This document shows, in pieces, positions 1-63,630 of a stretch of DNA of 63,630 bases. A model generated the notes under the pieces. The model ran no database searches. It was given only the letters and a program-made list of their open reading frames with translations, and had not been told where the DNA came from. Position 1 is the stretch's first letter. The number at the start of each line of letters is the position of its first letter. The stretch lies in the NCBI GenBank assembly GCA_017645275.1, contig JAGCPH010000003.1, positions 1 through 63,630 of the forward strand, read 5' to 3'. Both the position numbers and the translations under genes were made by a program. The stretch comes from Bacteroidales bacterium. GTDB lineage: Bacteria; Bacteroidota; Bacteroidia; Bacteroidales; F082.

Positions 1-249
1 ATCCTTTCACAAGGTGAGAGGACGAGACATCTCGCGGATGGAGACTCCCGATTCCGGTCCGACAACGAGGTGCTCAGCAATTTCGGGATAGCGACGCGGA
101 AGCTCTGGCAACGTCGTGAAACTCAAGGAGATAAGGTTGCGATTAGGATGTCTGTTTCCTTGCACAGCTCGAAAACCAACAACAGAATAAGTATGTAGAA
201 AGCATGATTGTTCCTTGTTTGGACGAGGGTTCGACTCCCTCCAGCTCCA
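1..249 (+). ncRNA. ssrA: tmRNA, 3' part (5' end outside window)
   Basis: This is the 3' portion of transfer-messenger RNA, which with SmpB rescues stalled ribosomes. The T-arm (GGTTCGACTCC near 228-238 within a GAGGG/CCCTC stem) is followed by the acceptor strand CAGCTCC and discriminator A at 249, as in bacterial ssrA. The stretch GACGAGACATC at 21-31 and the GTAGAAAGCATGAT region before the T-arm resemble Bacteroides-type tmRNA. CCA is not encoded. The 5' acceptor half and the tag reading frame must lie upstream of base 1, since tmRNAs of this phylum are close to 400 nt. Confidence 0.9.
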
Positions 250-251
250 CG

Positions 252-1379
252 ATGATAGGACTAAAAATAATATTGTTTTCAGCGACTTTCGCACTTCTTT
301 TGACTAATCTGTATGGTTGGTTGCTGAAACGTTATTATGTGCCGGCGCCTTTTAAGGAGCAGTTTGAGAAGCTGTTTCCGGCGCATAAGATGGTGGCGAC
401 GTTTTATCTGCTGCATCTTTACGAGATACCATACCTTTTTAATATAGGTGACCCCGCGGCGTTGTTTTACGTGAACGGCACGGCGGTGATGTTTTTCTCG
501 TCGTTCACCTACGTGATGGTGAAAGGCTATTTCTTCCTTGATTTGTTCAGTCCAAAGAGGATGCTGGTGTTTATGCTGCCGGTGGTGATATGCTGGCTGG
601 TGCTGTTGTTGCCGGTGGTGGGCGTGATAGAATTCAGCGACACGTTTAAGATTGTGATGTTTTGTGTGGTGTCGGTGGTGAGTGTGTCGTATATCTTCTT
701 TTTGGTACATTTTAGAAATAGGATTCATAGGGTTATCAGTAGGATAGAGGAGGTTGAGTATTCGAATGAGAGCGATTTCTCGCTGAAGTTCGCGAAGCGT
801 ATAGAGTGGCTGCCGCTGTCGGTTTGTGCCTTGATGTACGCCTGTTTCGTAATCGACCATCCTGTGGCGAAGCTTGTGCGCGACATCATATGCATAGTGG
901 CGAATGTGTGGTTTGTGTTTTACACCTTGAATCCGCATCGCACGGTACGTCCTGAGGTGGCCAAGGCTGTGGATAAAGAGATGGTGGCAGAGGATGAAAA
1001 CAAGCCGGTGAAGTGGCATCTTTCGGAAAAGAAATGTAAAGAGATAGAGGGAAGAATGATGGATATGTTGCACAACGAGAAGCTATATCTCTCTGACCAT
1101 TTTACGATGAGCGAGTTGGCACATCAGATGGGAGTGAACAGAAGTTATGTGGGGGAGGTCATCTCGAGAGGCAGCTACGAATCGTTTTACAGGCTCATCA
1201 ACACGTTGAGGGTTGAGCATGCATGCCAAATGCTCAGCGATGATTCGCATGGCAAGATGGAGCAGATCGCGTTGGAATCGGGGTTCTCGTCGGGAAGTGC
1301 ATTCTCACAGGTTTTCAAGAAAATAAAGGGCATTACGCCAAGGGAATACATCGAAAATAAAAATTCTTTTTCAGAATAA
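252..1379 (+). CDS. Membrane-bound AraC-family transcriptional regulator
   Basis: A 375-residue protein. The first ~240 residues are dominated by hydrophobic segments, about six predicted membrane helices. A charged linker follows, then a C-terminal AraC-type double helix-turn-helix (about residues 275-370): MSELAHQMGVNRSYVGEVIS is the first HTH and the segment from IALESGFSSGSAFSQVFKK through GITPREY is the typical second HTH signature. It probably senses an envelope or lipid-phase signal and acts on DNA from the membrane. The start at 252 puts a membrane helix at the N terminus, but it lies only two bases after the tmRNA 3' end, so there is no room for its own promoter or leader. The next gene downstream, separated by a repeat array, is a giant secreted protein and is a natural candidate target. 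The ligand is unknown. Confidence 0.85.
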   Translation: MIGLKIILFSATFALLLTNLYGWLLKRYYVPAPFKEQFEKLFPAHKMVATFYLLHLYEIPYLFNIGDPAALFYVNGTAVMFFSSFTYVMVKGYFFLDLFSPKRMLVFMLPVVICWLVLLLPVVGVIEFSDTFKIVMFCVVSVVSVSYIFFLVHFRNRIHRVISRIEEVEYSNESDFSLKFAKRIEWLPLSVCALMYACFVIDHPVAKLVRDIICIVANVWFVFYTLNPHRTVRPEVAKAVDKEMVAEDENKPVKWHLSEKKCKEIEGRMMDMLHNEKLYLSDHFTMSELAHQMGVNRSYVGEVISRGSYESFYRLINTLRVEHACQMLSDDSHGKMEQIALESGFSSGSAFSQVFKKIKGITPREYIENKNSFSE

Positions 1380-1386
1380 AATTTTG

Positions 1387-1464
1387 TTGTTTTAAAGTAA
1401 AAATGATTGTTTTAAAATAAAACGATTGTGCTTTAAAATTAAAAATTGGTGCTTTAGACTAAAG
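1387..1464. repeat. Four tandem ~20-bp palindromic repeats, candidate operator
   Basis: Copies begin at 1387, 1407, 1426 and 1446, a spacing of 20, 19 and 20 bp or about two helical turns. Each starts with TTG and contains a small palindrome: TTTTA-AAG-TAAAA, TTTTA-AAA-TAAAA, TTTAA-AA-TTAAA and CTTTAG-A-CTAAAG. The array lies between the AraC-type regulator and the promoter of the 1845-residue secreted protein. Same-face spacing fits a multimeric regulator site. Assignment to the neighbouring AraC protein is inference. Confidence 0.65.
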
Positions 1465-1484
1465 ACTAAGGCACTTTTTTATTA

Positions 1485-1492
1485 TATTTTTG
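1485..1492 (+). promoter_or_regulatory. Bacteroidota -7 box for the 1845-residue secreted protein
   Basis: TATTTTTG matches the TAnnTTTG consensus and is followed by GCAG, 37 bases before the ATG at 1529. No good -33 TTG lies at the usual distance. That would fit a promoter depending on an activator bound at the repeat array directly upstream. Confidence 0.55.
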
Positions 1493-1528
1493 CAGCCGAA
1501 AATTGAATAAACATTTAAAATTTAAGAT

Positions 1529-4500
1529 ATGACAACATTTCAGATTATCGGCGTGATTTTTATGGCCGTTTGTGCTGTGGGGATTGTCTACGGCATGAGT
1601 AAGGGAAACAAGAAAGACATGCGTTGCATGCTGCTGTTGCTGGCATTGCTGGCGACGGGACAGGCGTGGGGCTATCATGGAACGCTCGTCGGCGACGGTT
1701 CTTGTACCAATCCGTATACCATCGGGGATATGGACGACTGGAACATGTTTACGAATCTGCTCAACGACCCGGTGTATGCACCTTATTATTGCGACAAGCA
1801 TTTCAGGTTAGGCGCTGATCTCGGCAGTGAGAGCACCAATCCGGACGACAGGGTGACGACATGGGCATCCAAAGATTCGAGATATCCATTTTGCGGCACC
1901 TTCGATGGCAACGGACATACCATCTGGATCAAATATGTTAAGGATGATTCCAGCGTAAACCCGAGTGAGGATTCAAGTCATGGAGTGGCGCTGTTTCAAT
2001 ATGCGAGCCATGGCTGCGAGATACACGACCTTATCGTAAGAGGCGAGATTTATACCAATTATAAATATGCGGCGGCTCTCATTTCTTATATTAGTGAAGG
2101 AAGCTCGACTAACAGCAAATATGTCGGCATTGACCGTTGCACTTCATATGTTGATATTTTGTATGAGACCTATGCAGGCGATGCTTGCTCTGGCGGATTT
2201 GTCGGATATTCAGGCCATTATGTCTTCTTGAACATGAATGACTGTCTCTACCGCGGTGTTTACAGAGGTGAAGTCACCGGTGTCTGCGGTATGCTGGGTT
2301 ATCAGGCAAATAACGGATGGGCTTATTTCGAGGACTGCTATGTCAATCCGACACATTTGTATATCAATTATTCAGATGATAATCATAATTTCTGCAAATT
2401 CGGTTATGATATTGGTGAAGTACCATGTTACACCTGCCACAACTCACTCTATGAGAACCCTGGTTTCGGCGACGAGCAAGGCGAAATCACTATTTTGGAT
2501 TATATAACTCCTGAATCTGTGGCATCGTTCTTGGGCAACTGGGTTGTGCAAGCAGGACAGCCTATCCCTGTGACTATCAACATGGTGGCGGATCACTGCA
2601 CTCTGTACTCCGGTTTTAATGCATATAGCTGTGATGTGAGATATAACGCCAATAACAACTCCAATGAGGCATACGGAAAGGTCGTCGATGGCGACAAGGC
2701 GACAAAATGGTGTGTGTATTATCCTTACAGCACGCATGATTCTTGGGTGCCTATTAGCGTGTATTTTAATTATGACAAAAGCTTTATTCCGAAAGGCTAC
2801 ATACTTACCACTGGCAGCGACGTGGAAAATCATCCCGACCGTCTGCCGAAGGAATGGGAGTTCTACGGATGGAATACAAGCACTAATAATTGGGATTTGC
2901 TTGACCATCATACAAGCGGTTCGCTGCCGCAAAAAAACGTCGCTGACAAAGCTTTTTTGTTGAAAAACTATGAGAGTATCACCACCGACTACAATAAGTT
3001 CTGGCTTAAGATTGATAAGATTGAGAGAGAGGATGAGTATTGGAACGGATTATTTGGTGGTGGCTGGGTGATCAATGAAAATGATTTTGCGTTTGAGTTG
3101 GGCGAGATCAGGATTTTCGGTGTGTTGTCGGAGAACGACCAACATGATTTGGCCAACTGCGCCATCAGCGGGTTGTTGCCTTACTATGAACATACTGGTA
3201 GCGCCATCACGCTCCGTTATATGGTGACTGACTATGATGGTGACGAGTTGGTGGAAGGTGCTAATTCTCATTATACAAAAACAATAACTCGAAGATATGG
3301 AGTACAGACTGAGAATGTCTCTGAAGTGATAGGATCAGGTGAATACACCTTTACTATCACAGGACATAACATGTTCTATGGCACGCAATCGACTTCGTTT
3401 GTGGTGACCGACCCTGATCTTCCTGACCCGATGGTTTGGACGAATGATGGTGAGAATACATATTATTATGTAAAGATGCCGGCAACAGGGCAGACCACTT
3501 TGGATCTTTCGTCTGATGTGAGGCCGTTTACGGAGTCGTTCTATGTTTATAACGATGGCGGTCCTGGTAAGTATTACTCTCCGAACTGTGACGGCAAGCT
3601 TGTGATTCATGCGCCGGAAGGCTATGTGCTTCAGGTTGAAGGCTATGTGCGTAGCGAAGGCTATCCGAACGATTATCTCGTGATTTATGACGGCGACGAT
3701 GTGGATGACCCTGTGCTTGGTGATCTTCATTATGGTACTAAAGACAGCCAAAACGTTCAGTTGATGAATACAAAGGGACGTGATATGTTGCTTCACTTTA
3801 TATCCAACGATGTGAATAACACATATGGTATGGAACTGTTGGTGACACCTGTCAGTGCGACAACTGGACATGACATTGATATCGCTGGTGCTGATAATGG
3901 CAACGTCACTACAACACTGACTGAGGATGTGCTGATAAACACTGATATTGTGTTGAACATCAATCCAAATAGTGGATATATGCTGCAAAGCATCAATGCC
4001 ATGGTTGAAACAAAAGTGTTGAATGTTGATGGCGGTTTGTGGTATTTGGATGATCCTGACACGCAGGATGACGAGAGGACGACGGCCACTTTCATCATGT
4101 CTAGCGGCGATGTCACGGTAATGCCGGCTTTTGCGGCAACCAATGCGTTGTCGGTCAATATGCCATATAATATTGACAATCCGGCTGATGCCATGAAGGT
4201 GTTTGTTCCGGAAGAGATTACGTCGTTTAAGGTTTATAATGCTTATGGTTACCAAGGCGGTTACAGTCGTAACACCATATCTTATATGCTGCTTATCGCT
4301 CCAGATGACAAGATTTTGCAGATTTCAGGCACTATCGATCCGTCTGACGGAGGCGCTTATTTTGAAGCTTACGATGGCGATAATATGAACATTTCTCTGG
4401 GTTATTGCGACAAAGACAATAAAGACATCGGAGTGCTTGTCTCGAGCGGTAATCAGGTGCTTCTGCTCTTTGTGAGCGATGATGGCAATTGTGGGAAAGG

Positions 4501-7066
4501 CATTGACATCACTGTACGGCCTCTTGACCCTGATGCTTCTTACACAATCCCGACGGTAACTGCTACGGGAGGAACTATCACTCCAAACCAGCCTACAGCG
4601 CAGGTTTGTGACAATATCAATTTGCAGATCGAACCATCTAATAGCTACAGGCTCAATGAGTTGAAGGTGACGCAGACGGTGAATGGTAACAATTATGAAG
4701 TGGCTGTCAACGGCGGTTTGTGGCATGACGCAAACCCAACTGAGGCATCGTTTGTGATGCCAGCCAATGATGTGGCGATAACACCGGCTTTTACCAATAA
4801 CTTCACGTCTGGAGACGGTGGCTTGTATATCAACATGCCGATAAGCAACTATTCGTATGCGCCGAAGACGGTTAATATCCCTTCCGATGTCACCTCGTTC
4901 AAGGTCTACGATAACGGTGGCAAGGACGGCAACTACAGTACATATTGCGATGGCTACATGGTGTTGACAGCTCCTATAGGCTACGTGCTCCGTCTTTCGG
5001 GCAACGTGACATGCCAGGACAAGGGCACTTATAATGACTTTTTGAAGGTTTATGACGGAGATGATGTCGACGATACGCCTCTGGGCAATCCTGATGGCTT
5101 CGGAAATACTGCAGGCTTGAATTTCGGGCCGTTGACAAGCAGCGGACGCTCGATGATGCTCTATTTCCATACGGGTAACAATAGCATGCGCGGTCTCGAC
5201 CTGACGGTGGAGGTCTCAAACGAGGATTATCCTTACATCATAACTTTTGACGGCTCCAATGCGCCAGCCAATTGCGGCATTGCTATCTCGGGTTATGAAA
5301 GTGTGTCGGGAACTCATTACGTAGCACATGTCAACGACGATATCATTGTTAATGTCACACGTGACGACAATCATCTGCTTGAAGCAATATCGGTGAAAGA
5401 TGCCGACGGCAACGAGATAGCGCTGTCGCAAGGTCTGGCATGGTACAACGGCAACAATACCTTGGCTACGTTCACTATGCCGGCACGAAATATTACAATA
5501 ACTTACGAATTTGTCGAAAAAGGCAATCAATATGTTAATATGCCCAAGCTTAACACTGCCCAAACTCCGATGGAAGTCACTGTGCCAGAAGGTGTTACGT
5601 TGTTTAAGATATACGACGACGGCGGTCCTAATGCAAACTATTCGGACAAATGCAACGGCTACTTGTTGGTGACGGCGCCAGCAGGTAAGGTGTTGCTGCT
5701 CACTGGCGTGGTCATTTCGGAGAGACATACTGACTTTATGGTGCCTTACGAAGGCAATACCGATGCCAAACCTATTGATTACTATATGTATGGCTCGCAT
5801 CTTAACGGCGGCGAAAACATCGGAGGCTTGGTGACCTTCGGCAACCAGATGTTAGTGCGTTTCTATTCAGATTACGCATTCAACTATGCGGGTCTTGACC
5901 TCACTGCCACTGTTATCGACCCGATAACGAAATATGTGAAAGGCTATGGCTCCGACACCGACAACGGTCCGTGGAGTTTCATAGCGGCTCCTATGAAATA
6001 TTATGCTATGCCGGAAAATGTGACCAACCTGTTCCCGTTGGTAAACGAGGTTCCAAATACGGCTTCGGCTGACTATGATTTGTACCGTTACAACCAGAGC
6101 TCTGAGGCTGAGTGGGAGAACTACAAGGCACACAAAAACGGCTTCACACTTAATGACGGACAGGGTTATCTGTATGCCAACAGATATACGAGGACTTTGC
6201 AATTTGCAGGTGCTGTCAATATCGACAATAGCAAAGATGTGGCGCTCGCTTATGATGCAAGTGCCGGTCTGCCTGGCTGGAACCTTGTCGGTAACCCGTT
6301 GATGGCCAACGCCTACGTCAACAAACCATATTATGTGATAAATGACATAGGCAACGACATCGAGCCAGTTGACAACTATATGACTTTGCCTGTCTCGATG
6401 TGTGACGGCATTATTGTGTGCGCTGACGGTGAAGACGAGACTGTCAGATTCAGCAAGACACAACAGTCGCGGTCGATCGACAATGGTTGCATCGCTATGA
6501 CATTGTCGAAGGTAGGGGATTATCAAGATAAAGCCATTGTGAGCTTTAACGAGGATGCCAAATTAGGAAAATTCATTTTCAACGAGAACAACGCGAAGCT
6601 GTACATCCCACAGGATGACAAGGATTACGCTATAGTCTACGCTAAACGTGAAGGGGAAATCCCTGTCAATTTCAAGGCCAAAACAACAGGCAAATATACC
6701 ATTAGCTTTGAAGGCGATGATATGAGAGATGTAAAATTGGTTGACAAATTTGAAAATGTGACTGTTGATTTGAATGCTACACCGTATTATACATTCACTG
6801 CATCGGCAGTCGACAATGCCGACAGATTCAAATTGGTGTTTTCTTCGACAGGCTCAGAGACCGGCTCTGAGACATTCGCTTATCAGAACGGTGACCAAAT
6901 AGTGGTTGATGGTGAAGGTGAGCTGCAGGTGTTTGATGTCCTCGGACGACATGTTGCCGATTATGAAATCAGCGGAGTTCAGATAATCGACGCGCCGCAG
7001 ACTGGTGTTTACATTATCAGATTGATTGGAAATGAAAAGAAGACACAAAAAATTGTTATCAAATAG
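1529..7066 (+). CDS. Giant T9SS-secreted multidomain surface protein (CUB-like and InlB-type repeats)
   Basis: 1845 residues. The N terminus has two hydrophobic stretches. The second (residues ~33-45, CMLLLLALLATG then QAWG) looks like a signal peptide, so ATG 1595 is an alternative start. Residues ~50-330 contain GLUG/beta-helix-like motifs (GTFDGNGHTI, GGFVGYSGH). Residues ~400-540 resemble an F5/8 type C (discoidin) domain. Four CUB-like modules follow near 645-775, 873-995, 1098-1230 and 1333-1465, each with a VYDGDDVDD-like or FKVYDNGG-like core. Divergent InlB/B-repeat-like modules (GGLW...ATFIMSSGDVTV pattern) lie between them. The last ~70 residues are a type A T9SS sorting domain (LQVFDVLGRHV... 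to GVYIIRLIG...KIVIK). Likely role: binding glycans or proteins at the cell surface. The exact ligand cannot be read from sequence. Confidence 0.85.
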   Translation: MTTFQIIGVIFMAVCAVGIVYGMSKGNKKDMRCMLLLLALLATGQAWGYHGTLVGDGSCTNPYTIGDMDDWNMFTNLLNDPVYAPYYCDKHFRLGADLGSESTNPDDRVTTWASKDSRYPFCGTFDGNGHTIWIKYVKDDSSVNPSEDSSHGVALFQYASHGCEIHDLIVRGEIYTNYKYAAALISYISEGSSTNSKYVGIDRCTSYVDILYETYAGDACSGGFVGYSGHYVFLNMNDCLYRGVYRGEVTGVCGMLGYQANNGWAYFEDCYVNPTHLYINYSDDNHNFCKFGYDIGEVPCYTCHNSLYENPGFGDEQGEITILDYITPESVASFLGNWVVQAGQPIPVTINMVADHCTLYSGFNAYSCDVRYNANNNSNEAYGKVVDGDKATKWCVYYPYSTHDSWVPISVYFNYDKSFIPKGYILTTGSDVENHPDRLPKEWEFYGWNTSTNNWDLLDHHTSGSLPQKNVADKAFLLKNYESITTDYNKFWLKIDKIEREDEYWNGLFGGGWVINENDFAFELGEIRIFGVLSENDQHDLANCAISGLLPYYEHTGSAITLRYMVTDYDGDELVEGANSHYTKTITRRYGVQTENVSEVIGSGEYTFTITGHNMFYGTQSTSFVVTDPDLPDPMVWTNDGENTYYYVKMPATGQTTLDLSSDVRPFTESFYVYNDGGPGKYYSPNCDGKLVIHAPEGYVLQVEGYVRSEGYPNDYLVIYDGDDVDDPVLGDLHYGTKDSQNVQLMNTKGRDMLLHFISNDVNNTYGMELLVTPVSATTGHDIDIAGADNGNVTTTLTEDVLINTDIVLNINPNSGYMLQSINAMVETKVLNVDGGLWYLDDPDTQDDERTTATFIMSSGDVTVMPAFAATNALSVNMPYNIDNPADAMKVFVPEEITSFKVYNAYGYQGGYSRNTISYMLLIAPDDKILQISGTIDPSDGGAYFEAYDGDNMNISLGYCDKDNKDIGVLVSSGNQVLLLFVSDDGNCGKGIDITVRPLDPDASYTIPTVTATGGTITPNQPTAQVCDNINLQIEPSNSYRLNELKVTQTVNGNNYEVAVNGGLWHDANPTEASFVMPANDVAITPAFTNNFTSGDGGLYINMPISNYSYAPKTVNIPSDVTSFKVYDNGGKDGNYSTYCDGYMVLTAPIGYVLRLSGNVTCQDKGTYNDFLKVYDGDDVDDTPLGNPDGFGNTAGLNFGPLTSSGRSMMLYFHTGNNSMRGLDLTVEVSNEDYPYIITFDGSNAPANCGIAISGYESVSGTHYVAHVNDDIIVNVTRDDNHLLEAISVKDADGNEIALSQGLAWYNGNNTLATFTMPARNITITYEFVEKGNQYVNMPKLNTAQTPMEVTVPEGVTLFKIYDDGGPNANYSDKCNGYLLVTAPAGKVLLLTGVVISERHTDFMVPYEGNTDAKPIDYYMYGSHLNGGENIGGLVTFGNQMLVRFYSDYAFNYAGLDLTATVIDPITKYVKGYGSDTDNGPWSFIAAPMKYYAMPENVTNLFPLVNEVPNTASADYDLYRYNQSSEAEWENYKAHKNGFTLNDGQGYLYANRYTRTLQFAGAVNIDNSKDVALAYDASAGLPGWNLVGNPLMANAYVNKPYYVINDIGNDIEPVDNYMTLPVSMCDGIIVCADGEDETVRFSKTQQSRSIDNGCIAMTLSKVGDYQDKAIVSFNEDAKLGKFIFNENNAKLYIPQDDKDYAIVYAKREGEIPVNFKAKTTGKYTISFEGDDMRDVKLVDKFENVTVDLNATPYYTFTASAVDNADRFKLVFSSTGSETGSETFAYQNGDQIVVDGEGELQVFDVLGRHVADYEISGVQIIDAPQTGVYIIRLIGNEKKTQKIVIK

Positions 7067-7074
7067 AATATAAT

Positions 7075-7102
7075 GAGATTCCTCACTCCGTTCGGAATGA
7101 CA
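7075..7102. repeat. Solo family-B palindromic repeat
   Basis: A 28-bp arm (GAGATTCCTCACTCCGTTCG then GAATGACA) directly after the stop of the large secreted protein. The same sequence in inverse orientation lies inside murB at 29676-29703 with one substitution. Related ~38-40-bp arms form the 111-bp doublets at 16583 and 36900. Confidence 0.75.
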
Positions 7103-7126
7103 TAAAAGGATTAAAAATTATTAAAA

Positions 7127-7381
7127 ATGAAAAAGATAGTATTTGCAATTATTATGATCATAACGCTCAGTGTCAGTGCCAGCGCCCAGAAAGATGGTTT
7201 CTTCGGCTGGAACAACACCGATGAGAACACCGATAGATATTACGACAATGGTCAGTTTTTCACATTGCCTTCGTCGCATGGCGAAAACAACGACCAGAAC
7301 GCTCCGTTAGGCAGCGGTCTGGTCGTCCTTGGCGCATTAGGCGTCGTTTATGCAATCCGAAAAAAATGTCGTCGACCTTAG
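7127..7381 (+). CDS. Small exported protein with C-terminal PLGSG-helix-basic anchor
   Basis: 84 residues. The N terminus (KKIVFAIIMIITLSVSASAQ) is a clear signal peptide with cleavage after SAQ. The middle is polar and rich in Asn, Asp and Gly. The C terminus is tripartite: PLGSG motif (about residues 61-65), a hydrophobic helix (LVVLGALGVVYAI), then KKCRR. This resembles C-terminal sorting signals handled by exosortase/sortase-like enzymes, such as the PID-CTERM type of Bacteroidota, although the motif is not identical. It could equally be a simple C-terminal membrane anchor. It sits 60 bp after the giant T9SS gene on the same strand, with a solo palindromic repeat between. No enzymatic domain is seen. 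Confidence 0.7.
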   Translation: MKKIVFAIIMIITLSVSASAQKDGFFGWNNTDENTDRYYDNGQFFTLPSSHGENNDQNAPLGSGLVVLGALGVVYAIRKKCRRP

Positions 7382-7398
7382 TTGGTCGGTAATGAAAG

Positions 7399-9267
7399 CT
7401 ATCTCACGATCTTTCTGGTGACGGTTTTTCCGGAAGTCGTAATACCTTTAACAATATACATACCTTGATTCAGCTCGTTGACGTTGTTTGCGTTGACGAG
7501 CTGTCCGTTTATGTTGTATATCGCGATGATGTTTACAATTTCCTCATATCCAATTTCTGGAACTGAGGTTACTTCTATTAAGATATAGTTTTCGCCGTTT
7601 GGTGTCAAAGCATAGTCCGACTCGCAGCCGTCGTAAACTGCTGTGAGTTTTAATATATAGTCGCCTTGCGCCATTTCCACAAAACATGAAGTGTATTCGG
7701 CTTCAATCTCTATTACTTCTTTGGTCTCATCGCAATAAAGATTGTAGTGGAGAGGTGTGGTCTCAGGTGCATCCCATGAGAGTGTAGTGCCAAACATGTC
7801 GTTGGTATAGGTGTATTCGCCTTGGAAGTTTGTCGGAGCCGGGCATTGCGCCGGTGGGGTAGGAGGAGTGAATCCTTGTCCCATGGTGCCGTCCCAGCCG
7901 ATGTTCTGTCCGTAAAGACCGCTTGAGTCGCTCTTTACCCATGCCACGATATTCTGTCCGCCGTGGAAGCCGGTGCTGTTCTTATCACCAGTCTTGTTAT
8001 ATGTACTTGAACACATCGTGGTGTTCCAGATCTCGTTTCCGTTCATGTCGAAGCCATGTGCCGCCACAGTCGAGGCGTAACTTGACATGCTAATACCTTT
8101 ATGATAAATCACAGAGAATCCTTCGCCGTATTCAAATGCATCGATGCGGTAGCCACCACAAGGGACGGTGCCGTTATCAAGTACGAGGATGCCATCGCCC
8201 CATACCGTATCGCCAAATTGTGTGATACGGTTCATGAAGATCTTGCAATTAATTTGATTTTGGGCGTCGGTCTGCTCATATACCAGTATGATGTCGTGGC
8301 TAATCGGGTCAACGGTGGCATAAGCGCTGATGTAGAAGTTGTCGACGTCGAGTTTGTGTACAGGAGTTCCGTCGGTGTTAGAGAGTGTGTTGGCTCCGAA
8401 TTGGTCGAAGTGGAACACATACACATTGAAACTGCTTCCTGTGCCTCCAGCATGCCAGATGTATGCATAGCCGCCGCCCATGCCATCAGACAGGGCATAG
8501 TGTCGGTATGTCGACTGGAATGTCTTTCCCGACATCAATAAGGTGTGTGGACTGTATTCCGAACCGTCAGGGTTATAGCCTGCCACGTAAATCTCTTTTT
8601 CCTTGTACAAGCCAGCGCCGTTACCAAGTTTCTCATATGTCACAAACACCCGGTTGTCGTTGCTCAAGGTGAGCTGTCCATACATGCAGCTCTTGCCTGT
8701 TGCGTCGGAGATGGTTATCATATTGTTAAGTGCGCCATCACTGTTGACATATTGGACATAAAGCTGAAGGCCGTCGCAGCCGAGAGCCCATACGCCGCCG
8801 TCAGCAGCAGCTATCACCTCACAGCGTGAGTCGCCAAGTCCGCCGAACAGCATCACGCCCTGCTCACCCCAAGCATAGGTGCCGTCAGCATTGATCTTCA
8901 CAGCTATGCTATGTCCTGCCTCCGTAGCAAAACAAGAAACTACTGCGTTGTCTGTGGTGGCCGTCATCGCAAAGCCCTGAGAGTATGATGGCATAGCATA
9001 CTGATGCGAAGGCTCCATGCCATTGACATCCCACTGTGGCTCGCCTGCGAAGTTCAGACGCTGCAATTTCGGAACCCATCCGTTTGAAGCGAACTGTGAC
9101 CATTGCATGTAAGTGTCACCCGTGATAGGGTCGGTGGAAAGATAAATCTCACCGGCATCAGCCGAGGTGTTGGCAATGAATGTGTTATTTACTGGATCGT
9201 TGACCCACTGCGCTTCCACAGTAAGAAACGCTGCCAAAGCAATAATTAATAGGTATAGCTTTTTCAT
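7399..9267 (-). CDS. T9SS-sorted secreted protein with fibronectin III-like domain (paralogue 1)
   Basis: 622 residues. Signal peptide MKKLYLLIIALAAFLTVEAQ. Residues ~20-470 contain repeated short strands (W-x-x-x-LQRLNF, VKINADGTYAWGEQGVMLF, GDGILVLDNGT) typical of beta-propeller or sheet-repeat proteins. A fibronectin III-like domain follows near residues 475-560 (P-x-NFQGEYTY ... TTLSWDAPE ... YNLYCD). The C-terminal ~70 residues form a T9SS type A sorting domain ending in IVR. The whole protein aligns with the neighbouring 631-residue product, so the two are tandem duplicates. It has its own promoter at 9296. No catalytic motif was recognised; an adhesin or surface-binding role is inference. 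Confidence 0.8.
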   Translation of the reverse strand: MKKLYLLIIALAAFLTVEAQWVNDPVNNTFIANTSADAGEIYLSTDPITGDTYMQWSQFASNGWVPKLQRLNFAGEPQWDVNGMEPSHQYAMPSYSQGFAMTATTDNAVVSCFATEAGHSIAVKINADGTYAWGEQGVMLFGGLGDSRCEVIAAADGGVWALGCDGLQLYVQYVNSDGALNNMITISDATGKSCMYGQLTLSNDNRVFVTYEKLGNGAGLYKEKEIYVAGYNPDGSEYSPHTLLMSGKTFQSTYRHYALSDGMGGGYAYIWHAGGTGSSFNVYVFHFDQFGANTLSNTDGTPVHKLDVDNFYISAYATVDPISHDIILVYEQTDAQNQINCKIFMNRITQFGDTVWGDGILVLDNGTVPCGGYRIDAFEYGEGFSVIYHKGISMSSYASTVAAHGFDMNGNEIWNTTMCSSTYNKTGDKNSTGFHGGQNIVAWVKSDSSGLYGQNIGWDGTMGQGFTPPTPPAQCPAPTNFQGEYTYTNDMFGTTLSWDAPETTPLHYNLYCDETKEVIEIEAEYTSCFVEMAQGDYILKLTAVYDGCESDYALTPNGENYILIEVTSVPEIGYEEIVNIIAIYNINGQLVNANNVNELNQGMYIVKGITTSGKTVTRKIVR

Positions 9268-9295
9268 ATTTCAGATAAATTTTTGTTTAACATTG

Positions 9296-9326
9296 CAAAG
9301 TTATAATAAAATTCAATTATTGACAA
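9296..9326 (-). promoter_or_regulatory. Promoter of the 622-residue T9SS protein
   Basis: On the reverse strand TAACTTTG (9303-9296) matches the TAnnTTTG -7 box. A -33 TTG lies 20 bases upstream (9326-9324). The promoter overlaps the last codons of the upstream paralogue, so the two copies can be transcribed separately. Confidence 0.65.
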
Positions 9327-11208
9327 CAATTTTTTTTGTGATAATCTTGCCATTGGCCGTCGAGCCTTGCACGATATACATGCCGCTGCTCAGATTTTCG
9401 ATGTTTTTATGATTTAAAATCTGACCGTTGATATTGTATATCGCAATGATATCGACGATTTCCGAATATTCTATTTCGGGAACTGACTCGCCGCCGTCAA
9501 TCACAACGTAATCGTTGCCTTCAGGTGTTAATGCGTATTCTGATTCAGATCCGTCGGCATATGCGGCAGTGAGTCTGAATATGATGTCACCACTACATTC
9601 ACCCAGGCCGATTATTTCCCCATCAATGAAGGCCACGTTGTATTGTGCGTCGACTGCATAAACGCCGTCAGGCAGGTTGTCGCAATAGATGTTGTAATGC
9701 TCTGGCTGTGTCGCAGGTGGATCCCATGACAAGAACACTCCGTAAACACCTTGATAGGTATCGATATGACCCTGGAAGTTGTCTGGCGCGAAGCAGCATG
9801 GGACTGGCGGAACAGGTATTATGATTTCTCCCATCTCGCCGCTTTCGCCTATATTCTGGCCATAAAGGCCTCCGTCTTGTGCGTTGACCCAGACCACGAC
9901 ATTCTGTGCACTAAAGTATCCCGAGGTGTTCTCATCAACGTTCTTAGGATAGGTATTGCTACACATCGTGGTGCTCCAAGTCATGTTGCCGTCACCGTCG
10001 AAGCCATGAGCCTCAACGGTCTCACCATAAATGCCGGGAACGGCCTTGTGATATATCACCGAGAAGCCAGTGTTAAAATTGAAGGCATCGATGCGCAGCC
10101 CGAGACACTGGCTGGTGCCGTTGTCAAGCACGAGGATGCCGTCGCCCCAAGGCTTCTCGCCATCCATAGTGATGCGGTTTATCCAGATTTTGTATTCCGA
10201 TTGAGTCATACCTTCTGTCTGACGATACACTAACAGTATGTCGTGACTCACAGGGTCAATTGTGGCATACGCACTGATATAATAATTTGCTGGGTCTGGC
10301 GTATGCACCGCCACTCCGTTGGTGTCAAAGATGGTAGGAGCGCCGTTCTCGTTGAAATGTGTCACGTAGATATTATATGCCCCATTTAGGCCGTTGTGCC
10401 ACTGATACACGTATGCGCCGCCTCTGCCGTCGGATATCGCATAATGTATGTAGCTCATGCCCACAGTCTGCTGGCTGAACAGCAAGGTCTCAGGCATTGT
10501 CAGTTCGCCGTCTTTGTTGTATTTCGCTACGTAGATCTCTTTCACATAGTTGGTATAACCTTGGATTGTCTGTTTGGCGTACACCACAAACACTCCGTCG
10601 TCATTGGCTGGCACCAGTTGTCCGTTGGTGCATTTCTTCGCAGGGTCGCTGATGGTGGCCATCGTTCTCAAAGTGCCGTCGGCGTTGACATATTGGAGAT
10701 AGGATATATCCATGTCGGTGCCGAGTGCCCAGAATCCACCGTCATTGTCGGCAAGCAATTCAGAGCGACCGCCGCCAGCGCCATCAAACAGCATCATGCC
10801 ATCGGTGCCCCAAGGTGTAGTGCCGTCAGCATTGATCTTCACTACCCAGTGATGCGCGTCGGCGCTGCGGTTCATGGTGACGACAGAGCCATCGCTCAAG
10901 GCCGCTATAGCATATCCTGGCGACCAGGTGGCGAGGTTTGGCGTCGTGATGGCGATGCCGTCGGCACCCCATTGAGTGTTGCCAAAATAATCAAGACGTT
11001 GCAGTTTCTGTGACCAGCCGTTCTCCGACATGCTCGTCCATTGCACAAACATGTCGCCATTGCAATAAGGATGTGAAGCGATGCGTATCTCGCTGGCACT
11101 GCTCACGCTGTTAGCGATGAAAGTGTTGTTCGCCGGGTCGTCGACCCATTGGGCTTTCGCAGCATATACAAGGGCTAAGGTAATAATAAAGATGTAGATT
11201 TTTTTCAT
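9313..11208 (-). CDS. T9SS-sorted secreted protein with fibronectin III-like domain (paralogue 2)
   Basis: 631 residues, paralogue of the 622-residue product. Signal peptide MKKIYIFIITLALVYAAKAQ, then the shared opening WVDDPANNTFIANS. Repeated VKINADGTTPWGTDGMMLF and GDGILVLDNGT strands appear at matching positions. A fibronectin III-like domain lies near residues 475-570 (FLSWDPPATQPEHYNIYCD). The C terminus is a T9SS sorting domain (IDIIAIYNINGQILNHKNIE ... SGMYIVQG ... KKIVVNN). The copies are most alike at both ends and in the FN3 region. The function of the central repeats is not recognisable from motifs. Confidence 0.8.
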   Translation of the reverse strand: MKKIYIFIITLALVYAAKAQWVDDPANNTFIANSVSSASEIRIASHPYCNGDMFVQWTSMSENGWSQKLQRLDYFGNTQWGADGIAITTPNLATWSPGYAIAALSDGSVVTMNRSADAHHWVVKINADGTTPWGTDGMMLFDGAGGGRSELLADNDGGFWALGTDMDISYLQYVNADGTLRTMATISDPAKKCTNGQLVPANDDGVFVVYAKQTIQGYTNYVKEIYVAKYNKDGELTMPETLLFSQQTVGMSYIHYAISDGRGGAYVYQWHNGLNGAYNIYVTHFNENGAPTIFDTNGVAVHTPDPANYYISAYATIDPVSHDILLVYRQTEGMTQSEYKIWINRITMDGEKPWGDGILVLDNGTSQCLGLRIDAFNFNTGFSVIYHKAVPGIYGETVEAHGFDGDGNMTWSTTMCSNTYPKNVDENTSGYFSAQNVVVWVNAQDGGLYGQNIGESGEMGEIIIPVPPVPCCFAPDNFQGHIDTYQGVYGVFLSWDPPATQPEHYNIYCDNLPDGVYAVDAQYNVAFIDGEIIGLGECSGDIIFRLTAAYADGSESEYALTPEGNDYVVIDGGESVPEIEYSEIVDIIAIYNINGQILNHKNIENLSSGMYIVQGSTANGKIITKKIVVNN

Positions 11209-11239
11209 ATTCAGACTAATTTTAACCAGTTGAACCTCG

Positions 11240-11270
11240 CAAAGTTACAAAACAAATATGAAAAAATCAA
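11240..11270 (-). promoter_or_regulatory. Promoter of the 631-residue T9SS protein
   Basis: Reverse-strand TAACTTTG (11247-11240) is the same -7 box as that of the paralogue. A -33 TTG lies 20 bases upstream (11270-11268). The promoter duplicated together with the gene. Confidence 0.65.
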
Positions 11271-11285
11271 GAAAAAAATAAAAAA

Positions 11286-11315
11286 TGTAGAGATGCACGG
11301 TCGCGCATCTCTACA
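11286..11315. repeat. Family-A REP-like palindrome, copy 1
   Basis: A 30-bp element with arms TGTAGAGATGC and GCATCTCTACA. Relative to the other copies the arm carries T instead of C with the matching A instead of G opposite, a compensatory pair. It lies between the T9SS paralogue promoter and the end of the MFS gene. Confidence 0.8.
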
Positions 11316-11336
11316 AATAAAACGGTAAACCGTAAA

Positions 11337-13007
11337 CTATTCCTTAATATTCGGCTCTTCCAAACCAAGGTGTTTCTTCTTGTCGACAGCCTTGAGGTAT
11401 ATACCGATGAGCAATGCGGCTACGCCGAGGCATGCTAACATGACGAGAGGCCATGTGTAGTCGTATTGTGTTGCTGCAATTGCTGGGTCGAGTGTGCCGT
11501 TATTGACAGCTTCCACCAACTGTGGGTTAGTGTTGTCGAGCACCTTTCCGATGAGCAATGGGAACAGCCACAGACCGATGTTCTGGATCCAGAAAATCAG
11601 AGCGTAAGCTGAACCGATGATTTTCTCGTCGACGAGCTTCGGAACGCTTGGCCACAATGCTGCAGGTACCAATGAGAATGATGAACCGAGCACAAGGATT
11701 GTGATGTAAGCCACAATGGTTCCGCCTGCTGCGCTGCCTTTGAACATAGGCAGGATGAAAGCGAATGTGAGGTGGCAGATGATAAGCAGCAATGAACCAA
11801 TCATAAGCATTGAAGCGGCTTTACCTTTGTGGTCGACGTAGTTGCCAAGGATTGGTGTGATTGCCACTGCAAGGAGCGGGAACACTGCGAAGATTGTCTC
11901 AGCAGTACCGCGCATGTAACCCATGTAGCAGTAAACCACCAAGGCAACGACTGCGAGAACCATCAAACCGATTTTCATACCTTGCTTCTTTGAGAAGTTG
12001 CTTGCGAATGAGCAAATGGCGACTAGCAGCATCACGATGTACTGCACAATTGTCACTGAGCTTCCGCCCCAGAATGTTGTAGGATCAGCCTCGACGAGTG
12101 TGAGGTTGCACTGGAGCATGTTGACAGCGTATTTCTGGAATGGGAAAATGGCTGAGTAGTAAAGCACGCAGAGCAATGCGACGAGCCAGAATCCGAGGCT
12201 CGACAAAATCTTGCCGATATCGCTGACTTTGAATGGGTCGTCTTTCTCTTCTGCTTCGCCAGTCTGGCTGTCGAGTTTTTTGTCCATGAAGAAATAAACC
12301 ACGAACATCATGAGGGCGATGCAGAGAAGCACCACGCCGAATGCCACTGAACGGCTCACGTCGATGGTTCCGCCGAGTTTTGCAAAATAAGGTGAGAAAA
12401 TCATACATGTGGCAACACCAAGACGGGCCAAAGCCATTTCTGAACCCATCGCCAATGCTGTTTCACGGCCTTTGAACCATTTCACGATACCGCGGCTGAC
12501 GGTGATACCTGCCATCTCAGCGCCGCATCCGAAAATCATAAAGCCGATGCCTGCCAGTTTTGCTGATGCCGGCATCCCTCTATAGAACGGAGAGACACCC
12601 AGCCAGTCAAATATCGGGATGTAGTTGAGGTTGTCGGTGAACCATCTCTCAAGACCGCTGCCGAAGAAACTCTCGCTGATGGCGTAATATTTAATCAAGC
12701 CGCCAACGAGCATCACAGCGCCTGACAACACCGCGGTGAAACGTACTCCCATCTTGTCGAGGATGATACCTGCGAAGATAAGGAAGAACACAAACACGTT
12801 GAGGAATGTCTCGGAACCCTGCATGGTGCCGAATGCTGTCGAATCCCAAGCTCTACCGCCTTCTTCAACGGTGCGCATCATGAGGTCCTTGATAGGGGAT
12901 AGGATGTCCATGAAAATGTAGGCGCAGAACATTGCCAACGCCAACAGCAGCAAAGCGATCCATCTCATGGCCGCATTGTCGCGTAAAGTCTGAATTTTTT
13001 CTGTCAT
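11337..13007 (-). CDS. MFS transporter
   Basis: 556 residues with about 12 predicted membrane helices in two halves and a charged central loop near residues 245-260 (SQTGEAEEKDD). MFS-like features include a GSGLERW... loop and repeated Gly-rich helices. The overall pattern, with large paired halves and conserved GMQGSET/GCGAEMAG-type segments, is like the nitrate/nitrite or oxalate/formate MFS groups, but the substrate cannot be assigned. It lies 47 bp after the M16 peptidase gene on the same strand and could be co-transcribed with it. Confidence 0.8.
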   Translation of the reverse strand: MTEKIQTLRDNAAMRWIALLLLALAMFCAYIFMDILSPIKDLMMRTVEEGGRAWDSTAFGTMQGSETFLNVFVFFLIFAGIILDKMGVRFTAVLSGAVMLVGGLIKYYAISESFFGSGLERWFTDNLNYIPIFDWLGVSPFYRGMPASAKLAGIGFMIFGCGAEMAGITVSRGIVKWFKGRETALAMGSEMALARLGVATCMIFSPYFAKLGGTIDVSRSVAFGVVLLCIALMMFVVYFFMDKKLDSQTGEAEEKDDPFKVSDIGKILSSLGFWLVALLCVLYYSAIFPFQKYAVNMLQCNLTLVEADPTTFWGGSSVTIVQYIVMLLVAICSFASNFSKKQGMKIGLMVLAVVALVVYCYMGYMRGTAETIFAVFPLLAVAITPILGNYVDHKGKAASMLMIGSLLLIICHLTFAFILPMFKGSAAGGTIVAYITILVLGSSFSLVPAALWPSVPKLVDEKIIGSAYALIFWIQNIGLWLFPLLIGKVLDNTNPQLVEAVNNGTLDPAIAATQYDYTWPLVMLACLGVAALLIGIYLKAVDKKKHLGLEEPNIKE

Positions 13008-13054
13008 ATTTTTAATTTTTTAAAATTTCAAAACTGTAAACGGTAAACCGTAAA

Positions 13055-15859
13055 CTACTCTGTAGGCAACTGCACCACTTCTTTATTATATCCCTTCAAC
13101 ACTTCTTTTGCAAAATCAGCGATAGTCTGAGGTGTGATGCTCTTCACGATGGCGTCGAACTCAGCGTCGATGTTGATGTTATCCTCGACGAAATCCGACA
13201 TGGCACTGATCCAGAAGCTGTTTTCTTCCTTCTGCTCGGCGCGTTTCTTGTAAAGGTTTTCAACGACTTTCGTCAAATCTTCCTGAGCCGGACCGTTGGT
13301 GGCGACGTCGTTCAATCCGTCACGTACCTTGCCAATGAGCTTCTCGTACATGTCACGGTTGGTGTCGAATGCGATGAGGAACAGATATGCTTCTTTCGGT
13401 TTTTCTGTTACTGTGCCATAAACGCCAACGCCGTATGTTCCGCCTTCTTCCTCACGGATAGTGCGTGTGTAGTAGATGTCCATAACGTCGCTGAGTACAT
13501 CCATGTAAATCATATTGCGATAGTTGTACTCCATCAATCCGTTGATAGTCATATAGATAGTGACCTTAGGGTTCTGCATCTCTTTTTCATAGTGGCAGAT
13601 GACGTCCTTTTCAGAAATGCCGAGTCCTATGTCATTCCATTTGTTCTCGCCTTTGCCTGCTTTCAATGATGCAAGATACTGTTCCACCAATGGCTTGAAT
13701 GTCTCCTCGTCGATGTTGCCAACGAAGTAGAATGTGAAGTTTTTCGGGTCAGCGAAGCACTTCTTATAATATTTCATTGCCTTGGCATAGTTGATCTTGT
13801 CGACGTCTTCGGCTTTCATTCTCATGCGGAGCGGATGGTTGCCGTAAAGCACTTTCACCAATGAATCCGAGAATGTGGTCATCGGGTTGAGCTCGGTGTT
13901 TTCAAGAGCCGCCTTGGCACGCTGGGCGTACGACTGGAAAGCCTCTTTGTCGGTACGTGGTGCTGTGAAATACAGATAGATGAGCTGCATCATTGTCTCG
14001 AGATCTTGTGGCGAGCAGTTGCCGTTCATGCCTTCACCGTAGTTGCCGATGTAAGGAGCCACGCGCACTTTCTTGCCTGCGAGAACCTTAGGAAGGTCGG
14101 TTGCACTGAAGTTGCCCACGCCGCCAAGTGTGATGACATCGTCGATGTTCGACAATGTGATGAAGTCTTTTTGTTTGAGTGCTGAGAGACCGCCCCAGCT
14201 GTTGGCTGTGAAACGGATTTCGTCTTCTTTGAAGGTGGTCTTCTTGTAATAGACCTTCATTCCGTTGCTGAGTGTCAACACTTTAGCGTCAAACTCAGGC
14301 ATATCGGCTTCTGCCATGATCATACCAGGTTTTGGCATTTTTGGAACGATAGGACCATCGAACACCTCTTCTTTATAAGGCTCGACCTCAATAGCGTTGG
14401 CTGCGTTGTAGAAACTCAAGATATCTTCTCTTGTAGGAAGCACTTCGCCTTCTTTCTTAGGCGCTGTCACTGTGATGACGAGGTTGTTTTCAGGGATGAG
14501 CTGTGCGGCATAACCGTTGATGTACTCAAGCGGGATGTTTGGGATAAACTGCTGATACAGAGCGTATTCCTTCTCAATACCCATCATAGGTTCATTGCTG
14601 AGGAAGTTGTTGAGGCATTCGCCGACATATCTCTCGTTTTCAGTGTTGTTTCTCTCATTATATTGGCTTTCAATGCGTTTCATAAAGTCAGCCTTGGCGC
14701 GCTCGTATTCCGACTCTGTGAATCCGAACTGAGCCATACGTTTGTTCTCTGTCACGAGGGCTGTGATGGCCTCGTCGATGCCGGCTGCGTCTTTTGCCAT
14801 AGCCATGCTCGTCCAAGCGTCCTCAGTAGGTGCGATATAATAGTTTGAATAGTAGCTATATCCATAGACAAACGGAGGATTCGGCTTCTGTACAAGCTCC
14901 TGCAGACGGTTGATCTCCATCTCGGAGATGATAGCAAGCATGTACTGTGCAATCCAGTAGCTAATGTCGTTGCGCATCTCGAGAGGTGTGGTCTCCTGTT
15001 TGTAGTACAGGTTCACTCTGTAGTTGGTGGCCTCAGGGTCTGATGCGATGGCGACGATAGGCTCGTCGTTGTCCTCGATCATGAACTGTGGTCTCGGTGC
15101 CGGGTCGACAGATGTCGGGATGTCAGCGCACATCTCTTTGATGCGTGCCTCGATGGCGTCGACGTCGATGTCACCGACGATGATAAGTCCTTGAAGGTCA
15201 GGACGATACCATTTGTGATAGTAGTCGCGGAGTGTCTGGTATTCGAAGTTGGCTACGACCTCTGGAAGACCGCCTGGCAGACGGTTTGCGTAAGGGCTGT
15301 TAGGATACATGATAGGAAGTATCTCTTTCATGATACGCTCGTTAGCGTCCTCGCGTGTGCGGAGCTCCTCAAGGATAACACCACGCTCGTTGTCGATCTC
15401 GGCCTCCTCAAGGGCGATGAAGCTCGACCAGTCGTGGAGGATGAGCAAGCAGGTGTCAACCAAACCTGGAATATTGGTGGGGACGTTGGTCACCATATAC
15501 ACTGTCTGGTCTATGCCGGTGCCTGCATTGAGGTTTTCACCGAATTTGATGCCGCGGCTCTGTAAATACTCACGAAGCGTCATGCCCGGAAGATTGGTCG
15601 TTCCGTTGAACGCCATGTGCTCAAGGAAGTGTGCGAGACCACGCTGGCTCTCTTCTTCCAATACCGAACCGACCTTCTGCGCGATGTAGAAATCGGCACG
15701 TCCTGATGGCTTCTCGTTGTGACGAATGTAATAAGTCAATCCGTTGTCAAGCTTGCCTACACGGACGTTCGGGTCCATCGGACAAGGCATTGCCTGTTGT
15801 GCGAAACTGCTGATCGCCATTGCGGCAATGAACAGCACTGATAATAGGAATTTTTTCAT
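13055..15859 (-). CDS. M16 family zinc metallopeptidase (pitrilysin/insulinase-like)
   Basis: 934 residues. Signal peptide MKKFLLSVLFIAAMAISSFA. The inverted zinc motif HFLEH (HxxEH) lies at residues 77-81. The distal glutamate region (EIDNERGVILEE, near residue 155) follows at the usual distance. A second M16 domain lacking the zinc motif occupies the C-terminal half, as in two-domain M16 peptidases. It is probably a periplasmic protease of small unfolded peptides or signal peptides. Its start is 77 bp after the end of rsmG on the same strand, and the spacer is low-complexity repeat. Confidence 0.92.
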   Translation of the reverse strand: MKKFLLSVLFIAAMAISSFAQQAMPCPMDPNVRVGKLDNGLTYYIRHNEKPSGRADFYIAQKVGSVLEEESQRGLAHFLEHMAFNGTTNLPGMTLREYLQSRGIKFGENLNAGTGIDQTVYMVTNVPTNIPGLVDTCLLILHDWSSFIALEEAEIDNERGVILEELRTREDANERIMKEILPIMYPNSPYANRLPGGLPEVVANFEYQTLRDYYHKWYRPDLQGLIIVGDIDVDAIEARIKEMCADIPTSVDPAPRPQFMIEDNDEPIVAIASDPEATNYRVNLYYKQETTPLEMRNDISYWIAQYMLAIISEMEINRLQELVQKPNPPFVYGYSYYSNYYIAPTEDAWTSMAMAKDAAGIDEAITALVTENKRMAQFGFTESEYERAKADFMKRIESQYNERNNTENERYVGECLNNFLSNEPMMGIEKEYALYQQFIPNIPLEYINGYAAQLIPENNLVITVTAPKKEGEVLPTREDILSFYNAANAIEVEPYKEEVFDGPIVPKMPKPGMIMAEADMPEFDAKVLTLSNGMKVYYKKTTFKEDEIRFTANSWGGLSALKQKDFITLSNIDDVITLGGVGNFSATDLPKVLAGKKVRVAPYIGNYGEGMNGNCSPQDLETMMQLIYLYFTAPRTDKEAFQSYAQRAKAALENTELNPMTTFSDSLVKVLYGNHPLRMRMKAEDVDKINYAKAMKYYKKCFADPKNFTFYFVGNIDEETFKPLVEQYLASLKAGKGENKWNDIGLGISEKDVICHYEKEMQNPKVTIYMTINGLMEYNYRNMIYMDVLSDVMDIYYTRTIREEEGGTYGVGVYGTVTEKPKEAYLFLIAFDTNRDMYEKLIGKVRDGLNDVATNGPAQEDLTKVVENLYKKRAEQKEENSFWISAMSDFVEDNINIDAEFDAIVKSITPQTIADFAKEVLKGYNKEVVQLPTE

Positions 15860-15880
15860 TTTTAAAACTATTTATTTATT

Positions 15881-15936
15881 AAACTTCAAACTTTAAACTT
15901 AAAAACTACTCTAAACTCTAAACTATCAACTTTCAA
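15881..15936. repeat. Low-complexity AACTTTAAACTT-type repeat tract
   Basis: Imperfect tandem units around AAACTTTAAACTT, AAACTACTCTAAACTCTAAA and CAACTTTCAACT fill the spacer between rsmG and the M16 gene. Similar short phrases (CGGTAAACCGTAAACTA) directly follow the MFS gene (11321-11340) and the M16 gene (13033-13055). No hairpin or T-run of a terminator is seen in this tract. Confidence 0.5.
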
Positions 15937-16563
15937 CTAAAAAAGGTGAATTACATATTTTTCAACAAAATAAGGCTCTGCGTACCATTTCGTGATCGAA
16001 GTGCTCTTGCGTTTCCAGTTCTTAGGCACATTTCTGAGCTCTTCCTCGATGTCGCCACCTTTTAAATACAAAATGCCACCTGCCTCAATGTCGTTGGTCA
16101 CACGCAACTTGTTGTTACACCATTTCACGAAATCGGGGAGCTGTGTCACTGCTCGGCTCACTATCACATCAAACTTCTCCTTGAGATTTTCAGCTCGTTC
16201 CTGAATGGCTGTTACATTCTGTAAATCAAGCCTTTCAATGACATCCTGAACCACTTTGATCTTCTTTCCGATGCTGTCGACAAGCAAAAACTTGGTCTGT
16301 GGAAACATTATAGCCAAAGGGATTCCCGGAAAACCGCCGCCTGTGCCAATGTCCAAAACCTTCATGCCCGGCAACAACTCGAAATATTTTGCGATAGCCA
16401 GCGAATGCAGGACATGATGCTCGTAAAAACTGTCCATGTCCTTCCTCGAGATGAGGTTTATCTTGCTGTTCCAGTCCTCGTAAAGCGGCGCAAGCTGTTC
16501 ATACTGAGCCATTTGCGCTTCAGTCAAGTCCGGGAAGTATTTTTTTATAATATCACAATTCAT
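15937..16563 (-). CDS. rsmG: 16S rRNA (guanine-527 N7)-methyltransferase
   Basis: 208 residues, normal for RsmG (GidB). It methylates G527 of 16S rRNA with S-adenosylmethionine. Motif I is VLDIGTGGGFPGIPLAI and the family segments NLISRKDMDSFYEHHVLHSL and FDVIVSRAV are present. The start is set at ATG 16563 (MNCDIIKKYFPDLTE). A longer frame reaching 16626 only translates the palindromic repeat upstream and is not family sequence. It lies upstream of the M16 and MFS genes on the same strand. Confidence 0.93.
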   Translation of the reverse strand: MNCDIIKKYFPDLTEAQMAQYEQLAPLYEDWNSKINLISRKDMDSFYEHHVLHSLAIAKYFELLPGMKVLDIGTGGGFPGIPLAIMFPQTKFLLVDSIGKKIKVVQDVIERLDLQNVTAIQERAENLKEKFDVIVSRAVTQLPDFVKWCNNKLRVTNDIEAGGILYLKGGDIEEELRNVPKNWKRKSTSITKWYAEPYFVEKYVIHLF

Positions 16564-16582
16564 TTTCAATATCATTCGATCT

Positions 16583-16693
16583 GTCATTTCGACTGAAGCG
16601 TAGCGTAATGGAGAAATCACGGGCATCTTAATGATGCGGAATCAATTGAAAAGCTGTGATTCCTCGACTACACTTCGTTCCGCTCGGAATGAC
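16583..16693. repeat. 111-bp inverted doublet of family-B repeats (REPIN/MITE-like), copy 1
   Basis: Arm 1 is 16583-16620 (starts GTCATTTCGACTG, ends GAGAAATCAC). Arm 2 is 16656-16693 in inverse orientation (GTGATTCCTCGAC ... CGGAATGAC). They enclose a 35-bp spacer. The element lies between the divergent rsmG and glucosaminidase genes. A second doublet of exactly the same total length is at 36900. Confidence 0.8.
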
Positions 16694-16811
16694 GAATAAT
16701 CTGCAAAGATACGAAAAATAATTTATTACAATAAATTAAGCCGATTTTTTTGAAAAAATTTATAACCCTTTCATATAATTTTTGTAATTTTACACGTTTT
16801 ATCAAACGAAA

Positions 16812-17879
16812 ATGGCTGGAAAAATCCGACATATTATCCTTGTGCTGCTGATTATCAACAGTTTCGGTTTGTTGGCGCAAAACGGCCAAAAACAGAAGGT
16901 CACCCTCGATTATATTGAAAAATATAAGAACATAGCGATGTGCGAGATGATCAAAGATAAGATTCCTGCCTCAATAACATTGGCACAAGGCATCCTGGAA
17001 TCGGGTAACGGTACGAGCCGACTTGCCACCGAAGGCAACAACCATTTTGGAATAAAATGCCATAACGACTGGAATGGCAAGACGATGCGGCACGACGACG
17101 ATGCCCCGAAAGAGTGTTTCCGAGTATATAAAACACCCGAAGAATCGTTCCGCGACCACTCGATATTCCTGAAAAACAATACCCGCTATGCCGCACTTTT
17201 CGATTTGAAAATCACCGACTACAAAGGATGGGCAAAAGGTCTGAAAAAGGCTGGCTACGCTACACTTCCCACATACGCCAACGTGCTTATAAACCTCATC
17301 GAGACATACGATCTGCAGAAATACGACCAGATGGTGGTGAGCGGCAAATTCAAATGCAAAAAGAAAGAGATCAAGAAAGAAGAGCCTAAGACCGATGAGC
17401 CACAGCCTGAAAAACCTAAGAAAGAGAAGGCTAAGAAAGAGAAAGTCAAAAAACCGAAGGTCAAGAGTATTAAGCCGAATGCTGTATTAGCCGTGGCACC
17501 TGTGTTTGCCGAATGCCCTGTCGTCGGCATGACTCCAGATCATCATTATATCCGCGAAAACTTCGGCGTGAAGTTCGTCTTGACAAAAGAAGGCGACGAA
17601 CTGGCGACACTAGCTAAAGAGCTTAGAATCGCTGAGTATCAATTGGTTAAATATAACGACCTCGGCAGTAAGAAGACATTCACCGAAGGCGAGGTGCTCT
17701 ACATCGGACCAAAACGCCGCAAAGCTCCGCAAGGCTATGATTATCATAAGATTCAGCAAGGCGAGACACTGCGCTATGTGTCGCGACTCTATGCAATCAA
17801 ACTTGAACGCCTGTTCAAGATGAATGGCCTCGACGAAAACTCTGTCCTGTCTGTTGGACAAGAGATAAGATTAAGATAA
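16812..17879 (+). CDS. Secreted peptidoglycan glucosaminidase with LysM domains
   Basis: 355 residues. A hydrophobic N-terminal export signal precedes a glucosaminidase (FlgJ/GH73-like) domain at about residues 35-160: SITLAQGILESGNGTSRLA contains the catalytic glutamate, followed by NNHFGIKCHNDW and YKTPEESFRDHSIFL. A lysine-rich linker lies near residues 180-215. Two LysM cell-wall binding modules follow (about 255-300 and 308-354, the second reading YHKIQQGETLRYVSRLYAIK). It probably cleaves N-acetylglucosamine linkages of peptidoglycan in the envelope. It converges with uvrA, the stop codons being only 8 bp apart. Confidence 0.9.
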   Translation: MAGKIRHIILVLLIINSFGLLAQNGQKQKVTLDYIEKYKNIAMCEMIKDKIPASITLAQGILESGNGTSRLATEGNNHFGIKCHNDWNGKTMRHDDDAPKECFRVYKTPEESFRDHSIFLKNNTRYAALFDLKITDYKGWAKGLKKAGYATLPTYANVLINLIETYDLQKYDQMVVSGKFKCKKKEIKKEEPKTDEPQPEKPKKEKAKKEKVKKPKVKSIKPNAVLAVAPVFAECPVVGMTPDHHYIRENFGVKFVLTKEGDELATLAKELRIAEYQLVKYNDLGSKKTFTEGEVLYIGPKRRKAPQGYDYHKIQQGETLRYVSRLYAIKLERLFKMNGLDENSVLSVGQEIRLR

Positions 17880-17887
17880 TCAATAGA

Positions 17888-20731
17888 TTATAATTCCTCT
17901 TTAAGATATTTAGAGGTGTAGCCGACCTTGTTTTTCACGATATCCTCTGGTGTGCCCTGACCGAGTATCATGCCGCCTCTCTCGCCACCTTCCGGACCCA
18001 TGTCGATGATGTAATCCGCCATCTTGATGACATCCATGTTGTGCTCGATGATGAGCACGGTGTTGCCTTTGTCGACGAGTTTGTTCAGCACTTCCATCAG
18101 CACCTTGATGTCCTCAAAATGCAAGCCGGTGGTGGGCTCGTCGAGGATGTAAAGCGTCTTGCCAGTGTCACGTTTCGCCAGCTCTGTCGCGAGCTTCACA
18201 CGTTGTGCCTCGCCGCCTGATAGCGTGGTGGATGGCTGACCTAAGGTGATGTAACCAAGTCCTACATCCTGTAACGTCTTGATTTTCTGAAGGATAGAAG
18301 GGAAGTTCTCGAAGAAGACAACAGCCTCGTCTATGGTCAGATTCAGCACATCGTTTATCGATTTTCCTTTGAAACGCACCTCCAGCGTCTCGCGATTGTA
18401 ACGTTTGCCTTGGCATGTCTCACACTGTACCTGCACGTCGGGCAGGAAGTTCATCTCTATGACACGTACTCCTGCTCCTTGGCATGTCTCGCAGCGACCG
18501 CCTTTCACGTTGAATGAGAAACGTCCTGATTTATAGCCTCTTATCTTCGATTCTGGCAGCTCGCCGTACAGCTTTCTTATCTCGTCAAACACCTTGGTGT
18601 ATGTCGCTGGGTTCGAACGTGGCGTCTTGCCGATAGGAGCTTGGTCGATTTCGATGACTTTGTCAATAAACTCAAGGCCTTCGATGCGGCCGTAAGGTAA
18701 CGGATTCTTCTCCGAACGGTAGAAATGCTTGCTCAGGATAGGGTAGAGCGTCTCATTGATGAGTGACGACTTGCCCGAGCCCGAAACGCCTGTGACACAA
18801 ATCATTACGCCTAGCGGAAGGTCCAAATCGACGTTCTTGAGATTATGTCCGGTGGCGTTATATAATTTAAGGTGTTGCCCTTCGAATGGCTTCCTGCGTG
18901 TCGCCGGCACCTCGATGCGTTTCTTGCCTTTGAGGTAGTCGCAGGTGAGTCCTTTGCCACGCATCGCCTCCTTGGGAGTACCTTCAAACACAACATTTCC
19001 GCCATTCACGCCAGCTCCCGGACCGATGTCGATGATATGGTCGGCGGCGAGCATGGTGTCTTTGTCGTGCTCCACCACAATGATGCTGTTGCCGATGTCT
19101 CTCAGCTCCTTCAACGAGTCGATAAGTCTATGATTATCACGCTGATGCAATCCGATGGAAGGCTCGTCAAGGATGTATAGGATACCTGTCAGCTGTGAGC
19201 CGATCTGTGTCGCCAGCCTGATACGCTGCGACTCGCCGCCTGAGAGGCTCTTCGCCGGTCGGTTCATGCTCAGATAGTCGATGCCTACGTTGAGCAAGAA
19301 ACTGATTCTTTTCTTGATTTCAATTAAAATGTCGTGCGAAATCTCTTTCTGCTTCTCGTCGAGATGCTTGGGGAGCTCGTTGAGCCACTTAGAGAGTGCG
19401 TTGACATCCATGTTCGCTAACTCGGCTATGTTTTTCCCATTAAGGCGGAAATAAAGTGCCTCTTTTTTGAGTCTTTGTCCATGACACTCAGGACATTCCA
19501 CCTCGTTCATGAAGCTGTTCGCCCATTTCAGAATGGAGGCCGGAGCATTGTCTTCGCTCATCTTCCTTATCACGTTGACGATGCCTTCAAACGGCGATGA
19601 ATATGTCGACGACGTGCCTAGATACTCCCTCGTGACGGTGAACGACTCGCTGCTGCCGTACAAGATGATGCTCATGGCGTTCTCCGGAATCTCGCTGATT
19701 GGCGTGTCGAGCGTGAATCCGTAACGTGTGCCTATCGCCTCAAGCTGACTGAAAACACTGTTGTTTTTGTACTCTCCGAGAGGTGCCAGTCCGCCTTTTT
19801 TCAAGCTCAGACTGGGGTCGGGGATGATCTTGTTCATGTCGACCTGAATGATGGTGCCGAGGCCGTTGCATTTTGGACATGCACCGTAAGGTGAGTTGAA
19901 ACTGAAAGTGTTAGGCTCCGGGTCTTGATATGCGATTCCAGTCGTCGGACACATCAAAAGTTTGCTGAAATATCGCACATCCGTGGTGCCGTCTTCTTGT
20001 ACCATCATCATGTTTTTGCCCCGACGAAATGCCGTCTCAACCGACTTTATAATACGCTCTTTAATTTCGTCACAGACAATTATCCGGTCGATAACTATCT
20101 CAATATCATGGGTTTTGTATCTGTCGAGCTGCATGCCAAAGACAATTTCCCGTATCTCTCCGTCGACCCTGACTTTCATGTATCCTTGCTGCCTGATCTG
20201 CTCAAACAGGTCACGGTAATGTCCTTTGCGGCCTCTTACCACTGGAGCCAGGATATTGACCCTTTTATTGTTGTATTGGGAGAAAATCATGCCCGTGATC
20301 TGCTCCTCCGAGTAACGCACCATCTTCTCGCCTGTATTATATGAATAAGGTATGGCGGCGCGTGCGTAGAGCAGTCGCATGAAATCGTATATCTCAGTGA
20401 TGGTGCCCACCGTCGAGCGTGGGTTGCGGTTCACCGATTTCTGTTCGATGGAAATGACAGGGGAGAGGCCTCTGATCTCATCGACATCTGGGCGTTCCAT
20501 GCTACCGATGAACTGGCGGGCATAGGCTGAAAATGACTCCATATATCGACGCTGACCTTCGGCGTAAATAGTCTCGAAAGCCAACGACGACTTGCCGGAA
20601 CCACTGAGTCCCGTTATCACCACGAGCTTATCGCGCGGAATGCGTAAGTCGATGTTTTTTAGGTTGTTCTCACGCGCCCCGTAGATCTCGATGTATTCGT
20701 CTTCGGCAATATTTCTGTCCTTTTCTGTCAT
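17888..20731 (-). CDS. uvrA: Excinuclease ABC subunit A
   Basis: 947 residues, the usual UvrA length. It is the damage-recognition ATPase of nucleotide excision repair, acting with UvrB and UvrC. Walker A motifs [12 protein letters not shown] and [11 protein letters not shown], two ABC signatures ([24 protein letters not shown]), and CxxC zinc modules ([32 protein letters not shown]) are all present. The start is ATG 20731 (MTEKDRN); a TTG three codons earlier would overlap the upstream stop. It is the last gene of the operon after lpdA and the lytic transglycosylase. Confidence 0.97.
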
Positions 20732-20736
20732 CAAAA

Positions 20737-21753
20737 TCAATACAAATCCTCGATGATAGTGTCGTTTTCAAAATTCATGATATTGCCGCCTGTCGCTTCG
20801 TTGCAGTAGTCGGCAGTGAGGTTAAACGGACGTTTTGGTATCTTTATCTCGTAAACCTCTCCTTTTTTGACTTTCAATGACTGAGATCTCAACCAAGGAT
20901 TGAAAATCTTCAAAAGTTTGTACGTGATATCATGTTCGAGAGCAAAATCAGCCCAGCTGTCAACGCTTTTGTCAACGATGACTGTTTTATACTTAAATGG
21001 CTGATATTCAAGATTTTTACTTACGTAGATGCCATATTTCTCAGGGTTGCTGAGTATGGTCTTGAAAGCCAGAATCCTGAAGATGTAACGCTCTGTCTCG
21101 TCTGACATCAGCAAGTCATAGTATGAGTGTACTTTCTGTTCCTTCAGAAACTTGTTGAGGCGTGTTGTCCCAGCATTGAACGATGCCGCCACCAGCGTCC
21201 AGTTATGGTAAATATCGTACGATTTCAGGAAATAACGGCATGCTGCCTCTGTCTCAAGCTCCACGTTGTAACGCATATCGACCTCTTTGTTGATCTCAAG
21301 GCCGTATTCCTTGCCAGTTTTCTCAATAAACTGCCAGAAACCCACGGCTCCTGCTGGTGACACGGCATTTGTGAGTGTGCTCTCAGCGACACATAAGTAT
21401 TTGAAATCGTCGGGGACGCCGTACTTTGCCAGAATAGGCTCTATCACTGGAAACCACCGTGACGAGCGTTTCACCAGAAGCATGGTGTTGCTGTGGAAAT
21501 AGCATGTCGACAGCAGCTCGCGCTCGTAACGTTCGCGTATGTTGAACATCTCAAGTGGCACCCGCTCACCTGCGAAGGTGATGTCTTCGGTGAACTCGAT
21601 GTCGTTGCTGCGAAGCTGTATCTGCTCAAGCGACACGGGTCTGCTTTCGGCAATCTTCAAAGCCTTGATGCCGACGATACACGCCGCTATGGCGGCCAGT
21701 CCGACTGCCAAGATGACAATCTGGAGTACCAAAAAAATCTTTTTGTTGTCCAT
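20737..21753 (-). CDS. Membrane-bound lytic murein transglycosylase with LysM-like C terminus
   Basis: 338 residues. A membrane helix at residues ~5-30 anchors the protein. An SLT domain spans about residues 100-240: KYLCVAESTLTNAVSPAGAV contains the catalytic Glu, followed by GFWQF and ASFNAGTTRLNKFL. A C-terminal region with PWLRSQSLKVKKGEVYEIKIP is LysM-like. It cleaves peptidoglycan glycan strands to 1,6-anhydro ends in the periplasm. The layout is close to MltD, though shorter. It sits 6 bp after lpdA and 5 bp before uvrA, so the three are co-transcribed. Confidence 0.87.
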   Translation of the reverse strand: MDNKKIFLVLQIVILAVGLAAIAACIVGIKALKIAESRPVSLEQIQLRSNDIEFTEDITFAGERVPLEMFNIRERYERELLSTCYFHSNTMLLVKRSSRWFPVIEPILAKYGVPDDFKYLCVAESTLTNAVSPAGAVGFWQFIEKTGKEYGLEINKEVDMRYNVELETEAACRYFLKSYDIYHNWTLVAASFNAGTTRLNKFLKEQKVHSYYDLLMSDETERYIFRILAFKTILSNPEKYGIYVSKNLEYQPFKYKTVIVDKSVDSWADFALEHDITYKLLKIFNPWLRSQSLKVKKGEVYEIKIPKRPFNLTADYCNEATGGNIMNFENDTIIEDLY

Positions 21754-21759
21754 TACCGA

Positions 21760-23151
21760 TTACAGATGAACCACCTCTCCGTATGCTGCGGCTGCAGCTT
21801 CCATTATGGCTTCCGACATTGTTGGATGCGGGAAGATGTTCTCTATGATGTCACGTCCTGTGGCTCCGAGTTCACGTGCCAGCACTGCTGTGGCGACCAT
21901 TTCGGTGACGTTTTCGCCCACCATGTGGCAGCCCAGCCATTTGTCGGTCTTGGCGTCGAACACTACCTTGATGAAACCGTCTTTGTTGCCTGCCGCAGCA
22001 GCTTTACCTGATGCTGTGAACGGGAACTTGCCAATCTTTACCTCGTAGCCGGCAGCAATGGCTTTCGCTTCGCTCAAGCCAACTGAAGCCACCTCAGGAG
22101 TGATGTATGTGCAGCCTGGTATATTGTTGTAGTTCAATGGCTTAGGATTCATGCCGCAGAACTTCTCCACGCAGATGATAGCCTCGTGTGATGCCTTGTG
22201 TGCCAATGCCGGTCCGTGGACGATGTCGCCGATGGCATACACGCCTTCCACGTTGGTGCGATAGTAGTCGTCGACGATGATTTTGCCGCGCTCGCTGGCA
22301 ATGCCGAGGTTCTCAAGTCCCAAATCTTCGAGGTTGGTCTGCACGCCGACAGCAGAGAGAACGATGTCTGCTTCAACGACTTTCTCGCCTTTCTTGGTGC
22401 TGATGGTGCACACGCATTTCTCGCCTGTGGTGTCGACATTGGTGACGGAAGCCTCAGTCATCACTGTCATCTTCAGCTTCTTGAAGCAACGCTCGACCTG
22501 CTTCGAGACCTCTTCGTCCTCGTTAGGCACGACGTTAGGCAGGAATTCCACCAATGTCACCTTCACGCCCATCGAGGTGAAGAAGAAAGCGAACTCTGAG
22601 CCAATAGCACCTGAGCCGACGACCACCATGGTCTCCGGAAGCTTGTCTAACACAAGAGCCTGACGGTAGCTGATGATTTTCTTGCCGTCGATAGGCATCG
22701 CTGGCAGCTGACGCACTCTTGAGCCTGTAGCAAGGATGATATGGTCGGCCTCGTATTCGGTGGTATTGCCTTCAGCATCAACCACTTTCACTGTCTTGTT
22801 GGCAGTGAGTGAGCCGAGACCCGGAATCAGTTCCACGTTGTTCTTCTTAAAGAGGTATTGCACGCCCTTGCTCATGCCGTCAGCCACGCCACGGCTGCGA
22901 GCTACCACGGCCTCCATGTCTGGATGGACCTCGCCTTCGAGCTTAATGCCATAATTCTCAGCGTGTTGCATATATGTGTACACAGCCGCACTCTTCAAGA
23001 GAGCCTTCGTCGGGATGCAGCCCCAGTTGAGGCATGTGCCGCCGATTTCAGCCTTTTCAACAACTCCAACTTTCTTTCCGAGCTGCGAAGCTCTGATAGC
23101 AGCCACATAACCGCCAGGACCACTACCTATTACAATGACATCGTACTTCAT
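21760..23151 (-). CDS. lpdA: Dihydrolipoyl dehydrogenase
   Basis: 463 residues. E3 flavoprotein that reoxidises dihydrolipoamide with NAD. FAD-binding GSGPGG at residues ~9-14, redox disulphide GGTCLNWGCIPTKALL (~residues 38-53), NAD-binding VVVGSGAIGSEFA, and the C-terminal dimer His-Glu dyad HPTMSE are all present. The start is ATG 23151 (MKYDVIVIG); a TTG three codons upstream is less likely. No E1 or E2 gene is nearby. The operon partners are peptidoglycan and DNA-repair genes, so the complex it serves is encoded elsewhere. Confidence 0.95.
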   Translation of the reverse strand: MKYDVIVIGSGPGGYVAAIRASQLGKKVGVVEKAEIGGTCLNWGCIPTKALLKSAAVYTYMQHAENYGIKLEGEVHPDMEAVVARSRGVADGMSKGVQYLFKKNNVELIPGLGSLTANKTVKVVDAEGNTTEYEADHIILATGSRVRQLPAMPIDGKKIISYRQALVLDKLPETMVVVGSGAIGSEFAFFFTSMGVKVTLVEFLPNVVPNEDEEVSKQVERCFKKLKMTVMTEASVTNVDTTGEKCVCTISTKKGEKVVEADIVLSAVGVQTNLEDLGLENLGIASERGKIIVDDYYRTNVEGVYAIGDIVHGPALAHKASHEAIICVEKFCGMNPKPLNYNNIPGCTYITPEVASVGLSEAKAIAAGYEVKIGKFPFTASGKAAAAGNKDGFIKVVFDAKTDKWLGCHMVGENVTEMVATAVLARELGATGRDIIENIFPHPTMSEAIMEAAAAAYGEVVHL

Positions 23152-23231
23152 GATTATCAATGATTTATGTTAAATTTACAAATATTTTTTATTTTTAAAA
23201 TTTTATGGTGCGAAATTACAAAAAATTTTCA

Positions 23232-23239
23232 TATCTTTG
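23232..23239 (+). promoter_or_regulatory. -7 box for the lipocalin-like gene
   Basis: TATCTTTG followed by C, a perfect TAnnTTTG match, 87 bases before the ATG at 23327. No clear -33 TTG is visible. Confidence 0.55.
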
Positions 23240-23326
23240 CAACATTGTTAGTGGAGAATTTTCTTCATGTTAATATTTGCCAAAAAGCAATAAACCAAAA
23301 AAATCGTTCCTTAAAATTATTTAATT

Positions 23327-23779
23327 ATGTTAGCTGATTATTTCAATAATCCGCTCATGCCGATGTCGTATTCCGGCGTGTCGGAGAAATGGTATGTGGT
23401 GGCCTGCACCCTGGAGAGAAGTCTCTTTAAAAAACTTGACGTATTTTTGTATCTGTCTGCTACTCACGACAATGCATTCAATTTGCTCTATGTGTCTTAC
23501 GACGAAATTAACCGCCGATTGATGCGGTGCTATCACGGAAAATTTGTCGTGAGAATGCGAAAAAACTATTTAATTATCCGTAATGGACTGTGGCGAAAAA
23601 AATACCTCGTCGTCGATTATGACGAAACAGCGGAAATCGTTGCCCTGTCAAATAAAAGAAAATCAAAGTGTTGGATTATGTCAAAGAAACTGCCTTACGA
23701 CGAGACTGCTTTCGACAAAATCATCAAATCCTGTGAAAAATATGGCATTGATGTGAAAAATCTGCAGTCGTTTTATTAA
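23327..23779 (+). CDS. Lipocalin-like protein without signal peptide
   Basis: 150 residues. The pattern matches bacterial lipocalins (Blc family). It has a start motif with the conserved Trp (EKWYVVACTLERSLFKK, about residues 21-37), a middle of alternating strands, then YLVVDYDETAEIVALSNKR (~94-112), CWIMSKKLPYDETAF, and a final helix and turn (CEKYGIDVKNLQSFY). In Blc the corresponding elements are GTWYEIAR, Y.Vl.ld..Y..alv, WILSR and a C-terminal helix. Unlike Blc there is no lipobox or signal peptide. Its likely role is binding a small hydrophobic molecule. It is transcribed alone from the promoter at 23232. The fold call is by eye and moderate in confidence. Confidence 0.6.
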   Translation: MLADYFNNPLMPMSYSGVSEKWYVVACTLERSLFKKLDVFLYLSATHDNAFNLLYVSYDEINRRLMRCYHGKFVVRMRKNYLIIRNGLWRKKYLVVDYDETAEIVALSNKRKSKCWIMSKKLPYDETAFDKIIKSCEKYGIDVKNLQSFY

Positions 23780-23871
23780 AAAATGTATAATATAATATTT
23801 TGATAATCAAATAGAAATCATTGCCGTCACAGAATTGTGAAATTATTTTTATTTTATATAAGATTTATTCA

Positions 23872-23879
23872 TATCTTTG
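23872..23879 (+). promoter_or_regulatory. -7 box for the purB-pyrD operon
   Basis: TATCTTTG followed by C, 28 bases before the purB ATG at 23908. It probably drives the whole purB, ABC exporter, DUF5606, pyrK, pyrD unit. Confidence 0.6.
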
Positions 23880-23907
23880 CAAGTTTGAAAGACAATGACT
23901 ATTTGAA

Positions 23908-25254
23908 ATGAATATATCAGAATTAACAGCTATTTCGCCTGTCGACGGCCGCTATCGTAAGAAAGTTGAGCGTCTTGACGAGTATTTTTCGGAATTTGGA
24001 CTGATTCGCGCCAGAGTGATGGTGGAAGTGGAGTATTTTATCGCGCTTTGCCAACTGCCTCTGCCGCAACTCAAAGATTTTGATCCTAAAGATTTCCGTA
24101 AGCTCAGAAATATCGTCAAAAACTTTAAAGTCGCTGATGCTCAAGAGATTAAAGAGATAGAGAAGACCACCAACCACGACGTTAAAGCTGTTGAATATTT
24201 CCTGAAACGCCGTTTCGACGAGATGAACCTCACACAGTTTAAAGAGTTCATCCATTTCGGCCTGACCTCACAGGATATTAATAACAGCGCGGTGCCGTTC
24301 ACCATGAAAGAGGCTAATCGTGAGCTTGTTGTACCTGCTATTGAAAAGATTATCAACCGCTTACGCGAACTCGCCGAAGAATGGCGCGACGTACCGATGC
24401 TGGCACACACACACGGTCAGCCGGCTAGCCCGACACATCTCGGCAAAGAGATATATGTCTTCGTTGAACGCCTTGAGAATCAATTAGATGAGCTAAAACG
24501 ACTGCCATTTGAGAATAAGTTCGGCGGCGCCACAGGCAACATGAACGCTCACAAAGTGGCTTATCCGCAATTCGACTGGAAGCTTTTTGCAGCGAAATTC
24601 AGCAAGAAACTCGGTCTGAAACGTCAGGAAACGACAACGCAGATTGAACATTACGACACCATGGCCGAGTATTTCGACGCCATTAAACGTGTCAACACCA
24701 TATTAATTGACCTGTCACGCGACATCTGGCTCTACATCTCGATGGACTACTTCAAACAGAAGATCAAAGCAGGCGAGGTGGGTTCGTCAGCAATGCCACA
24801 TAAGGTCAACCCGATTGACTTCGAGAACGCTGAAGGCAATCTCGGAATGGCCAACGCCATCTTCGAACACCTCAGCCGCAAGCTCCCGATAAGCCGTATG
24901 CAACGCGACCTCACCGATTCGACAGTGACCCGCAACATCGGGGTGCCGCTAGCTCATACTCTGATTGCAACAGCTTCATTGTCAAAAGGTTTGGATAAGC
25001 TGATCCTCAATGAGACCAAGCTTCGCGCCGACTTGCAAAACAACTACGCAGTCGTGGCAGAAGCCATCCAGACAATCCTTCGTCGCGAACAGGTTGAGGG
25101 TGCTTACGAACTTTTGAAAGGACTCACACGTACCAACGAAAAGGTGACGCGCGAGTCTATTGACGCATTTATCGACCAACTACCTGTAAATGAGGCGGTT
25201 AAGAAAGAGATGCATGCCATCACACCGGAAAACTACACCGGTTTTAATTTTTAA
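23908..25254 (+). CDS. purB: Adenylosuccinate lyase
   Basis: 448 residues. It cleaves SAICAR and adenylosuccinate in purine synthesis, releasing fumarate. The fumarase/aspartase superfamily signature SSAMPHKVNPIDFENAEGN is present near residues 291-309. The conserved TSQDINN (~residues 123-129) and AHTHGQPASPT (~residues 168-178) loops carry catalytic histidines. The length and N-terminal ISPVDGRY motif match the E. coli type. It is first in an operon that also carries late pyrimidine genes. Confidence 0.97.
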   Translation: MNISELTAISPVDGRYRKKVERLDEYFSEFGLIRARVMVEVEYFIALCQLPLPQLKDFDPKDFRKLRNIVKNFKVADAQEIKEIEKTTNHDVKAVEYFLKRRFDEMNLTQFKEFIHFGLTSQDINNSAVPFTMKEANRELVVPAIEKIINRLRELAEEWRDVPMLAHTHGQPASPTHLGKEIYVFVERLENQLDELKRLPFENKFGGATGNMNAHKVAYPQFDWKLFAAKFSKKLGLKRQETTTQIEHYDTMAEYFDAIKRVNTILIDLSRDIWLYISMDYFKQKIKAGEVGSSAMPHKVNPIDFENAEGNLGMANAIFEHLSRKLPISRMQRDLTDSTVTRNIGVPLAHTLIATASLSKGLDKLILNETKLRADLQNNYAVVAEAIQTILRREQVEGAYELLKGLTRTNEKVTRESIDAFIDQLPVNEAVKKEMHAITPENYTGFNF

Positions 25255-25265
25255 AATGAAGAGAA

Positions 25266-27116
25266 ATGGATAAAAAAAGAAATTTTCGCAGGATATTGCA
25301 TTACGTCAAGCCGTACTGGTTCAGCATAATGATGAACATTGTGTTCAATATTTTGGCCATAGTGTTCTCACTGTTCTCGTTCTCGATGATAGTGCCGTTT
25401 TTGAACCTCCTGTTCAACCCGGAGAACCTCACCACCGTCAAGCCGGAATTTGCCCTTGACACAGACACTTTGCTGGCGATGCTCGACTATTATGTGAGCT
25501 ATATCATCATACTGAAAGGTCAGTCTACAGCGTTGATTTTCATTTGTTTACTGCTTGTGATAGCGTTTTTCCTGCGCAATATCACCACCTATTTCGCACT
25601 TTATTTCATGGTCGGGGCACGTGCCGGCACCATCAAGGACATCCGCAACGACCTGTACAGAAAAATCATGATCCTGCCACTGTCGTTCTACAGTCATCAT
25701 AAAAAAGGCGACATAATGGCGCGAATCACCACCGATGTTCAGGAGATAGAAGTGTCTATCATCAGTTATCTTGACACTTTTATCAAGTCACCGATCACCA
25801 TTTTGGCTTATTTCGCATACATGCTGGGCGTGAGTTGGCGTCTGACTTTGTTTGTACTGATATTGTTGCCGATTGGCGGTCTTATCATAGGCGCGATAGG
25901 AAAATCGTTGAAGAAAGACTCCCTTGACGGACAGAACCGCTTCGCGGGAATGCTTGCCACCATTGAGGAAACCATAGGCGGACTGCGTATCATAAAGGCA
26001 TTCAACGCCATCGATTATTCAAGCGAGAAATTTAACGAACAGAACGGGCTTTACACCAGAGTGATAAAATTTGTTAACCGTAAGCGCGACCTCAGTTCCC
26101 CGATGAGCGAGTTCCTGTCGTCGATAATCATATCTATCGTTGTGTGGTTCGGTGCCACCTTGATTCTTGACGCGGCAGCCACTCCAGGGGCGGAGCCGAG
26201 CATCACAGCAGCCAACTTCATCGCTTATATAGTGGTGTTCTCGCAGATAATCTCGCCGGCCAAGTCGTTCTCGCAAGGTTTTTACAGCCTGCAGAAAGGT
26301 ATGGCATCAGCCGACCGTATCTTTGAAGTGCTTGACGCTGAAGAGGTTATCGTTGAAAAACAAGACGCTCTCGAGCTTCCTGATTTCAAGGACTCAATTA
26401 TATATAATAATGTGAGCTTCCATTACAACGAAGTCAACGTGCTGCATAACGTCAACCTGACCATCCCGAAAGGCAAGATGATAGCTCTTGTTGGCGAAAG
26501 CGGCGGCGGAAAATCCACCTTGGTCGACCTGTTACCGCGATTCTACGATGTCAGCGAAGGCCATATCCTCATCGACGGCACCGATATCCGAGACTTCAAG
26601 ATCAGCGACGTGCGCGGCCTGATGGGCATCGTCTCGCAGGAGAGCATCCTGTTCAACGACACCGTATTTAATAATATAGCGTTCGGACTGGAGCACGCTA
26701 CACGTGAAGCCGTTATCGAGGCAGCTAAGATTGCCAATGCACACGACTTTATCATGGAGATGGAAGACGGCTACGACACCGTCATCGGCGACCGCGGCAT
26801 GAATCTCTCGGGAGGACAGCGACAGAGGATAAGCATCGCCCGCGCAGTGCTGAAAAACCCTCCAATCCTCATCCTCGACGAGGCTACCTCATCACTCGAC
26901 ACCGAGTCGGAACGCCTTGTGCAAGAGGCACTTGCAAAGGTCATGACAAACCGTACATCAATCGTTATCGCACACCGTCTCTCCACAATTCAGAACGCCG
27001 ACGAGATTCTCGTGATGGTGAAAGGGCAGATAGTGGAACGCGGCAAACACGAGGAACTCATCGAAAAAGGCGGCGTGTACAAACGTCTGACCGATTTGCA
27101 GTCGTTTAACAATTAA
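25266..27116 (+). CDS. ABC exporter, fused permease/ATPase (MsbA-like)
   Basis: 616 residues. An N-terminal six-helix type-1 exporter domain (about residues 15-335) is followed by a nucleotide-binding domain: Walker A GESGGGKSTLVDL, Q-loop IVSQESILF, signature LSGGQRQRISIARA, Walker B ILILDEATSSLD and an H-loop IAHRLSTI. It works as a homodimer in the inner membrane. MsbA-like lipid or lipopolysaccharide flipping is the usual assignment in this phylum, but drug export cannot be excluded. It starts 11 bp after purB. Confidence 0.92.
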   Translation: MDKKRNFRRILHYVKPYWFSIMMNIVFNILAIVFSLFSFSMIVPFLNLLFNPENLTTVKPEFALDTDTLLAMLDYYVSYIIILKGQSTALIFICLLLVIAFFLRNITTYFALYFMVGARAGTIKDIRNDLYRKIMILPLSFYSHHKKGDIMARITTDVQEIEVSIISYLDTFIKSPITILAYFAYMLGVSWRLTLFVLILLPIGGLIIGAIGKSLKKDSLDGQNRFAGMLATIEETIGGLRIIKAFNAIDYSSEKFNEQNGLYTRVIKFVNRKRDLSSPMSEFLSSIIISIVVWFGATLILDAAATPGAEPSITAANFIAYIVVFSQIISPAKSFSQGFYSLQKGMASADRIFEVLDAEEVIVEKQDALELPDFKDSIIYNNVSFHYNEVNVLHNVNLTIPKGKMIALVGESGGGKSTLVDLLPRFYDVSEGHILIDGTDIRDFKISDVRGLMGIVSQESILFNDTVFNNIAFGLEHATREAVIEAAKIANAHDFIMEMEDGYDTVIGDRGMNLSGGQRQRISIARAVLKNPPILILDEATSSLDTESERLVQEALAKVMTNRTSIVIAHRLSTIQNADEILVMVKGQIVERGKHEELIEKGGVYKRLTDLQSFNN

Positions 27117-27163
27117 AATTAGAATATTACGTTATAAACTAGATAAATTTAGAAAAATAAACT

Positions 27164-27715
27164 ATGGATTTAAGTAAAGTTGTAGCCATTTCTGGCAAAC
27201 CGGGTCTTTTCCTCATCACAACAAACGGTGGAGGAAAACTTATTGTTGAGTCATTGATCGATGGAAAGCGTATCCCAGCTTTCGCAAACGATAAAATCAG
27301 CTCCCTCGAGGAAATCAGCATCTTCACGACAGGTGAGGACAAGCCTCTGAAGGAAGTTTTCATGAGCATCCATGAGAAAATGGGCGACAAACTCGATTTC
27401 GACCCGAAAAAGGCATCGCCAGTCGAGCTGAGAGAGAAATTTCTCATTGTGCTTCCTGAATACGATGAAGACGCTGTGTATCAATCAGATATGAAGAAAG
27501 TCTTCCAATGGTATCAGCTCCTTAACGACAAAGGCATCCTCGATTTCACCGTTGAAGAAAAGAAAGAGGAGAAGGCCGAGGAAGCACCAGCTGAGAAGAA
27601 AGAGGTGAAGAAGGCTCCGGCAAAGAAAGCGGCACCAAAGGCAGCAGCAAAAGAAAACGTGAAAGCCGCCGCCGCTCCAGCGACAAAGTCAACAAAAAAA
27701 CCGAAGAAGGTTTAA
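27164..27715 (+). CDS. DUF5606 family protein
   Basis: 183 residues. The N-terminal ~135 residues (MDLSKVVAISGKPGLFLI, then SLIDGKRIPAFANDKISSLE and MKKVFQWYQLL) match DUF5606, a family seen in Bacteroidota and of unknown function. The C-terminal ~45 residues are a lysine/alanine-rich tail (repeated KKAPAKKAAPK) resembling histone H1-like or nucleic-acid-binding tails. Its stop codon overlaps the pyrK start by one base (TAATG), so the two are translationally coupled. No signal peptide; probably cytoplasmic. Confidence 0.85.
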   Translation: MDLSKVVAISGKPGLFLITTNGGGKLIVESLIDGKRIPAFANDKISSLEEISIFTTGEDKPLKEVFMSIHEKMGDKLDFDPKKASPVELREKFLIVLPEYDEDAVYQSDMKKVFQWYQLLNDKGILDFTVEEKKEEKAEEAPAEKKEVKKAPAKKAAPKAAAKENVKAAAAPATKSTKKPKKV

Positions 27716-28467
27716 TGAAAAAAATAATTGATTTTCAAATAGTTGAGAAGCAGTCGTTCCCACGGGCGGCGTTGCTGAAACTGAAAAGCGACATGCCCCT
27801 GCCGGAGATTCGCGGAGGACAGTTTGTCAACGTGCTTGTCGACGGCTGCGACAAGGCCTATCTACGTCGTCCGATATCCATCCATGACGTTGATTATCAA
27901 AACAATACAATCGATCTGCTCATTCAGGAAAAGCACGAAGGGACAACCAAACTTTGTGCTCTTCCTGTCGGGGCGACGGTGAACGTGGTGCTGCCTCTTG
28001 GCAACGGATTCTCCATGCCTGACAAGGACGACAACGTGTTGTTGGTGGGCGGCGGCATTGGCATCGCACCATTGTTGTATTTCGCCAAAAAAATTGATTC
28101 CGAAGTCAATTTTTTGTTAGGTGGCCGCACACGTGACGACCTGATGCTCCTTGACCGTTTCCGCAATGAAGGCGACGTGTCCATCACAACCAACGACGGT
28201 TCGATGGGCGAGAAGGGCTTCGTGACCGAGCATAGCCTTTGGAATACGATGAAAATCAATAAGATATATGCGTGCGGTCCCATGCCGATGATGAAGGCGG
28301 TGGCGAAACAGGCACGCGAACGAGGCATCTGGTGCGAGGTGTCACTCGAAAACCAGATGGCATGCGGTATAGGCGCCTGTCTGTGCTGCGTCGAAAACAC
28401 CAAGGAAGGCAATCTGTGCGTGTGTAAGGAAGGTCCTGTATTTAATATTGAGAGGCTGCTATGGTAA
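27715..28467 (+). CDS. pyrK: Dihydroorotate dehydrogenase electron-transfer subunit
   Basis: 250 residues. Iron-sulphur flavoprotein that links class 1B dihydroorotate dehydrogenase to NAD. A ferredoxin reductase-like FAD domain ([11 protein letters not shown]) is followed by an NAD domain ([18 protein letters not shown]) and a C-terminal four-cysteine [2Fe-2S] site ([13 protein letters not shown] ... CVCKEGPVF). It overlaps pyrD by 7 bp. Confidence 0.95.
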
Positions 28468-29375
28468 AGACTGAGATAAAACTGAAGGGATTAACCCTCA
28501 AAAACCCCGTCATGACAGCGTCAGGAACGTTCGGCTACGGTGAGGAATATACTGATTTTGTTGACCTTTCCGAACTTGGCGGCATCATAGTGAAAGGCAC
28601 CACCTTGCATCACCGCGAAGGTAATCCTTATCCACGTATGGCTGAGACTCCGATGGGAATGCTCAACTGCGTGGGACTCCAAAACAAAGGCGTCGACTAT
28701 TTCATTGAGACGATATACCCGAGAATCAGACATTTCGACACCAATGTGCTTGTCAACGTAAGTGGCTCAAACATAGACGATTACGTCACCGCTGCCGCAA
28801 AAATCGATGCACTCGAAGATATCCCTGCAATCGAACTCAACGTCTCATGCCCTAACGTGAAACAAGGCGGTATGGCGTTTGGCGTGACATGCTCCGGCAT
28901 CGAACAGGTGGTGAAGGCAGTCCGTGAAGTATATCACAAACACCTTATGGTGAAGCTTTCGCCGAATGTCACCAACATCGCCGAGATTGCACTCGCTGCC
29001 GAAGCTGCCGGTGCCGACTCTGTCTCTCTGATAAACACTTTGCTTGGTATGGCTATCAACGCTGAGACCAGAAAGCCTGTCCTTTCGATGGTAACTGGCG
29101 GATTGTCAGGCGCTTGTGTGAAGCCTGTGGCGCTACGCATGGTGTGGCAGGTGTCGAAAACCGTGAAGATTCCGGTAATCGGTCTTGGTGGCATCTCATC
29201 AGCCACAGATGCTATAGAATTCCTGCTTGCAGGAGCCTCTGCGATACAAATCGGTACAGCCAACTTCATCGACCCGGCAATCTCTGCCAAAGTCGCAAAA
29301 GGCATAGTGGAATATTGTGAGAGACAAGGAGTTAGCGATGTTAACGAGCTTGTTGGGGGAATGATCGTTGGTTGA
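28461..29375 (+). CDS. pyrD: Dihydroorotate dehydrogenase, class 1B catalytic subunit
   Basis: 304 residues. Oxidises dihydroorotate to orotate in pyrimidine synthesis with FMN. The class 1 catalytic cysteine is in NVSCPN, and the FMN phosphate loop region is [21 protein letters not shown]. It pairs with the adjacent pyrK, which marks it as the NAD-linked class 1B enzyme. The operon ends with the terminator at 29430. Confidence 0.96.
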
Positions 29376-29428
29376 GAATTGATAATTGATAATTGATAAT
29401 TGAGAATTGACAATTGATAATTGATAAT
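29376..29428. repeat. Short tandem repeat TTGATAA/TTGAGAA
   Basis: Directly after the pyrD stop there are about seven imperfect copies of a 7-8-bp unit (AATTGATA with AATTGAGA and AATTGACA variants). The units are mutually related by period, not palindromic. They separate the pyrD stop from its terminator. Slippage-prone microsatellite-like DNA; no coding role seen. Confidence 0.7.
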
Positions 29429-29429
29429 T

Positions 29430-29465
29430 TGTGGAGATGTTTTTTGGGAACGTCTCCACATTTTT
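29430..29465 (+). terminator. Rho-independent terminator of the purB-pyrD operon
   Basis: An 11-bp stem with TGTGGAGATGT (29430-29440) pairs with ACGTCTCCACA (29450-29460, one wobble). The 9-base loop precedes TTTTT ATT. The T-run overlaps the last bases of convergent murB. Confidence 0.85.
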
Positions 29466-30591
29466 ATTCGATGTTAACTTCCGGTTTTATATCAATACCG
29501 AATTTGTCATAAACTGATTTCTGGATTTTTTGCATCAACTCGATGATTTCCATTGGTTTGCCGCCTCCGTAGTGAACCAAAACCAAGGCTTGCTTGTCCC
29601 ATACGCCTACATGTCCCTCACGATAACCTTTCCAACCAGCCTTGTCAATGAGCCAGCCACTTGGTATTTTCACCCTGTCATTCCGAACGCAGTGAGGAAT
29701 CTCATTCGGCTCGGCAGTAACTGGATATGACGGCACTTCCGGATACATTTTCTTAATCTCCTCAAACTTCTCCATCGTCACAATCGCATTCTGGAAAAAA
29801 CTGCCGACGCTGCCAACAACACCCACTTCGGGCAGTTTCTCAGCACGGATAGCTTTCACCGTCGCCGCCACGTCTTTCAATGTCGGATTGGTTATGTTGT
29901 TGGCAATCAGATAATTACGTATATTTCCGTAATCCAATTTTAATTTACCATTTTTCTTTAAAACAAAATCGACGGCATATATTAGGGGCAAGACATGTCT
30001 TGTCCCAACTGGATGAGACAGAACATCCCGTTGGGATAACGCATGCGTTATCCCCATAGATAATCCCATCTTTTTAAATATGGAATATCTATATGCAAAC
30101 TTACATTCTTCGTTGCTGAAAACCTTGGTTTCGCCTGTTGCCAAATCAATTGTATGTACCTGATACACAGTGTCTTTTACCTCTGCGCCATACGCTCCGA
30201 TGTTTTGTACCGGCGCTGCCCCGACCTTACCAGGAATATCGGCGAGGTTCTCAAGACCGTACAAATTTAAGGAAACGGTATAATCGACGAAGTCTTTCCA
30301 GACCTCGCCACAATAACATCTAATCATAACGGTTTCTGCGTTTTCCTCAACGATTTCTATGCCTTTCAGATTCGGGTAAATCACAAAACCATCGTAAAAT
30401 TCATCGGAAAACAGGATGTTGCTACCGCCGGAAAGGATCAAAACACGATTCATCGTATCTCTACACGTTATAAATTCAGGATCATGTAACAATTCCTGGA
30501 CATCATCTAATGTTCTCAATTCCTGAAAATACCGCGCTGTCACGTCAAATCCGAATGTGTTTAGTTCTCGCAACGAAAAATTTTTCTCCAT
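29464..30591 (-). CDS. murB: UDP-N-acetylenolpyruvoylglucosamine reductase with two repeat-derived insertions
   Basis: 375 residues, against about 335-340 for this type of MurB. It reduces UDP-GlcNAc-enolpyruvate to UDP-MurNAc. FAD-binding ILSGGSNILFSDEFYDGFVI (residues ~54-73), GLENLADIPGKVGAAPVQNI, the Tyr-containing KFAYRYSIFK and the catalytic region GSVGSFFQNA and PEVNIE are present. The start ATG 30591 gives MEKNFSLRELNTFGF. Two segments do not belong to the family. About 27 residues after SIFKKMGLS are encoded by the double palindrome at 29985-30054. About 12 residues (NEIPHCVRNDR) are encoded by a family-B repeat at 29676-29703. Both keep the frame open and lie between core elements, so the enzyme is probably active. 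Confidence 0.92.
   Translation of the reverse strand: MEKNFSLRELNTFGFDVTARYFQELRTLDDVQELLHDPEFITCRDTMNRVLILSGGSNILFSDEFYDGFVIYPNLKGIEIVEENAETVMIRCYCGEVWKDFVDYTVSLNLYGLENLADIPGKVGAAPVQNIGAYGAEVKDTVYQVHTIDLATGETKVFSNEECKFAYRYSIFKKMGLSMGITHALSQRDVLSHPVGTRHVLPLIYAVDFVLKKNGKLKLDYGNIRNYLIANNITNPTLKDVAATVKAIRAEKLPEVGVVGSVGSFFQNAIVTMEKFEEIKKMYPEVPSYPVTAEPNEIPHCVRNDRVKIPSGWLIDKAGWKGYREGHVGVWDKQALVLVHYGGGKPMEIIELMQKIQKSVYDKFGIDIKPEVNIE
29676..29703. repeat. Family-B palindromic repeat inside murB
   Basis: A 28-bp arm (TGTCATTCCGAACGCAGTGA then GGAATCTC) identical to the intergenic copy at 7075-7102 in inverse orientation except for one base. Translated in the murB frame it gives EIPHCVRND. Confidence 0.85.
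29985..30054. repeat. Family-C double palindrome inside murB
   Basis: Two 22-bp palindromes lie 26 bp apart: GGGGCAAGACA/TGTCTTGTCCC (29985-30006) and GGGATAACGCA/TGCGTTATCCC (30033-30054). No other copy of this family was noticed in the window. In murB they encode the extra segment between SIFKKMGLS and AVDFVLKK. Confidence 0.8.
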
Positions 30592-30606
30592 TTCCGAAAT
30601 TTTTTT

Positions 30607-30636
30607 CAAAAATAAACAAAATTTATCAAACGACAA
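30607..30636 (-). promoter_or_regulatory. Promoter of murB
   Basis: Reverse-strand TATTTTTG (30614-30607) is the -7 box. TTG at 30636-30634 lies 19 bases upstream. The ATG is 16 bases downstream at 30591, which supports this start over the longer frame. Confidence 0.7.
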
Positions 30637-30677
30637 CGGAAAAATCCGTAATTTTATAGCTTGAAAATTTGACCACT

Positions 30678-31793
30678 TTGAAACGTGTTATCGTATCGGT
30701 AATCAATGACTTAGTGACCGACCAGCGTGTCAACAAGTCATGTCTGACCCTCCAGAAGGCTGGGTTTGAGGTGCTTCTTGTTGGTCGTAAGCAACGCAAA
30801 TCGCCTCCGATGGATGAGCGGCCTTACCAATCGCACCGCATGAAACTACTGTTCGAGAAAGGGCCGCTGTTCTACGCCGAGTTCAATTTCCGTTTGTTCC
30901 TATTTCTGCTTTTCCATCGCTGCAACTGCTTGTTATCTAATGATTTAGATACGCTTTTGCCTAATTTCTGGATTTCGAAACTGAAAGGCGTAAAATTGAT
31001 TTATGACAGCCACGAATATTTTACTGAAGTGCCTGAATTGGTGAACCGTCCGCGTGTTCAAAAGGTTTGGAAACGTATCGAAGGTTACGTCCTGCCAAAG
31101 ATGCAGGAGATGATTACGGTTTGCCAATCGATTGCCGACCTTTTCCACGAGAAATATGGCATCAAAGTACATGTCATCCGCAATATTCCGATGCGAAAGA
31201 TGCTCCCTGCGCCAGCCTCGCGCGAAGAAGTCGGACTGGACCCTAAAAAGCATATTTTAGTGCTTCAGGGCTCTGGAATCAACATCCATCGTGGCTCTGA
31301 AGAACTTGTCGATGCGATGGAGTATCTTCCTGATTGTCAATTGGTTATAATCGGTGGGGGAGATGTGCTTCCGATTTTGAAAGAGAAAGTGGCAGCTAAT
31401 CACTGGGACGACCGTGTGAAGTTCTTCCCGCGCATGCCTTACCAGAAAATGATGGCTATCACGCAGCTGGCGGCGCTCGGTTTCACCCTCGACAAGGACA
31501 CAAACCTCAATTACCGCTTCAGTCTGCCGAACAAACTGTTCGATTACATTCAGGCCAATGTTCCGATTATCGCATCGCGTCTTACTGAGATTGAACGTAT
31601 CATAACTCATTATAACATAGGTACTTTTATCGAAAATCATGAGCCCATGACCATCGCCGACACAATTAAAAATGCGTTAAATGACGAAAAGAAGTTGGCA
31701 GAATGGAAAAATAATCTTATATTTGCAGCGCAGGAGCTCTGTTGGGAAAACGAAGAGGCTGTCCTGCTGAAAATCTATGAGAAATACGTCTGA
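30678..31793 (+). CDS. Glycosyltransferase, GT4-like
   Basis: 371 residues. GT-B fold pattern: N-terminal VIVSVINDLVTDQRVNKSCL, a central LIYDSHEYFTEVPEL, and the C-terminal donor site LPNKLFDYIQANVPIIAS near residues 270-290 with the family E-x7-E-like end. There is no upstream ATG. The start is TTG 30678 (MKRVIVSV, best fit) or TTG 30669. It probably transfers a sugar during surface polysaccharide or glycolipid assembly; donor and acceptor are unknown. It overlaps the next glycosyltransferase by 17 bp, so the two are coupled. Confidence 0.82.
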   Translation: MKRVIVSVINDLVTDQRVNKSCLTLQKAGFEVLLVGRKQRKSPPMDERPYQSHRMKLLFEKGPLFYAEFNFRLFLFLLFHRCNCLLSNDLDTLLPNFWISKLKGVKLIYDSHEYFTEVPELVNRPRVQKVWKRIEGYVLPKMQEMITVCQSIADLFHEKYGIKVHVIRNIPMRKMLPAPASREEVGLDPKKHILVLQGSGINIHRGSEELVDAMEYLPDCQLVIIGGGDVLPILKEKVAANHWDDRVKFFPRMPYQKMMAITQLAALGFTLDKDTNLNYRFSLPNKLFDYIQANVPIIASRLTEIERIITHYNIGTFIENHEPMTIADTIKNALNDEKKLAEWKNNLIFAAQELCWENEEAVLLKIYEKYV

Positions 31794-32904
31794 TAATCAT
31801 ATACATATCGTAAGTTTCGACGTCCCGTGTCCGGTGAATTACGGAGGCGTCATCGACGTGTTTTTCAAGCTGAAAGCCCTTGTGGAGCGTGGCTTCAAGG
31901 TGCATTTCCATTGCTTTGAGTACGGACGTGAGCATTCCGAACGACTTGAAGCTTTGTGCGTGGAGACGCATTATTACAAACGCGACATGTCGCTGGGCAA
32001 TCTTTTCAGTAAAAAGCCTTTCATCGTAACTTCAAGAATATCAGAGGATTTAATCAAAGATCTGCTGAAAGACGACTATCCGATTCTGCTTGAGGGGCTC
32101 CATACATGTGGCGTTTTGCTTGACCCGAGGATGGAAGGTCGCAAGATTTTTGTCCGCGCCCATAACCTCGAACACGAATATTATCGTTATCTGGCCGATA
32201 CGGAGAAAAGTCTTAGAAAACGAGTGTTTTTGAAGATAGAGGCACGCAAACTACGCAAATTTGAGCCGATTTTGGCGAAAGCCACTGGAATTTTTGCCAT
32301 CTCGAACAAAGATTACGATTATTTTAAGCAGTTTTACAACAATGTATATCTGATTCCGGCTTACGCAGGCTTCGACAAAGTGGATGTGCTTGAAGGGCAG
32401 GGCGATTTTGTGCTTTACCACGGCAAACTTGATGTTTCGGAGAATTACAACGCTGCCGAATTCCTTATCAAGAATGTGTTTAAAGGCACTGATATCAAGT
32501 TGAAGATTGCAGGTATGAACCCGCCGAGTCATCTGGTGAGATGTGCTGCGGCCGAGCCTAATGTTGAGCTTATCGAGAACCCGGAAGACGATGATTTACA
32601 GGATCTTATCCGCAATGCGCATATCAATATCCTGGTGACAACACAGTCTACCGGACTGAAGCTGAAGCTGCTGAACGCATTGTTCAACGGACGTTATTGT
32701 GTGGTTAACGATAAGATGGTTGAAGGATTGGATATCAATGACTTATGCGTCGTGGCTAACACTGCCGACGAGATAAAAATCGTCGTCGCTGACCTCATGA
32801 CGAAGCCTTTCGTTGAGGAGCAGGTCGCTATCAGAAAGAGTAGGATGGATGCTTTCTATAATTCTTCACGTGCCACCGACCGCTTGGTCGAGCTACTTGG
32901 CTGA
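31777..32904 (+). CDS. Glycosyltransferase, GT-B type
   Basis: 375 residues. It begins with a nucleotide-sugar GT-B pattern (IHIVSFDVPCPVNYGGVIDV, in which PVNYGG is the glycine loop). HNLEHEYYRYL (~residues 128-138) and a C-terminal domain with LYHGKLDVSENYNAAEFLIK and QSTGLKLKLLNALFNGRYCV follow. The last segment corresponds to the donor-binding region. It overlaps the upstream glycosyltransferase and is probably part of the same glycan pathway. Its 3' end overlaps convergent ftsE-like by 12 bp. Confidence 0.8.
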   Translation: MRNTSDNHIHIVSFDVPCPVNYGGVIDVFFKLKALVERGFKVHFHCFEYGREHSERLEALCVETHYYKRDMSLGNLFSKKPFIVTSRISEDLIKDLLKDDYPILLEGLHTCGVLLDPRMEGRKIFVRAHNLEHEYYRYLADTEKSLRKRVFLKIEARKLRKFEPILAKATGIFAISNKDYDYFKQFYNNVYLIPAYAGFDKVDVLEGQGDFVLYHGKLDVSENYNAAEFLIKNVFKGTDIKLKIAGMNPPSHLVRCAAAEPNVELIENPEDDDLQDLIRNAHINILVTTQSTGLKLKLLNALFNGRYCVVNDKMVEGLDINDLCVVANTADEIKIVVADLMTKPFVEEQVAIRKSRMDAFYNSSRATDRLVELLG

Positions 32905-33564
32905 TTCACTTATGGTGCCGTCGGCGCAGCTTATCACGCGTGAAGGGTATTTCAATATAAGGTTGTAGTTGTGTGTCGCCATCAAGATGGTGGTGCCGTT
33001 GTCACAGATCTCCGTGAGGAGTTTCATGACGTCGTTGGTGGTCTCTGGGTCGAGGTTGCCTGTCGGCTCGTCTGCCAAAATGACACTCGGACTGTTCAAT
33101 AAAGCACGTGCAATGGCTACATTTTGTTGTTCGCCGCCTGACAGCTGATGTGGCATCGACTTTCTTTTGCCTTGAAGACCAACGAGATGCAGCACCGCGT
33201 CGATGCGTCTGTTGATCTTAGTCTCGTCGTCCCAGCCTGTGGCTTTCAACACAAATGACAGGTTTTGTTCGACATTTCTGTCATAGAGAAGCTGGAAGTC
33301 TTGAAACACGATGCCTATTTTGCGTCTCAGTATCGGTATATCTTTGCGGCGTATGTCGTTAAGGGTAAAGCCTGCTATGTTGAAAATGCCGCTTTTTGCC
33401 GGCAAGTCAGCGTACAATGTCTTGAGCAGCGATGATTTTCCTGAGCCGCTGCGTCCGATGAGGTACACAAACTCGCCTTGGCCGATTTCAAGATTGACAT
33501 TTCTTAAAATCAGTCGGTCGTGCTGAAACACGCTACCGTTTTTTATTGATATCACGCTGCTCAT
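32893..33564 (-). CDS. ftsE: ABC ATPase, FtsE-like
   Basis: 223 residues. Single nucleotide-binding domain: Walker [12 protein letters not shown] (~residues 38-48), signature LSGGEQQNVAIARALL (the usual R of QQR is N), Walker B VILADEPTGNLD, H-loop MATHNYN. The size and LLYDRNVEQNLSF region fit FtsE, which with FtsX couples cell division to peptidoglycan hydrolases. No ftsX is in the window. It is last in the htpG-lemA-TPM operon, 12 bp after the TPM gene. Confidence 0.82.
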   Translation of the reverse strand: MSSVISIKNGSVFQHDRLILRNVNLEIGQGEFVYLIGRSGSGKSSLLKTLYADLPAKSGIFNIAGFTLNDIRRKDIPILRRKIGIVFQDFQLLYDRNVEQNLSFVLKATGWDDETKINRRIDAVLHLVGLQGKRKSMPHQLSGGEQQNVAIARALLNSPSVILADEPTGNLDPETTNDVMKLLTEICDNGTTILMATHNYNLILKYPSRVISCADGTISESAK

Positions 33565-33576
33565 AATACCGTATTT

Positions 33577-34359
33577 TTACCATTTTGAACTGCCGCCGCC
33601 ACCGCCGAAATGGCCTCCACCGAAGCCACCGAAGCTTCCGCCGTGACCTCCGCCCCAGGAGCCTCCGCCGCTGCCCCAAGAACTGCCACCGCCTCCTGAG
33701 AACATGCTGCCAAGGAAGAATCCGTTCCAGAAACCGCTGCTCCTGCGGCCTCCTTTGCCTTTGCCCGATGAGCTGATGAGCACGATGACAACTATTATAG
33801 CCAAGAATATCACCAAAATACCCAAAGCGTCACCGTCTTTATCAGCGTATTCCTCGGCTGTGAAGGCACCTGATGCGAGGCCGATGATAGCGTCAACAGC
33901 GTTGTCGATGCCGGTATAATAATCGCCTTCCTTGAAAGCGGGGATCATCTCCTTGGTTCTTATGACGTAATTCACAGCATCGGTGATGTATGGCTCCATG
34001 CCGTAGCCTACCTGAATCGAAACATCGCCCAACTCATCGGCGGTCTTGGGCTTCACAAGGATGACTACACCATTGTTGTCTTTGGTTCCGACACCCCATT
34101 TCTCGCCAAGCTTCTGGGCGAAATCGTCAGATGTGGTGCCGTCAAGGCTTGTCACCGTCACCACACAAATCTGAGTGGAGGTGGTGTCGTTATAGTTGAC
34201 TAGCTTCGTCTCCAGAGCATATTCCTCTTTGTCGCTCAATATATTGGCGAAGTCGTTAACCAAACGTGGTGGAACAGGTCTCGCCGGGATTTTCTGAGCG
34301 AAACCTGTCACACCTATTAATATTATTGCCAATACGAGGCAAAAACGTTTTTTCAGCAT
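33577..34359 (-). CDS. TPM-domain membrane protein (YgcG family)
   Basis: 260 residues. Signal peptide (LKKRFCLVLAIILIGVTGFA). A TPM domain at ~25-155 (PPRLVNDFANILSDKEEYAL, TSTQICVVTVTSLDG, NNGVVILVKP). A membrane helix near 180-197 (ALGILVIFLAIIVVIVLI) is followed by a Gly/Ser-rich tail (GGGGSSWGSGGG...). It is periplasm-facing. TPM proteins of this type often sit next to LemA, as here, where the reading frames overlap by one base. Proposed roles are in membrane-protein or photosystem-like assembly; the function in this phylum is not established. Confidence 0.88.
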   Translation of the reverse strand: MLKKRFCLVLAIILIGVTGFAQKIPARPVPPRLVNDFANILSDKEEYALETKLVNYNDTTSTQICVVTVTSLDGTTSDDFAQKLGEKWGVGTKDNNGVVILVKPKTADELGDVSIQVGYGMEPYITDAVNYVIRTKEMIPAFKEGDYYTGIDNAVDAIIGLASGAFTAEEYADKDGDALGILVIFLAIIVVIVLISSSGKGKGGRRSSGFWNGFFLGSMFSGGGGSSWGSGGGSWGGGHGGSFGGFGGGHFGGGGGSSKW

Positions 34360-34952
34360 TAGAACTCAACTTTTGGAGCTGTCTCAGCACCTGCCTGAGC
34401 CTTGAAATAGCCGACTTTCTCGAAGTCGAACATGCCGGCGATGATGTTACGAGGGAACTTGCGGATGTACTGGTTGTACTCCATAGCCTTCTCGTTGAAT
34501 TTCTGGCGTTCCACTGTGATGCGGTTTTCTGTGCCTTCAAGCTGTGCCTGCAATGCCATGAAGTTCTCGTTAGCCTTGAGTTCAGGATATGCTTCCACCG
34601 AAACGAGGAGTCTGCTCAATGCGCCAGACAACTGGTCTTGTGCTGCTTGGAACTGCGCAATATCATCCGGATCAAGGTTGGTAGGGTCGATAGTGACGCT
34701 TGTTGCCTTTGCACGTGCCTCAATGACAGCTGTCAAAGTGCCTTGTTCGTGCTGTGCATAACCTTTCACTGTTGCCACGAGGTTCGGAATGAGGTCGGCA
34801 CGACGCTGATAGACGTTCTCAACCTGTGCCCATTGTGCCGATACGGTTTCCTGTTTCTCGACCATTGCGTTGTAACCTGACTTGAACCACAAATAAATCA
34901 CCAGTACAACGGCGACGATGATCAAAATTGTAACTAAACTTTTCTTTTTCAT
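34359..34952 (-). CDS. lemA: LemA family protein
   Basis: 197 residues. One N-terminal membrane helix (VTILIIVAVVLVIYLWF) then a long helical LemA domain (YNAMVEKQETVSAQWAQVEN, RRADLIPNLVATVKGY, NENFMALQAQLEGTENRI, FPRNIIAGMF). LemA proteins are inner-membrane proteins of unknown biochemical role, usually paired with TPM or peptidase genes. It lies 12 bp after htpG and overlaps the TPM gene by one base. Confidence 0.93.
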   Translation of the reverse strand: MKKKSLVTILIIVAVVLVIYLWFKSGYNAMVEKQETVSAQWAQVENVYQRRADLIPNLVATVKGYAQHEQGTLTAVIEARAKATSVTIDPTNLDPDDIAQFQAAQDQLSGALSRLLVSVEAYPELKANENFMALQAQLEGTENRITVERQKFNEKAMEYNQYIRKFPRNIIAGMFDFEKVGYFKAQAGAETAPKVEF

Positions 34953-34964
34953 TTTTTTATAATT

Positions 34965-36866
34965 TTAGTTAATACCTTTAAAGTTCCTCTTTATAAATTC
35001 ACTCAATTCTTTGCCTTTCAGCAAGTTCTTTGACAATCTCGCCAAGTCGTAGAGCTGTGTTATCACCGCTTTGCGCTCCTCATCGCTCTTCTCCGGCAGT
35101 GTCGCGACCGCCGCGTTGTTGGTGTTGAGCATCAGGGTGTAGCTGTCAGGCATGTCGCCCCACATCGGCATTCCGCCCATCTGGTTCATCTCTTTGTAAC
35201 GGCGCATCCACTCGTTCTGGATGATTTCCACGGGGTCGTCGTCCTCGCCAAGAGTGCTGAACTCGACGTTGAAATGCGTCTTGTCAATCACCTCCTCAAA
35301 CGCCTTCTTTACCTCTTCCTTTTGTTTGTCGTCGAGCTTTGATTCGTTCTTAACGTCCTCTTTCTCAATGAGTTTGTCGATAGTGTTCGAGTCGACTCTT
35401 GCGAATGAGGTGTGTTCAAACTTCTGCTCAAACGTGCTGATGAAGTGCGAATCCAACATTCCGTCAAGCATCAGGACGTTGTAGCCGTGCTCCTTCGCCT
35501 TCTCGATGTTCGTATATTGCTCGTCGAGATTTGTCGCGTACAAATATACAACATTTTTGTCTTTGTTGGTCTGTTTTTCTTCAATTAATTTTCTGTATTC
35601 CTCTATGGTGTAATATTTTCCGTCAGTATCCTTGAAAAGCATGAATTTTTCAGCTCTTTCGAAGAACTTCGGGTCGGCTATCATACCATAGACGATGAAA
35701 ATCTTGATGTCGTCCCATTTTTTCTCATAATCTTCGCGGTCTTTCTTGAAGAGCTCCTCGAGCTTTTCCGCAACCTTCTTAGTGATGTAAGTCGAGATTT
35801 TCTTGACGTTTTGGTCATTCTGTAAGAACGAACGGCTGACGTTCAGCGGGATATCCGGGGAATCAATCACGCCATGCAGCAAGCTCAAGAAGTCAGGCAA
35901 GATACCCTCGACGGAATCGGTCACAAACACCTCGTTGCAATAGAGCTGGATTTTGTTGCGCTGGAACTCGTAACGGTTCGAAATCTTAGGGAAATAAAGA
36001 ATTCCCGTGAGGTTAAACGGGTAGTCGACATTCAGATGGATATGAAACATCGGCTCAGTGAAGTTCATCGGATACAATGTGTGGTAAAATTCGTTGTATT
36101 CCTTGTCTTCGATGCTCGACGGGGCTTTTTTCCAAAGTGGTGCCACGTCGTTGATAATCCAAGGTTTTTCGACCTCTTTGGTCTTCTGTTTGCCGTCTTT
36201 GTCGGTCTCACCTTCGATAGGTTCCTGCACTTTCTTCGTACCAAACTGGATTGGCACCGACATGAATTTGCAGTATTTGTTCAGTAATTCACGAATCTTA
36301 CCTTCTTCAAGGAAGTCGGCGCAATCGTCTGATATATAAAGGATTACGTCAGTTCCGCGGTTGCCTTTCGCGATAGGATTCATCGTGTACTCAGGTGAGC
36401 CGTCGCACTCCCAGATAACGCCTTTTTCGTCAGCGCCTTGAGTGTATGACTTAGTAATCAGCGATACTTTCGATGAAACCATAAACGCCGAGTAGAAGCC
36501 CAAGCCAAAATGTCCGATTATGTTGGCAGCCTCCGCCTCGCTGTTGGTTTTGAATTTCTCAACAAACTCGGTGGCTCCCGAGAACGCTATCTGGTTGATG
36601 TATTTGTCGACCTCTTCCTCTGTCATGCCTATGCCGTTGTCGCGCACGGTGATGGTCTTTTTCTTCTTATCGACCTCCACTTTAATGGTCAAATCGCCGA
36701 GCTCGCCGCTGAATTCGCCAGCAGATGCTAATGTTTTCAGCTTCTGGGTGGCATCCACGGCATTGCTGATTATCTCACGCAAAAATATCTCGTTTTCCGA
36801 GTATAAAAACTTTTTAATCACCGGAAAAATGTTTTCCGTTTTGACTCCAATACTTCCTGTTTGCAT
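34965..36866 (-). CDS. htpG: Hsp90 chaperone
   Basis: 633 residues. Bergerat ATPase motifs: NAVDATQKL (~residues 36-44), DNGIGMTEEEVD, GHFGLGFYSAFMV. A middle domain (DSVEGILPDFLSLLHGVIDS) and a C-terminal dimerisation domain follow. It acts as an ATP-dependent cytosolic dimer. It is the first gene of a reverse operon with lemA, TPM and ftsE-like. The 111-bp palindromic element lies directly upstream. Confidence 0.97.
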   Translation of the reverse strand: MQTGSIGVKTENIFPVIKKFLYSENEIFLREIISNAVDATQKLKTLASAGEFSGELGDLTIKVEVDKKKKTITVRDNGIGMTEEEVDKYINQIAFSGATEFVEKFKTNSEAEAANIIGHFGLGFYSAFMVSSKVSLITKSYTQGADEKGVIWECDGSPEYTMNPIAKGNRGTDVILYISDDCADFLEEGKIRELLNKYCKFMSVPIQFGTKKVQEPIEGETDKDGKQKTKEVEKPWIINDVAPLWKKAPSSIEDKEYNEFYHTLYPMNFTEPMFHIHLNVDYPFNLTGILYFPKISNRYEFQRNKIQLYCNEVFVTDSVEGILPDFLSLLHGVIDSPDIPLNVSRSFLQNDQNVKKISTYITKKVAEKLEELFKKDREDYEKKWDDIKIFIVYGMIADPKFFERAEKFMLFKDTDGKYYTIEEYRKLIEEKQTNKDKNVVYLYATNLDEQYTNIEKAKEHGYNVLMLDGMLDSHFISTFEQKFEHTSFARVDSNTIDKLIEKEDVKNESKLDDKQKEEVKKAFEEVIDKTHFNVEFSTLGEDDDPVEIIQNEWMRRYKEMNQMGGMPMWGDMPDSYTLMLNTNNAAVATLPEKSDEERKAVITQLYDLARLSKNLLKGKELSEFIKRNFKGIN

Positions 36867-36899
36867 ATCGTTATAATTTGTTAATATTCAATGTGTTCC

Positions 36900-37010
36900 G
36901 TCATTTCGACTGGAGCGAAGCGGAATGGAGAAATCACCGCCTATCAATCGTTTCGCAAACATTCAGATGCCGGTGATTTCTCGACTCCGTTACACTGCGC
37001 TCGAAATGAC
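36900..37010. repeat. 111-bp inverted doublet of family-B repeats, copy 2
   Basis: Arms at 36900-36939 (GTCATTTCGACTGGAGCG ... GAAATCACCG) and 36971-37010 (CGGTGATTTCTCGAC ... CGAAATGAC) enclose a 31-bp spacer that is unlike the spacer of copy 1. It lies between the divergent htpG and methyltransferase genes. Confidence 0.8.
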
Positions 37011-37040
37011 GTATCAAATTTTATGCCAAAATAATTGTAC

Positions 37041-37069
37041 TGACAAATTGTCAATTTTTTGTAATTTTG
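37041..37069 (+). promoter_or_regulatory. Promoter of the SAM methyltransferase gene, with upstream palindrome
   Basis: TAATTTTG (37062-37069) followed by C is the -7 box, 17 bases before the ATG. A 13-bp perfect palindrome TGACAA-A-TTGTCA (37041-37053) lies in the -33 to -7 spacer, where a repressor dimer could bind. No -33 TTG is found at the normal distance. Confidence 0.55.
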
Positions 37070-37085
37070 CAAAAAAGTATTTCTG

Positions 37086-38267
37086 ATGGAAAAATTCTTC
37101 GAAAAACTCGATTTGGCTATTAAAAATGACATTTTAGTCAAAATGACAATGTCAAAACCCGTGTCAAAAAATAGCGAATTGAGAAATATCTATGTAAAGC
37201 CTATCTTATTGAAAAACAATAAGATGTATCAGTTTACCTATCGTTACGAGCGTCGTGATGAGACGAAGAATTTCGATGCCACGCAGACGATTGAGCAGGT
37301 GAGGAGTCTCGTTCCGGAAGTGTTCCAAAACGTGTCACTTTTTACCATCACAGAAGATGTGACACTGCTTGTCAGCAAGAAAGGCAAGCCCACTCTGATG
37401 TGCAAAAAGGTGCAGGAAAACCGTGAGCAGGACTTCAGCCACGACCATGAGAAGCAGCGTCTCATCGACCCGACCAACCCATGGTGGCATCTGCTCGGCC
37501 TGACGACGCGCGACGGCAAGGTGACAGCCGACATGCAGCACAAATACAAGCAGATCTGCAAATACGTGGAAATCGTTGACGGCGTGATGCGCCAGACCAA
37601 GTTCGACGACGAGATCCATATCGCCGACATGGGCGCAGGCAAGGGGTATCTGACATTTGCGCTTTATGAATACCTAACCACACATTACGACAAGAAAATT
37701 GTGATGGAAGGGGTGGAGATACGTAAAGATTTGGTCTTGAAAATCAATGATATAATTGAAAAATGTAAAGACGCACGGCCGTGCGTCTCAACAATTCATT
37801 TCGTGCAGAATTCCATCGATGAATACAAACCATCAAATATCGATGTGTTAATCGCCCTCCATGCTTGCGACACCGCTACTGACGACGCAATATTAAAAGG
37901 TATCCGCAACAACGCCAAGCTGATAATCTGTGCCCCGTGCTGCCATAAGCAGATTCGCCACGAGATGGAGAAATCGGGCAAGACCGACGCCATTACAAAG
38001 TATGGCATCTTCCTTGAGCGTCAAGCAGTTATGATAACCGACACCATCCGTGCCTTGGTGCTCGAATATTGCGGCTACAAGACCCAGGTGATGGAATTTA
38101 TCGAGATCGACAACACTCCGAAAAACGTGCTTCTCGTCGGCAGAAAAACCGACAAACCTGTTGATAAAGAAGCAATTGCGAAGCAGATTAAAGCATTGAT
38201 GGAACAATACGGCATAGAGGAACATTATTTGTGGAAGAATTTATGGAAAAATTGTCGCACGTATTAA
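37086..38267 (+). CDS. SAM-dependent methyltransferase (Methyltransf_32-like)
   Basis: 393 residues. An N-terminal domain (~1-110) is followed by a Rossmann methyltransferase domain: motif I IADMGAGKGYLTFALYEYL (~residues 179-197), then VLIALHACDTATDDAI and CAPCCHKQ, in which the APCCH cysteines are a family hallmark. This family is annotated as a probable RNA or protein methyltransferase; the substrate is unknown. The segment CKDARPCVSTIHF (~residues 226-238) includes about six residues encoded by a REP-like palindrome. Confidence 0.82.
   Translation: MEKFFEKLDLAIKNDILVKMTMSKPVSKNSELRNIYVKPILLKNNKMYQFTYRYERRDETKNFDATQTIEQVRSLVPEVFQNVSLFTITEDVTLLVSKKGKPTLMCKKVQENREQDFSHDHEKQRLIDPTNPWWHLLGLTTRDGKVTADMQHKYKQICKYVEIVDGVMRQTKFDDEIHIADMGAGKGYLTFALYEYLTTHYDKKIVMEGVEIRKDLVLKINDIIEKCKDARPCVSTIHFVQNSIDEYKPSNIDVLIALHACDTATDDAILKGIRNNAKLIICAPCCHKQIRHEMEKSGKTDAITKYGIFLERQAVMITDTIRALVLEYCGYKTQVMEFIEIDNTPKNVLLVGRKTDKPVDKEAIAKQIKALMEQYGIEEHYLWKNLWKNCRTY
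37764..37793. repeat. Family-A REP-like palindrome inside the methyltransferase gene
   Basis: The core GACGCACGG/CCGTGCGTC (37770-37787) is a perfect 18-bp palindrome, with TGTAAAG and CTCAACA flanks corresponding to the TGTAGAG/CTCTACA ends of other copies. It is read in frame as KDARPCVS. Confidence 0.75.
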
Positions 38268-38276
38268 AATAAATCG

Positions 38277-38284
38277 TAAATTTG
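38277..38284 (+). promoter_or_regulatory. -7 box for ilvE
   Basis: TAAATTTG followed by C, 47 bases before the ilvE ATG. TTG at 38252-38254 lies 22 bases upstream as a possible -33 element. Confidence 0.55.
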
Positions 38285-38331
38285 CAGTCCAGGAAAACGA
38301 AGAAAATATTAACTAAAAATAAATTTTTATC

Positions 38332-39354
38332 ATGCAAAACATCGATTGGGGATCACTCCCATTTGGTTACTATCCAACAAATTACAACATCCGCTGCTAT
38401 TACAGAAACGGCGAATGGGGCGAGTTAGAGTTCAGCTCAGAGACAACAATCAACATCCACATGGCAGCAACATGCTTGCACTACGGTCAGGAAGCTTTTG
38501 AAGGCTTGAAAGCTCACCGTGGCGCTGACGGCAAAGTGCGTATCTTCCGTCTCGACGAGAACGCAAAACGTTTGCAGTCATCATGCGATGGCATCTGCAT
38601 GCCACGTTTCCCAATGGAGAAATTTGAGGAAGCTATGATCAAATGCGTGCAGCTCAACAAGGAATTCATCCCTACATACGAGAGCGGCGCTTCATTGTAC
38701 CTCCGTCCATTAATTATCGGTACAGGTGCACGTGTTGGTGTGAAACCGGCAGACGAATATCTGTTCATCGTGTTCGCAACACCAGTAGGACCATACTTCA
38801 AAGGCGGCTTCCAGGCTAACCCATACGTCATCACACGTAAATATGACCGTTCAGCTCCTCTCGGAACTGGCGTCTACAAAGTCGGCGGTAACTACGCAGC
38901 ATCATTGCGCGCTCATGTTGAGGCTTGCCATGGCGGTCAGTACGCTTGCGAGTTCTATCTCGACGCAAAAGAGAAGAAATATATCGACGAGGCTGGCGCA
39001 GCTAACTTCTTCGCAGTGAAAGACAACACATACATCACTCCACAGTCAACATCAATCCTTCCTTCAATCACCAACAAGAGCTTGATGCAGATCGCTGAGA
39101 CTCTCGGCATGAAGGTCGAACGTCGTCCAGTGGCAGAAGAAGAACTTGCTACATTCGAAGAGGCAGGCGCATGCGGTACAGCAGCAGTCATCAGCCCAAT
39201 CTCACGCATCGACGATCCTGAGACTGGCAAGTCATACACATTCGGTGACGGCAAACCAGGTCCATGGAGCCAGAAACTGTACAACAAACTCCGTGGCATC
39301 CAGACAGGTCTTGAGAAAGACGAGTTCGGCTGGAACACTATCGTTGAGATTTAA
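38332..39354 (+). CDS. ilvE: Branched-chain amino acid aminotransferase
   Basis: 340 residues. Fold-type IV PLP enzyme for the last step of valine, leucine and isoleucine synthesis. The LHYGQEAFEGLKAHRGADGK segment (~residues 43-62), GTGVYKVGGNYAASL with the candidate PLP lysine, YIDEAGAANFFAV, and the phosphate-binding GACGTAAVISPI are typical. Codon usage is strongly biased, consistent with high expression. Monocistronic between its promoter and the terminator at 39379. Confidence 0.95.
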   Translation: MQNIDWGSLPFGYYPTNYNIRCYYRNGEWGELEFSSETTINIHMAATCLHYGQEAFEGLKAHRGADGKVRIFRLDENAKRLQSSCDGICMPRFPMEKFEEAMIKCVQLNKEFIPTYESGASLYLRPLIIGTGARVGVKPADEYLFIVFATPVGPYFKGGFQANPYVITRKYDRSAPLGTGVYKVGGNYAASLRAHVEACHGGQYACEFYLDAKEKKYIDEAGAANFFAVKDNTYITPQSTSILPSITNKSLMQIAETLGMKVERRPVAEEELATFEEAGACGTAAVISPISRIDDPETGKSYTFGDGKPGPWSQKLYNKLRGIQTGLEKDEFGWNTIVEI

Positions 39355-39378
39355 TTTTGTAGTATAACGTTTTTTTTT

Positions 39379-39418
39379 AAAACACGTCATTTTTTAGTGG
39401 CGTGTTTTTTATTTTTTT
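39379..39418 (+). terminator. Rho-independent terminator of ilvE
   Basis: The stem AACACGTCA (39381-39389) pairs with TGGCGTGTT (39398-39406), extended by two A-T pairs, with an 8-base loop. It is followed by a long T-rich tract. Confidence 0.8.
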
Positions 39419-39419
39419 A

Positions 39420-39427
39420 TATCTTTG
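39420..39427 (+). promoter_or_regulatory. -7 box for the Omp28/T9SS gene
   Basis: TATCTTTG followed by CAG, 37 bases before the ATG at 39465, immediately after the ilvE terminator. Confidence 0.6.
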
Positions 39428-39464
39428 CAGATTGGAAAATATTTATTAACTCAAAAATAACACT

Positions 39465-41225
39465 ATGAAAAAATTTACTTTAGCTTTAATAGCTTTATTG
39501 TCAATGAGTTACATGACAAAAGCTCAGCAGTATGTCTCTACGGAGCCAGCCAACAGAAATGTCATCATTGAGGAATTCACAGGCCGTGGTTGTGGCTATT
39601 GCACTGATGGTCACCGTATCGCTAACCAGATTATGGCAGCCAATCCTGGTCGTGTTTGGGCTATCAACATCCATGCTGGTGGTTATGCCCAGACATCGTA
39701 TCCTAACATGATTACATCAGACGGTAACACCATCCACGGCGGATTCAGCATCAGCGGTTATCCAACAGGTGTCGTCAACAGATCAACAGGTTCCGGTATT
39801 GACCGTGGCCAGTGGAGTGGACAGGCAAACACTCAGATGAACCAAGCAGCTGAATGCAACGTAGCAGGTATCGCAAGAATCAATCCTGATACACGTATTG
39901 CTACAATCACTGTTGAGGTTTACTACACAGGCAACAGCACAGTCAGCGAGAACTACCTTACTGTGGCTATGCTTCAGGATTCAATACTCGGCTCACAGGC
40001 CGACTACGGCAACTACAACCCTACACAGTGGCTCAACGGACAGTATGTGCACATGCATATCCTCCGCGATTGCATCACACCTGCATGGGGTGAGACAATC
40101 TCTCCAACGACAGCAGGCACTTTGATTACAAAGACTTATGAATATCCTATTCCAGAAGTCATTGGCAGTCCTAACGGCGTTGACGTTGACATCAACAACA
40201 TCTTCTTCCTGGCATGGGTTTCTGAAAGAACTCAAGGTACGGCAACACGTCCAATCCTCACTGGTTGCGAACTTGAGAAGACCACATTGACCGACGAACC
40301 TATCTATCCGTCAATTGCAAATGTGTCGCAAGCTTCGAACGCATCATGCAGCCAGATGAAAGAATTCGAAATGGAAATCGCCAATATCGGAACAGAGTCA
40401 TTGACATCATTGAAATTCAATGCTGTAGTTGAAGAATCAACTTATGAATTTGAATGGAACGGCGAACTTGCCTCCGGTGATAAGACAAACATGAACTTCG
40501 AGATGGAGATTCCTTTCGGCACACACGAGGGAGTAATCATTATCATAGAAGCTAACGGCCAAGCATACGAGCGCTCGGTATCATTCAATGCAGAATGTGC
40601 AGAATGGGCCGAGAAAGAATATGATGAAAACACTACAGCATTGAAAGTTTTCATCATTCAAGACCAGTTCGGCGAGCAGACCACATGGGAAATCATTAAT
40701 TCAAATGGTGATGTCATTGCCTCTGGAGGCCCATATGCACACTTGACAGGTGGACCACAAACAAGTGTTAACACTCAGATTGTCAACGATGTCCCTGTCG
40801 ACGAGTGCTATCTCTTCAGAATCTATGACAATAACAGTAACGGCATCTGCTGTAACTATGGCAATGGCTATTATTATGTGAAAGATGGTGAGAACCAAGT
40901 CCTTTTCGGTGGTGAGGGCAATGGCGGCTTTGGAGCAATGGCAGCTCATTCGTTCATGCTGAAGAAGAGACCGGATGCAGTTCAAGACAACATGGCTTCA
41001 GATTTCAATATTTATCCTAACCCTGCAAACAGCATGATTGTGGTGGAAGGACAGAATGTGGAGTTTGTTGAGATTTATAACTCATTGGGACAGAAAGTAT
41101 TGACCGTTGAAGGGGCAAAAGAATACACCACTGTCAACGTGGCATCGTTCGAAAACGGCGTCTATGTGGTGAGAGTGGTCAGCAACAACGGCATTTCAAC
41201 CAAGAAAGTCTCGATTGCTCACTGA
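39465..41225 (+). CDS. Omp28-family secreted protein with T9SS sorting domain
   Basis: 586 residues. Signal peptide (KKFTLALIALLSMSYMTKAQ). The Omp28 domain spans ~22-270 and starts with the thioredoxin-like EEFTGRGCGYCTDGHR, where CGYC is a CxxC motif. A central domain follows (~270-500). The last ~75 residues are a T9SS type A sorting domain (NIYPNPANSMIVVEG ... VYVVRVVSNNGISTKKVSI). It is secreted to the outer surface. A disulphide-related role of the CxxC is possible but untested. Confidence 0.88.
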   Translation: MKKFTLALIALLSMSYMTKAQQYVSTEPANRNVIIEEFTGRGCGYCTDGHRIANQIMAANPGRVWAINIHAGGYAQTSYPNMITSDGNTIHGGFSISGYPTGVVNRSTGSGIDRGQWSGQANTQMNQAAECNVAGIARINPDTRIATITVEVYYTGNSTVSENYLTVAMLQDSILGSQADYGNYNPTQWLNGQYVHMHILRDCITPAWGETISPTTAGTLITKTYEYPIPEVIGSPNGVDVDINNIFFLAWVSERTQGTATRPILTGCELEKTTLTDEPIYPSIANVSQASNASCSQMKEFEMEIANIGTESLTSLKFNAVVEESTYEFEWNGELASGDKTNMNFEMEIPFGTHEGVIIIIEANGQAYERSVSFNAECAEWAEKEYDENTTALKVFIIQDQFGEQTTWEIINSNGDVIASGGPYAHLTGGPQTSVNTQIVNDVPVDECYLFRIYDNNSNGICCNYGNGYYYVKDGENQVLFGGEGNGGFGAMAAHSFMLKKRPDAVQDNMASDFNIYPNPANSMIVVEGQNVEFVEIYNSLGQKVLTVEGAKEYTTVNVASFENGVYVVRVVSNNGISTKKVSIAH

Positions 41226-41249
41226 TAAAATATTGATTTATAACGGTTT

Positions 41250-41645
41250 ATGTTCTCTTGTCCTATACAAATCCGTATGAGCGACTTGGACCCGTTTGAC
41301 CATGTCAACAACGGGGCACAATGCAATCTTTTTGACTACGGCCGCTCAAAATTTTTTGAACACATCTTCAATCAAGCAATTGATTGGATGACTTTTGAAT
41401 ACGTTCTCGTGCATGTAGAGCTCGATTTCAAGTTGCCAGTGCGCATCCACGACGAGATAGTGTGCGAGACAGAGGTGTACGACAAGGGACATACAAGTTT
41501 CAAGATGCGTCAATACCTAAAAAACGCTGTGACAAACGACATTCTGACCGTTTGTCACAGCGTTATTGTTTGCATCGACCGGGAGAAAAACGTGCCTAAG
41601 GAGATTCCTGAGGATCACCGTTTTATGCTCGGCTTCGCCTTTTAA
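41250..41645 (+). CDS. Acyl-CoA thioesterase, hotdog (4HBT) fold
   Basis: 131 residues. [20 protein letters not shown] contains the catalytic Asp of YbgC/FadM-type hotdog thioesterases, in the form D-x-D-x-x-x-H-V-N-N. It hydrolyses acyl-CoA or a related thioester; chain length unknown. It lies 24 bp after the Omp28 gene and overlaps convergent pyrF by 4 bp. Confidence 0.88.
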
Positions 41646-42469
41646 ATCAGGTTGTTGGCCTTTAAAAGCTCTTCCATCTGCTGTTGCAGCTTCTTGGCTT
41701 CTCCAGCTGCTTTCTCAGCGAAGTCTTCGCCGTTGGAAGCATAAATTATTCCTCTTGACGAGTTTACCAATAATCCGACTTGGTCGTTGAGGCCGTATTT
41801 TGCAACTGCCTGTAAATCACCACCTTGAGCACCAACGCCTGGCACAAGGAAGAAGTGGTTAGGCAACATCTGACGGATCTCGCCTAATTCTTCAGGATGT
41901 GTGGCTCCAACCACGTACATCATCTTGTTGTCGTCGGCCCATTCCTGCGACTTCATCAGAACGTTTTTGTACAACTCTTTGCCTTCAGCGTTGAGATATT
42001 GGAAGTCTTTTGAGCCTTTGTTCGATGTCAAGGCCAGCAATACCACCCATTTGTCATCGAAACCGAGGAATGGTTCCACCGAGTCGACACCCATGTATGG
42101 TGCCACGGTGAGGGCGTCGGCTTTCAACGTCTCGAAGAATGCTCGTGCATAGTTAGCTGATGTATTTCCGATGTCACCACGTTTTGCGTCAGCGATGACG
42201 AAGATCTCAGGATGGTTCTCTTTTATGTAATTGATTGTCTTTTCGAGACTTGCCCATCCTTTGGCGCCGTAGACCTCATAGAATGCGGTGTTTGGCTTGT
42301 AAGCAACGGCATATTCTGATGTGGCGTCGATAATGGCTTTGTTGAACGCAAAAACAGGATCTTCTTCATTCAGCAGATGCTGAGGAATCTTCTTGATGTC
42401 AGTGTCAAGACCCACGCAAAGAAACGATTTCTTCGCTTTAATTTGGCTTATAATATCATTCTTATTCAT
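41642..42469 (-). CDS. pyrF: Orotidine 5'-phosphate decarboxylase, type 2
   Basis: 275 residues, the longer type 2 form. It decarboxylates OMP to UMP. The catalytic D-x-K-x-x-D element is [15 protein letters not shown] (~residues 94-108), and [14 protein letters not shown] and [12 protein letters not shown] are family segments. It is the last gene of the porE-like, purM, prfA, pyrF run, 32 bp after prfA. Confidence 0.95.
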
Positions 42470-42501
42470 AAAACTTCTGACTTCTAACTGGTAACTACTA
42501 A

Positions 42502-43584
42502 CTACTCTTCAAGTCCTTCTTTTAATCTTTCAGCATTTTCTGCCATTTGCAAGTTCTCAATGAATGAGGTCAAGTCGCCATCCATAACAGCGGTGAGGTT
42601 ATACACTGTAAATCCGATACGGTGGTCGGTGACGCGGCCCTGCGGGTAGTTGTAGGTGCGGATCTTGGCTGAGCGGTCGCCTGTCGACACCATGGTCTTA
42701 CGTTTCGAGCAGACTTCCTCCATGTATTTGTTGTATTCAGCTTCATAGATACGTGTTCTCAGGATCTTCATAGCTTTCGCCATGTTCTTGGCCTGAGAGC
42801 GCTCGTCGATACAGCTCACCACCACGCCTGTAGGGATGTGGGTGAGACGCACAGCTGAATATGTGGTGTTCACACACTGTCCGCCAGGTCCTGATGCTGC
42901 GCAGTAGACCTCTTTCTTGATATCTTTGTCGAGCAGCTCCACGTCGAATTCCTCAGCTTCCGGAAGCACCACCACTGATGCCGCTGAAGTGTGGATACGT
43001 CCCTGTGTCTCTGTCTTCGGCACACGCTGCACGCGATGCACTCCTGACTCGAATTTGAGGATTCCGTAGGCGCCGTCGCCGATGACGTTGAACACTATCT
43101 CCTTGAAGCCGCCTGCAGTGCCTTCGTTGGCATCGACGGTCTCCACTTTCCAGTTTTTCGCCTCACAGAATTTAAGATACATTCTGTAGAGGTCGCCCGC
43201 GAAGATAGCAGCCTCGTCGCCACCAGTGCCTGCACGGATTTCCATCACGGCGTTCTTGCCGTCGGTAGGGTCTTTAGGGATGAGCATCAGACGGATGTCT
43301 TCCTCGAGCTTAGCCACTTTCTCGGTAGCTTCGTCGAGTTCTTCCTGTGCCATCTGTCGCATGTCCTCGTCTTTCTCAGTCTTCAGCAATTCCTTGGCTT
43401 CGCTGATGTTGGCGAGATATGTCTTGTATTGGTTGAACGCCTCAATTACAGGCTCAAGGTCTTTATAATCCTTGTTCACCTTGACGTAACGCTTCATGTC
43501 GTTCATCAACTCTGGGTCGTTCAATTGTTCGCGTAACGCTTCCCAGCGTTCTTTTATCGCTTCTAGTTTGTCAATTATTTCCAT
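42502..43584 (-). CDS. prfA: Peptide chain release factor 1
   Basis: 360 residues. It recognises UAA/UAG and triggers peptide release. The GGQ loop is [20 protein letters not shown] (~residues 231-250), and the helical N domain and GRVTDHRIG end are typical. Length and the [17 protein letters not shown] segment fit RF1 better than RF2. No frameshift site, which RF2 would often have. It overlaps purM by one base. Confidence 0.94.
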
Positions 43585-44750
43585 TAGTATTCAAAAATTC
43601 CGTATTTACTCTTGATTGTGAGTTGTTTTCTGTCAGATTTCTCAACGTGACCGATGATTTGTGCCTTGATATTGAATGAGTTAGCAATCTTAATCATCTC
43701 TTCTGCCGATTTCTCGTCGGTGTATATCTCAAGACGTGAACCCATGTTGAACACCTTGTACATCTCCTGCCAGTCGGTGCCCGATGACTCTTGAATCATC
43801 TCGAACAATGGTGGCAGCTCAATCATGTTGTCCTTGATAATGTGCAACTTATCGATAAAATGTGTCACCTTGGTCTGTGCGCCGCCGCTGCAATGTATGA
43901 TACCGTTGATTTTGCTTCTGAGGTTTGCCAAAATCGGCACCATCATAGGCAGATAGGTGCGGGTAGGGGCGAGGACGAGCTTTCCGACATCCACGCCTGG
44001 AACCTTAGTCGGCTCGGTAAGTGTGTGATTGCCAGAATAGACAAGTTCCTCAGGAATAGAGTGGTCGTAGCTTTCTTTATATTTCTCTGCCAGATAATGT
44101 CCCAAAACGTCGTGACGTGCCGATGTTAAGCCATTGGAGCCCATGCCGCCGTTGTATTTGTCTTCGTAAGTGGCTTGTCCGTATGATGCGAATCCTACGA
44201 TGACGTCGCCTGGTTGTATGTGATTCTCAATGACTTCCGAGCGTTTCATGCGGGTTGTGACTGTGCTGTCGACGATGACGGTTCTCACCAAATCGCCCAC
44301 GTCAGCTGTCTCGCCGCCTGTGAGGTAGATGCCTACTCCAAGTGAACGCAGTTTTGCTAAGAAATCCTCGGTTCCGTTGATGATAGCGGAGATCACCTCG
44401 CCTGGGATGAGGTTCTTGTTACGTCCGATAGTGGAGGAGAGGAGCATCTTATCTGTGGCGCCCACGCACATCAGGTCGTCGGTGTTCATCACCACAGCAT
44501 CTTGTGCTATGCCTGCCCATACCGAGAGGTCGCCGGTCTCTTTCCAATAAAGGTATGCTAACGACGACTTTGTGCCTGCTCCGTCGGCATGCATGATGTT
44601 GCAATACTGGTCGTCACCACCCAAAATATCAGGGATAATCTTGCAGAAAGCGTTGGGATACAAGCCTTTGTCAAGATTCTTGATGGCGTTGTGGATATCT
44701 TCCTTCTCGGCTGAAACGCCGCGCAGCTGATAACGTTTTTCTACTGGCAT
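43584..44750 (-). CDS. purM: Phosphoribosylformylglycinamidine cyclo-ligase
   Basis: 388 residues. AIR synthase of purine synthesis. MHADGAGTKSSLAYLYWKET (~54-73), a GGETADVGDLVRT loop and FNMGSRLEIY are recognisable PurM segments. It starts one base after the PorE-like gene and is followed by prfA with one-base overlap. Confidence 0.93.
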   Translation of the reverse strand: MPVEKRYQLRGVSAEKEDIHNAIKNLDKGLYPNAFCKIIPDILGGDDQYCNIMHADGAGTKSSLAYLYWKETGDLSVWAGIAQDAVVMNTDDLMCVGATDKMLLSSTIGRNKNLIPGEVISAIINGTEDFLAKLRSLGVGIYLTGGETADVGDLVRTVIVDSTVTTRMKRSEVIENHIQPGDVIVGFASYGQATYEDKYNGGMGSNGLTSARHDVLGHYLAEKYKESYDHSIPEELVYSGNHTLTEPTKVPGVDVGKLVLAPTRTYLPMMVPILANLRSKINGIIHCSGGAQTKVTHFIDKLHIIKDNMIELPPLFEMIQESSGTDWQEMYKVFNMGSRLEIYTDEKSAEEMIKIANSFNIKAQIIGHVEKSDRKQLTIKSKYGIFEY

Positions 44751-44751
44751 C

Positions 44752-47211
44752 TTATTTAAATATCAATTTAAGTTCGTCGGTGTTAAATTCAAAATTACCA
44801 AATTTCTTCAAATCCTGTTGACCAATCACCCAGTCGTATCGCAGGCTGTTGACTACGGTCACTTCTATATTTTCGACGGTTCTGTCGGCAATACGCATCT
44901 CTTTGATAATGAATGAACTGCGGTCTCTGACGGCACCTGCTGTGATGATCTTGTCGATGTTGTCGCCAATGAAATCGTCTTTTGTGATGACGCCGTCGTT
45001 GAGCAGCTGCATGACTTTGCTTTGTGAGACGCTGAAGTCGGCGTCGCGGTCGTAGGTAACGTATTCTGTGTAGGCGTTGACGTATGTCTTAAACGAGAAC
45101 AGTCCTGTCTTGTCCTGTGCGAAAGGCACTTTGTTGTCATCAGGATTCACCCTGATCTTCGCCATCTGGTCGTCGCTTATGTCTTCACGAGGCTTGTAGT
45201 CGCGGCTCAGCACCTTGAATTCGGTTCTACGGTTGAGCTGATGCGCATATTCCTTCAGGTCCTCCGATGCGAGGCCGTTAATATATGTCTCTGTGAGTTT
45301 TGTGCCGTTTTTGAAGGTAAATCCTTTGTACACGAAGTCTTTGTTGAGCGTTCTCGGCACTCTTTCGCCGTATCCTTTGGCGGTGAGTCGCAACGGGTCG
45401 ATGCCTCTGATCACCAAGTAATCGCATACCGACTGGGCACGTTTCTGTGACAAAATGTCATTGCTTGCTTCCGAACCTCTATTATCGGTATGTGAGCCCA
45501 GCTCTATGGTGATGTTCTGGTTGACCTGCAAAATCTCGATCAAGCCCTGCAATGAGTCCTCAAACTGTGGCAGGAGGTCCCATTTGCCAAACTCGTACTG
45601 TATCTCAGGAAGGACGACGGTGCCTGTCGGTATCATCTCCATCTCGAAGCTAGGCGTGAAATCACGGCTGAACTCCAATCCTACGGTGCTGATGGTGTCT
45701 GTTACCGTGAAATAGTTGTTCTTGTCAATGGTGATGACGTATATATTGTTGATATTCACTATGCCTTCGTTAAACTGGAACGCTCCTTTGTCGCTCGACA
45801 GGGTAGTGGATTTGGTGCCGTCGGTACCTTCTATCGTGACGTTGGCGCCGCCCACAAACTGGAGACTGTTTTTGTTTTTTATCGTTCCGTTGACGGTAAA
45901 CGTGATAGGTGGCTCGATGAAATAATATATGTCATCATCCTGACCGTTACGGCTGTCGCGGTTTGAGGCGAAGAAGCCACGTTCCTCGTCGGGATGGAAC
46001 ATGATGCTGAAGTCGTTTCCGATAGAGTTTATTGGCGATTTCAGGTTTTCTGGCTCCGACCAGTAACCTGCAGTGTCGATGGTGGTCACGAAGATGTCGA
46101 GACCGCCCATGCCGCCATGGCCGTCAGATGAGAAATACAGTGTGGTGTCGTTGCGCAGGTATGGGAACATCTCGTCGCCGGCTGTGTTGATGACCTCGCC
46201 GAGGTTGTACGGGCGGCCGAACTTACCGTCTTCGCCTTTGATTGTCACCCAGATGTCTTTGCCTCCGAAGCCTCCTTTGCGGTCAGCGGCGAAATACATG
46301 ATGCTTTCGTCGGATGTAACAGTAGGATGGCCAACAACATCGAGGGAGTCGACGCCGGCAATCTCCACCACAGTAGCTTCTGAGAATGATGTTCCTGTAC
46401 GTTTGGACTTCATGATCTGGCAGCCCGACTGACGTTTCTTGTCGTTCGGACAGCGTGTGAAATACACGTCGGAGAATGTCTTTGTAAAGAACGGTGTGCC
46501 TTCACTGCCTTTAGTGTTTATGCCGTTTTCCTCGTCGACGAGCTCCGGCTTGTCCCATACGCCTTTTTTGTCTTGTCGAGATGCATAGAAATCGGAGAAA
46601 TGTTGTCCTGTGATGGCGTCTTTCTCTTTGTGCACGCCACCTTCGCGTGTGGAGCAGAATATGATGTCGTTGAAGCCGCTCGTGATCCATGCCACTCCGA
46701 AGTCGGAGGCCTTGGAATTCAACGCTTTGACGCGTGTCACCTCATATTTCGAAGGATATTCAAGCCATTCCTGAATCTTTGCTATGTCGTCGGCTGAGCG
46801 TTGGCCACGTGGGTCATCGGGGACAAGCTCGGTGTACATGTTATAGCACTCCAGCGCCTCGTCGTATTTCTGATTGCGTTTCAACACATCGCCATAATGA
46901 AGGTAATATATAGGCTCTCCTTTAGGAAACTCAGTCTTTCCGACTCTTTTGTAATACGATGCGGCCTGCTTGGTGTTCTCGGTGAGACGGTAACACTCGG
47001 CAAGCTGGTAATACACTCGTGTGCGTTCACCTTCGTATTTCTTCTTTTTCAACTTCTTGACAGCTTTCTTGTAACGGTCGATGGCGAGGCTGTACTGACC
47101 TCTCTCAAACGCCACATCGGCATTCTTGGCAGGGTTACGGCGTTGAGCATCAAGAGGTTGCGCACATCCGAGTAATATCGCAAATAATATCAATAACAGT
47201 TTTTTCGACAT
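44752..47211 (-). CDS. porE: PorE-like T9SS lipoprotein (TPR, PD40 propeller, OmpA domain) with extra C-terminal domain
   Basis: 819 residues. The lipobox LLGC places the lipidated cysteine at residue 16. TPR repeats lie at ~25-150, a WD40/PD40 beta-propeller at ~155-430 (SSDGHGGMGGLDIF, AADRKGGFGGKDIW), a carboxypeptidase-regulatory-like fold at ~440-530, and an OmpA peptidoglycan-binding domain at ~545-690 (IELGSHTDNRGSEASNDILS). This order is that of PorE, a peptidoglycan-anchored T9SS component. Unlike PorE as usually described, ~115 residues follow; they resemble a degenerate retropepsin-like fold (see findings). Alternative: a PorE paralogue rather than the orthologue. First in an operon with purM, prfA and pyrF. 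Confidence 0.78.
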   Translation of the reverse strand: MSKKLLLILFAILLGCAQPLDAQRRNPAKNADVAFERGQYSLAIDRYKKAVKKLKKKKYEGERTRVYYQLAECYRLTENTKQAASYYKRVGKTEFPKGEPIYYLHYGDVLKRNQKYDEALECYNMYTELVPDDPRGQRSADDIAKIQEWLEYPSKYEVTRVKALNSKASDFGVAWITSGFNDIIFCSTREGGVHKEKDAITGQHFSDFYASRQDKKGVWDKPELVDEENGINTKGSEGTPFFTKTFSDVYFTRCPNDKKRQSGCQIMKSKRTGTSFSEATVVEIAGVDSLDVVGHPTVTSDESIMYFAADRKGGFGGKDIWVTIKGEDGKFGRPYNLGEVINTAGDEMFPYLRNDTTLYFSSDGHGGMGGLDIFVTTIDTAGYWSEPENLKSPINSIGNDFSIMFHPDEERGFFASNRDSRNGQDDDIYYFIEPPITFTVNGTIKNKNSLQFVGGANVTIEGTDGTKSTTLSSDKGAFQFNEGIVNINNIYVITIDKNNYFTVTDTISTVGLEFSRDFTPSFEMEMIPTGTVVLPEIQYEFGKWDLLPQFEDSLQGLIEILQVNQNITIELGSHTDNRGSEASNDILSQKRAQSVCDYLVIRGIDPLRLTAKGYGERVPRTLNKDFVYKGFTFKNGTKLTETYINGLASEDLKEYAHQLNRRTEFKVLSRDYKPREDISDDQMAKIRVNPDDNKVPFAQDKTGLFSFKTYVNAYTEYVTYDRDADFSVSQSKVMQLLNDGVITKDDFIGDNIDKIITAGAVRDRSSFIIKEMRIADRTVENIEVTVVNSLRYDWVIGQQDLKKFGNFEFNTDELKLIFK

Positions 47212-47237
47212 AGAAAAATCCTTTTCAATATAAACTA

Positions 47238-47245
47238 CAAAGATA
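47238..47245 (-). promoter_or_regulatory. -7 box for the porE-like operon
   Basis: Reverse-strand TATCTTTG (47245-47238), 27 bases upstream of the ATG at 47211. Confidence 0.55.
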
Positions 47246-47285
47246 CAAAATCATTGTATAATAAGGATGTTTTTTACAAAAAAAA

Positions 47286-47315
47286 TGTAGAGACGTGCCA
47301 TGGCGCGTCTCTACA
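47286..47315. repeat. Family-A REP-like palindrome, intergenic copy
   Basis: 30 bp with arms TGTAGAGACG and CGTCTCTACA around TGCCATGGCG. It lies between the secDF stop and the porE-like promoter. It has no T-run on the secDF (reverse) side beyond AAAA on the plus strand (TTTTT downstream on the reverse strand), so a terminator role for secDF is possible. Confidence 0.8.
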
Positions 47316-47333
47316 TCAATTATGTGTCAATAC

Positions 47334-50300
47334 CTATTTTCTTTTCTTGTCAGCTGTTTCAAGCATCTTGGCATCTTCCTTCTTGCCTCTGAAGAGGATG
47401 TAAGCCATAGGTGATGCGATGAACAGTGATGAGAATGTACCTGCTAAGATACCAACCAACAGAGCGAACACGAAGCCACGGATTGTCTCACCGCCGAAGA
47501 TGAAGATGGCGAGCAACACAACCAATGTAGTGCCTGAAGTGTTGACTGAACGGAGCAATGTACTGTTGACACCGTCGTTGATTCTTTCATACCAGCTTCT
47601 CTTTGGATAGAGTGTGACGTTCTCACGGATACGATCGAAGATAACCACTGTGTTGTTGATTGAGTAACCGATGATGGTCAACACTGCTGCGATGAATGTC
47701 TGGTCAACCTCCATTGAGAATGGCATGACGCTGTACAGCAACGAGTACATACCGATAACGATGATGGTATCGTGTGCCAATGCGATGATTGACGACACAC
47801 CATACTGCCATCTCTTGAAACGGATTGCTATGTAAGCGAAGATCACGAACAATGATATGATAACGGCGATGATAGCCTTGCGTGTCACGTCGTCAGCGAT
47901 AGTAGGACCGACCTTCTGTGATGACATGATACCGAGCATCATATCGCTCTTCTCGCTGTCAGATGTGAACTGGTCATATGTCATTTCTTTGGTGTAGAAC
48001 TGCTTCAAACCATTGTAGAGCATACCCTGGATCTCGGCGTCGACGTCAGGATCATTTGATTTGATCTTATACTTGGTAGTGATCTTAACCTGACGGCTAG
48101 GACCGTATGTCTTCACTTCTGGAGCATCATCTTTAAATTCGTCAACGCTTGCAAGAGCCTCGCGGACCTGAGCAACCGAAACTTCCTTGTCGAAACGGAC
48201 CACATAGTTGCGACCGCCCTGGAAGTCGATACCAAGATTGAGACCGAGTGTCAACCATGAGCAGACGCTGATGACGATCATGAGGGCACCGATGATAAAA
48301 GCTGTCTTACCGAACTTGATGAAGTCGAACTTGGTGTTCTTCAAGAAGTTACGTGTGATATTGGTTGAGAAAGCGATATCTTTGTTCTTGTCAAGCCAAC
48401 GATCGAGGATGAGACGTGTGATGAAGATTGATGTGAACAATGATGTGCAGATACCGATCATCAATGTTGTAGCGAAGCCCTGGACAGGACCTGTACCAAA
48501 CTCGAAGAGGATGAAACCTGTCAAGAAGGTTGTGATCTGACCATCGAGGATAGCTGAGTAAGCTGCTTTGAAACCGTCGGCGACAGCGAGGCGGATGCCT
48601 TTACCTGCTGCGATTTCCTCTTTGATACGCTCGAAGATGATAACGTTAGAGTCGACAGCCATACCCAAGGTGAGCACGATACCCGCGATACCTGGCAGTG
48701 TCAACACTGTTCCGAATGATGCGATGACGCCAAAGAAGAAGATGATGTTGACGATCAATGCGATGTCGGCTGCGATACCTGCCTTGCTGTAGAAGAATAT
48801 CATGTAGATGAGCACGAGGCAGAAAGCGATGATGAATGACCAGAAACCTGATGTGATAGCTTCCTGACCGAGTGAAGGACCCACGACGTTCTCCTCGAGG
48901 ATTCTTGCTGGTGCAGGCAACTTACCGGCCTTCAGGATGTTGGCCAAGTCCTGAGCCTCTTCCACTGTCATGTCACCACCTGAGATCTGTGAGCGACCGC
49001 CTGGGATCTCGTCGTTGACGACAGGGTATGAATAAACGTAGTTATCAAGCACGATAGCGATCTGGCGACCGATGTTGTCACCGGTGAGGCGTTTCCACTC
49101 TCTTGCACCGTCGGCGTTCATCTGGATTGACACCTCGACGCGGCCGTTCTGGTCGTAGTCCTGACGTGCCTCTGTAACGACTTCACCACCGAGTGAGCAT
49201 TTGTTCTCGCGGTTAGCCTTGAGTGCTACGAGGTCGATGAGCTCAATACCGTTCATAGTGTTCTTGTTAGGTTTCACGCACCATGCGAATCTGATGTTAC
49301 GTGGAAACACCGATGAGGTCATCTTCAACATTCTGTTGATGTTGGCTGTATCTTTCACTGCTGCCATACCGACGCGTGCTGTCTGGTAAGGAACACCAGT
49401 CTCGCTCACTGAGAAGAGCATGTAGTTGCTGAATGTCACCATGTTAGCCTGCTCCTGAGCTTTCTTCAGTGAGTCGTCAGCTGTCATCTGGTCGAGGAGG
49501 GCGACGTCTTCGCCTTCTTTCACTTCTTCCTCTTTGGCGTTTTCAGCTTTGACAGCGTTTGACTTGGCGAGGAGCTCGTTGGCTTCTGCGAAGTACTGTG
49601 CAATCTCGTTGAAGTTGTATGTCTCCCAGAACTCGAGCTGGGCTGTTCCCTGTAACAATTTGCGGACACGCTTAGGATCCTTGATACCAGGGAGCTCGAC
49701 GAGGATACGTCCTGAACTCTCAAGTTTCTGGATGTTAGGCTGTGCCACACCGAAACGGTCGATACGGGTTCTCAAAATCTGATATGAACGGTCGATAGCG
49801 AGGTCGGTCTCGTCTTTGATGACCTTCAACACTTCGTCGTTTGTCGAGTTGACGGTGATTTTGTCTTTGAACTCATAGAGGAAGATAGGGGCGAGCTTGG
49901 CATTAGGATCAAGCTTTGCATAGGCTTCACCGAAGAGGTCGACGAAGTCCTTCTGGCTGTTGAGGTGCTGTTCCTCAGCCTGGCGCATAGCCTCTCTGAA
50001 TGTAGCGTCATCGCTGTTTCCTGAAAGAGCGTAGATAATGTCAGGCACCGAAATCTCCATCATGACGTTCATACCACCCTTAAGGTCAAGGCCGAGGTTC
50101 AACTCCTGCTCCTTGCACTTGCGGTAATCCTGCCACATGTAAATCTTGATTGTGCCGAGTGAGTCAAGATAATAAGTCTCTTTTGCTGTTCTGATCGAGT
50201 CGAGATAGTACTCGTACGCATCGTTGTCGTTATTAGCCATCTGTCTGGCTAATTCGGCATTCTTTGGGCTCTCAGCGTACTCTTTGGCCTTTTTCTCGTA

Positions 50301-50390
50301 GTGCCTTGTCACGAACGTGAATGACAACTGATACACTGTGAAGAGTGCCAGCAAGAGTGCTAAAAGCTTAATAACTCCTTTGTTCTGCAT
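47334..50390 (-). CDS. secDF: Fused protein translocase subunit SecDF
   Basis: 1018 residues with SecD and SecF in one chain, about 12 membrane helices and two large periplasmic domains. SecD motifs: LGLDLKGGMNVMMEI (~residues 98-112) and GMAVDSNVIIFERIKEE. SecF motifs: LGIDFQGGRNYVV and IGYSINNTVVIFDRIREN. It uses the proton-motive force to complete Sec-dependent export. The fused form is usual in Bacteroidota. Monocistronic, with a strong promoter at 50454. Confidence 0.97.
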   Translation of the reverse strand: MQNKGVIKLLALLLALFTVYQLSFTFVTRHYEKKAKEYAESPKNAELARQMANNDNDAYEYYLDSIRTAKETYYLDSLGTIKIYMWQDYRKCKEQELNLGLDLKGGMNVMMEISVPDIIYALSGNSDDATFREAMRQAEEQHLNSQKDFVDLFGEAYAKLDPNAKLAPIFLYEFKDKITVNSTNDEVLKVIKDETDLAIDRSYQILRTRIDRFGVAQPNIQKLESSGRILVELPGIKDPKRVRKLLQGTAQLEFWETYNFNEIAQYFAEANELLAKSNAVKAENAKEEEVKEGEDVALLDQMTADDSLKKAQEQANMVTFSNYMLFSVSETGVPYQTARVGMAAVKDTANINRMLKMTSSVFPRNIRFAWCVKPNKNTMNGIELIDLVALKANRENKCSLGGEVVTEARQDYDQNGRVEVSIQMNADGAREWKRLTGDNIGRQIAIVLDNYVYSYPVVNDEIPGGRSQISGGDMTVEEAQDLANILKAGKLPAPARILEENVVGPSLGQEAITSGFWSFIIAFCLVLIYMIFFYSKAGIAADIALIVNIIFFFGVIASFGTVLTLPGIAGIVLTLGMAVDSNVIIFERIKEEIAAGKGIRLAVADGFKAAYSAILDGQITTFLTGFILFEFGTGPVQGFATTLMIGICTSLFTSIFITRLILDRWLDKNKDIAFSTNITRNFLKNTKFDFIKFGKTAFIIGALMIVISVCSWLTLGLNLGIDFQGGRNYVVRFDKEVSVAQVREALASVDEFKDDAPEVKTYGPSRQVKITTKYKIKSNDPDVDAEIQGMLYNGLKQFYTKEMTYDQFTSDSEKSDMMLGIMSSQKVGPTIADDVTRKAIIAVIISLFVIFAYIAIRFKRWQYGVSSIIALAHDTIIVIGMYSLLYSVMPFSMEVDQTFIAAVLTIIGYSINNTVVIFDRIRENVTLYPKRSWYERINDGVNSTLLRSVNTSGTTLVVLLAIFIFGGETIRGFVFALLVGILAGTFSSLFIASPMAYILFRGKKEDAKMLETADKKRK

Positions 50391-50453
50391 TGTAAATCAA
50401 ATTTTTATAATTAAACTATTTTTAATATTTTCAATACCGAAATTTTTAGCGTG

Positions 50454-50484
50454 CAAAAATACAACATTTTTCAATGCGAACAAA
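50454..50484 (-). promoter_or_regulatory. Promoter of secDF
   Basis: Reverse-strand TATTTTTG (50461-50454) is preceded by TTTG (50484-50481) at a spacing of 19. This is the clearest full Bacteroidota-type promoter in the window. Confidence 0.75.
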
Positions 50485-50492
50485 ATATTTTT

Positions 50493-51806
50493 TCAATATT
50501 TTATCCACTTGATGATTTCTTTCCATGACACCTTTTTGCCGTACATTAAAATTCCGGTGCGATAAACCTTGCCAGCGAGCCATGTGAAAACGACAAACGT
50601 GGCGAACAACAACGTTACCGACGCCACGACCTGCCATATTGGCACACCAAACGGTATTCGTAACATCATGGCGACAGGGGAGGTGAATGGAATCATTGAT
50701 AACCAAACACTTAATGCGCTGTCAGGGGCGTTGGCGATGACGGTGGAGCATATCATAGGGATAATCAGAAGCAACGATATTGGCGTCGCAAATTGCTGGG
50801 TGTCAGTCTCGTTGTCGACAGCTGCGCCGATAGCGGCAAACATGGCCGAATACAGGAAATATCCTCCAATGAAATAGAAGAGGAAACACCATAAGATGGC
50901 CTTGAAATTGATGGAGTGGATGACATCGAACACCTGTGTCAACATCTCCTGACTGTCTGTGTTTACTGCAGTTTCCACAATCTGTTCGCTCATCACAGAG
51001 CCTGTCGAGAACACATCTTGAACAGGCAGAAAAGTTGAGACGATGCCGTAGATTCCGAGCGTGAGCACACCCCAAAGCAGGAACTGCGTCAGTCCGACGA
51101 AGGCGATGCCTATAATCTTGCCCATCATCAGCTCGAAAGGCTTGACGGAGCTGATAATCACCTCGATTATACGGTTGGTCTTTTCCTCTATCACGCCGCG
51201 CATCACCTGTCCGCCGAAGATGAAAATAACAAAATAAATCACCATGGCGAGCACGATGCCGAGCAGGAACTCAAACTCGCTGTATGTCTTTTTCTCCACA
51301 TTCTCGTCTTGGCTCATCCTGATAGATTGCACGTTGATGGAGGTGTGGGCGGCTTTAACTATGTCTGGGTCGATGCCCGATGCCAGCAACTTCTGATGTT
51401 CTATCGTCTTCTGCATGGTCGAGTTGATGTATTCCGACAATGTCATCGGAATCTGTTTCATGCTGTAAATCTCAGCGTTTACTGGCAGATTGAGCTCCGT
51501 GCGCGGTATGTATAGCACGCCGTCGTACACGCCTTCGCGAACCATGTTCTTGGCGTCGCTGATGTCGCTGTCTATATAAATAAAGGTGTTGACGTCGGTG
51601 TTGTCGAATTTTCCGTGAAATAATGTCGATTCGTCACATACTGCGATGGTCTTTTTCTCGTCAAATTTCTCGGAATTCAACATCAGAATTGCCGGAAGGA
51701 ACATCAGAGCTGCAAAAAACAAAGGCGCGAGGATGGTCAATATGATAAATGAACGCTTCTTCACGCGAGTGAGATACTCTCTTTTTATAATGATGCCTAT
51801 TTTCAT
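50493..51806 (-). CDS. ABC-2 type transporter permease (NatB-like)
   Basis: 437 residues. The N-terminal helix (KKRSFIILTILAPLFFAALMF) is followed by a ~150-residue extracytoplasmic domain, then about five more membrane helices (~residues 185-420). This ABC-2 pattern matches NatB-like exporters. Substrate not known (sodium, antibiotic or lipid are options). The start is ATG 51806 (MKIGIIIKREY), which leaves 13 bp after the ATPase gene; a longer frame would overlap it. Confidence 0.83.
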   Translation of the reverse strand: MKIGIIIKREYLTRVKKRSFIILTILAPLFFAALMFLPAILMLNSEKFDEKKTIAVCDESTLFHGKFDNTDVNTFIYIDSDISDAKNMVREGVYDGVLYIPRTELNLPVNAEIYSMKQIPMTLSEYINSTMQKTIEHQKLLASGIDPDIVKAAHTSINVQSIRMSQDENVEKKTYSEFEFLLGIVLAMVIYFVIFIFGGQVMRGVIEEKTNRIIEVIISSVKPFELMMGKIIGIAFVGLTQFLLWGVLTLGIYGIVSTFLPVQDVFSTGSVMSEQIVETAVNTDSQEMLTQVFDVIHSINFKAILWCFLFYFIGGYFLYSAMFAAIGAAVDNETDTQQFATPISLLLIIPMICSTVIANAPDSALSVWLSMIPFTSPVAMMLRIPFGVPIWQVVASVTLLFATFVVFTWLAGKVYRTGILMYGKKVSWKEIIKWIKY

Positions 51807-51819
51807 AACATTTTGATTT

Positions 51820-52677
51820 TTAATTGTTTGACGCTGAGACAAGGTTGATGAAGATGTCGTTCATCGATGGCAAGATTTCGTTTAGCGATATGATTTCGCC
51901 TTTTTCGATGATGTCGCGCACCAGTTCGTTAGGATTCGTCGCATTGACGGTGAGTTGTGTCACTTCACTGCCGTTGAAAGGCTTGTATACGACATCGTAT
52001 TTGTGCTGTTTGTACTGCTGTTTGATGTCGCTCACGCGGCCTTCGAGAATCTTTTTGCCTTGGTTGATGAGCATGATGTTGTCGCAAAGCTCCTCCACCG
52101 ATGCCATGTTATGCGTTGAAAACAGGATTGTTGCGCCTTTATCGCGGAGTTCGAGAATCTCGTTTTTCAACAGGTTGACGTTGATGGGGTCGAAGCCTGA
52201 GAATGGCTCGTCGAAGATAAGCAGCTTGGGCTCGTGGATGACAGTCACGATGAACTGTATCTTCTGCTGCATGCCTTTGCTGAGTTCCTCCACTTTCTTG
52301 TCCCACCAGTTTTGGATGCCGAATTTTACGAACCAGTGACGAAGTCGTTTGTCGGCTTCTTGTTTGTCCATGCCTTTGAGCTGGGCGAGGTAGATAGCTT
52401 GTTCGCTTACTTTCATCTTTTTGTAAAGTCCGCGTTCTTCAGGAAGGTATCCGATGTTAGCTATATCGTTCTTACTCAATGGCTTGCCGTCAAGGAAGAT
52501 TTGTCCGCTGTCGGGCATGGTGATCTGGTTGAGTATTCGGATGAGAGTTGTTTTTCCGGCTCCGTTAGGGCCGAGCAGACCATAGATGCTTTGTTTTGGC
52601 ACGCTGATAGAGATATCGTGCAGCACCTGTTTGGTCTCGTACGTCTTGTTGACGTCTTTGATTTCTAGGAAGTTCAT
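51820..52677 (-). CDS. ABC transporter ATPase (NatA-like)
   Basis: 285 residues. Walker A GPNGAGKTTLIRIL (~residues 35-48), signature LSKGMQQKIQFIVTVIHEPK, Walker B LLIFDEPFSGFDP and H-loop STHNMASVEEL. A C-terminal regulatory extension of ~70 residues is typical of ABC-2 ATPases. It pairs with the downstream permease. It lies 21 bp after dnaJ. Confidence 0.88.
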   Translation of the reverse strand: MNFLEIKDVNKTYETKQVLHDISISVPKQSIYGLLGPNGAGKTTLIRILNQITMPDSGQIFLDGKPLSKNDIANIGYLPEERGLYKKMKVSEQAIYLAQLKGMDKQEADKRLRHWFVKFGIQNWWDKKVEELSKGMQQKIQFIVTVIHEPKLLIFDEPFSGFDPINVNLLKNEILELRDKGATILFSTHNMASVEELCDNIMLINQGKKILEGRVSDIKQQYKQHKYDVVYKPFNGSEVTQLTVNATNPNELVRDIIEKGEIISLNEILPSMNDIFINLVSASNN

Positions 52678-52698
52678 ATATGGTTAAGTGACAAATGG

Positions 52699-53841
52699 TT
52701 AGCTGAAGAAGTCTCTTATCTTGTCGAATGCGCTCTTGTCGTTGGCGCCTGGTTTCGGCTTGAAGTTCTCGCTTTCGAGCAGCTGTTGCATCATCTTCTC
52801 TTCGTCTTTCGACAGTTTCTTTGGTGTCCATACGTTGACGTTGACGATGAGTTCGCCTATGCGTCGTGTGTTGATCTCTGGCAGGCCTTTGCCTTTGATA
52901 CGGATTATGTCGCCGCTCTGTGTGCCTGCCGGAATCTTGACGCTTGCTGTGCCGCCTATGCAAGGCACGTCGACGTTACATCCGAGTGCTGCCTGAGGCA
53001 TGCTGATGAAGAGGTTATAGATGAGGTTGCTGCCGTCGCGTTCGAAGTCCTTATGTTTCTCTTCTTCAATGAGTATGAGCAGGTCGCCCGCAACTCCGTT
53101 GCGGGCGCCGGCGTTACCTTTGCCACGCACCGACAGCTGCATGCCTTCTGCCACGCCGGCCGGGATGTCGAGTTCGATGACTTCTTCGCCCTTGACGATG
53201 CCGTCGCCGTTACATGCGGTACATTTCTTCTTGATGACTTGGCCTTCGCCGCCGCAAGCGCTGCATGTGCTCACCTGTGTGAAGAATCCTGAGCGCATCA
53301 CACGCTGACCCTTGCCGCCGCATGCCTTGCAGGTCTCCATCTGTCCGTCTTCGGAGCCGCTGCCGTTGCATTTCTGGCATGTCACGTATTTGTTGACTTT
53401 CACCTTCTTCTTCACGCCTGTGGCTATCTCTTCAAGTGACAATTTGACACGTAGTCTGAGGTTCGAGCCACGGTAGACTGGTCTTTGGGGACCGCCGCCG
53501 AAGCCGCCACCAAAGCCTCCGCCGAAGTTGAAGCCTCCGCCAAACAGGTCACTGAAGATGTCGCCAAACTGGCTGAAGATGTCGTTCATCGAGGCCCCGC
53601 TGAAGTCCTGTCCGCCTACGCCGGCATGACCGTAACGGTCGTAACGCGCGCGTTTGTCAGGGTCGCTGAGCACTCCGTAAGCTTCAGCGGCTTCCTTGAA
53701 CTTCTCTTCTGCCTCTTTGTCACCCGGGTTTCTGTCAGGATGGTACTGAAGAGCCTTTTTTCTGTATGCTTTCTTTATCTCATCGGCTGTGGCGTTCTTC
53801 GCTACCTCCAGCACCTCGTAATAATCACGTTTTTCTGCCAT
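52699..53841 (-). CDS. dnaJ: Hsp40 chaperone DnaJ
   Basis: 380 residues. J domain with HPD (YHPDRNPGD, ~residue 33). A glycine/phenylalanine region ([17 protein letters not shown]) is followed by four CxxCxGxG zinc repeats ([32 protein letters not shown]) and the C-terminal substrate domains. It works with DnaK and GrpE in protein folding; no dnaK is in the window. It follows grpE by 12 bp. Confidence 0.97.
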
Positions 53842-53853
53842 TTTTGTAAAAAA

Positions 53854-54408
53854 TTAACATCCTACAACAACTCTCGCGTAGCGGATGACTTTGCCATTCA
53901 ATTTATAACCCTTTTGCACCACGTCGATGACCTTGTCTTTCTGGCTCTCGTCAGGGGCGGGGATCTGTGTCAGCGCCTCGTGCTCGTCGGTGTTGAAAGG
54001 CTCGCCGATGGCTTTGATCTCTTCCAGACCTTTTTGCTCTAATGTACGTTTCAATTTGTTGTAAATCAACATTATACCTTCGTAATGAGCCTTGTCTTCC
54101 GATTTCTCCATGGTTGAAAGAGCACGCTCGAAGTCGTCGAGGACCGGCAACATCGCCAAGATGGTGCCTTCAGCGGCCGTTTTTATCAAATCGACCTTTT
54201 CGTTGGCAGTTCTTTTGCGATAGTTGTCATATTCGGAGTACAAACGGAGGTATTTGTCATTCAATTCGTTGAATTTCTCTTCGAAATTTTCTGTTTTTAC
54301 CTCCTTGGCATCCTCTTTGACAGCGTTATCATTTTGTTTTTCTTCATCTTTAATTGATTGGTTGTCAATGTTTTGATGAAATTTCTTATTCTTTTTGTTG
54401 TCTCCCAT
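53854..54408 (-). CDS. grpE: DnaK nucleotide exchange factor GrpE
   Basis: 184 residues. An acidic/polar N terminus, then a long coiled coil (YLRLYSEYDNYRKRTANEKV), FERALSTMEKSE, and the C-terminal beta domain (PFNTDEHEALTQIP, VQKGYKLNGKVIRYARVVV). The start is ATG 54408 (MGDNKKNKKFHQN); a longer frame upstream has no family sequence. Confidence 0.95.
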   Translation of the reverse strand: MGDNKKNKKFHQNIDNQSIKDEEKQNDNAVKEDAKEVKTENFEEKFNELNDKYLRLYSEYDNYRKRTANEKVDLIKTAAEGTILAMLPVLDDFERALSTMEKSEDKAHYEGIMLIYNKLKRTLEQKGLEEIKAIGEPFNTDEHEALTQIPAPDESQKDKVIDVVQKGYKLNGKVIRYARVVVGC

Positions 54409-54460
54409 GATATATTTTGTTTTTACTTTGCTCAATGATATTATTAAGGTACAATCAAAA

Positions 54461-54499
54461 TTCATGCCAAAATGAACAAAAACATCACTTTGGCATGAA
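54461..54499 (-). terminator. Strong hairpin between murA and grpE (terminator or operator)
   Basis: TTCATGCCAAA (54461-54471) pairs with TTTGGCATGAA (54489-54499). With TGA/TCA inside after one A-C mismatch, the stem is 15 positions long and the loop is 9 bases. It lies 21 bases after the murA stop on the reverse strand and is followed there by TTTT. The other reading is an operator or attenuator for the heat-shock genes grpE-dnaJ, which start 52 bases further on. Confidence 0.6.
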
Positions 54500-54520
54500 A
54501 TTTTTTTGAAAAACTGATTT

Positions 54521-55831
54521 TTACAGTCGTTCTATCTTTGCGCCGAGATTGTTAAGACGCGTGTCGATATTTTGGTATCCGCGGTCGATCTGGTCGATGT
54601 TGTCGATTATCGAGGTGCCCTCCGCTGACAGTGCTGCGATGAGCAGTGCCACACCGGCACGGATATCAGGTGATGCCATTCTAACTGCCTTGAGCTGATG
54701 GCTGCGATCGAGTCCGATGACGTTGGCGCGGTGCGGGTCGCAAAGTATTATCTGTGCGCCCATATCGATGAGTTTATCGACGAAGAACAGACGGCTCTCG
54801 AACATCTTCTGATGGATGAGCACGGTGCCTTTAGCTTGTGTGGCGACCACCAGCACGATACTGATGAGGTCGGGGGTGAAGCCTGGCCACGGCGCGTCGG
54901 CGATAGTGAGGATACTGCCGTCGAGGAAGGTCTCCACCTGGTAGTGCTCCTGTGCTGGGATATGTATGTCGTCGCCGATGAACTCCATCTTGATGCCGAG
55001 TTTCTGGAAGGTGCTCGGTATGATGCCCAAATCCTTGATCCCGGCGTCTTTTATGGTGATGTCGGAGCCTGTCATGGCTGCCAGACCGATGAATGAGCCC
55101 ACCTCAATCATGTCGGCGAGCAGTCGGTGTGTGGTGCCGTGTAACTTCTCCACTCCTTTGATCTTCAAGAGGTTAGAGCCGATGCCTTCTATCTTTGCGC
55201 CCATGGCGGTGAGCATCCGGCAGAGCTGCACGAGATAAGGCTCGCAGGCGGCGTTGAAGATGGTCGTTTCGCCCTTAGCCATCACGGCTGCCATCACGAT
55301 GTTGGCGGTACCGGTGACAGATGCCTCGTCAAGCAGCATGTAGGTGCCTTTGAGTCCGTCTTTTGGTGCAACTAAACGATACACGTGTTCCATCCCGACG
55401 GTCTCCATGGTCGCGCCGAGGTTCATCAAGCCGATGAGGTGGGTGTCGAGACGACGGCGTCCGATCTTGTCACCTCCCGGACGTGGCATGTAACCCATGC
55501 CGAAGCGGGCGAGGAGCGGACCGAGTATCATCACCGAGCCACGCAGCTTTGTGGCGCGCTCGTGGAAGTCCTTGGTGTCGAAATACTCATGGTTGATATT
55601 CTTTGCCTGCAGCGTCACCTCGCTCGGGCTCTTGCGGTCGACGTCGACGCCCATGCCGCGCATGAGGTCGATGAGGTTGTTGATGTCGAGGATGTCGGGC
55701 AGGTTGGTGATGGTTACCGGCTCGTCGGTGAGCAATGCGGCGCACAACACCTGCATAGCCTCGTTTTTCGCGCCTTGCGGAACAATGGTGCCGCTGAGTT
55801 TGTTGCCTCCTGTGACTCTGAATGATGCCAT
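54521..55831 (-). CDS. murA: UDP-N-acetylglucosamine 1-carboxyvinyltransferase with Asp active-site loop
   Basis: 436 residues. First committed step of peptidoglycan synthesis (PEP transfer to UDP-GlcNAc). N-terminal PQGAKNEAMQVLCAALLT contains the Lys-Asn pair; DGLKGTYMLLDEASVTGTAN and SDITIKDAGIKDL are family segments. The catalytic loop reads PGGDKIG: residue 121, equivalent to Cys115 of E. coli (PGGCTIG), is Asp, codon GAC at 55471-55469. That replacement is known to prevent covalent attack by fosfomycin. It follows the DUF4290 gene by 4 bp. Confidence 0.96.
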   Translation of the reverse strand: MASFRVTGGNKLSGTIVPQGAKNEAMQVLCAALLTDEPVTITNLPDILDINNLIDLMRGMGVDVDRKSPSEVTLQAKNINHEYFDTKDFHERATKLRGSVMILGPLLARFGMGYMPRPGGDKIGRRRLDTHLIGLMNLGATMETVGMEHVYRLVAPKDGLKGTYMLLDEASVTGTANIVMAAVMAKGETTIFNAACEPYLVQLCRMLTAMGAKIEGIGSNLLKIKGVEKLHGTTHRLLADMIEVGSFIGLAAMTGSDITIKDAGIKDLGIIPSTFQKLGIKMEFIGDDIHIPAQEHYQVETFLDGSILTIADAPWPGFTPDLISIVLVVATQAKGTVLIHQKMFESRLFFVDKLIDMGAQIILCDPHRANVIGLDRSHQLKAVRMASPDIRAGVALLIAALSAEGTSIIDNIDQIDRGYQNIDTRLNNLGAKIERL

Positions 55832-55835
55832 GATG

Positions 55836-56516
55836 TTAGTTTTTCTTGTTTGGACGGTTAGGGTTGTTCTGCTTAGCCTGCGGCTGGTTATTCTTGTTGT
55901 TATTGTTGTTTTTCTTGTTGCCCTGTTTCTTCTTCTGCTGCGGCTGTTGCTGCTGCGGCTGTTTGTTCAGAATCTCGTTGGTAGGGGTGAGCTTGGTCTC
56001 CATCGGGAGCGCAATCTCCTCGCCGGAAATTTTGTACAGGTCGTCAAGAATAAGCAAATCGTTGACGGTGTCGCGGTTCCAGTTCAGATAGTCGCGTTTC
56101 ATGTGGTTAGCGATGTTGACGAGGATAGCCTGTTTCTTTGGGCCTTCTTCCATCTCTTTCACCTTCTTCACGATGTCGGCGATATATTGTCCGTAGTGTC
56201 CGTAGCGGATGTTATTCTTCTGATAACCAACGTGTTCGGGTTTCTTTTTCTGCATCTCAGGTGTCGGTTTCTCGTATGGGCCGTCCACGTCGAGCTGGTA
56301 GTCGGAGATGATGTAGAGATGATCCCAGAGCTTGTGCATGTAGTCGTTCGACTCCTTGACCTGCGGGTTCATCTGCGCCATCACGCTGACGATGAAATAT
56401 GCTGCTTCAGTGCGTTGCTTGCGGTCCTCGATCTCCAAAAGATGACGTATCATCATCTGGATGTTGCGTCCGTATTCCGAAATCACTATCTTTTCGCGTC
56501 CTGTATTGTATTCCAT
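55836..56516 (-). CDS. DUF4290 family protein
   Basis: 226 residues. The first ~180 residues (YNTGREKIVISEYGRNIQMM, DRKQRTEAAYFIVSVMAQMN, ANHMKRDYLNWNRDTVND) match DUF4290, a Bacteroidota family of unknown function. The last ~35 residues are Gln/Asn/Lys-rich low complexity (QQQQPQQKKKQGNKKNNNN). It is placed directly upstream of murA with 4 bp between, suggesting coupling to cell-wall synthesis. No membrane helix or signal peptide. Confidence 0.88.
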   Translation of the reverse strand: MEYNTGREKIVISEYGRNIQMMIRHLLEIEDRKQRTEAAYFIVSVMAQMNPQVKESNDYMHKLWDHLYIISDYQLDVDGPYEKPTPEMQKKKPEHVGYQKNNIRYGHYGQYIADIVKKVKEMEEGPKKQAILVNIANHMKRDYLNWNRDTVNDLLILDDLYKISGEEIALPMETKLTPTNEILNKQPQQQQPQQKKKQGNKKNNNNNKNNQPQAKQNNPNRPNKKN

Positions 56517-56555
56517 GGTTTTCTTTTTTATATTTTTAACTTAAAATATTCAAAA

Positions 56556-58892
56556 TTATTGTTTTAAGATGCTTAAACGTGCGAATTTGAGCATGAGCAT
56601 CTTGTTGCCGCCCTCGTCGAAGTCGACGGAAGCCTTGCGGTTCGGGCCGAGACCCTCCACTTTGACTACCGTTCCCTGACCGAATTTCTGGTGGAGGACA
56701 CGCATGCCGGCTTGGATTTCGTCGGCGTCGGCAGGGATGAAATCACTTGGTGAGACCTTAGGATAAGAAGCCTGCGCTTTCGGAGTGCTCTGAGTACTCA
56801 CAGAACTCCGATTGTTTTCATATCTCTTATCTCCGCTGTATGTCCATGCTCCTCTGCTTGAGCTGAACGGGTTGAAGCTTCTATCTTCTTTTATCGTCGT
56901 TCCTCTGAAGTTGGCTCTCTTCGGGCGTTCGATGAGCTCGGGGTCGATCTCCTCAATGAAACGCGACGGCTCGCTGAGGGTGATGTTACCCCAACGGTAA
57001 CGGCTCTCAGCATAGCTGAGGATAAGCTTGGTCTCTGCTCTCGTCAATGCGACGTAGAACAGACGACGTTCCTCTTCGAGGTCTTCGCGAGTGCTCAACG
57101 ACTGTATGCCAGGGAAAAGGTTTTCCTCGAGTCCCACGATGTAAACGTAAGGAAACTCAAGGCCTTTCGCGCTGTGAATGGTCATCAGCGTGACATAGTC
57201 GGCGTTTTCGTCTTCTTTCTCGTCCTGGTCGGTGAGGAGTGCCACGTCTTCCATGAACTTCGGCAGGTTCACTGTCATCTGTTCGCCTGTCATCTCGTCT
57301 ACCTGTTTGTCGCTGAACTCCTGGATGGCATTTAAGAGCTCTTCGATGTTCTGCACGCGCATCACGCCGTCGGGACTCTCATCTTCCTTCAAAACCTTGA
57401 TGATTCCGACGGTCTCGGTGATGTGTTTCGCCAGCTCGAAGGCGTTCATCTTGTCGATTTGAGTCTGGAAGCTCTGTATCATGGTGACGAAGTTGCTTAG
57501 CTTGCTGACGGTTCCCATGTTGAACTCTGTCGATTGCTGGTTCAACGATGTCAAGACATCCCAAACGGTGCATTTGCGCTCGTCGGCGATGACCTGCAGC
57601 TTCTGTTTTGTTGTGTCACCTATGCCTCGTGCCGGATAGTTGATGATTCTCAGCAAAGCCTGTTCGTCGGTGGGGTTTATTGTCACGCGGAAGTAGGCGA
57701 GGAGGTCTTTCACCTCTTTACGGTCGTAGAACGAGAGGCCTCCATATATTTTATAAGGTATATCCTGCTTGCGGAGCGCCTCCTCAAGCGAACGCGACTG
57801 TGCATTTGTTCTGTACAGAATCACGAAGTCTTTGTTTGCCAACTGACGCGACATCTTGTATCCGAATATCGAGTTGGCGACGAGTGTGCCTTCCTCGTTG
57901 TCGGATGTGGCGCGCAGAAGCGTGATGAGTTCACCTTCTTCTTTATCTGACCACACGTTTTTCTTTATCTGGTCTTTGTTGTTGGCAATAACGCTGTTTG
58001 CCGCCTTCACAATGGTCTTGGTCGAGCGGTAATTCTGCTCGAGGCGGATGAGTCTCTGTTCAGGATAATCTATCTTGAAGTTCAGAATATTCTGGATGTT
58101 CGCACCACGGAAGCCGTATATCGACTGTGCGTCATCGCCCACCACGCAGATGTTTTCGCGCATGGCTGCAATACGTTTTATAATAAGGTATTGCGCGTAG
58201 TTGGTATCTTGGTACTCGTCGACTAGGATATACTCGAAGTGACGCTGGTATTTCAGTAGGATATCCGGAAAGTCGCGCAGCAACACGTTGGTGTTAAACA
58301 GTATGTCGTCGAAGTCCATGGCGTTGGCACGTTTCAGGCGGCTGTTGTACGTCTTGAAAATCTCTCCGATGAGCGGCTTGTTGGCTCGGCGGTCCTGCTC
58401 CTGAATCTCGGCGTTCTCGCAGTAGTCTTCCGGGGTGTATAGCGCTGACTTTGCCATCGAGATCCGGTGTAAGATATATTTTGCGGGATAAGCCTTGGTG
58501 TCTATTTCTCTTTCTTTTAAAATAGAATTGATGAGTGTCTTGGAGTCGTCGGTGTCGTAGATTGTAAATTCTGAGGTGTAGCCCAGGCTTGCCGCTTCGA
58601 TGCGCAGAATCCTCGCAAAGATAGAGTGGAACGTGCCCATCCACACGTTACGTGCGGCGCCCGGCTCGACGAGCTGCATGATGCGTTCTTTCATCTCCTT
58701 GGCGGCTTTGTTGGTAAACGTGAGCGCCATGATGCTGAACGGGTTGATGCCTTGCTCGATCATATATGCGATGCGGTGGGTGAGGGCACGGGTCTTGCCC
58801 GAGCCAGCTCCCGCGATGACCATCACTGGGCCTTCAATCGTCGTAACTGCCTCACGCTGAGGCTCATTCAAATATTTAAGGATGTCTGACAC
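56556..58892 (-). CDS. pcrA: Superfamily 1 DNA helicase, PcrA/UvrD type
   Basis: 778 residues. Motif I GAGSGKTRALTHRIAYM (~residues 28-44), Q-motif LNEPQREAV, motif II VDEYQDTN, motif III GDDAQSIYGFRGA, motif IV LEQNYRST, and motif VI VALTRAETKL. A Tudor-like C terminus (GMRVLHQKFGQGTVVKVEG) is typical of PcrA. ATP-dependent 3'-5' helicase in repair and replication-conflict clearance. The start is GTG 58892 (no ATG upstream in frame); the promoter box is only 19 bases away. Confidence 0.95.
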   Translation of the reverse strand: MSDILKYLNEPQREAVTTIEGPVMVIAGAGSGKTRALTHRIAYMIEQGINPFSIMALTFTNKAAKEMKERIMQLVEPGAARNVWMGTFHSIFARILRIEAASLGYTSEFTIYDTDDSKTLINSILKEREIDTKAYPAKYILHRISMAKSALYTPEDYCENAEIQEQDRRANKPLIGEIFKTYNSRLKRANAMDFDDILFNTNVLLRDFPDILLKYQRHFEYILVDEYQDTNYAQYLIIKRIAAMRENICVVGDDAQSIYGFRGANIQNILNFKIDYPEQRLIRLEQNYRSTKTIVKAANSVIANNKDQIKKNVWSDKEEGELITLLRATSDNEEGTLVANSIFGYKMSRQLANKDFVILYRTNAQSRSLEEALRKQDIPYKIYGGLSFYDRKEVKDLLAYFRVTINPTDEQALLRIINYPARGIGDTTKQKLQVIADERKCTVWDVLTSLNQQSTEFNMGTVSKLSNFVTMIQSFQTQIDKMNAFELAKHITETVGIIKVLKEDESPDGVMRVQNIEELLNAIQEFSDKQVDEMTGEQMTVNLPKFMEDVALLTDQDEKEDENADYVTLMTIHSAKGLEFPYVYIVGLEENLFPGIQSLSTREDLEEERRLFYVALTRAETKLILSYAESRYRWGNITLSEPSRFIEEIDPELIERPKRANFRGTTIKEDRSFNPFSSSRGAWTYSGDKRYENNRSSVSTQSTPKAQASYPKVSPSDFIPADADEIQAGMRVLHQKFGQGTVVKVEGLGPNRKASVDFDEGGNKMLMLKFARLSILKQ

Positions 58893-58910
58893 GTTTCAAA
58901 ATTTTCGATG

Positions 58911-58918
58911 CAAAGATA
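58911..58918 (-). promoter_or_regulatory. -7 box for pcrA
   Basis: Reverse-strand TATCTTTG (58918-58911), giving a very short leader before the GTG at 58892. Confidence 0.55.
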
Positions 58919-58950
58919 AGAATTTTTTACATCGAAAAACACGAAAAATA

Positions 58951-59355
58951 CTAAAATTTCATCTCCAGATTCACCTTCACATCCGGATGCAGCGATTTTC
59001 CGACCGGGCAGGTGTCAGCGGCGCGTTTAAGCATTGCCTTCTGGGCGTCGGTGTAGTCGTTTTTCGGGAAGGTGATGGTGATGTCAATCTGTCCGATGCG
59101 GCGCGGGTCGGCGGCCATGGTCTTCTGAATCTCGTAGGTGGTGCCATCGATGTTGAAGCCCTTGCTCTGTGCTGTGATTCCCATGATGGTCATCATGCAG
59201 CCAGCCAGCGCAGCGCATGCCAAATCGGTAGGAGAGAAGGCCTCGCCCTTGCCGTGGTTGTCGGTTGGAGCATCAGTGATTATAGTATTCCCCGATTGCA
59301 AATGCGTCATCTCATTGCGCAAATTGCCCTTGTAAGTTCCTTTAATTGTTGCCAT
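58951..59355 (-). CDS. OsmC family protein
   Basis: 134 residues. OsmC/Ohr fold with both redox-active cysteines: the first in FSPTDLACAALAGCMMTIMG (~residues 41-60), the second in RAADTCPVGKSLHPDVKVN. This family reduces organic hydroperoxides. The short YhfA-like form is the closest description; the exact substrate is open. Monocistronic, with a promoter at 59379. Confidence 0.9.
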   Translation of the reverse strand: MATIKGTYKGNLRNEMTHLQSGNTIITDAPTDNHGKGEAFSPTDLACAALAGCMMTIMGITAQSKGFNIDGTTYEIQKTMAADPRRIGQIDITITFPKNDYTDAQKAMLKRAADTCPVGKSLHPDVKVNLEMKF

Positions 59356-59378
59356 GATTATAAGTATAATGATTTTTG

Positions 59379-59386
59379 CAAAGATA
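59379..59386 (-). promoter_or_regulatory. -7 box for osmC-like gene
   Basis: Reverse-strand TATCTTTG (59386-59379), 24 bases upstream of the ATG at 59355. Confidence 0.55.
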
Positions 59387-59469
59387 CAAAATTTTTACCG
59401 TCGTCCCATAAATGTTGTTCGTTAGTTTAAAAAAGTTTCCAAAAATTTCATTTTATTCCAAAAACTTTG

Positions 59470-59477
59470 TAATTTTG
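59470..59477 (+). promoter_or_regulatory. -7 box for the structured RNA / methyltransferase cassette
   Basis: TAATTTTG followed by C is a perfect TAnnTTTG box, 91 bases before the first helix of the structured RNA and 341 bases before the methyltransferase ATG. No -33 TTG lies at 19-20 bases. Confidence 0.55.
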
Positions 59478-59560
59478 CAAAGTTAACAATGATAATTTTA
59501 AGAAATAGCAAAGTAAAACAAATATAACATATTGTAAAACAAAGCATTAGCTATTATTTC

Positions 59561-59736
59561 GCGTTTAGCCAAGAGCCTCGCAAACTATTTGGAAATAAAC
59601 AATTAGAAATAATATCTGGCAGTCTTCCTAATGGAAGCTCCTACCGACTAAATAAGGCTAAGCTTGCATCAAACAGATGTAAGCATCTTATTTGTCGGTA
59701 GAGGTTTCCGTGCGAGGCCGCCTCTAAGCTAAACGC
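59561..59736 (+). ncRNA. Structured leader or ncRNA upstream of the methyltransferase gene
   Basis: A noncoding 176-nt segment folds by eye into nested helices. P1: GCGTTTAGC (59561-59569) with GCTAAACGC (59728-59736). P2: GCCTCGCA (59575-59582) with TGCGAGGC (59711-59718). P3: CTACCGAC-AAATAAG (59641-59656, one bulged T) with CTTATTT-GTCGGTAG (59687-59701). P4: GCTTGCATC/GATGTAAGC (59662-59670/59676-59684) with loop AAACA. P5: CTTCC/GGAAG (59624-59628/59633-59637) with loop TAAT. All but one pair in P4 are Watson-Crick. It lies in the 5' region of the methyltransferase gene and could be cis-regulatory or an independent RNA. No known riboswitch class was recognised. Confidence 0.75.
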
Positions 59737-59776
59737 AATAAGAGTAAGTCTTGCATCTTTTTCTTTTTGCGTTTGC
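59728..59776 (+). promoter_or_regulatory. Alternative pairing segment competing with helix P1
   Basis: The 3' strand of P1, extended (GC-T-AAACGCAA, 59728-59738), is complementary to TTGCGTTTGC at 59767-59776, ten pairs with one bulged T. This helix and P1 exclude each other. It would abut the hairpin before the start codon. A weak six-pair hairpin (59735-59754) followed by TTTTTCTTTTT (59758-59768) in the loop might act as an attenuator. Confidence 0.5.
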
Positions 59777-59807
59777 GGATTGATAGCATTGCAAAATCTA
59801 TCAATCC
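59777..59807 (+). promoter_or_regulatory. Hairpin immediately before the methyltransferase start codon
   Basis: GGATTGATAG (59777-59786) pairs perfectly with CTATCAATCC (59798-59807) over an 11-base loop. It ends three bases before the ATG at 59811, so it would occupy the ribosome-binding region when folded. Confidence 0.7.
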
Positions 59808-59810
59808 ATT

Positions 59811-60893
59811 ATGGCAGGGAATGGCAATCTTAATGTAGCAAATAAGGCTAAAAAGGATGAGTTTTATACTCAATTGCCTGATATTGAAAATGAATTGCGG
59901 CATTACAAGAAACATTTTAAAGATAAAACAGTGTTTTGTAATTGTGATGATCCATATGAAAGCAATTTCTTCAAATACTTTGCAATGAATTTCAATCAGT
60001 TGGGATTGAAAAAACTAATAGCCACCTGCTATTCGGAGTCGTTTGTGGCTGGAAAACAATTGGCCCTGTTTGACGATTCACCACAAGAAAAGTCAAAGAC
60101 TAGTGTTCCACATAAAATCATAATAACGGAGGTTACAGATCTTAATGGAGATGGAGCGACTAATTTAGCTGATGTTGAATGGTTGATTAAAAATGACAAA
60201 AATGTTCTTACTCGTTTAAATGGTGATGGCGATTTCCGCTCAGATGAATGTGTGGAATTATTAAAAGAAGCTGATATAGTTGTAACAAATCCGCCTTTTT
60301 CATTGTTTCGCGAATATGTTGCTCAATTGATGAAATATGAAAAGAAGTTTTTAATTATTGGTAATGAAAATAATGTAACATACAAAGAGATCTTTCCATT
60401 ATTAATGAACAACACTATATGGCTTGGATGTAAATCTGGATCACAACAATTTGAAGTGCCAATGAGTTTTGAAAAAAACAATACCTATATCAAAGAAGGA
60501 CGCAAATATGCTAAATTTGGAAATATCTGTTGGTTTACCAATCTTGATCATAATAAAAGGCATGATAAACTGGATCTTTATAAGCACTATACACCTGAAG
60601 ATTATCCAACTTATGATAATTATGCTGCTATAGAGGTTGGTAGGGTTTCGGATATTCCTTGTGATTATGACGATATCATGGGTGTCCCCATTACATTTAT
60701 GCAAATATATAATCCAGATCAGTTTGAAATATTGGGAATAACAGATCGGGGGGATGAATATGGTTTAAAAACCAAAGAATACACCAAATATGATACTCCT
60801 AAATATGGAGATTTGAATAGACGGGCAACTTATTGGGTAAATGGTGAGTTGAAACCGACATTTGCTAAATTATTAATCCGCAAGAAACATTAA
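59811..60893 (+). CDS. Adenine-specific DNA methyltransferase, EcoRI family
   Basis: 360 residues. The N-terminal AKKDEFYTQLPDIENEL (~13-29) and FCNCDDPYESNFFKYFAMNF match the EcoRI methyltransferase family. Catalytic motif IV is TNPPF (159-163) in VVTNPPFSLFREYV. Residues 110-121 (DLNGDGATNLAD) fit a calcium-binding EF-hand/dockerin loop. It transfers methyl from SAM to N6 of adenine; M.EcoRI acts on GAATTC but the target here is unknown. The gene is more AT-rich than its flanks. The next gene (DUF262-HNH) starts 3 bp after its stop. No EcoRI-like nuclease is seen. Confidence 0.88.
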   Translation: MAGNGNLNVANKAKKDEFYTQLPDIENELRHYKKHFKDKTVFCNCDDPYESNFFKYFAMNFNQLGLKKLIATCYSESFVAGKQLALFDDSPQEKSKTSVPHKIIITEVTDLNGDGATNLADVEWLIKNDKNVLTRLNGDGDFRSDECVELLKEADIVVTNPPFSLFREYVAQLMKYEKKFLIIGNENNVTYKEIFPLLMNNTIWLGCKSGSQQFEVPMSFEKNNTYIKEGRKYAKFGNICWFTNLDHNKRHDKLDLYKHYTPEDYPTYDNYAAIEVGRVSDIPCDYDDIMGVPITFMQIYNPDQFEILGITDRGDEYGLKTKEYTKYDTPKYGDLNRRATYWVNGELKPTFAKLLIRKKH

Positions 60894-60896
60894 ATT

Positions 60897-61997
60897 ATGG
60901 AAATAAAGTTTACAGAAATCAGCATCCATGACCTTGTGGAAGGTTATGAAAATAATGATGAAAACGGAGTACGCGCTTATGGCGGCTTGTTGGATATTCG
61001 TCCACCATATCAACGCGAATTTATATATAAACCTGAGCAACAACAGGCAGTTATACGTACCGTGGCAAAAGACTTCCCTCTTAATGTGATGTATTGGGCT
61101 AAACGAGAAGATGGTACATTCGAAGTTATTGATGGTCAACAACGTACTCTCTCTATATGTGAATATTTAGACGGAAACTTTTCAGTGGTATTTGAGGGAG
61201 ATAAGAATCCTTATGGTTTTAACAATTTACCAGCCGACCGTCAAAAACGCATATTGGATTATAAACTTACTGTGTATATTTGTACAGGGAGTCCGAGTGA
61301 AAAGCTGGACTGGTTCCGTACAATCAACATTGCAGGCGAAAAACTTACTGATCAAGAGATGCGTAATGCAGTATATGCTGGTAGCTTCGTGACGGAGGCC
61401 AAACGCAAGTTTAGTAAAAGTAATTGCGTTGCATATCAGATGGGGAATCGATATCTTGGTGGCAGCTGTATCCGTCAGGATTATCTTGAAACAGTGATAT
61501 CTTGGATTAATGATGGAAAGATATCAGAATATATGTCGTCGCATCAACATGATCCAAATTCAGATGAGTTATGGCTTTATTTTCAAAATGTCATAAACTG
61601 GGTACAAGCCAAGTTTCCGAAGTATCGCAAAGAGATGAAAGGTGTGGCTTGGGGCGAGCTATATAACGTCCACAAATATGATAAACTTGATGCCAATGAA
61701 CTTGAAAATCGTATATCAAAACTTATGCAAGATAGTGATGTTCAAAGAAAAGCTGGTATCTATGCTTATGTTCTTGATGGCGACGAACATCATTTGGGTA
61801 TCCGTGCTTTTGATGACAACACCAAACGTGAAGTTTATGAAAAACAAAAAGGTGTTTGCCCAATATGTCACAAACATTTCGAGATAGAGCAAATGGAGGC
61901 AGACCACATCACACCTTGGCATCTTGGCGGCAAAACCATCGCCGAAAACTGCCAGATGCTCTGTAAAGAATGCAATAGGAGAAAAAGCGGAAAATAA
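60897..61997 (+). CDS. DUF262-HNH nuclease-like protein
   Basis: 366 residues. The N-terminal DUF262 (ParB/Srx-like, NTP-binding) has PPYQREFIY (36-44) and the hallmark IDGQQRT (78-84). A C-terminal HNH domain occupies 321-363: CPIC (321-324), ADHITPWHLGG (335-345), Asn351 and CKEC (356-359), a zinc-stabilised HNH fold. DUF262 occurs in GmrS, BrxU and SspE, where it couples nucleotide hydrolysis to sensing of modified DNA, usually joined to DUF1524. Here a plain HNH replaces DUF1524. It probably cuts DNA in a modification-dependent way, but this is inferred. Translationally linked to the methyltransferase gene. Confidence 0.85.
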   Translation: MEIKFTEISIHDLVEGYENNDENGVRAYGGLLDIRPPYQREFIYKPEQQQAVIRTVAKDFPLNVMYWAKREDGTFEVIDGQQRTLSICEYLDGNFSVVFEGDKNPYGFNNLPADRQKRILDYKLTVYICTGSPSEKLDWFRTINIAGEKLTDQEMRNAVYAGSFVTEAKRKFSKSNCVAYQMGNRYLGGSCIRQDYLETVISWINDGKISEYMSSHQHDPNSDELWLYFQNVINWVQAKFPKYRKEMKGVAWGELYNVHKYDKLDANELENRISKLMQDSDVQRKAGIYAYVLDGDEHHLGIRAFDDNTKREVYEKQKGVCPICHKHFEIEQMEADHITPWHLGGKTIAENCQMLCKECNRRKSGK

Positions 61998-62028
61998 CAA
62001 TCTTGATTAATAATACAATAATGTAATT

Positions 62029-62056
62029 GCAGAGACGATGTGCACATCGTCTCTGC
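62029..62056. repeat. Family-A REP-like palindrome between DUF262-HNH and RAYT genes
   Basis: A perfect 28-bp palindrome (GCAGAGACGATG-TGCA-CATCGTCTCTGC read as two arms). It shares its core with the copies inside the RAYT gene 430 bp downstream. Confidence 0.85.
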
Positions 62057-62172
62057 GTGTTTTACATCCTGGCCTCATTCCATGAATTGTTAATTTTTTT
62101 TAACATTTCTTTCATATTTCTGCAATTTGTGTTAAAAATTGTTAAAAACCAAAAATCAATGTTTTTTTGCTA

Positions 62173-62180
62173 TATTTTTG
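62173..62180 (+). promoter_or_regulatory. -7 box for the RAYT gene
   Basis: TATTTTTG followed by C, 18 bases before the ATG at 62199. It supports that start over the longer open frame. Confidence 0.6.
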
Positions 62181-62198
62181 CAAAAAAATGGTTCCAAT

Positions 62199-62795
62199 AT
62201 GGCAATTTCAGACACAAAATTTCATAATAAATATCGTATTCAATCAACACGTGCAGAATGGCATGATTATAACGGCGGGTTGTATCATGTCACACTGTGT
62301 ACAAAAAATAGAGAACATTATTTTGGAGAAATCGCAGATGGTATTATGCATTTGTCTGAAATAGGGGAATATGCAGATGAACAATTTCGTAATGTCAACA
62401 ATCATTATCCGTATGCAGAAATCCCATTGTTTGTGATAATGCCCAATCATATTCATTGCATAACATTAATCAATGGTGTTGACAATGTGGTAGAGACGAT
62501 GTGCACATCGTCTCTACCACCATCATCGTGCACATCGTCTCTGCCGAATCGTTGGAAATCCGAAACGATTGACAAAAACATGCAAAACATATCGTTGCAT
62601 CGGGGCAAATTATCAACGGTGATAGGTGGTTTGAAACGCGCTGTAACACATTATGCAAACGAAAATAAAATCCGTTTTGGTTGGCAACCGAGGTTTTATG
62701 ACAGTATCATCAAAAACAATGCCGATTTGCAAAATATTGTAAGGTATATTGAAAATAATGTAATCAATTGGAAATCTGATAAATCCTGTTGTTGA
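62199..62795 (+). CDS. REP-associated tyrosine transposase (RAYT, Y1/IS200-like)
   Basis: 198 residues. HUH motif MPNHIHCI (81-88, His84/His86), GLYHVTLCTKNREHYFG start, GKLSTVIGGLKRAVTHYAN, WQPRFYDSIIKNNADL and the catalytic Tyr183 in RYIENNV are all RAYT hallmarks. RAYTs are single-copy, domesticated relatives of IS200 transposases that act on REP palindromes. Residues ~97-116 (VVETMCTSSLPPSSCTSSLP) are the translation of family-A palindromes and lie between the HUH motif and the C-terminal part, where an insertion is tolerated. No IS-type terminal ends flank the gene. It is AT-rich and stands next to the methyltransferase cassette. Confidence 0.9.
   Translation: MAISDTKFHNKYRIQSTRAEWHDYNGGLYHVTLCTKNREHYFGEIADGIMHLSEIGEYADEQFRNVNNHYPYAEIPLFVIMPNHIHCITLINGVDNVVETMCTSSLPPSSCTSSLPNRWKSETIDKNMQNISLHRGKLSTVIGGLKRAVTHYANENKIRFGWQPRFYDSIIKNNADLQNIVRYIENNVINWKSDKSCC
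62487..62545. repeat. Family-A palindromes inside the RAYT gene
   Basis: A perfect 34-bp palindrome (62487-62520; arms GTGGTAGAGACGATGTG and CACATCGTCTCTACCAC) is followed by a second, partial copy (62521-62545, sharing GTGCACATCGTCTCT). The two are read in frame as VETMCTSSLPPSSCTSSLP. Confidence 0.9.
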
Positions 62796-62826
62796 AAAAA
62801 TATTTCAAAATTTTTTTAAAAAAATG

Positions 62827-62856
62827 TTGGGCGTATTAAAAAATGTAGTAATTTTG
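62827..62856 (+). promoter_or_regulatory. Promoter of the rpsL (str) operon
   Basis: TTG (62827-62829) and TAATTTTG (62849-62856) are spaced 19 bases apart, both at consensus. The start codon is 264 bases downstream, so the leader is long. Confidence 0.75.
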
Positions 62857-62893
62857 CAGCCCGAAAAAGGTAGTAAATGTTGCCTCATTTACA

Positions 62894-63021
62894 ATAGAAA
62901 GGGACCTGATAAGTAAAACGTAATAGGTCCATTCGCCGTAAGTCAGTGAGAGTCAAATAGTTAGACAACGGCGTGTTTTGATACAAAAGTCGGTAGTGTG
63001 ACTTATCAAATCCCCTTCTAT
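62894..63021 (+). ncRNA. Structured 5' leader of the str operon
   Basis: ATAGAAAGGGA (62894-62904) pairs with TCCCCTTCTAT (63011-63021, one mismatch). TGATAAGT (62907-62914) pairs with ACTTATCA (63001-63008). CGCCGT (62934-62939) pairs with ACGGCG (62968-62973) inside. An alternative hairpin GGACCT/AGGTCC (62902-62907/62925-62930) uses bases of the first helix. This fits a ribosomal-protein autoregulatory leader or attenuator, or a 6S-like RNA. The region 62796-62848 holds only AT-rich DNA. Confidence 0.65.
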
Positions 63022-63119
63022 GTGCAATTTCCAACAGTTTATTTATCTTTTTTGAGATAAAAAAGAAAGAAATTTCTATATAAACAACATAAAAAAGTAA
63101 AATTAAAAGTAATTAAAGA

Positions 63120-63509
63120 ATGCCAACGATTCAACAGTTAGTCCGCAAAGGACGTCAGAAATTGGAAGACAAGAGTAAATCTCCTGCCTTGGATTCTTGC
63201 CCACAGCGCCGCGGCGTGTGTGTCCGTGTTTATACCACGACACCTAAAAAGCCTAATTCGGCAATGCGTAAGGTCGCTAGAGTCCGTCTGACAAATCAGA
63301 AGGAAGTCAACGCCTACATCCCAGGCGAAGGCCACAACTTACAGGAGCACTCAATCGTCATGATTAGAGGAGGCCGTGTGAAGGATCTTCCAGGTGTACG
63401 TTATCACATCATCCGCGGTGCATTGGATACCGCCGGTGTCGACGGCCGCCGTCAGCGCAGATCAAAATACGGTGCAAAGCGTCCTAAAAAAGCAGCAGCA
63501 AAGAAGTAA
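63120..63509 (+). CDS. rpsL: 30S ribosomal protein S12
   Basis: 129 residues. [20 protein letters not shown] at the N terminus, the decoding-centre loop [17 protein letters not shown] and [17 protein letters not shown] are conserved. The lysines associated with streptomycin sensitivity (in KKPNS and in GRVKDLPG) are unaltered. A lysine/alanine-rich tail follows. First gene of the str operon. Confidence 0.98.
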
Positions 63510-63530
63510 AAATCAGTAAATGCTTAAGAA

Positions 63531-63630
63531 ATGAGAAAAGCTAAACCAAAGAAAAGAATCATCCTTCCGGATCCAAAGTACGGCGATGTAACAGTCACAA
63601 AGGTTGTGAACAACATCATGCGGAAGGGTA
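63531..63630 (+). CDS. rpsG: 30S ribosomal protein S7, 5' part (runs off window)
   Basis: ATG 63531 opens a frame reading [18 protein letters not shown] then [14 protein letters not shown], the N terminus of S7. It follows rpsL by 21 bp, the normal str operon order. In other bacteria S7 represses this operon. The rest lies beyond base 63630. Confidence 0.93.

Follow-up and report, generated by a model that had tools for sequence, protein, structure and literature searches.

Within the window (the whole 63,630-nucleotide stretch of Bacteroidales DNA that was analysed), an EcoRI-type adenine methyltransferase gene and an HNH gene stand one behind the other on the forward strand, and ahead of them, between a promoter box and the start codon, lies the element with which we are concerned here. 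The preliminary description had drawn it as 59561-59736; it is larger than that, spanning ~59526 to 59807 and reaching up to the ATG at 59811, and its architecture runs through a promoter box, a conserved leader, P1/P2, a hypervariable P3, an apical P4, a 3' T segment, a terminator-like hairpin and a start-codon hairpin. Its parts, and the genes behind it, are these:

59470..59477, + strand: promoter box TAATTTTG, placed by eye, which we take to be of the Bacteroidetes TAnnTTTG type
59526..59560, + strand: conserved 5' leader, 35 nt
59561..59569, + strand: 5' strand of P1, forming 9 pairs with 59728-59736
59575..59581, + strand: 5' strand of P2, partner 59712-59718
59641..59648, + strand: 5' strand of P3, the hypervariable stem, partner 59694-59701
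59662..59684, + strand: P4, the apical hairpin (arms 59662-59670 and 59676-59684, loop 59671-59675)
59694..59701, + strand: 3' strand of P3, from the window fold, covariation and the comparison of near-identical copies
59712..59718, + strand: 3' strand of P2, from the window fold and covariation
59728..59736, + strand: 3' strand of P1, its end overlapping the 5' side of the extended T stem
59733..59772, + strand: T hairpin, U-rich on its 3' side, which a loose test scores as terminator-like
59750..59757, + strand: T segment CTTGCATC, which shares its sequence with part of the P4 5' arm and can base-pair with 59676-59683
59777..59807, + strand: hp2, a 10-pair hairpin drawn by eye, ending 3 nt short of the start codon
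59811..60893, + strand: EcoRI-type adenine methyltransferase gene (PF13651, E 4.1e-143)
60897..61997, + strand: GmrSD_N-HNH gene, named REase_II (type II restriction enzyme) by PADLOC

Directly behind the restriction genes there is also a Y1-transposase-like ORF (62139-62795; PF01797, E 4.9e-6).

Is there really more structure here than one should expect, as had been claimed? There is: 59561-59736 folds with an MFE of -74 kcal/mol, against a mean of -38.65 (sd 4.24; z -8.3) for 200 dinucleotide shuffles, none of which was as stable. The helices had been given as 9, 8, 15, 9 and 5 pairs, and the fold is much as described, but the exact counts were slightly off: the upper stem has runs of 9, 8 and 8 pairs with an apical hairpin of 9 pairs, and P2 has 7 pairs in the window fold, or 10 if one counts 3 more past a bulge. 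When the leader and the 3' part are included (59544-59810), the MFE is -98.6 against -58.6 +/- 4.7 for shuffles (z -8.5), and P1 gives way to a helix of the leader and to a longer 3' hairpin, the extended T stem, so that the predicted fold of 59561-59736 is one among at least two. The leader itself may take part in further pairing: 59547-59551 can pair with 59657-59661, in another fold the region of 59554-59559 pairs with GAAAUAAUA, and across copies a leader:flank helix of at least 7 nt occurs in 69% of own and 56% of swapped combinations, all of which is suggestive only; in a tabulation of the leader:flank helix, at least 7 of 8 pairs form in just 3 of 22 combinations.

The structure is real, and it is the homologues that carry this point. 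Among 99 aligned copies (4372 cells), in an alignment that was fitted to the structure and that favours its own pairing figures, 90.9% of cells pair against 69.7% in shuffles, 46 of the 47 pairs show changes on both sides, and double-change cells number 980, against 320 +/- 14 in shuffled and 126-212 in slid versions. A MAFFT alignment of 26 copies, on which the structure was defined from a single row, gives 118 such cells against 52 +/- 6 shuffled and 28-56 slid. The preliminary description had made its case hang on covariation in homologues, and covariation is present, with 96.5% of cells paired in P1, 97.7% in P2, 87.4% in P3 and 95.8% in P4 (99 copies); together with the shuffles, it confirms the structure at 59561-59736. 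There is, in addition, a pseudoknot, Px, which joins a side of P3 with the P2-P1 junction and which is paired in 95.5% of cells, with 1 of its 6 pairs changed on both sides (26 clade-B copies). G.U cells outnumber A.C cells among the aligned copies (445 vs 98), and therefore it is the plus strand that is the RNA.

P3 behaves in its own way. It is paired in most copies, with changes on both sides at 11 of 11 pairs (99 copies), yet its letters are replaced between copies that are otherwise nearly identical: L033 and L050 share 97.4% of their core and 25% of P3, and in the class of 0.92-0.95 core identity P3 identity is 0.5 or less in 10 of 18 pairs of copies. At a core identity of 0.98 or more, the P3 5' strand is kept in 9 of 9 pairs. 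The idea that P3 serves as a guide to the flanks of its own copy was rejected, 26 of 166 8-mers being found there against 23.6 for the 8-mers of other copies.

How widely is this RNA distributed? A DNA search found a match in 16 of 60 genomes, the window's own included, and of the 99 genus genomes 34 contain the 35-nt leader when at most 3 mismatches are allowed, and 0 the reversed control. A covariance model built from 26 copies with the window left out (R1) picks up the window's copy with a score of 52 bits (E 5.1e-9) and has matches in 52 of the 99 genus genomes at E<=0.01. At E<=1e-3, a second model, R2, built from 99 copies, has matches in 33 of the 295 genomes scanned from the order; these represent 26 of 183 genera, and 4 of the 33 belong to the window's genus. 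In a sample of the phylum, with the cut-off at E<=1e-4, it matches 3 of 296 genomes, including that of the window; the same layout was seen by eye in 25 loci from the R2 search. Two genomes of the same class and another order (L332, L333) hold copies with, by eye, the same P4/T complementarity. A pattern scan of genome contigs returned 46 stretches, titled as uncultured Bacteroidales or Bacteroidetes and many of them from ruminant or horse gut, and one exact leader pattern gave 0 matches in viral contigs. Thousands of first-look candidates had hinted at high copy numbers in some genomes of the order, a notion dropped when 374 kb of contigs, chosen for each holding one copy, gave only 6 matches below E 1e-4. 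This is an RNA family of some size in gut Bacteroidales, and one whose main body goes unrecognised in these Rfam scans.

Indeed, the Rfam scans found no credible match up to E 10 in 59400-59900 and left the main bodies at 33 further loci unmatched, which rules out a known Rfam family for the main body in the window and at those loci; a literature search turned up no account of this RNA. (Over the whole window a single match passes the Rfam threshold, a partial tmRNA at 1-252.) The claim of an uncatalogued RNA in the leader of an EcoRI-type methyltransferase gene thus holds, on strong covariation, the Rfam result and the PF13651 match downstream (E 4e-143). A motif by the name of D12-methyl has been reported before DNA methyltransferase genes, and one copy of the new RNA (L294) likewise precedes a D12 methyltransferase; the preliminary description had brought up the motif, but Rfam scans of the window and of L294 gave no match of that name and lend the suggestion no support. 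Two catalogued cis-regulatory RNAs do occur directly behind copies of the new RNA, at the position of hp2: DUF805 (RF03081, E 2.7e-12) in L308, at 1711-1776 and 2675-2743, and DUF805b (RF02914, E 2.5e-9) in L262, at 1398-1433. They differ from it in covering only 35-68 nt after the main body, at 2 of the 33 loci scanned, with the main body matched by neither, and the window's own hp2 matches neither in the scan of 59400-59900; what has been catalogued under these two names may be the 3' part of some longer element. To the Rfam copy used, the main body is a new family; as a kind, the element belongs with the cis-regulatory leaders, among which it stands out for the breadth of unrelated restriction-modification types that follow it and for having a hypervariable stem.

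That breadth becomes plain when one looks at the genes behind the RNA. The next ORF is co-directional in 111 of 124 copies, with 9 scored as opposite (for some of which another caller finds a co-directional ORF), 1 with none and 3 at contig ends, and the ORF starts at most 120 nt away in 100 of 102 plain co-directional cases. By Pfam, EcoRI methylases make up 56 of 108 distinct first ORFs, followed by glycosyltransferase 2 (4), GDSL lipase (4), acyltransferase 3 (3), D12 methylase (2) and GtrA (2), these counts covering the best 25 of 102 families; single cases include Tsp45I (L031, with an N6_N4 methylase behind it), Eco57I (L234), MmeI (L289), N6_N4 (L281) and a ResIII-helicase-HNH protein (L116). 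The RNA is, then, not tied to one methyltransferase, since restriction-modification, glycosyltransferase, acyltransferase and lipase genes all follow it. The earlier link to a methyltransferase leader is supported, with amendments: an EcoRI-type gene does lie downstream in the window, but other kinds of gene follow other copies, and a few copies have no nearby co-directional gene. At one locus (L115, L128, L105, L106), RNAs of clades C, A, D and D stand ahead of what is by eye the same HNH subtype, and because of this, and because the cargo is so varied, we have rejected control specific to one methyltransferase.

At ten loci (L242, L243, L248, L250, L251, L253, L255, L256, L257, L263), the RNA lies upstream of a conserved basic protein of ~105 aa, HTH-like by eye, without a Pfam match for L253, and beside a MoxR-like gene; this is possibly a housekeeping copy. 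As a universal partner of the RNA the protein was rejected, close orthologues (>=89% identity) being present in only 15 of the 99 genus genomes.

Can such a leader work as a switch? Against mononucleotide shuffles, which keep base composition alone, three features are enriched: a TAnnTTTG box, which 66 of 99 copies have at -180 to -10 relative to the model start (6.7 in shuffles), a T hairpin with a U-run in 69 of 124 by a loose test (6.5), and a hairpin at most 12 nt from an ATG in 96 of 116 (17.1). The T hairpin occurs in 46 of 66 copies with EcoRI-type first ORFs vs 23 of 58 others. Within the RNA, T competes with the 5' arm of P4 for the P4 3' arm, and the two mutually exclusive helices are both conserved by covariation, the P4 3' arm:T helix being paired in 100% of cells with 4 of 9 pairs changed on both sides in the aligned test, which covers 26 clade-B copies and is the stronger one. 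A free search for T pairing finds at least 8 nt in 36 of 55 distinct arms vs 381 of 1737 swapped ones, and fewer than 6 nt in 10 of 124 copies, some of them through a P4 missed by the script. On average, the duplex of the P4 3' arm with T (-11.7 kcal/mol) comes close to P4 (-13.0) and equals or exceeds it in stability in 56 of 100. The window folds, for their part, contain either P1 or the extended T stem, never both.

Given several mutually exclusive pairings, we propose a switch; that the RNA is transcribed, that it attenuates and that a trigger exists is inferred. A promoter ~85 nt upstream of P1 would drive an RNA that folds into P1, P2, P3, P4 and pseudoknots, in which the two arms of P4 pair with each other or, alternatively, the 3' arm pairs with the T segment downstream. 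With P4 closed, T would be free to form the terminator-like hairpin, and transcription would stop before the methyltransferase gene; with T captured by the P4 3' arm, or with the 5' side of the extended T stem captured by P1, readthrough would follow, and hp2 at the start codon could add a translational check. The genes so controlled would for the most part belong to restriction-modification systems. Attenuating riboswitches and antitermination leaders work through competing pairings and a terminator hairpin, and the new RNA resembles them in its competing pairings and in the hairpin, terminator-like by the loose test, that precedes a start codon; it differs in coming without a known ligand or partner (the genes downstream suggest no ligand), in its one hypervariable stem and in its cargo, exchanged accessory genes of many functions. 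We read the RNA, tentatively and at a little under even odds, as a new family of cis-acting structured attenuator leaders that travel with restriction-modification and other accessory genes. The leader would move with such operons and swap among them, and it could set their expression after acquisition.

Several observations speak against an attenuator. No common metabolite or pathway unites the gene set downstream. The T hairpin is missing in 55 of 124 copies by the loose test, and a stricter terminator scan of the window lists P4 in place of the T hairpin. The window prefers P4 (-11.4 kcal/mol) over the T pairing (-8.4). Finally, a TatD locus has four copies in which, by eye, a promoter box is present; the gene that follows is on the opposite strand, and no co-directional one is near. 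These last copies, the RNA's own promoter box and the terminator-like 3' end in 69 of 124 copies would all suit a small RNA that acts in trans, has a promoter and a 3' end to itself and lies before genes because it shares islands with them and not as their cis control. We think this unlikely, though worth taking seriously, since the next ORF is so regularly co-directional and close by, and since a hairpin is set against the start codon.

A cassette boundary has also to be considered, for at shared loci the RNA and its cargo seem to have been exchanged. In the OsmC-rpsL interval, the window genome and G010 are alike through the promoter region and into the start of the leader, then diverge until a palindrome past the operon (~62030-62057, behind the restriction genes), at which homology resumes; G099, whose contig starts within this stretch, matches as well. 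The window has a clade-A RNA there with methyltransferase and HNH genes; in G099 the RNA is of clade C, and the methyltransferase (EcoRI-type by eye) and the HNH gene are that genome's own; G010 has a very diverged RNA, an ORF without a Pfam match and then an N6_N4 methylase (this RNA was missed by R1 and by filtered R2 and scored 21.4 bits, E 2.6e-5, in an unfiltered 1-kb search). In two other same-locus pairs, what lies between hp2 and the final ~60-75 bp of the HNH gene is unrelated cargo, and one of them (L111) holds two cargo-plus-tail units (tails at 7741 and 8611). The HNH tail has 9 matches in the genus, 5 without an intact HNH gene upstream, and 4 of these break within ~4 codons, which in sequence looks like a preferred junction. 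Tail remnants are seen behind unrelated genes at both L111 sites and in L100, L399 and L397. Tandem arrays in L098 (15483-19922), L099 and L101 carry the 35-nt leader alone, or with a short 5' piece of the RNA, ahead of YhcG/DUF1016 nuclease and RhuM genes.

All of this, from the three different sets of RNA and restriction-modification genes at the window's locus to the leader-only arrays, would fit the end or exchange site of a mobile cassette, bounded on the left by leader, RNA and hp2 and on the right by the final ~70 bp of the HNH gene. The exchange could come from such a cassette system or from homologous recombination, but recombination in shared flanks could yield the same junctions, the tail-only places L397 and L399 have no leader within 1.5 kb, and strand bias and covariation favour a function for the RNA; a cassette end is in our judgement unlikely, though again worth taking seriously. 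A bolder combination, in which the RNA is the addressed left end of mobile restriction or defence cassettes (the HNH 3' tail being the other end), its switch silences new cargo until a signal comes and P3 gives each copy its address, is a long shot. Retron RNAs have outer inverted repeats, and those of the new RNA and its hypervariable stem resemble them, but a retron-like msr-msd RNA served by a reverse transcriptase is very improbable indeed, as there is no reverse transcriptase in the neighbourhood of the window's copy (the preliminary description was right in this) and the sole RVT_1 match of the 82%-complete window genome is on another contig, nowhere adjacent to the RNA.

If the attenuator reading is right, what would such a leader be for? 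How restriction-modification enzymes are timed in a new host is an old question, to which controller proteins are one known answer. For the EcoRI and Eco29kI systems, short antisense RNAs from reverse promoters are another (PMC3874152). Like them, the new RNA would place a type II restriction-modification operon under RNA control; theirs are short and antisense, whereas ours is a folded sense leader common to unrelated systems. If one sense leader does serve EcoRI-, D12-, Eco57I-, MmeI- and Tsp45I-type systems, it would give defence and surface genes alike a portable layer of control by RNA. As for the company that such operons keep, nucleotidyltransferase and HepT-like (MNT-HEPN) genes stand directly upstream of the RNA, methyltransferase and HNH gene in L128 (9040-9691) and, by eye, in L105 and L106.
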